Position numbers and translations under genes: made by a program. The notes under the pieces were generated by a model. The model made no database searches. It was not told the origin of the DNA and saw only the letters and a list, made by a program, of their open reading frames with translations. Positions 1 through 21,480 of a stretch of 21,480 nt of DNA are shown here, piece by piece. The number at the start of each line of letters is the position of its first letter. Positions within the stretch are counted from its first letter, which is position 1. The stretch is from a virus: the IMG/VR virus record IMGVR_UViG_3300035670_001395, positions 1 through 21,480 of that record; one strand, given 5' to 3'.

Positions 1-3000
1 ACCGTGTATCAGGATCGATGCCGGCTATTGTGGCGTCATGCATGACATCAGCAAGTGCCCTGGCCAACTCTGGATTCTTGTCATTAAACGCAACCCATGG
101 CGTAGCAATATCAGCCGCCTTGGTAATACGCGTATCTCGATAGGCAAGCATGTCATTGACCGCACGGTAAAACTTCTTGATCTGCGGTAATGCATCTGAT
201 GCTATCTCACCAAGCTGGCGCAGGTTCAATGTGCTCAGTAGGATGTCTGCTTTGTCAGTAGCAAGATCCTTGATGTAATCCCTTGTGTTGTTCTTGATCT
301 GATTGAAGTCCGGTCCAGACTTCACCAGATTGTTCATGGACGTTTCTGGATCTACATCAAGATTGGCTGCATTGAGGATGATCTCTTCTGTCTCTTGCAG
401 CGTATCTTTGTCTTCTTTGGTCGCTATGTTCGCAGAGACTTTGTCATAAGGCTGCTTGTATAGCGTCTGGTCCTTACGCACCCGAGAACCAATCTCACCT
501 GACATGATCCGTTCAAAGACTTCCGCCTCTGTCTCGGTAATGCCAAGCCCCATGGCGTAGTCAGCAAGCTTCTTGAAGAACTCCTTGGTCTTCTGAAAGA
601 TCCTAGCCACAGCGCCCGCTGGCTGAAACTCACCACGGGTGTAATACTCAAACGCCCTGGCCACACCCTCTTCAAGCTTCGTATCCTTAGACTCTTTGCG
701 ATAGATCTGTTCGACCGTCATGCCATGGTCGTCTGGCCACTTACGCTTAACCCAGTCTCTCTCAGAAGCTTCAGAAAGAATCCGCCACTCATCCGCGGTA
801 AATAGATTCATCGACCGCAGCGCATGGATCACCTCGTGATGCAAGGTTCTCTTAATGCGCTCTGGGTTCTGTGCTGTTGATGACTTTGTACGCTTAGCCA
901 GATCAATGGCTACACGTAACAGCCTGCCAGTTACCTTAAGGGTTTCGTTGCCAGTGGCGTCGATATCTCTTGTAACGTAGGTAGCCATCTCGCCAACGGT
1001 ATAACCTTTCTTGGTTTTCTTCGGGCGGATGAACTCAAGGCTAAGATCCTTCAGGCCAATCCTATCCAGCTCATCCCTGAACTGGGTAAACATATCCCGC
1101 TCTGCTTGTATCGCATTCTTTGGCAATACAGGAGCGGCGGTTACCGGGGGCGCAGTTACTTTCGGTACGGTAGGCGGAGAAGTTACGGCTTGGGTGACTG
1201 GTGGTACTGTAACTGGAGGTATTGTAGTTTGCGGTGCAGGTGCTGGCTGAGCAAAAAGGTCGGGAGGTTCCTGGCCAATTGTCTTGACAATATCAATTGC
1301 AGGTAATTTGGTTGTTTCACCAAACATATCAGCAGCTGGTTTATCAGCTTCACTGTTTAATTCATCGCCTACACGGCTAAGCTCGTTTGCCATGTACCTT
1401 GTCTTGCGTACATTGTTCGCAAAGAAATCTAGGATTACTTGCTGTACTGGAGTCCTCGTGAAATCTCCGAGCGCAGCTTGTTTGGCAATCGTTATGCCTG
1501 ATCGACTTGCATTAATTGCATCCTTTGCGGCGTTTGCTACGTCTTGTCGGATGTCATATTCGCCCTTACCTTTTAATACAATTAGTGAGGGAGCGGCCTG
1601 CACCATTGCATTAATAATATTTAACTGCTCTTCAGCTTCGGCCAGAGCTATAAGATCAATTAATTCATCATCCTCATAAGTTGCGGCAAATACCGCATTG
1701 CGTAATCTCTTTCTTGCGTTTGCGGTTGGCTGATTATTTGGCGCAAGCTCTTGCCGCTCATTGGCGGGCATAGCTTGTATGAATTGCGATAATGCCTCAT
1801 ACGTTGGCGAACCATCTTCGTTAAACGTAAGCTGTCCGATATCAATCCGCGTTGCATCTTGTCGCGCACGTTCAGCGTCTGACATTCCCAGTGATGCTGT
1901 TTGGTTGCTTATGTCCCCTACATTTGGCGGCACAAGATCTGGATCTACCACCCGCACAAGAATTGGATCAGCATATGCTGTGCGCGGTATTCCCAACTGG
2001 TCAGTAAGACTGCTTATATCTGCACGATAAGCAAGCACGCCGGTCATGCCACGAGCTAAATTTTCGTAGGCTCGCTTCAGCCCTGCTATACGTCCGTTAT
2101 TAATTGGTATGTAAGGAGACTTGCCAAAATCAGGATTGATATCCCCGTCTGCTGTATGAGAAGGAACGACCATACCTGACGAAATAACCGCATACCTAAA
2201 TGGCATTTCTGTTCCATCCGGCGCAATTGCCACGCCTTTTGGCCCAACCGATGCAAGCTGGCTTGCCCAATCTTTTGATGGAGCAATAACCAAAGGCGCC
2301 CCATCTGTAAACGTATTTGATTGACCAAGCCTTCTTGGATCTGGATTGCTTGCAATTTGCTGCATTTGTTGAACAGATGCAGGAGACGACCGATCTCTTG
2401 GTTGCAAAGACGGAGGGATCTTTGTTGCAGATGGCTTGGGAGCTGGCGCCTCTGTAATCTGTACCTCTGGCTTTGGTAAAGCCTGTATTCCCAGGGGAGC
2501 TGTAACTTGAGGCGTAGTCACTGTCGGCGCTGGAGTTACAGAAGGTTCTTGAGAAATTACTTGAGGTACTGATGGCGGCGCAGTGACAGCCTGTACAGGT
2601 GGAACTGTAGTAGGTGGAGCAGGTTGTGTTACCGGTGGCGCTGCCTGCTGTGCTGGCGGTGCTGCTTGAACTGATGTAACAGGCGGTGCTACTGGCGGTG
2701 CGGCAGGTTGTGTAACCGCTGGCAATGAAGCTTGCGGTGCAGCAGTAACAGGCTGAACCGGCGGAATAGCTTGCGGCATCTCCATGGCAGGAGTAACCGG
2801 CGGTATCGTTACCTGCGGCTGCGCTTGTGGCACTACCTGCGCTACAGGTTGCTGCACTGCACCAACTTGCTGCGGTGCAACAGGCTCTAATGGTGGAGTG
2901 ACAGGCGGAATAACTCCGCCACGTGGCGGAGTTTCCGGTAGTGCTTGTACTGGTCTGGTGCGGTCTGCAATAGCTCCGACTGCGGCAGGACCCATTGAAC

Positions 3001-3982
3001 CGATTGCTCCGGCCGCCCAAGAATTTATATACTTATTGATATTTTCAGGAGAGAAAATATCGTAGTTAGCATCAATTGTTTTGATCGCAAGGCCGTTAAT
3101 AAGATCTTGCGCTACCTCAGTCAGGCCTTCTTGTGCGCTTACAAAAGCTGCTTTAGCGGCGACCTTGGAGGCTTCTTTTGCAAAGCCTCCGCGCTCTAGT
3201 GTTTTTTCAACAAGCTTCAGCCGTCCATAGCCACCTAATTGGCCAAGTATTTTTGATGGTATGTAGCTCTCAAGTAATGAGTTTGCACCACCAGATACAG
3301 CAGCGAGGCCAGGGTCCATTTGCCCAGTGGCCTCATAAATTTCTCTAAATGAATCTGGAGCTGTTTGTGCGTAAGAAGTTCCTATGGTTGCGGCGCCTGC
3401 TCGGCCGGCTAGCAATCGACTAGCCGCGGCAGCAGCCTCACGCTCTGCTAGTGCAGCAGGCAACCCTCTCTGCAATCCAGCTTTCATAGCTTCCTGACCT
3501 GCAAGCTTGGCGGCGTTCCGTGATGCAAACGCTGCTGCGCCACCAGGAAGTAAAGCTGTTGCTATTTGAGGAAGCGCCTCTCCAGCCTTCTCTATACCAA
3601 ATCCGATATATTCGCCTGGGCCCTGGAGCTTTGTGACATCCGTGTATTGCGTAGGAAAGTCTCGCTCTATCTCTGCATATCGCTGCTTACCCTTCTGTAA
3701 AAACTCTAAAGCCTTATCCTCTGCCCCACCAAAGCCTAGCTTAGCAAGTGCGGCAAGCCCAAGGGCCGGCAAGTCATACATTGCACCAGCGCCCATCTGC
3801 TGGACTGTCCGCCCGGCGGCGGACTTGAACAGCTCGCCGCCTGTATACGGAGCTCTGGCGCTAGATTCTTTACCGACGCTAGATGACTCGACAAGCCTTC
3901 TTACGACCTTTTCGTATTCATCTTCTCGAAGACCATCAGGCAGGCTGACCGGACCTACGCCAGGTATCTGGAATATCGGCAT
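1..3982 (-). CDS. Large polyvalent phage protein: N-terminal Ala/Gly-rich domain, DdrB-like ParB domain, zincin metallopeptidase (3' end outside window)
   Basis: The frame is open from the ATG at 3982 (AGGGG eight bases upstream) to the window edge, giving 1327 codons with no stop. Residues 1-340 are Ala/Gly-rich and helical with hydrophobic stretches, as in virion proteins injected with DNA. Residues about 345-535 are a Pro/Val/Gln linker with repeated PPVT. Residues about 527-720 resemble the DdrB-type ParB domain: QPRDR (527-531), PSHTADG (about 607), NNGR (628-631), ILVRVVD (from 674), then ISN and an Asp/Arg-rich segment. A second PPVT linker spans about 911-955. Residues about 957-1170 form a zincin-like domain with HEVIHALR (H1049, E1050, H1053) and a candidate third ligand in LEEGVARAF (E1104/E1105). 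The visible C-terminus is helical. Such fusions are known as polyvalent proteins, thought to be ejected to protect phage DNA or modify host targets. Substrate and role here are inference; the frame and the motifs are seen directly. Confidence 0.85.
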   Translation of the reverse strand, partial: MPIFQIPGVGPVSLPDGLREDEYEKVVRRLVESSSVGKESSARAPYTGGELFKSAAGRTVQQMGAGAMYDLPALGLAALAKLGFGGAEDKALEFLQKGKQRYAEIERDFPTQYTDVTKLQGPGEYIGFGIEKAGEALPQIATALLPGGAAAFASRNAAKLAGQEAMKAGLQRGLPAALAEREAAAAASRLLAGRAGAATIGTSYAQTAPDSFREIYEATGQMDPGLAAVSGGANSLLESYIPSKILGQLGGYGRLKLVEKTLERGGFAKEASKVAAKAAFVSAQEGLTEVAQDLINGLAIKTIDANYDIFSPENINKYINSWAAGAIGSMGPAAVGAIADRTRPVQALPETPPRGGVIPPVTPPLEPVAPQQVGAVQQPVAQVVPQAQPQVTIPPVTPAMEMPQAIPPVQPVTAAPQASLPAVTQPAAPPVAPPVTSVQAAPPAQQAAPPVTQPAPPTTVPPVQAVTAPPSVPQVISQEPSVTPAPTVTTPQVTAPLGIQALPKPEVQITEAPAPKPSATKIPPSLQPRDRSSPASVQQMQQIASNPDPRRLGQSNTFTDGAPLVIAPSKDWASQLASVGPKGVAIAPDGTEMPFRYAVISSGMVVPSHTADGDINPDFGKSPYIPINNGRIAGLKRAYENLARGMTGVLAYRADISSLTDQLGIPRTAYADPILVRVVDPDLVPPNVGDISNQTASLGMSDAERARQDATRIDIGQLTFNEDGSPTYEALSQFIQAMPANERQELAPNNQPTANARKRLRNAVFAATYEDDELIDLIALAEAEEQLNIINAMVQAAPSLIVLKGKGEYDIRQDVANAAKDAINASRSGITIAKQAALGDFTRTPVQQVILDFFANNVRKTRYMANELSRVGDELNSEADKPAADMFGETTKLPAIDIVKTIGQEPPDLFAQPAPAPQTTIPPVTVPPVTQAVTSPPTVPKVTAPPVTAAPVLPKNAIQAERDMFTQFRDELDRIGLKDLSLEFIRPKKTKKGYTVGEMATYVTRDIDATGNETLKVTGRLLRVAIDLAKRTKSSTAQNPERIKRTLHHEVIHALRSMNLFTADEWRILSEASERDWVKRKWPDDHGMTVEQIYRKESKDTKLEEGVARAFEYYTRGEFQPAGAVARIFQKTKEFFKKLADYAMGLGITETEAEVFERIMSGEIGSRVRKDQTLYKQPYDKVSANIATKEDKDTLQETEEIILNAANLDVDPETSMNNLVKSGPDFNQIKNNTRDYIKDLATDKADILLSTLNLRQLGEIASDALPQIKKFYRAVNDMLAYRDTRITKAADIATPWVAFNDKNPELARALADVMHDATIAGIDPDTR
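2912..2933. repeat. Perfect 22-bp palindrome with CACGTG centre
   Basis: Two 11-base arms (AACTCCGCCAC and its exact reverse complement) meet with no loop. It lies in the first Pro-rich linker of the polyvalent protein and encodes part of ETPPRGGV, so codon constraint may explain it. It does not look like a terminator, because no T-run follows on either strand. Confidence 0.6.
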
Positions 3983-3993
3983 TTATCTGCCCC

Positions 3994-5616
3994 TTATTTC
4001 TTACCGCTGGCTATCGCTTGAGCTTGTTCTTTCGTTATGACAAGAGGGTTCGCAGTTCTAAATACATCAAGCACTTCGTTTGTGTATTTATCGAGAATCT
4101 GCTTCCTGCGTTCAGCATAATCCTCTTGGGCTTTCCTTGATTTTTCATCCGCGCCAGAACGCCATGCCTTTGGAAGCTTAGTAGAGGACCAGAACATCTC
4201 CTCAGTACGTTTGTCAAATTCATTATCAAGCCTCTGCAATTCTGGCTGTGCTCGCTCGATAGCTTTCTCCCGAATGTCCGAAAGAATTTTTGGAGTCATG
4301 CCGCCTTTTGTCTCTGAGGATCCAGCAACTTTGTCAGGCTTTGTTAGACCCTTAACCGCAGCCATGATGCCAAGAGTATCTCTCTTAAACTGATTGCGAG
4401 CATCAACAGCTTTCTCTTTGTAGATAGCCTGCTCTTCTGCGTACTTGCGGGCGCTCTCAAAGTCCTTGCGCTTCAACGCATCCTTGTACTGCTCACCAGC
4501 CATACGAGCCTTGAGCTCATTTAGCTTAGCTTCTTTGTTTGCAGCTTCAATTCCTTCCTTCGTGCCTTGGTATCCCTCAAGCATTCCTGCAATGCCTGCG
4601 CCAAAGTCACGGCCCGTGTATCCAAGTCCAGCAATACCAGCCTTCATGAAGGCTCGACGACGAGCTTCTTCAGGACTTACCTGTTGGCCAGCAGCTTTGG
4701 CTAGCTCTAACATGATTGAACTAACCTTGTCAGGGAATCGCTTCTCATACCTAGCAGCTTCCTCATCTTCAATCTTCCGCCTCTCTTCCGGGCTCATGGG
4801 AGGATTGATCTCTGGAGTGAAGTCCTTTGCAATCGTTGCTAAACCACCAAGGGTTGGAGCAGCGGGAGCAGTAGGAGTGGTAGGCTGTCTGTTTGCAAGA
4901 ATAGAGGCAATCAAATTATTAAGCTGGGCGTTCTGACCCTGGCTTTTATCTTCTTGCGTAGCTTTATCGGTTGGCAAAGCTTGAGGTTGCACTACTTCAC
5001 CTCTTTGCTGCCTTAAACGATCGTAGAACGGCGTCATACTGGATCTATCACCGCCGTAAACAGCTTCTGGTAAATAAGGGACATTTAGCCCCAAAGCCCT
5101 TAATGGCCTCGTTATCCCAGTTTCGGCCGCCCCAAGAACCGCTCTTCCTGGTAAAGAAAGCACATCCATAGCAGATGCGCCTAGCGACTGGAGAGTATCC
5201 ATCATGGCTTGACGATCTTTTTTCTTACGCTCTTCATCAGGGTCCCCACCCCCAGAGAACGCAACAGGACCGCCCTGCGCCATGCCAGGCACAAGCGACC
5301 CGAGACCTTGTTGCTGCATTTCAGGTTGAGCCATAGGTTGTGCCATGGGCTGCATAGGCTGACCCATGGGTTGCGGTGGCGCAAGCAACTGCTGTTGTAG
5401 CTGATCAATGATCGGGCCAGAAGGCTTTTGCTGCTTAGCTTCAAAGTCCTTGCGGATACGCAAACGCCGATCCATCTCGGCGGCTGCAACAAGGGCTAGC
5501 TTAGGATCGTTGCGATAGTTAGGAAGCTCTTCATCAGGAAAGTTCTTGAAGATATCCATCGCCTCAAACAAGTTAATGTCTGGGGCTAGGCCCGGTTGAG
5601 CCATGGTTGTAGTCAT
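3994..5616 (-). CDS. Putative internal (ejection) virion protein, 540 aa
   Basis: No enzymatic motif is recognised. The N-terminal 60 residues look helical. A Gln/Pro/Met stretch follows at about 80-105, with repeated QPM units. A GGPVAFSGGG segment near 115-125 resembles Gly-rich motifs I have seen in large phage virion proteins. Residues about 280-540 are strongly charged and helical, with probable coiled coil (many Glu, Lys, Arg and Ala). The composition, with no signal peptide and little hydrophobic sequence, fits a protein packed in the capsid and ejected with DNA. Position supports this: it sits between a gp14-like protein and the giant polyvalent protein. The start ATG overlaps the upstream stop (ATGA) and follows GGAGG at six bases. 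The ejection role is inferred from context. Confidence 0.8.
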   Translation of the reverse strand: MTTTMAQPGLAPDINLFEAMDIFKNFPDEELPNYRNDPKLALVAAAEMDRRLRIRKDFEAKQQKPSGPIIDQLQQQLLAPPQPMGQPMQPMAQPMAQPEMQQQGLGSLVPGMAQGGPVAFSGGGDPDEERKKKDRQAMMDTLQSLGASAMDVLSLPGRAVLGAAETGITRPLRALGLNVPYLPEAVYGGDRSSMTPFYDRLRQQRGEVVQPQALPTDKATQEDKSQGQNAQLNNLIASILANRQPTTPTAPAAPTLGGLATIAKDFTPEINPPMSPEERRKIEDEEAARYEKRFPDKVSSIMLELAKAAGQQVSPEEARRRAFMKAGIAGLGYTGRDFGAGIAGMLEGYQGTKEGIEAANKEAKLNELKARMAGEQYKDALKRKDFESARKYAEEQAIYKEKAVDARNQFKRDTLGIMAAVKGLTKPDKVAGSSETKGGMTPKILSDIREKAIERAQPELQRLDNEFDKRTEEMFWSSTKLPKAWRSGADEKSRKAQEDYAERRKQILDKYTNEVLDVFRTANPLVITKEQAQAIASGKK

Positions 5617-6362
5617 CGCATTCCTCCGTACAGCAATCCAGCAAGACCAAGCGTTTGAACAAATGGATTAGATGGCGCGTTGTAATAAGACTGAGTAGGC
5701 GACTGTGGGTATCCAAAGATAATGGACTTATAGGCTTCAGCCTGAGTCTGTGGATACAAACGCTGCTTCTCAAACTCCTGATACATCAGATCAAGATCGC
5801 GCTGGCGTCTTGCTTCATCGGCTAAACCTAGCTGCTGCAAGGTCTGAGCTTTCTGCTGTTGATTAGCAAGATCTTGCTGATATAGCTGGCCTGCCTTATC
5901 AAACGCCGCAGCAGACCCCTGCATCTGAATATTGCTCAATTGCGTACCAAGCCCTTTGGCAAGCTCCGCCTCCATGATCCCTTGGCGTGACCCACCAAAC
6001 GCACCGCGTTGCCCAGCCTGTGCTCGCAGATTCTGCAAACCTGATGTGTAATCCCTTACCGCAGCCTGTTTGGCTACATCCGTTACCGACTGTTGATAAG
6101 GATTCATGTAGGCCTGCATGACGCCCACATTCTGGCCGCCCACATTCATGGACCCTAAGATGCCAGGCGTTGCAGCAGTTTGCTGTGCAGCTTCTACACC
6201 TTGCTGGTACAGGCCAGAAGTCTCAGCCGTCCTTGGTGCTGTGTACGGCGTATAAGGTGTATACGCAATCTGCTGACCCATGCGATATAGGTCAGATATG
6301 TACGGAAGCTGATACTCTGGTGCGCTTGCGGTTACAGTTGTTGAAGGTCCGCCCAGGCTCAT
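5613..6362 (-). CDS. Putative internal virion protein, T7 gp14-like in style, 249 aa
   Basis: The N-terminus is Tyr/Pro/Thr-rich (YTPYTPYTAPRT at about 34-45). The centre carries MNPYQQSVTDVAKQ (about 86-99), then a segment centred on GQRGAFGGSRQGI (about 117-129) and a long Gln/Ala-rich helix to about 210. The MNPY...V...A pattern followed by RGAFGGSR and Gln-rich coiled coil is one I know from many short-tailed phages, in genes usually called internal virion or hypothetical proteins. No catalytic motif or membrane helix is evident apart from a short hydrophobic end (LGLAGLLYGG). The start overlaps the upstream stop (ATGA) after AGAGGTGG. The likely role is an ejected channel or capsid core component; this is inference from composition and neighbours. 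Confidence 0.8.
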   Translation of the reverse strand: MSLGGPSTTVTASAPEYQLPYISDLYRMGQQIAYTPYTPYTAPRTAETSGLYQQGVEAAQQTAATPGILGSMNVGGQNVGVMQAYMNPYQQSVTDVAKQAAVRDYTSGLQNLRAQAGQRGAFGGSRQGIMEAELAKGLGTQLSNIQMQGSAAAFDKAGQLYQQDLANQQQKAQTLQQLGLADEARRQRDLDLMYQEFEKQRLYPQTQAEAYKSIIFGYPQSPTQSYYNAPSNPFVQTLGLAGLLYGGMR

Positions 6363-6727
6363 TTGACCACCTCTTCAGTTAAAACTACGCCCCGTTCACG
6401 CATGTTAAATACACGCCGCCAACCGGGTCGTCCTTGGATCGTAATTGCATCACATCCTGCCTTCTTTGCATACCAACGTACAGCAGGCGCAAAGGCAAGT
6501 TTGAGTTCCTCTAAGCTACCGCCAGCAAGCCAGCAGTTGTAAATCTTTTTCTGCGGGTAGACCCGAATCTCTGCAACAACCGCCGCCTCTAATCCGGGAA
6601 GGAATATAGCCTCCCCTCTTATCACAGCAGCTTTTACATCTTCCAACGTAAACAAATTACCTGCGTGATCAAGAGCCGCCTGTAGCCATGGACCACATCG
6701 ATCCCACTCTTGATCAAATACACTCAT
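6359..6727 (-). CDS. Small GNAT-like phage protein, 122 aa
   Basis: This compact alpha/beta protein has an N-terminal helix rich in Trp and Asp, central strands (AEIRVYPQKKIYNCWLAGG, about 51-70), and a C-terminal segment GCDAITIQGRPGWRRV (about 91-106). The layout, with a helix at SLEELKLAFAPAVRWYAKKAG before a strand and the QGRPGWRR loop, resembles the core of GNAT N-acetyltransferases, where a Q/R-x-x-G-x-G/A loop binds acetyl-CoA. The glycine pattern here is degenerate, so enzymatic activity is doubtful. Similar short proteins sit among the internal virion genes of many phages, including T7 gp13, whose fold I recall as GNAT-like. It starts by ATGA overlap with the upstream gene. Family assignment is tentative. 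Confidence 0.75.
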   Translation of the reverse strand: MSVFDQEWDRCGPWLQAALDHAGNLFTLEDVKAAVIRGEAIFLPGLEAAVVAEIRVYPQKKIYNCWLAGGSLEELKLAFAPAVRWYAKKAGCDAITIQGRPGWRRVFNMRERGVVLTEEVVK

Positions 6728-7689
6728 GCAGGCATAACCTTTTCTGGCTTGACCGCGGGCGGCTGCTCCTTAGTTCCATGCCTGGCTTTACGTACGCGCT
6801 CCATCATTTCGTACAACGCATCAGCACCAGCATCCGATGAACCGTTACCAAGATCTGATACCACATCCGCCGGGATAACAAACTCATTCCTTGCTAATCG
6901 TGCAGGTTGATCTTTGCCCGCCATGCCGCCTTCGATATAAGCATAGATATCATCAGACATACCATCACCAGGCCCACGCAGATACCTGCCTTCGCTGATC
7001 ACATCACCACCTTCTGCATAACCAACCATCAAGTCATCAACAGAACCGCCATAAGCCAGTCCGCCACCTGACGTATCTGTGCCGCCGGTTACTGTGCTAT
7101 TACCACCCGCGGTGGTATCTGTACTCGTGGTATTGAATTGAATAGCAGGTTGCGGTCCGAGTGATTGGTAAAGACGCTCAAGTCCCTGCGAGTACCCTTG
7201 TTGGCCAGCAGCGATTTCAACCTGCGTAGGCCCATATCTTTTAGCCGCTTCAGTCGGATTGAACTGAAAAGGATTGGGATTGAAGAACAGTGGCAACCCA
7301 ACCATAGGCTGGTAAATGTTTTGCCCTGAAGCTGATTTCTGTGCCGCCGGCTGAGGGGGAAGCATGGGCGCAGTGAGCGCACGGTTATATACCGGGGCTT
7401 CTTTGTAAACAGGCATCTTTACTTCTGGCGGTTTGTTTCTTAGCGCGGATGCTAGTGCAGCTATGCCAAACCCAAGTGTCGCTAATGCTTTGTCGCCACC
7501 TGTAGAACTGCCTGACAAAAATCGTGAAAAAATATTATCCCCAAGATTTACCCCACCGGTAGACCCCCAATCGAATGTGCTGGTATCTATTGCCCCCGGA
7601 GTGCTAGAGTCGCCACCCAAAACATTCTGAGGGTCGTTGTATGCGCCCAAATCTACGTTATCTGCGCTTGAATTGCCACCGTCTGACAT
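6724..7689 (-). CDS. Virion-associated protein with conserved GPGDGMSDDI / EFVIPADVV C-terminal motif, 321 aa
   Basis: The N-terminus is acidic and Gly/Ser/Asp-rich (1-65), followed by a hydrophobic Ala/Leu helix (ALATLGFGIAALASAL, about 68-83). Next come a Pro-rich segment with PLFFNPNPFQFNP (about 132-144) and a Thr/Gly-rich spacer (about 180-215). A well-marked end follows: GPGDGMSDDIYAYIEGG (about 240-256), ARLARNEFVIPADVVSDLG (about 263-281), and a helical basic tail. I recognise this C-terminal motif from internal or structural proteins of many short-tailed and aquatic phages. Its biochemical role is unknown to me. An AGGSV/AEGGDV stretch just before it echoes the GGPVAF motif of the 540-aa protein. 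The start follows GGAG at six bases, 11 bases after the upstream stop, the clearest independent ribosome site in this part. Confidence 0.82.
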   Translation of the reverse strand: MSDGGNSSADNVDLGAYNDPQNVLGGDSSTPGAIDTSTFDWGSTGGVNLGDNIFSRFLSGSSTGGDKALATLGFGIAALASALRNKPPEVKMPVYKEAPVYNRALTAPMLPPQPAAQKSASGQNIYQPMVGLPLFFNPNPFQFNPTEAAKRYGPTQVEIAAGQQGYSQGLERLYQSLGPQPAIQFNTTSTDTTAGGNSTVTGGTDTSGGGLAYGGSVDDLMVGYAEGGDVISEGRYLRGPGDGMSDDIYAYIEGGMAGKDQPARLARNEFVIPADVVSDLGNGSSDAGADALYEMMERVRKARHGTKEQPPAVKPEKVMPA

Positions 7690-7700
7690 TTTTTACTCCG

Positions 7701-8342
7701 CTATGGTGGTGTTGGCCGGGGGGCCGGCAAAGGTGCTATGAAGTTTACCGCCATAACACTTGACGGTATACCGGGATGTGGGGACGTTGGAGCCACTGCA
7801 TCTAACTGTACATTCGTATCAGATGTTGCTATTTCCAACTCTAGGTACTCGCCAACGTCCAGGTCAATATTAAAGTTCCAGCTTATTTCTACGTATTCAT
7901 TGTTTGCTGATAACGTGTAAGCATGTGTTGAATAATTGATGGTTATGTCGTTGCGTTTAATCCATAAAAAGACGTTTTTTGGACTTGAGTTTGTGCTTAA
8001 TAGCTGTCCCGAGTATTGAAAATTATAAATACCACCTATCGTTACCTCTATTCGAGAGGTGCTTCCTGTTTGTAGCGCAACAGCATTATTCAAATAGGTG
8101 GCATTAAAAACCACCGGATAGGCTGTATTTATTGCCGCAAACGTCTGATCCGCCGTATTGAAAAACAATCCGTTTGGACAGTCTATGTATCGACCTCCGT
8201 TAGGACCTAAAACATTTTGTGTAATGTTTTGAAGGCGATTGAAATACAACCGCAAGATATTGGAATACTGATCTTGAAAGAAAGCCGAGTACTCCATGGG
8301 CGCCAGAGCTAATGCTGGCACTGCCGGGCTATCTAGTTTCAT
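7701..8342 (-). CDS. Putative beta-sandwich virion protein (C1q/TNF-like style), 213 aa
   Basis: After a short helix (FFQDQYSNILRLYFNRLQNI, about 21-40) the protein is almost all predicted beta strand. It has the alternating pattern of jelly-roll phage decoration or fibre domains: VVFNATYLNNAVAL, TSRIEVTIGGIYNFQYSGQL, VFLWIKRNDITINYS, YVEISWNFNIDL and GEYLELEIATSD. I have seen this layout in small virion proteins encoded beside gp10-like genes; a trimeric C1q/TNF-like fold is my inference. The end is Pro-rich (PLPAPRPTPP). It starts by ATGA overlap with the gp10-like gene, suggesting coupled translation and possibly a shared assembly. It may be a tail or receptor-contact protein; no direct evidence decides. 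Confidence 0.8.
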   Translation of the reverse strand: MKLDSPAVPALALAPMEYSAFFQDQYSNILRLYFNRLQNITQNVLGPNGGRYIDCPNGLFFNTADQTFAAINTAYPVVFNATYLNNAVALQTGSTSRIEVTIGGIYNFQYSGQLLSTNSSPKNVFLWIKRNDITINYSTHAYTLSANNEYVEISWNFNIDLDVGEYLELEIATSDTNVQLDAVAPTSPHPGIPSSVMAVNFIAPLPAPRPTPP

Positions 8343-10474
8343 ATACCCTGCCCCGTTGCCCGACCATCACCCTTGATGTCTATCCTTGGCGCACCTAGCT
8401 GCCATGTGCAACCAAGCTGATTGGATTCAACCTTAAAGATCATCTGACGACCACGCACCCTGACATAAACCTGGCCGGTAAACTGCTCAATTGTTGTCGT
8501 CGATGTACGCACAACTGAGGCTGAAGATGATCCGCTATTAGACTGAGGATTGTTATACCCAGATCCTGAGTTCATCATGGGTATCAGTGTCATGGTTACA
8601 GCAGGGGACGTAGCTTCTGATCCCTCAAAGGTGATGTCAGGAAGAACCCTGTACACGTACCCTAGGTTATGGCCGTCTTGGATATCAAACTCAGCAGACT
8701 CAATGTAAGCATTAATCGCAGCCGCAGTCCCGGTCTCGTTGTCATCAACGCCGCGCTCATGGTCTACGATGTTGTAGTTATACGTTGCAGCCTGTGGGTA
8801 TTGCCTTAGACCAGAATCACTCCAAGCAGTCCTGGCCATGCTGCCGTAATACCAAATATTCTCTGCGTAGTTGTACACCACATAGCGATTAACGGTTGTG
8901 CTATTTGCAGAGCAATAGAACCACCAGACTTCGTTGAAGCCTTCGTTCGTCCCTGCAAAAACCTGGAAGTTCTGATACCTGTTTATGTCATTAAAGACAT
9001 GCCGGCGCAGGTCACAGTTCAGCGTTTGCACACGTCCGTTGTACAGGTAGAACTTGTCAACACCCATCCAGTATGTAACACCCGATGCAACCGCCGTGGC
9101 GCTAGGTCCTATGATGGACGTGTTGTCCGCCAAGATCTGAGAGCCCCACACAAGCGGCGCCCCCAAGTACTGGACCGAGAACAAAGCAGAGTCTGTCCAA
9201 ACAAGAATCTCTTGCCGCTGCTGCTGTACGGTAATGATCTGGGACCCATGAGAGAGCCTGATTGATCCGGCTGTATTGGTTGCCGAAGGTCTCCAATCCA
9301 CCAAGGATTCCTGATCGCACCAGCGAATGAGCATGGGATCAACAACCGAGCTATCAATATCATTGGTCCCAAATACCATCAGATACCGTAGCGCATCTGA
9401 GATCATCAACGAATACTGATACTTAGGCACGTCCTCAAGAACCATGGACTGTGTGCCTGATTGCGTACCAGACGTTGTAATCAGTGATCCTGTTGGCGTA
9501 GCCGAAAGGTTGGCTGTTAGCCCAGACACGTTTCTCAGGTAGTACGTCGTACCAGCCGTAAGTCCTGTAGGTAATGCGCCTGTGGTTGAAAACGATACTG
9601 CCGTACCTTCCGCCAGTACAACACCAAACGTCACAACACATGGGCCAGCGATGGTTAGCGTAACCGTACCGCCAAGACTACTTAACGCAACGCCCCTGGA
9701 ACTCAAACCACCCGTGGCATCCCAGTAGTAAATACCAGCCGCCCGTGGCCCAAATACCAGATCCTCGCCCCAGTTACCTGCATTCCAAATCCTAAGCGGA
9801 TCAGTGACTTGTGGCGTAACACCCCATGATCCAGAACCCCATGCGCCAGCTCCCCACCCAATGAGAGGAACTTGGGCAATACCTGGACCCGTATTGACTT
9901 GGAATGCGCCAAGCGAAGAACCGCCACCGTTACCAACATCTGAAGCATTAGATGTAACCGTAGCCCCGGTCGATGGATCCGTCGCCGTAAAGGTAAACGT
10001 ATTAGCCGTGGGTACAGAGGTAATTTGATACTGCTGATTCAGTACCGGCGCCGTGATGTTTCCGCCCAGAGACACAGCCCCTGAGAACGTCACGAAGTCA
10101 CCAAGGATTGCGCCATGGTTTGCGCAAGTAACCGTAATCGTCGAGGAATAAGGGGCTGTCGTTACGGCTGCAAAAGTAACAGAAGCAGTCAGGCGTATGG
10201 GCGTGATGTCGTAATACGCGCCGCCCTGCTCGATGTAATACTTGAGGTTGGTTCCAACACCAAGCAGGTTAGAGTTACTTAGCGTTACCCAGTTCCAAAG
10301 CGAGCGACAGATACCAAGGAATGTAGCTTGTGATATGCGAACCCATCCGCCAATCTTCTCAGGCGTACCTTGGCGGAAACGAACCTTCTCAGAGACATAC
10401 CATCCGTTCTCATTTGTATAACGGGTATTCTCTTTATTAACCCCAGGCTTATAAAGCGTCTTGACTAATGGCAC
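8339..10474 (-). CDS. P22 gp10-like packaged-DNA stabilisation / tail hub protein, 711 aa
   Basis: The N-terminus (KTLYKPGVNKENTRYTNENG, then VRFRQGTPEKIGGW by residue 45) is a hallmark I associate with the Phage_stabilise family (P22 gp10). In P22 this protein plugs the portal after packaging and joins the tail to the neck. The middle part carries Ig-like beta repeats (about 105-330, Thr/Gly/Val-rich). It is followed by propeller-like blades with Trp and Tyr clusters (SYWMGVDKFYLYNG-like, about 465-480; NEVWWFYCS, about 510; ENIWYYGSMARTAW, about 535). The C-terminus VYVRVRGRQMIFKVESN (about 672-688) and RIDIKGDGR (about 699-707) is also typical. Translation starts at GTG; no ATG lies close to the conserved N-terminus. 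Length is greater than P22 gp10 (about 470 aa), apparently through the Ig-like insert. Confidence 0.82.
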   Translation of the reverse strand: MPLVKTLYKPGVNKENTRYTNENGWYVSEKVRFRQGTPEKIGGWVRISQATFLGICRSLWNWVTLSNSNLLGVGTNLKYYIEQGGAYYDITPIRLTASVTFAAVTTAPYSSTITVTCANHGAILGDFVTFSGAVSLGGNITAPVLNQQYQITSVPTANTFTFTATDPSTGATVTSNASDVGNGGGSSLGAFQVNTGPGIAQVPLIGWGAGAWGSGSWGVTPQVTDPLRIWNAGNWGEDLVFGPRAAGIYYWDATGGLSSRGVALSSLGGTVTLTIAGPCVVTFGVVLAEGTAVSFSTTGALPTGLTAGTTYYLRNVSGLTANLSATPTGSLITTSGTQSGTQSMVLEDVPKYQYSLMISDALRYLMVFGTNDIDSSVVDPMLIRWCDQESLVDWRPSATNTAGSIRLSHGSQIITVQQQRQEILVWTDSALFSVQYLGAPLVWGSQILADNTSIIGPSATAVASGVTYWMGVDKFYLYNGRVQTLNCDLRRHVFNDINRYQNFQVFAGTNEGFNEVWWFYCSANSTTVNRYVVYNYAENIWYYGSMARTAWSDSGLRQYPQAATYNYNIVDHERGVDDNETGTAAAINAYIESAEFDIQDGHNLGYVYRVLPDITFEGSEATSPAVTMTLIPMMNSGSGYNNPQSNSGSSSASVVRTSTTTIEQFTGQVYVRVRGRQMIFKVESNQLGCTWQLGAPRIDIKGDGRATGQGI

Positions 10475-10477
10475 GTT

Positions 10478-10984
10478 CTACCCCGCGAGATACAAGGCAC
10501 GTTCAGCTTTGCGACGGCGTACTAATCCCGGTAATACCTTGCCACCGCCCATAGTCCACATCATAAACGCTTCCGCTGCGCCTTCATAGTCGGCGCGGTT
10601 GTTCTTCATTCTTATCGTAGAACTCTGATAACGCCCAGGTCCAGCGTTGAACGCAAAACTAACCACAGCGTCGAAGCTTGACTGACGGCCAGCAAGATTA
10701 GGAGACATTCTAAGAACACTGCGTTCAAAACGGACGAGATCATCCTCAAAAAGGCGATCAATCTCCTCTTGCGTCCAAGTACGATTATCCTTGGCTGCGA
10801 GCGGGTAGTCCTTGCGAAGGATGCCGGTATAACCATCTTTCCTCAACGCCGGTAATTTGATCTGATCTTGGTACAGAACATGGCCGTAACCAACGGTCCA
10901 AATGTGGGCTGGGCATAAGTAAGGCTTGAGACTCTTGCCCTCAAACCTGTGCATCAACTCAATGCCAGCCTGACCCGTTTTCAC
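10478..10984 (-). CDS. Endolysin, GH24 lysozyme (muramidase), 168 aa
   Basis: This enzyme should cleave the glycan backbone of peptidoglycan at the end of infection. The N-terminus fits the T4/P22-type GH24 active site: E15 in HRFEGKSLKPY, residue 24, and T30 in WTVGYGH, with the canonical E-x8-[D]-x5-T spacing. The middle position is Cys24, not Asp; from memory some phage GH24 endolysins share this change. Downstream come FDAVVSFAFNAGPG (about 104-117) and PGLVRRRKAERALYL (about 152-166), both typical. There is no N-terminal signal-arrest helix, so export should depend on the holin. Translation starts at GTG, overlapping the holin stop (GTGA). The length is normal for the family. I saw no Rz/Rz1 spanin pair nearby. 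Confidence 0.92.
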   Translation of the reverse strand: MKTGQAGIELMHRFEGKSLKPYLCPAHIWTVGYGHVLYQDQIKLPALRKDGYTGILRKDYPLAAKDNRTWTQEEIDRLFEDDLVRFERSVLRMSPNLAGRQSSFDAVVSFAFNAGPGRYQSSTIRMKNNRADYEGAAEAFMMWTMGGGKVLPGLVRRRKAERALYLAG

Positions 10985-11484
10985 TTCTTGTTCCAGCTTC
11001 TAGAACCAAACCAAAACCCAATGATGCCGCCGAGCATTGCCATCTCATCATCAGAAAAGATGATCGCACTGACCCGGATCAAATCATCAATGTTCTGTAC
11101 AAGGTGAGGATGCTGCCAGATGTAATAAGCAAGCACTGCGTTGATGGCAATCAGTTCTAGGATCAGCAGGTAAGTGACGTTAGGACGTACCGTACCGATG
11201 TAGTTCACTACCCACTTGCTGGATTTCTCAATGATCTGCTTGTCATGATCTAACGCAGCAACTGTCATTTGAGCGTCAGTCTGCATGGCAATCTGATCGG
11301 TACGAATCTCTTCCACGCGCTGTTGAGCAAGGTAGCCTTCTTTGGCAAGTGCGAGTTCACGCTCTGATTGCATCCTCGCAAGCTCAAGCTCATGGGCTTG
11401 GTCGGCTTTGTTTTGGAAATAATCAAGCAGTTTGGGAAGGCCCGAGATCAGCAGGCCACCGAGCGTTGAGAGGAGTGACAGCAT
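10981..11484 (-). CDS. Holin, GTA-type three-transmembrane family (GTA_holin_3TM-like), 167 aa
   Basis: Hydrophobic segments are at about 4-20 (LLSTLGGLLISGLPKLL), 99-121 (around YLLILELIAINAVLAYYIW) and 146-160 (MLGGIIGFWFGS). A charged, probably coiled-coil stretch with AHELELARMQSERELALAKE (about 29-48) lies between the first two. The RPNVTYLLILE segment and the FWFGSRSWNKK end match the holin family named after gene-transfer-agent release. It should permeabilise the inner membrane to release the endolysin, whose gene overlaps its stop codon (GTGA). The start ATG is two bases after the upstream stop. Family call is by recognition, without a profile search. Confidence 0.83.
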   Translation of the reverse strand: MLSLLSTLGGLLISGLPKLLDYFQNKADQAHELELARMQSERELALAKEGYLAQQRVEEIRTDQIAMQTDAQMTVAALDHDKQIIEKSSKWVVNYIGTVRPNVTYLLILELIAINAVLAYYIWQHPHLVQNIDDLIRVSAIIFSDDEMAMLGGIIGFWFGSRSWNKK

Positions 11485-11486
11485 GA

Positions 11487-11903
11487 CTAACCCTTAGCTG
11501 TTACGATGTCTTGGCCTTTTTTAACCGTAACCTTGGAGCCTTCAACATCAACTTGCATAGGCTGCTCGGCTCGGTCTAGTTTGTCAAGACGGTGGATAAG
11601 GTCTTTGATGACTTCAAACTCAGGCTTCTCTTGCTTGGCTGCGGTTCCAGCAATGCCGTTTAGCATCTGAATAAGTGCAGTAAGTGAAGCGCCAAGCAAG
11701 CCCATTACAGCGGCGATTTTTTCGCCATCAAGGAAAAGCGATGCACCAACACCCACGAGTACGATTAGGAAGATATACAGTAAGCCATCTTCGCCAATGG
11801 CTTTACCTGCTACTTCTTTGGCCGAGTCTTGTGCTTTAAGCTCATCAAGCCTAATTCTGGCCTGGGCTTTAAGGACCGCCAGTTCGTGGGCCTTTTCTTC
11901 CAC
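11487..11903 (-). CDS. Two-helix membrane protein of the lysis cassette, possible accessory holin or antiholin, 138 aa
   Basis: A charged helical N-terminus (about 1-37, KAHELAVLKAQARIRLDELK) leads to two hydrophobic helices, about 41-58 (LLYIFLIVLVGVGASLFL) and 63-85 (IAAVMGLLGASLTALIQMLN). The C-terminus is soluble and charged, with EVIKDLIHRLDKLDRAEQ (about 98-115) then a short beta-like tail. It lies directly upstream of the GTA-type holin, whose soluble segment begins with the same AHEL pattern. A second holin, antiholin or lysis regulator is plausible; no family name is certain. The only possible start is GTG: the frame is closed by TGA three codons earlier and has no ATG near the N-terminus. 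The ribosome site is weak, so coupling to the 48-aa gene is likely. Confidence 0.72.
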   Translation of the reverse strand: MEEKAHELAVLKAQARIRLDELKAQDSAKEVAGKAIGEDGLLYIFLIVLVGVGASLFLDGEKIAAVMGLLGASLTALIQMLNGIAGTAAKQEKPEFEVIKDLIHRLDKLDRAEQPMQVDVEGSKVTVKKGQDIVTAKG

Positions 11904-11905
11904 CT

Positions 11906-12052
11906 TTAAGACTCACTGCTATCAGGAACCTGTGGCGTCCCCTGGGCTTTGATCTTTTCAATCAGATTGGCAACCTGTGCGTAGGGCAACTGCCCTAGCG
12001 TGGTTAGGATCTGATTTACTTCCTCAAGGGAAAGCTCTAACTTGATATTCAT
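11906..12052 (-). CDS. Conserved small phage protein, 48 aa, function unknown
   Basis: The peptide begins MNIKLELSLEEVNQILTTLG and continues with a second amphipathic helix (PYAQVANLIEKIKAQ) and an acidic Ser-rich tail. I recognise the MNIKLEL...EEVN.IL..LGQ.P pattern from many phages, where it sits near lysis or fibre genes without known function. It looks like a two-helix protein that could dimerise. The ATG at 12052 is preferred over an upstream TTG at 12100, because it begins the recognisable sequence and its ATGA overlaps the stop of the upstream frame. A weak GGAG lies ten bases upstream. Confidence 0.72.
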   Translation of the reverse strand: MNIKLELSLEEVNQILTTLGQLPYAQVANLIEKIKAQGTPQVPDSSES

Positions 12053-12116
12053 ACGGAATCGGCTCCAATCGAATCTGCCGCAGGCACTATCCACTGACAA
12101 GTTGCTTTTGTTGCAT
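12049..12116 (-). pseudogene. Possible frameshifted micro-ORF (about 22 codons)
   Basis: A good ribosome site (AGAGG, six bases) precedes an ATG at 12116, but that frame stops after nine codons. The frame two bases on stays open as ATKATCQWIVPAADSIGADS and ends in a TGA that overlaps the ATG of the 48-aa gene as ATGA, the junction used throughout this operon. One extra G after the ATG would join the two into a 22-23 residue peptide beginning MATKATCQW. Either a one-base deletion or a sequencing error has broken it, or the arrangement is chance. Any function is unknown. Confidence 0.4.
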
Positions 12117-12122
12117 GGCTAA

Positions 12123-12126
12123 CCTC
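12123..12126 (-). promoter_or_regulatory. Shine-Dalgarno site before the broken micro-ORF
   Basis: GAGG lies six bases before the ATG at 12116. It has no intact gene directly behind it, which is the main reason to suspect a frameshift there. Confidence 0.4.
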
Positions 12127-12129
12127 TTA

Positions 12130-12492
12130 TCAAACTGGCCCTTGGAACCAACCACCGGCAAAAGTTCTTACTGGATCGGCTGGCAAAACAATATTAGAAC
12201 GCATGTTCTCAGGCAATAAACCTGTAAGTATCCGTATATTGACATGCCATCCAGGTAGTGGCTCCATCTCAGGTACGTCATCAACCACAACACCCGTTGG
12301 CTTGTAAATGATGCCAATGACATCAAAATCGATTCCAGGTGCTGCAAGCCATGAGTTGATGATGACAGGCTCTGGAGGCTCTTGATCAGGCTCTACGGTC
12401 TGAGGTGCGTACTCGTAATGCACCCACCCTTCAGAAGCAGCAGCGGCCCACCATGCAGCCTCATCAGCAAATTGTAATCGGTAATCGTTCAT
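12130..12492 (-). CDS. Small phage protein beside fibre genes, 120 aa, function unknown
   Basis: The protein starts MNDYRLQFADEAAWWAAAAS. It has an acidic Pro-rich loop (EPDQEPPEPVI), a central strand pair DFDVIGIIYKPTG, and a C-terminal part with GWHVNIRILTG and a Trp-rich end. The pattern of an aromatic N-terminal helix, a D.IG.IY strand and a HVN.R segment is familiar from small proteins next to phage fibre genes. I cannot name a function; a tail-associated or fibre-assembly role is possible. A start four codons earlier overlaps the fibre stop (ATGA), but GAGG six bases before the ATG at 12492 and the usual MNDYRLQ beginning favour the internal start. Confidence 0.75.
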   Translation of the reverse strand: MNDYRLQFADEAAWWAAAASEGWVHYEYAPQTVEPDQEPPEPVIINSWLAAPGIDFDVIGIIYKPTGVVVDDVPEMEPLPGWHVNIRILTGLLPENMRSNIVLPADPVRTFAGGWFQGPV

Positions 12493-12498
12493 GGGTGA

Positions 12499-12502
12499 CC
12501 TC
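12499..12502 (-). promoter_or_regulatory. Shine-Dalgarno site that decides the start of the 120-aa gene
   Basis: GAGG with a six-base spacer precedes the ATG at 12492. It lies within the alternative upstream start codon region and the stop of the 565-aa gene, which supports the shorter form. Confidence 0.55.
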
Positions 12503-14198
12503 ATGAGGTTAAGGCTTGAAGTTGAGCGTTAGTCAGACGTAGCGGGTAGTAGGCTAGTTTTTTGATGCGGCCATTGATTGAATTACCCGTTGTACGCCAA
12601 TCCCCAATTTTTAACTGGTTGACAACAGGTAAAATGCCATTTGTACTAGTAGCAACTGTGCCGTTGTTCAAGCAAATAGCTTGATCCGAAACCTTGTAAA
12701 CAGAAGCGTATCTACCAGAAACGTTTACGGAAGCGGTGTTTGCTGTGATTGCGTTTGTCCAACTAACACCATTTACAGCGCCAGCCGATCTACCAGAACC
12801 GCTTGTGTTGTTTTGAAGAACAATGTAATTGTTGCTGGTACCATCGTGCAACATTGCATAGACTGGAGATGTTGTAAAACTTCCGGCAGCAGCTTCCACA
12901 TACAACGTACCCTCAGCTTGGTTATACCAACTCGTGAAGTTACTACCCGTCATGCTGGCAGCGTCAGTATTGCGCGTAACCGTTGCGGATGTTGTGGCGA
13001 TATAGCTGGTGGCAAAAGCTCCGGCTTCTAGTTGAGCGCCCCAGATGTAAACACCAGCATAGCCATTTCCTGTGTATGTAACGTTGGTATCTGTATCTGC
13101 AAGTAAGATGCCAATCTGTCCACTTGCTGTCGCTGCCGCAGTAATTGTGATGCTACAACGATACCAACCATTACCTACGTTAGTAATTGATGCTGAAGTA
13201 AAACCAGCGTCTTGACGAGTAATCAAACCTGTTGAAAGGTTGAATACTGCAGTTGAACTAGTAAAAACACTGTTGACGGAAAACGCCAAAATAGCGACAC
13301 GAATGCGTTCTGCTGCTTTTGCATAAACCGAATAGCTGTATGCAGTTCCACTTGTATATGAAAAAGCTTCTGCGGTGTAGTGAGTATTACTTGCGGTTGT
13401 ATCCTCAACTAACTTATCTCCTGTGAGCGTCCCATCAGGTGCAACAATGGTATTTGCCGTAATGCTGGATCGAGTCTTTGACCAAGCAGCATTACTGAAA
13501 TCCGCACTGTAAGTCAGCAGATTCGTCCGCTGTTCCTCAATTAGCAGCTCTGGCGGTTCATCCGTGGTGGGGTTGCTATCAAGTCGTGCCACACCTGATG
13601 CCGCTGTGAGCAGCACAGGAATGTAGTTGGTAATGGGCTGCGTGGTCGTGGCTGTGTAGGCAGTGACCGATGAGCGTTGTTCTAGTTGAGCGCCCCAAAC
13701 TTCAATGGCATCACCGCTAGTAACTACACGCACACCAGCAGTTTTTGACCCAGCAGCAACGGTTTGCGTAACGTCATATCTAGCCCATGTTCCGGTAATA
13801 ACTTTTGTTGTCCATGTGCCATTGTCAGCAGCAATATCAATGTTGCCGGTTCCCGTTACCCTACGAAGCCAAACACTAAAAGTATATGATCCTGCAACCG
13901 CCGTGTAGCCTTGTGTCAGCACAGCATTAGCCGCACCAGCAGTAAATTCAGTTGCAGTAGAAGTGCTATCTGGCGCTGTTTTTCCTGTAACGGGCGTTAG
14001 ATTTGTAACCGTCCATGTTGCGCTGTAATCTTGGCTTTGCAATATCAAATTCTGCTCTGCCATCGCAGTCGTGACCCCATCGTAATAAGTCGCTGTGGTC
14101 GTGCGGGTGAAGGTAACGCGAGGGTCTAGCTTCTTGGTATTCGCAAAATCAAGTGATAGCGAAGGTTTGATTGCTGGGAAGTTGGATGCGATAGCCAT
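12501..14198 (-). CDS. Putative receptor-binding/fibre protein: two jelly-roll-like modules and C-terminal LamG-like domain, 565 aa
   Basis: The N-terminus (SLSLDFANTKKLDPRVTFTR, then TTATYYDG) is a common lead-in for phage proteins with carbohydrate-binding-like modules. Module 1 (about 49-185) begins NLILQSQDYSATW and ends VWGAQLEQRSSVTAYTATT. Module 2 (about 225-405) begins NLLTYSADFSNAAWSK and ends IWGAQLEAGAFATSYIATT, so the two are diverged copies. The C-terminal part (about 410-565) has strands around GTLYVEAAAGSF, NYIVLQNNTS, LKIGDWRTTG and GRIKKLAYYPLRLT, the signature of a concanavalin A-like (LamG) sandwich. It probably binds host surface glycans as part of the tail or a head fibre; binding is inferred from folds. 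The start overlaps the upstream fibre stop (TAATG), with GGAG seven bases upstream. Confidence 0.82.
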   Translation of the reverse strand: MAIASNFPAIKPSLSLDFANTKKLDPRVTFTRTTTATYYDGVTTAMAEQNLILQSQDYSATWTVTNLTPVTGKTAPDSTSTATEFTAGAANAVLTQGYTAVAGSYTFSVWLRRVTGTGNIDIAADNGTWTTKVITGTWARYDVTQTVAAGSKTAGVRVVTSGDAIEVWGAQLEQRSSVTAYTATTTQPITNYIPVLLTAASGVARLDSNPTTDEPPELLIEEQRTNLLTYSADFSNAAWSKTRSSITANTIVAPDGTLTGDKLVEDTTASNTHYTAEAFSYTSGTAYSYSVYAKAAERIRVAILAFSVNSVFTSSTAVFNLSTGLITRQDAGFTSASITNVGNGWYRCSITITAAATASGQIGILLADTDTNVTYTGNGYAGVYIWGAQLEAGAFATSYIATTSATVTRNTDAASMTGSNFTSWYNQAEGTLYVEAAAGSFTTSPVYAMLHDGTSNNYIVLQNNTSGSGRSAGAVNGVSWTNAITANTASVNVSGRYASVYKVSDQAICLNNGTVATSTNGILPVVNQLKIGDWRTTGNSINGRIKKLAYYPLRLTNAQLQALTS

Positions 14199-17100
14199 TA
14201 TTGGACTCCAAATATCTCAATCAGGAAGCGACCTGCCGTATAAGTGGCATTCGACGTAGACTGCCCAACAAGGTAAAAGTACGCATTCGTGGCTGGATCA
14301 GCGGCAAAATAAGTCACAGTACCTATGGACTGCGTACCCGCATTGATGATCTGTGTCTCAGTCAAAGCGGTAATCGCTTGATCTTCAACCCCTGTACCTT
14401 CCGTTGCTGAGTAAAGGTCAATGTCCGTATCGCCCCCTGCCGGTGTCTCAAGGCAAGTCATCCTACCGCCCAGTACCGTCATGGCAGGTAGTTGAGCAAT
14501 GTAGCAAGGTAGTGCAGTGCCGTTTACACCAATGATGTCCCCTGCCGTTCCGCCTGAGTTCAGGCCGGTTAAGTCAATCAGGATCGTCATGCGGTAGATG
14601 CCACCCGATAAACCACCATTGGCTTTGCAGATTGTCCCTGTGCCTGTGGTAATGCCTGTGCCGATGTTCAGAGCAGGCGTTTCTGTATCAACGTAAGCAT
14701 TGGCTCCAAGGTACTGATTGAGCGGTATCTCGTTAGCACCTGTGCCGATGTCTGATTGTTGAACGATAGGGTCAGCCGCTGAAACCGTACCGCCGAAATA
14801 CACCGTTCCTGCGGCCACATAAAGTGCGTAGGGGTTGGTGATAGTGACGTTGGAGCCTGCACTCGGTGCGCCATCAATGTAAAGCGTTGAGGCATTTGTG
14901 TAAGTAACCGAAGCATTGCTTGCTGCAATTGCTGGGTTATCAAACGAAACAATCGTGCCGTGGGTTACCGTGCCTGATGCGGCGGTGATGCCATCCGTGT
15001 ACGTCGTGTTGGATGAGTAAAGTTTTGCGGCCACCGTGGTTGATAACGCTGCGCCGGTAGCGGCTGAATAACCAACGGTTGTTAAACCTGAAGCATTGAT
15101 CCTCACCCGCTCAGTCGGAGATGAAGCGCCATCAGCAGTGGTGCTGAGCGCCAATCGACCGGGCATGTCGTTTGTGCCGGGGGTGCCGTCTACGGCTGAG
15201 GTGATACTCGCTGCTTGAAGGAAATTAGTGCCATCTGAACCTACAAACCGCAAGGTACCAAGCCCATCGTCAATATTTACTACTGTTTGGGATCCATAAG
15301 TCGCATTGCGACTTTTTAGGAATTGAATAGATGGAGCAAGATTGTCACTAGAATATCTAACAAATGCGGCAGCAATACCAGCAGAGTTGTTTATCTGTAC
15401 TTGAGATTGAATCCCTGATAGACCGGAAACGCTATTTGTAGCGTTTACCAATACGTTTCCATCCGCAGTAACCACAAACGGCGAAGCATCTGGATTCGCT
15501 GAATCCTCCACCACCAGCGCATTGCCTGTGCCGGTCTGGGTGATGCGTAGAGCGTTGCTCGTACCCGTATTTGTAATGACTACTGAGCCGTTGCCATTGG
15601 GCGTGAGGGTCATGTCACCGTCGACCCCGTCAGCAATCGTGATCGAACCTGAGTTTGTTCCTGAATTGGTATTCAGGATGAGGTCGCCCGTGCCGTTGGT
15701 CGTCAGCGTGGCATTAGCATTGGAGTCTCCAATCCGCACGGTGTCCGCAGTGAGGTGAACATCGCCCGTTCCGTTAGGAGCAACTTCAATATTGCCGTTT
15801 GTGCCTTGATTGATGACAATCGTGCCTGAGTTGGTGCCTTCATTTGTGCTTAGGGTTAGATTGCCCGCACCGTTAGTAGTGATGGTAGCGGCAGCACCAG
15901 AATCTCCAACGCGCAAAGTGTCGGCATCTACTTGAACATCGCCCGTTCCGTTAGGTGCAAGAACAATGTTGCCATTCGCGTCCGTGCTACTGAGTGTGTT
16001 ACCCGACAAGTTCAGGTTATCAACATTCAGTTGCGTGGTTACCGTGATAATGCCAGTGGAGTCAGCAATACTTGCTGCTGCGGTTCCATCCTTGGCTTTT
16101 ATGTTGGTGACCTCCAAATTGGTCATGTCAAACGTCGTGGCATTAACGGCACCAGACACTGTCAAGTCAGTGCCGTTGAACGTCAAATTAGCGGAGTCTT
16201 GTAGCAACCCCGATGTACCTGCATAGGTCACTCGGCTAGAAGTCAGCGAAGACAGTTGCAGCGATGCGCCTGCTACTGTGCCTGTCAAGGTTGGAGAACC
16301 CGACATCACCACATTGCCAGTTCCCGTGATGGCGTTGCTCACCAACCCCTTGGAGCCGTCAGTGAACACTGCCTGCGAAGCCGTTAACGCCGACATCACC
16401 GGAGCCTGGCTAACCGTCATCACTCCAGTTATATCAGCAATACTTGCTGCTGCCGTGCCATCTTTGGCCTTGATGTTGGTTACTTCAAGATTAGTTAGGT
16501 CTAGCGTCGTTAAATTTAATGTGGTGGCATTGACCGTTCCGTTGAGCGTGATCGTGGTGCCATTGGTTGAGCCAATTGTAATGGCCGTGGTGCTTGTGGA
16601 TACCCCACCTGTTCCGATGTTGATTGTTTTGGTTAGGCTACTTTCAGTGGCTCCGGTGCCAATTGCAAGGGTGTGGGTCTTGGTTGACTGATCAAGCGTG
16701 ATGGTGCCGGTTTGAGCGGCACCCCCTGCTGTCCAAGTGCCGGAAGTTTGCGATGTGCCTAGTGCGATGTTGTCGGTTGTGGCCGACATCGTAACCTCAC
16801 CCGAAAATGTCTGAGTTCCTGTGAATGTCTGAGCCGCATCTGTCCGTGCAATCGTTGCACTGGTCCCTGGAAAGGTCATCGTGGTGCTATCAGTGCCTGC
16901 TAGCGTCAGGCTATTGCTAGCCGTTAGTGTCTTACCATCAGCAATTGTTAGTGTGGCACTGGATGCCGGAGCAGTGATCGTGACTTTGTTGTAAGCCCCG
17001 GCTGTGATGTCACCTGTCGTATCAGCAATCGTGGCTGCTGAGTTCTGGATAACCTTGCCGGTCGTACCATCAAATCTTGCAATAGCGTTATCTGTGGATG

Positions 17101-17554
17101 AAGAAGGCCCGTCTACATCGCCTGATGCAATCTCACGGAAATCACCTAAGTTGGTATCCCAAGCCACCCAAGTCTGTTTTCCTGGGGCAACGGTAATACC
17201 AGTGGTCGGGCCAGTACTTCCACGAATCGTGATGTCGAACCCACCCGTGGTGTTGTTCATCACGATGTAGGCTTTACTGCTATTTGGCGTATTAATGTAC
17301 CGTAACTGAGATCTGGAGCCGGTACAGTTCAAAATCATGTACTGGGCAGAGGTGCTGCTGATGTTTGTCGCAGAACTGGTTCCTTGGGTCAGCGTAAGCG
17401 TGACATCGGCATCGGTACTCAGCGTCTGAGTACCGGCAATAGCAATGTCTAAATAAGAGGTTACGGCGTTGTTTACATCGTCGCCCCACGTACCAGACTC
17501 GGTTCCTGTAACCGGCTGACCAAGCGCCAAAAGGGTGGTGTAATTGACAGTCAT
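14198..17554 (-). CDS. Long tail-fibre-like protein with beta repeats, 1118 aa
   Basis: The N-terminus (VNYTTLLALGQPVTGTESGT, then WGDDVNNAVTSYLDIAIAG) is one I know from many aquatic phage fibre genes and probably anchors the fibre to the virion. Residues about 40-150 form a beta domain. Residues about 150-740 are low-complexity Thr/Ser/Gly/Asn/Ala repeats of short strands, as in beta-helical or fibrous shafts. They include two copies of EVTNIKAKDGTAAASIAD and a 59-residue tandem repeat. The final 150 residues form a separate domain with YRMTILIDLTGLNSGG, TDIDLYSATEG and TYTAGRFLIEIFG. I have seen this end in trimeric phage proteins and infer a C-terminal trimerisation or recognition domain. 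No intramolecular chaperone motif is seen. The start overlaps the upstream stop (ATGA) with only a weak ribosome site. Confidence 0.85.
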   Translation of the reverse strand: MTVNYTTLLALGQPVTGTESGTWGDDVNNAVTSYLDIAIAGTQTLSTDADVTLTLTQGTSSATNISSTSAQYMILNCTGSRSQLRYINTPNSSKAYIVMNNTTGGFDITIRGSTGPTTGITVAPGKQTWVAWDTNLGDFREIASGDVDGPSSSTDNAIARFDGTTGKVIQNSAATIADTTGDITAGAYNKVTITAPASSATLTIADGKTLTASNSLTLAGTDSTTMTFPGTSATIARTDAAQTFTGTQTFSGEVTMSATTDNIALGTSQTSGTWTAGGAAQTGTITLDQSTKTHTLAIGTGATESSLTKTINIGTGGVSTSTTAITIGSTNGTTITLNGTVNATTLNLTTLDLTNLEVTNIKAKDGTAAASIADITGVMTVSQAPVMSALTASQAVFTDGSKGLVSNAITGTGNVVMSGSPTLTGTVAGASLQLSSLTSSRVTYAGTSGLLQDSANLTFNGTDLTVSGAVNATTFDMTNLEVTNIKAKDGTAAASIADSTGIITVTTQLNVDNLNLSGNTLSSTDANGNIVLAPNGTGDVQVDADTLRVGDSGAAATITTNGAGNLTLSTNEGTNSGTIVINQGTNGNIEVAPNGTGDVHLTADTVRIGDSNANATLTTNGTGDLILNTNSGTNSGSITIADGVDGDMTLTPNGNGSVVITNTGTSNALRITQTGTGNALVVEDSANPDASPFVVTADGNVLVNATNSVSGLSGIQSQVQINNSAGIAAAFVRYSSDNLAPSIQFLKSRNATYGSQTVVNIDDGLGTLRFVGSDGTNFLQAASITSAVDGTPGTNDMPGRLALSTTADGASSPTERVRINASGLTTVGYSAATGAALSTTVAAKLYSSNTTYTDGITAASGTVTHGTIVSFDNPAIAASNASVTYTNASTLYIDGAPSAGSNVTITNPYALYVAAGTVYFGGTVSAADPIVQQSDIGTGANEIPLNQYLGANAYVDTETPALNIGTGITTGTGTICKANGGLSGGIYRMTILIDLTGLNSGGTAGDIIGVNGTALPCYIAQLPAMTVLGGRMTCLETPAGGDTDIDLYSATEGTGVEDQAITALTETQIINAGTQSIGTVTYFAADPATNAYFYLVGQSTSNATYTAGRFLIEIFGVQ
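15590..15966. repeat. 59-residue (177-bp) tandem repeat in fibre gene, about two copies plus a partial
   Basis: The unit starts APNGTGDV and includes RVGDS or RIGDS, TTNG.G.L.L.TN and GTNSG. The nucleotide string CGCCCGTTCCGTTAGG recurs exactly 177 bases apart (near 15941 and 15764). A weaker third start (TPNGNGSV) falls at the next expected position near 15600. The repeats form part of the fibre shaft. Confidence 0.75.
16046..16130. repeat. First copy of a duplicated fibre-shaft segment (EVTNIKAKDG)
   Basis: It encodes NLEVTNIKAKDGTAAASIAD, identical in protein to a second copy at about 16416-16500, while the DNA differs at many third positions. The duplication is therefore old and kept at the protein level. 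Confidence 0.7.
16416..16500. repeat. Second copy of the duplicated fibre-shaft segment
   Basis: It is the same 20-residue segment as the copy at about 16046-16130, some 370 bases away, with synonymous differences. Confidence 0.7.
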
Positions 17555-17964
17555 GTCGTTATCTCAGTCCAGTTAGCAGATTGTGAATTGTTAATCTGGG
17601 TCCATGCAGGCGTCTGCCCATTATTAATGCTCTGCCAGTTAGCTGTTTGCGAGTCATTAATTTGTTCCCAAAAAAACGCCCCAAGAATGCTATCCGCAAT
17701 TGTTGCAGTCTCTGAGACGCTCGTAAAGAGTGATCGTATACCGTTCGTATTATCTGTGATAGCGCCAGATTCCAAGACTTGACTGAATACATACGCTGAT
17801 GTTGCAACTGTATCAGCTCCTGTGCTTGCCTCAAGAACCGATGCAAATACACCATTACTTGGCGTAATTTCGTCGGACCCTGTAGCAACTTCAAGAATTG
17901 TGGCATCTGATACACCACGACCCCAAGCTGCCTGACCCCAGTATCCAGAACCATATCCACTCAT
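17551..17964 (-). CDS. Repeat-built virion protein, 137 aa (20-residue and 11-residue repeats)
   Basis: The start is Gly/Trp/Tyr-rich (GYGSGYWGQAAWG), followed by three 20-residue repeats (24-43, 44-63, 64-83) and a partial fourth. Each begins with a Leu-Glu or Ser-Glu pair and a Thr/Gly/Asp turn, and the first three end with a hydrophobic Phe-x-x-Val. From Trp99 the period changes to exactly 11: Trp at 99, 110, 121 and 132, with the pattern W-x-x-I-N-x-x-Q. These look like stacked short strands or a fibrous solenoid. I have seen W..IN..Q repeats in aquatic phage structural genes. It starts by ATGA overlap with the upstream gene and itself overlaps the long fibre, so it may be a fibre adaptor. 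Function is not known. Confidence 0.8.
   Translation of the reverse strand: MSGYGSGYWGQAAWGRGVSDATILEVATGSDEITPSNGVFASVLEASTGADTVATSAYVFSQVLESGAITDNTNGIRSLFTSVSETATIADSILGAFFWEQINDSQTANWQSINNGQTPAWTQINNSQSANWTEITT
17554..17670. repeat. Exact 11-residue (33-bp) tandem repeat
   Basis: Three full units and a partial one, each starting with Trp and carrying Ile at the fourth and Gln at the eighth position, end the 137-aa protein. Confidence 0.75.
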
Positions 17965-18536
17965 GCCGAAAGTGAGAATTGATAGGTAACTGTCAATACA
18001 TCCCCGGATACAACTGACCTATCTCCTGGAGATTGAAAGTCAGCCGCCGAAAATAACGTACCAGTCGAACCGCCCTTGGTGTTGTCACTCACTAAGAACG
18101 CACCACCAACCGTCGCCGTGTTATCAATTTGAAATACCGCTTTGTTTGATGTATTGGTCACTACCGATGGATTAGCATTTGTTGCTGGTGAAAACGTAGC
18201 ACTTGGGCGGTTTGTATCACTGTAAGGGGTAATCTCTATCCATCCCGTATGTAATCCCATCGTGTCGCTTGCAGCCGGTGTGTTACTTGCTGCCGCCCCA
18301 TACAGACCTATGTACCACGCAGTAATTTGTGCTGCTGAATTAGCAAGTGCAGTGCCTGCCATGTATTGCAGACCAGCATTCACAACCAGATTGTCGCCTT
18401 CTGCCGTCCACTTAAGGTTGCCATCTTTGTCTCTGCACTCAGCAAAGTATTTACCACAAGCGCGAGCTTTTTCACCAGATCCGGTCTGCGCTAACAAACC
18501 GCCTTGAAATGTATCGACTGCTTTTGCTTGTTCCAT
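17961..18536 (-). CDS. Putative virion structural protein, 191 aa
   Basis: A charged N-terminal part (1-45, with three Cys and CGKYFAECRDKDGNLKW at about 27-43) leads to NLVVNAGLQYMAGTAL (about 49-64), the segment AWYIGLYG (about 73-80), and a beta-rich C-terminus ending DVLTVTYQFSLSA. The pattern N.VVN.GL..M...L...WYIGLY recurs in phage structural genes next to fibre or neck genes; I know of no proven function. The even spacing of strands suggests a beta sandwich decorating the tail or capsid. The start forms TAATG with the upstream stop and has AAGGA seven bases before it. Confidence 0.8.
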   Translation of the reverse strand: MEQAKAVDTFQGGLLAQTGSGEKARACGKYFAECRDKDGNLKWTAEGDNLVVNAGLQYMAGTALANSAAQITAWYIGLYGAAASNTPAASDTMGLHTGWIEITPYSDTNRPSATFSPATNANPSVVTNTSNKAVFQIDNTATVGGAFLVSDNTKGGSTGTLFSAADFQSPGDRSVVSGDVLTVTYQFSLSA

Positions 18537-18964
18537 TATGCAATCCTTAAAACAGCATTCGTTGCGTCATTAACCGGGAATGTGATCACCAAATTCTGTG
18601 CAGTCTTTGTGATATTCACACCGAAGTTTAATACTGCAACCGAGCGATTTCCATTAGTTGAGTTGTAAATCAAAGCCCCGTTAGTAGTCAGCGTTACATT
18701 GGTAAACGTGGCATCTTGGAAAGACCAGTAAGAAGTAGTTCCTTGAAAGCTTGGCGTGATGTTTGTGAGGATGATTCCGCCAGCCGTGTAATTGGCTCCA
18801 CTGGATTCACCTGCTGCTGTGTACGCAGTCGTTGAGGCACCGAGATCCGCGTTTGCGGTGTATAAGGCAAGCTTAAAGACATCGCCTGTCCCCGTTGTAA
18901 AGTTATGCAGCCCTTGGGCAACCTCAACCTTGAAACTGGTGGTGAGCGTTTGAATGATCGCCAT
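18536..18964 (-). CDS. Putative virion beta-sandwich protein, 142 aa
   Basis: After a short lead (MAIIQTLTTSFKVEVAQGLH) the sequence runs FTTGTGDVFKLALYTANADLG, TAYTAAGESSGANYTAGG, then ALIYNSTNGNRSVAVLNFG and a final VITFPVNDATNAVLRIA. This order of motifs (H.FT...D.FKLALYT, SG..YTAGG, ALIYN, AV..FG, ITFP..DA....RIA) is very common among phage structural proteins of unknown role. It sits immediately after the adaptor gene and starts by TAATG with AAGG upstream. A tail or head decoration role is likely from position; function is unproven. Confidence 0.82.
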   Translation of the reverse strand: MAIIQTLTTSFKVEVAQGLHNFTTGTGDVFKLALYTANADLGASTTAYTAAGESSGANYTAGGIILTNITPSFQGTTSYWSFQDATFTNVTLTTNGALIYNSTNGNRSVAVLNFGVNITKTAQNLVITFPVNDATNAVLRIA

Positions 18965-19635
18965 TACACCACCTTATCTCGCACCTGACCAGTACGGTAA
19001 GCATCCTGCCGCTCAAGACCGTCACCAAGACGCTTGGCCAGTGCCAATGCCTCTTTGTATTTCATCGTGACATTGGCCATGAGATCCTGCTCAAGTTTCA
19101 GGAATGTTGACGCCTCTACCAATGCGCCATACAAAAGCACTGAGTCAAAGTTATCACTCAGCCACGTGGTCGTTGAATCATTACCGGATGTAATCGAAGC
19201 CGGGTAATAAAAGTAATGAAGCTCTACTGAGTAAGCTGCATCTGGCGTTGGGCCTAGCAAGAAAGTCAGCTCATTAGGCGACGTTGGATAATCCGGTCCA
19301 AACAACGCATAGCAATACGGGCGCCCGGTATTTCCTGATCCCGTCGGAATCGGAAACGCTTCCCGGATAAAGTTCACATCTTTATTGAGCAGGTAGTAAT
19401 ACGCACCATCCGTATCAATAACAGCCATGGAATATGGGGCCAGGAAGTCTGAAGGGCATTGCAAGTAGCGGTTGTTAGCAGTGCAAGACCCAGTGACATT
19501 CTTACGCAGGCTTGGAAATTGGATCGTATTAAAGATCCTCTGCTCCGCCTGCTGCGCGAAAGTCGCAAGATTATCCGCCGCAAACGACGTTTCAAGATAA
19601 TCCTGAATCTGAGTCTTTAACTCACCGTAATTCAC
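18964..19635 (-). CDS. Head-tail adaptor protein (phage SU10-type adaptor / P22 gp4-like role), 223 aa
   Basis: The protein starts with MNYGELKTQIQDYLETSF, has IFNTIQFPSLRKN (about 38-50), a central beta part including LQCPSDFLAP and NELTFLLGPTPDAAYSVELHYF, then two helices with VLLYGALVEASTFLKLEQDL (about 170-189) and a basic end with TGQVRDKV. This layout matches the adaptor family I know from SU10-like podoviruses, which sits below the portal and links it to the nozzle. A GTG six codons earlier is possible, but the GTG at 19635 overlaps the upstream stop (GTGA), has AGGGGA eight bases before it and gives the usual N-terminus. Confidence 0.82.
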   Translation of the reverse strand: MNYGELKTQIQDYLETSFAADNLATFAQQAEQRIFNTIQFPSLRKNVTGSCTANNRYLQCPSDFLAPYSMAVIDTDGAYYYLLNKDVNFIREAFPIPTGSGNTGRPYCYALFGPDYPTSPNELTFLLGPTPDAAYSVELHYFYYPASITSGNDSTTTWLSDNFDSVLLYGALVEASTFLKLEQDLMANVTMKYKEALALAKRLGDGLERQDAYRTGQVRDKVV

Positions 19636-19892
19636 GCCATCGGTCCCCTGCACATAACGCCCTTAGTGGCGGCGCCAGCTCCACGCATTTTAATACCAGA
19701 CGTCTTAACGCCAAGATTTGGATTCATGGCTACGCCAGCAGTGGGCTGCCAATCAGGGATCATGTTGTATGGCATTTTCTTGCCAGGCTGAGGTGATGCA
19801 ACAAGCTTTTCACCTGTCATGGTGTGTGGCTCTGCATATACCGAGGCCGGACCAACTTCTTTGCCGCCCATCTTCATGGAGTACTTAGCCAT
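19632..19892 (-). CDS. Small phage protein with RGAGAATKG motif, 86 aa
   Basis: The sequence starts MAKYSMKMGGKEVGPASVYA. It is rich in Gly, Pro, Met and Lys, with little predicted secondary structure, and ends GIKMRGAGAATKGVMCRGPMA. I recall the RG.GAATKG....RGPM ending from small genes just upstream of the adaptor in many aquatic phages. Such basic flexible tails may bind nucleic acid or thread through the portal; that is a guess. The ATG at 19892 shares bases with the upstream stop (TGATG) and follows AAGGAG at six bases, so it is preferred over the GTG one codon earlier. Confidence 0.78.
   Translation of the reverse strand: MAKYSMKMGGKEVGPASVYAEPHTMTGEKLVASPQPGKKMPYNMIPDWQPTAGVAMNPNLGVKTSGIKMRGAGAATKGVMCRGPMA
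19644..19649 (-). promoter_or_regulatory. Shine-Dalgarno site that decides the adaptor start
   Basis: AGGGGA lies eight bases before the GTG at 19635. The site falls inside the longer alternative reading and so supports the shorter one. Confidence 0.5.
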
Positions 19893-20050
19893 CACTTGCT
19901 CCTTTGATTGGCCACCCGCGCCATGTTGCGCCCCATCTTTTTCATCATCTCTGATGTAGGGCCGCCTTTTTTCATCTTCTTGGCATCAGGATCAGGATGC
20001 GCCCCTTTGCCTTTTGCCATGTGCTTTTTGAGTGCTTCCATCGTCTTCAT
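19892..20050 (-). CDS. Very small Lys/Met-rich basic protein, 52 aa
   Basis: Reading from the ATG at 20050 gives MKTMEALKKHMAKGKGAHPD, then PDAKKMKKGG, and a helical end with EMMKKMGRNMARVANQ. It is strongly basic, with about a quarter lysine and nine methionines, and has no hydrophobic core. AGGAG five bases before the start and the TGATG coupling to the next gene make translation likely. The Lys/Gly/Met-rich make-up resembles the start of the following 86-aa protein (KYSMKMGGKEVG), so both may act on DNA or fit the negatively charged capsid lumen. Function is unknown. Confidence 0.75.
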   Translation of the reverse strand: MKTMEALKKHMAKGKGAHPDPDAKKMKKGGPTSEMMKKMGRNMARVANQRSK

Positions 20051-20055
20051 GATTT

Positions 20056-20060
20056 CTCCT
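20056..20060 (-). promoter_or_regulatory. Shine-Dalgarno site of the 52-aa gene
   Basis: AGGAG with a five-base spacer lies before the ATG at 20050. It overlaps the stop codon of the upstream zinc-ribbon gene and is among the strongest ribosome sites in this part. Confidence 0.6.
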
Positions 20061-20484
20061 ACGATGCCGTGACTGAATTAAGTAACGCCTGTCCAATCAA
20101 ATGATTGGGGGTCATGCCTGTGTCGTATGCTCTTGCACCACCCACCGGGTTGAAGCCCCATTCAATTACTCGGCTTCCTTCAAGCGGAACACCCGTATAT
20201 AAAGGGTCTGTTCCTACGGTGTAGTTAGTCTGCATCCCATTTAAGCCTGACTGGTAATACGAGTTGGAATCGGGACGTGGATTCCTAACGGCCTGCGGAT
20301 CGGAAATGGGAAACATGCCAAGTTGCAATTGCGGCTGATCAGGATTCCAGCATTCCGCACATGCAAGTATATTCACATTTTTGGTTTTAATCACTAGCTG
20401 CTTGAGTTGCTTTAGTTTATATCTAAACCCACAAACATCGCACTGCGCGATAGCAAACTTGCCACTAGCAAATCTATTCGGCAT
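20059..20484 (-). CDS. Putative zinc-ribbon phage protein, 141 aa
   Basis: Two CxxC knuckles, C15/C18 (QCDVCGFRYKLKQLK) and C42/C45 (ACAECWNPDQPQLQLG), are 23 residues apart, a spacing suited to one zinc ion. SDPQAVRNPRPDS (about 61-73) follows. The rest is Tyr/Gly/Asn-rich and ends near GQALLNSVTAS. I recognise the CDVCGF.YKL...CPECW-like arrangement followed by DPQA.RNPRPD from phage neck regions, where it is annotated only as hypothetical. It may be a neck-associated or DNA-contacting protein. Its first 11 bases overlap the end of the homing endonuclease gene and no clear ribosome site precedes it, so it probably depends on translation of that gene. Confidence 0.8.
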   Translation of the reverse strand: MPNRFASGKFAIAQCDVCGFRYKLKQLKQLVIKTKNVNILACAECWNPDQPQLQLGMFPISDPQAVRNPRPDSNSYYQSGLNGMQTNYTVGTDPLYTGVPLEGSRVIEWGFNPVGGARAYDTGMTPNHLIGQALLNSVTAS

Positions 20485-20965
20485 GGCTAGTACCAGGAGG
20501 GTAGGCAGGTTCTTTCATTGAAGCGCGTATATCCTGCAACATTTTTCGTATATCCAATCTTGCCTGCATGACGTGATCAGGGATTGGGTTTGATGAATTA
20601 CCGTACTTTACTCCATCGTTTCTTCTTAAAGGGTATTTGAGAGCAACATCAACCTGCTCAGCCTTTACAACCAAGTATGGTCTGATCTGCTTTAGGAAAT
20701 CCATTGCCCCTTCGTTTTTTATACCCCATCTGTGCTGTACAGACCAACGCCTACCGTTAGGCGTTCTGTCTCTGCTAGTGACTATCTTGCCGCCAAACCA
20801 TTCCAGGAATAATTCTAGGCACGGCAAACTTGTTTGGCTAACTTGGGTATGCAAAACAGTCCTATAACCATGACGACATTTATCATTTTTAGATAGCTCG
20901 ACAATTACACAGCCTTCGCCATCAAAAAACCCTGCCGCCCATGCTAATTCTGTTGGAGTTGGCAT
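20474..20965 (-). CDS. Free-standing LAGLIDADG-type homing endonuclease, 163 aa
   Basis: The N-terminal helix carries LAWAAGFFDGEGCVIVEL (about 7-24), a LAGLIDADG motif in the common AGFFDGEG form with the acidic catalytic residue. Strand-turn segments follow (HTQVSQTS, FGGKIVTSRDRTPNGRRWSV), then the usual late helix FLKQIRPYLVVKAEQVDVAL (about 90-109). One motif copy implies a homodimer that cuts a near-palindromic site of about 20 bp. The gene joins the upstream stop directly (TAAATG) and overlaps the next gene by 11 bases. It is not inside a visible intron or intein, and neither neighbour looks broken. It is therefore a mobile gene fitted into the neck operon. Activity is inferred. Confidence 0.85.
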   Translation of the reverse strand: MPTPTELAWAAGFFDGEGCVIVELSKNDKCRHGYRTVLHTQVSQTSLPCLELFLEWFGGKIVTSRDRTPNGRRWSVQHRWGIKNEGAMDFLKQIRPYLVVKAEQVDVALKYPLRRNDGVKYGNSSNPIPDHVMQARLDIRKMLQDIRASMKEPAYPPGTSHAE

Positions 20966-21480
20966 TTAGAAGTTCACGCCTAAGAATGATTGCCTTGGCA
21001 CAAACCTGATCGGCGCCTTCTCACGATCTTCGCCTGCTGCCAAATCCCATGACTCATCATACTGAGCCTTTAGCATGGCCATCCTCTCCAAGCCGCCCTC
21101 TACTTTCATGGACAGTTTATATGCCAATCCAGATATAAGCGCCTCTTGGAATCGATAGGGAATGTCCTCCACGTTCACACCATTCCCTGCGTCTTGCATC
21201 CTACGCATCCGCCAGTAAACCAATGTGTAATAAGGCGTAGAGATGGAACCCTGATCCGGGGCCGGCCATACCGTGACGTTAGGAAACTTGGTATTGCTTA
21301 CCGTTGCGCCTGAAGAATGAGCGGCAGCCGTTGTGTTGTTCTGCCCGCGGACAACATTGTCTAGCGTTGCATAAGCTGAAGTACCCGTTGCCACATTCTC
21401 GGCTTGGGTTGAAGTACCGTAGTAATAAACCGTCTCCGATCCAATGTTTGCATATCCTGCATATGGTATCCCTGCGAGGC
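20966..21480 (-). CDS. Neck/nozzle-like virion protein, C-terminal 170 residues (5' end outside window)
   Basis: The frame is open to the window edge, so the GTG at 21394 is an internal valine, not a start. The visible part begins GIPYAGYANIGSETVYYYG, followed by a beta-rich stretch with LDNVVRGQNNTTAAAHSSG and a strand TVWPAPDQGSISTPYYTLVY. It ends in a helix pair DIPYRFQEALISGLAYKLSM, then LKAQYDESWDLAAGEDREKA, and PIRFVPR. This FQEALISGLAYKL...LK..Y.....A...D helix pair recurs in the neck or nozzle proteins of short-tailed phages. The position just upstream of adaptor-type genes agrees. Exact family is not certain, because at least the N-terminal part is missing. Confidence 0.7.
   Translation of the reverse strand, partial: LAGIPYAGYANIGSETVYYYGTSTQAENVATGTSAYATLDNVVRGQNNTTAAAHSSGATVSNTKFPNVTVWPAPDQGSISTPYYTLVYWRMRRMQDAGNGVNVEDIPYRFQEALISGLAYKLSMKVEGGLERMAMLKAQYDESWDLAAGEDREKAPIRFVPRQSFLGVNF

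Follow-up and report, generated by a model that had tools for sequence, protein, structure and literature searches.

A phage-type polyvalent protein with a DdrB-like ParB module, a probable zincin and payloads that differ between close relatives

The giant gene and its late-operon context

One end of this viral contig is occupied by a very long open reading frame, which raises the question of what kind of protein it encodes, how that protein relates to known giant phage proteins and what it might do during infection. The window, that is, the whole stretch of DNA analyzed, is the entire virus record of 21,480 bases. In it we observed an ORF with homology to the ParB and LPD39 families, conserved catalytic-type residues and a mosaic architecture. 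Judged by its predicted domains, the product is a polyvalent protein of the phage type, as defined by Iyer et al. 2017.

2..3982, minus strand: gene for a giant polyvalent protein, truncated at its 3′ end by the edge of the contig (1327 codons remain)

The ORF starts with an ATG preceded by a GGGG ribosome-binding site and is still open at the contig end. The stop-free run of 1327 codons has a chance probability of ~7e-29, and dN/dS values against close relatives are low (~0.05 for the N-terminal domain, compared with L003, 0.07 for LPD39 and 0.14-0.17 for the zincin-like region), placing these three segments under purifying selection. The start codon behind the GGGG site, the long stop-free run and the low dN/dS hence identify a real gene. 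An initial annotation had read a single giant frame here, and our analysis confirmed it on the minus strand together with the positions given for the motifs QPRDR (residue 527), PSHT (607), NNGR (628), LVRVVD (675), HEVIH (1049) and EE (1104-1105). The missing 3′ end could be recovered from related contigs, which yield full-length proteins of ~1930-2990 aa: the complete relatives L003, L004, L005, L007, and L012 have 1930-2122 residues, and the more distant complete relatives L134 and L015 have 2506 and 2993. Positions 2..3982 therefore hold most of the gene for a phage protein of roughly 2,000 residues.

The giant gene is the last of a late block, with ejection-like and structural genes upstream on the same strand:

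3994..5616, minus strand: 540-aa protein directly upstream of the giant gene (ORF)
5613..6362, minus strand: 249-aa probable DNA ejection protein (phrog_4287, E 1.3e-4)
6359..6727, minus strand: 122-aa conserved late-operon protein (phrog_22172, E 1e-7)
8339..10474, minus strand: 711-aa virion structural protein of the podovirus 'stabilization/needle head' type (phrog_3287, E 3e-53)

The 711-aa protein has tblastn matches in named phages and marks the late operon, and the 122-aa protein is 88-92% identical in L003 and L007. The PHROG match of the 249-aa product to a DNA ejection protein bears out the position at the end of an operon with an ejection gene that the initial annotation had assigned to the giant gene. 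Named phages likewise have a gene of 434-566 aa ahead of their giant gene, but its product shows no detectable sequence similarity to the 540-aa protein. In relatives, the gene after the giant gene is convergent, and beyond it lie genes for an ERF recombinase and a nuclease.

Domains of the giant protein

Within the giant protein we distinguished the following parts:

2948..3982, minus strand: Ala/Gly-rich N-terminal domain, residues 1-345, constant in the family (alignment A6, 33-97% identity)
2453..2947, minus strand: Pro/Gln/Val/Thr-rich linker, residues 346-510 (by composition, 28% P and 14% Q)
1238..2452, minus strand: DdrB-like ParB module, residues 511-915 (PF18763 plus helical region), an exchangeable slot
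1133..1237, minus strand: second Pro-rich linker, residues 916-950 (by composition)
425..1132, minus strand: zincin-like metallopeptidase region, residues 951-1186 (alignment A3, predicted fold order)
824..838, minus strand: HEVIH, residues 1049-1053, invariant in A3
668..673, minus strand: Glu pair E1104/E1105, candidate third zinc ligand, invariant in A3
8..292, minus strand: first half of LPD39 (PF18858), start of the scaffold (Pfam E 4e-22)

The proposed DdrB-type ParB domain was supported by a profile search for ParB/DdrB families, in which residues 507-679 matched Pfam ddrB-ParB (PF18763) well above the cut-off (E 6e-18, 65.5 bits versus 27.6), and by homology to DdrB of phage P1. Residues ~511-915 are 25% identical to P1 DdrB over 421 columns (E 6e-11), and a profile of the module matches P1 DdrB residues 60-429 with an E value of 2e-95. 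The predicted module, with ~400 residues, exceeds the Pfam domain in size. R631 and Y652 lie in invariant columns of the ParB alignment (A5), Y652 being located in a predicted helix, and both fit the active-site Arg and the Tyr of an extra helix that are conserved in the ddrB-ParB family. The module also aligns with C-terminal parts of ~960-residue late proteins from many phages. IMG/VR contains no close copy of the cassette elsewhere, the nearest being ~32% identical. The roles proposed for such ParB domains by Iyer et al. (PMC5512222) are nicking, degradation of host DNA or NTP sensing.

Residues 951-1186 form a probable zincin. H1048, H1049, E1050, H1053, E1104, and E1105 are invariant in all 14 homologues, down to ~24% identity, and HExxH is expected only 0.0016 times in a shuffle of the giant protein. 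Of the zincin with HEVIH and a Glu pair proposed from the sequence, the residues and their conservation stand, but the region has no curated zincin profile match above cut-off. SprT-like profiles gave sub-threshold matches in 7 of the 14 members (best E 0.015). The missing match weighs little, because Pfam likewise finds no zincin in P1 DdrB, whose zincin is published. In an AlphaFold model of the region (pLDDT 67), a first helix and three strands are predicted, then the helix with HEVIH and, later, the one with EE. The helices with HEVIH (90-107 of the model) and EE (149-165) have pLDDT values of ~85-94, and the helix-then-three-strands stretch reaches ~55-75 only. A Foldseek search of the PDB with the zincin and ParB models, both mediocre, gave no significant match, nor did a PDB sequence search with the zincin region. 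Among viral models, the zincin model had weak matches: to a pair of large proteins from phages, with E values of 2e-5 and 1.5e-4 and one of them annotated RelA/SpoT, then to a Zn-dependent protease of a phage (E 0.019) and, last, to a SprT-like protein (E 0.11).

LPD39 lies at residues 1231-1325 (79.3 bits versus a cut-off of 27), where it is cut by the contig end; L003 and L007 have it complete. The initial annotation did not contain this domain, nor the DarB-like C-terminal scaffold that starts with it. From LPD39 onward, ~850 residues match phrog_10089 'DarB-like antirestriction' (E 2e-136) and the giant proteins of Skulduggery, PEp14, PBC5, POI1126, Atu_ph08, and Vibrio phage douglas 12A4. 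The methylase and helicase domains of DarB were found neither in the window protein nor in P0002/P0003, the C-terminal scaffold alone being shared. No provirus carrying the scaffold was found in the species genomes searched.

Comparison with known giant phage proteins

The protein combines several unrelated domains in one polypeptide (ddrB-ParB, LPD39 and the zincin-like region) and is encoded alongside late and virion genes, as are the polyvalent proteins with MPTase, ART and LPD domains described by Iyer et al. 2017. The ddrB-ParB and LPD39 families were themselves defined from polyvalent proteins (PMC5512222), and the Pfam matches to both bear out the identification of the giant protein as one of these. 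The domain set as such is not special, as had been suggested, since P1 DdrB already pairs a DdrB-ParB with a zincin and, according to that paper, is the prototype of the ParB plus zincin layout (PMC5512222). Hence, the class, the ParB family, LPD39 and the ParB-zincin pairing were known; what is added here is the architecture and the strain-level exchange of cassettes. The order N-terminal domain, ParB, zincin, LPD39 and C-terminal scaffold was not found in the consulted passages of Iyer et al. 2017 (PMC5512222).

Like the window protein, P1 DdrB (995 aa) has a ParB module, homologous in the two, and C-terminal to the module a zincin-like region with HExxH. It is a late, head-associated protein; mass spectrometry detected it in heads of P1, and it 'aids DarB addition to capsid' (PMC9024508). 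DdrB is half the size, and the Ala/Gly-rich N-terminal domain, LPD39 and the C-terminal scaffold were not detected in it; its zincin (HELGH) has no profile match to that of the window protein. Podovirus DarB-like giants (phrog_10089) share LPD39, the ~850-residue scaffold and the position as last late-operon gene, but their N-terminal domain does not match that of the window protein, and the two that were scanned, Skulduggery and douglas 12A4, carry other payloads (SLT, helicase, methylase or inorganic pyrophosphatase). The virion RNA polymerase of phage N4 (gp50) is also of giant size, is packaged in the head and contains a zincin-like region with HExxH; however, the window protein has no RNA polymerase, and the similarity between the zincins is one of motif only (11 columns in hhalign). 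In Alcaligenes phage Piluca (gp47) and ~78 similar loci, the same ParB module belongs to a late protein whose gene lies immediately ahead of that for a pilot protein, but the late protein has ~960 aa, a C-terminal ParB and another N terminus.

Two candidates for comparison were rejected. Epsilon15 gp16 is not a carrier of the ParB module, because its shared part corresponds to the first 270 residues of Piluca gp47, which lie outside the module. The 'DarB-like' giant protein of JC1 (gp69) was seen in virions by mass spectrometry, but it has no detectable homology to the window protein. We found no virion proteomics for the window phage or for a homologue with the same C-terminal scaffold.

Payload modules differ among close relatives

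The architecture was surveyed in 12 family members in which the middle region is covered. Both ends are constant across them, namely the C-terminal scaffold and, wherever it is covered, the N-terminal domain; the middle varies. The ParB module occurs in one, the window protein; a module of unknown kind, 'SLW', occurs in eight; and an ADP-ribosyltransferase (ART) occurs in ten, in up to three stretches, ahead of the zincin in L003 and behind it in most members. The window protein has no ART ahead of LPD39. The zincin is present in ten members and absent from L144 and L145, which rules it out as a constant core and indicates that it is not essential to the family.

The closest relatives differ mainly in the payload module between near-identical flanks, with DNA identity reaching 95-98%. 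The window sequence is 96% identical to L007 over residues 928-1181 and 98.5% identical over 1197-1327, while the N termini of the two proteins share only 67% amino-acid identity; at the N terminus it is L002 that is close (95% DNA identity). Breakpoints sit at domain edges or within proline-rich linkers. GC3 is 0.36 in the ParB module and 0.35 in ART, compared with 0.52-0.58 in the zincin, LPD39 and C-terminal parts; the N-terminal domain is likewise low (0.41). This exchange at strain level among close relatives had been overlooked in the initial annotation.

The simple reading of these comparisons is that payload cassettes are swapped by recombination between related phages, and that this would have happened in nature rather than during assembly. 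The ParB arrangement could instead be an assembly chimera formed at the repetitive proline-rich linker, the true sister carrying the SLW or the ART arrangement. Such an artifact is possible because several related contigs break off inside the gene, some of them in the linker (L002/L121 at residue 405, L128 at 418); moreover, the window contig is the only one with ParB in this backbone, no second contig having been found. However, the frame is open across both junctions, the two linkers are of the type usual for the family, and even a chimera would presuppose another gene in which ParB lies between linkers of this kind. We therefore regard a chimera as very improbable.

A possible role in genome delivery

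We propose, with a probability of roughly 70%, that the giant protein is a polyvalent protein made late, packed into a podovirus-like head and delivered to the host along with the genome, with exchangeable, linker-strung payloads on a constant scaffold. We infer packaging, injection, processing and enzyme activities as follows. The N-terminal domain and the LPD39/C-terminal region would be the constant scaffold, with packaging and translocation as its probable tasks, and the middle payloads would be strung along the flexible proline-rich linkers. At entry, the ParB module probably binds or cuts DNA or nucleotides. The zincin would most likely cleave the polypeptide and so release the payloads, or alternatively cleave a host protein; for MPTases, Iyer et al. 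(PMC5512222) take self-processing as the leading idea and also allow cleavage of host proteins. Recombination would swap payload cassettes, giving rise to sister phages with ParB, ADP-ribosyltransferase or other modules.

How far the middle modules serve the phage particle or the attack on the host can be weighed from the same evidence. They might all be host-aimed effectors without self-processing, in which case the zincin would cut a protein of the host or of a defence system and ParB would nick host or rival DNA. Effector MPTases are allowed for in the same source, and the zincin is variable and was lost in L144 and L145, as a payload would be, unlike a housekeeping processor. But among functional relatives of the ParB module the nearest is P1 DdrB, which itself undergoes processing ahead of packaging (PMC5512222) and contributes to the loading of DarB into the head (PMC9024508), and we consider a purely host-aimed function unlikely. 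The help that DdrB gives DarB in entering the head (PMC9024508) would also suit a protein that is chiefly structural or acts in the ejection channel or in packaging, with ParB and zincin serving assembly and their enzymatic look partly vestigial. The recurrence of the ParB module in ~960-aa late proteins just before the pilot protein, as in Piluca, and the place of the giant gene at the end of an ejection-type operon point the same way. Active-site-type residues that are invariant down to ~24% identity argue against a vestigial state, however, as do the ART cassettes, which have no structural role and occur in the same protein; a mainly structural function seems rather doubtful to us.

A broader version of the preferred reading, delivery of exchangeable payloads on a constant scaffold, is that the ejected giant protein acts as a cassette platform, in which constant packaging and ejection ends enclose linker-bounded slots that are reshuffled on a strain time-scale, the slots being ParB, SLW, ART (two positions) and zincin. 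We put this forward tentatively, at somewhat less than even odds. If it is true, co-occurring phages would deliver different entry effectors via one machine, comparable with polymorphic toxins.

Polyvalent proteins are known from domain architectures, and the group described here offers a set of close relatives distinguished mainly by their payloads. With the constant ends marked off, their sufficiency for head packaging and delivery becomes directly testable. Such a direct test of sufficiency has reportedly already been performed with the first 30 residues of P1 DarB.

Variation within and around the giant gene

The DdrB-like ParB module in the payload slot of the window's giant protein has an insert between its strands (window ~2130-2310, residues ~560-618) that contains the PSHT motif and is missing from most DdrB relatives; the same extra residues are present in L039. 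Relatives of the giant protein have this slot filled by another module, SLW, which was not found outside the giant protein family.

L003 11639-12133, SLW module, 165 residues

Many related contigs end inside the giant gene (L002/L121, L128, L127, L006, L130, and L126), and the linker ahead of the payload slot is the end point of two such contigs. Such breaks may stem from cassette variants that coexist, or from repeats of the linker in the assembly graph. Two distant family members, L131 and L134, have up to three stretches matching ADP-ribosyltransferase, C-terminal to the zincin-like region.

Directly downstream, the giant gene of relatives adjoins a convergent glycosyltransferase gene, and the ends of the two genes overlap. 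Corresponding ORFs are present in L003, L005, and L008.

L007 16197-17171 (-), glycosyltransferase gene (Pfam GlcNAc, E 4e-57)

Within the window, a phage lysozyme gene lies upstream of structural genes, which are followed in turn by the giant gene, and head/tail genes surround an ORF for a LAGLIDADG-type homing endonuclease.

Window 10478-10984 (-), phage lysozyme gene (Pfam E 1e-33)
Window 20474-20965 (-), LAGLIDADG-type homing endonuclease ORF (Pfam E 9e-6)
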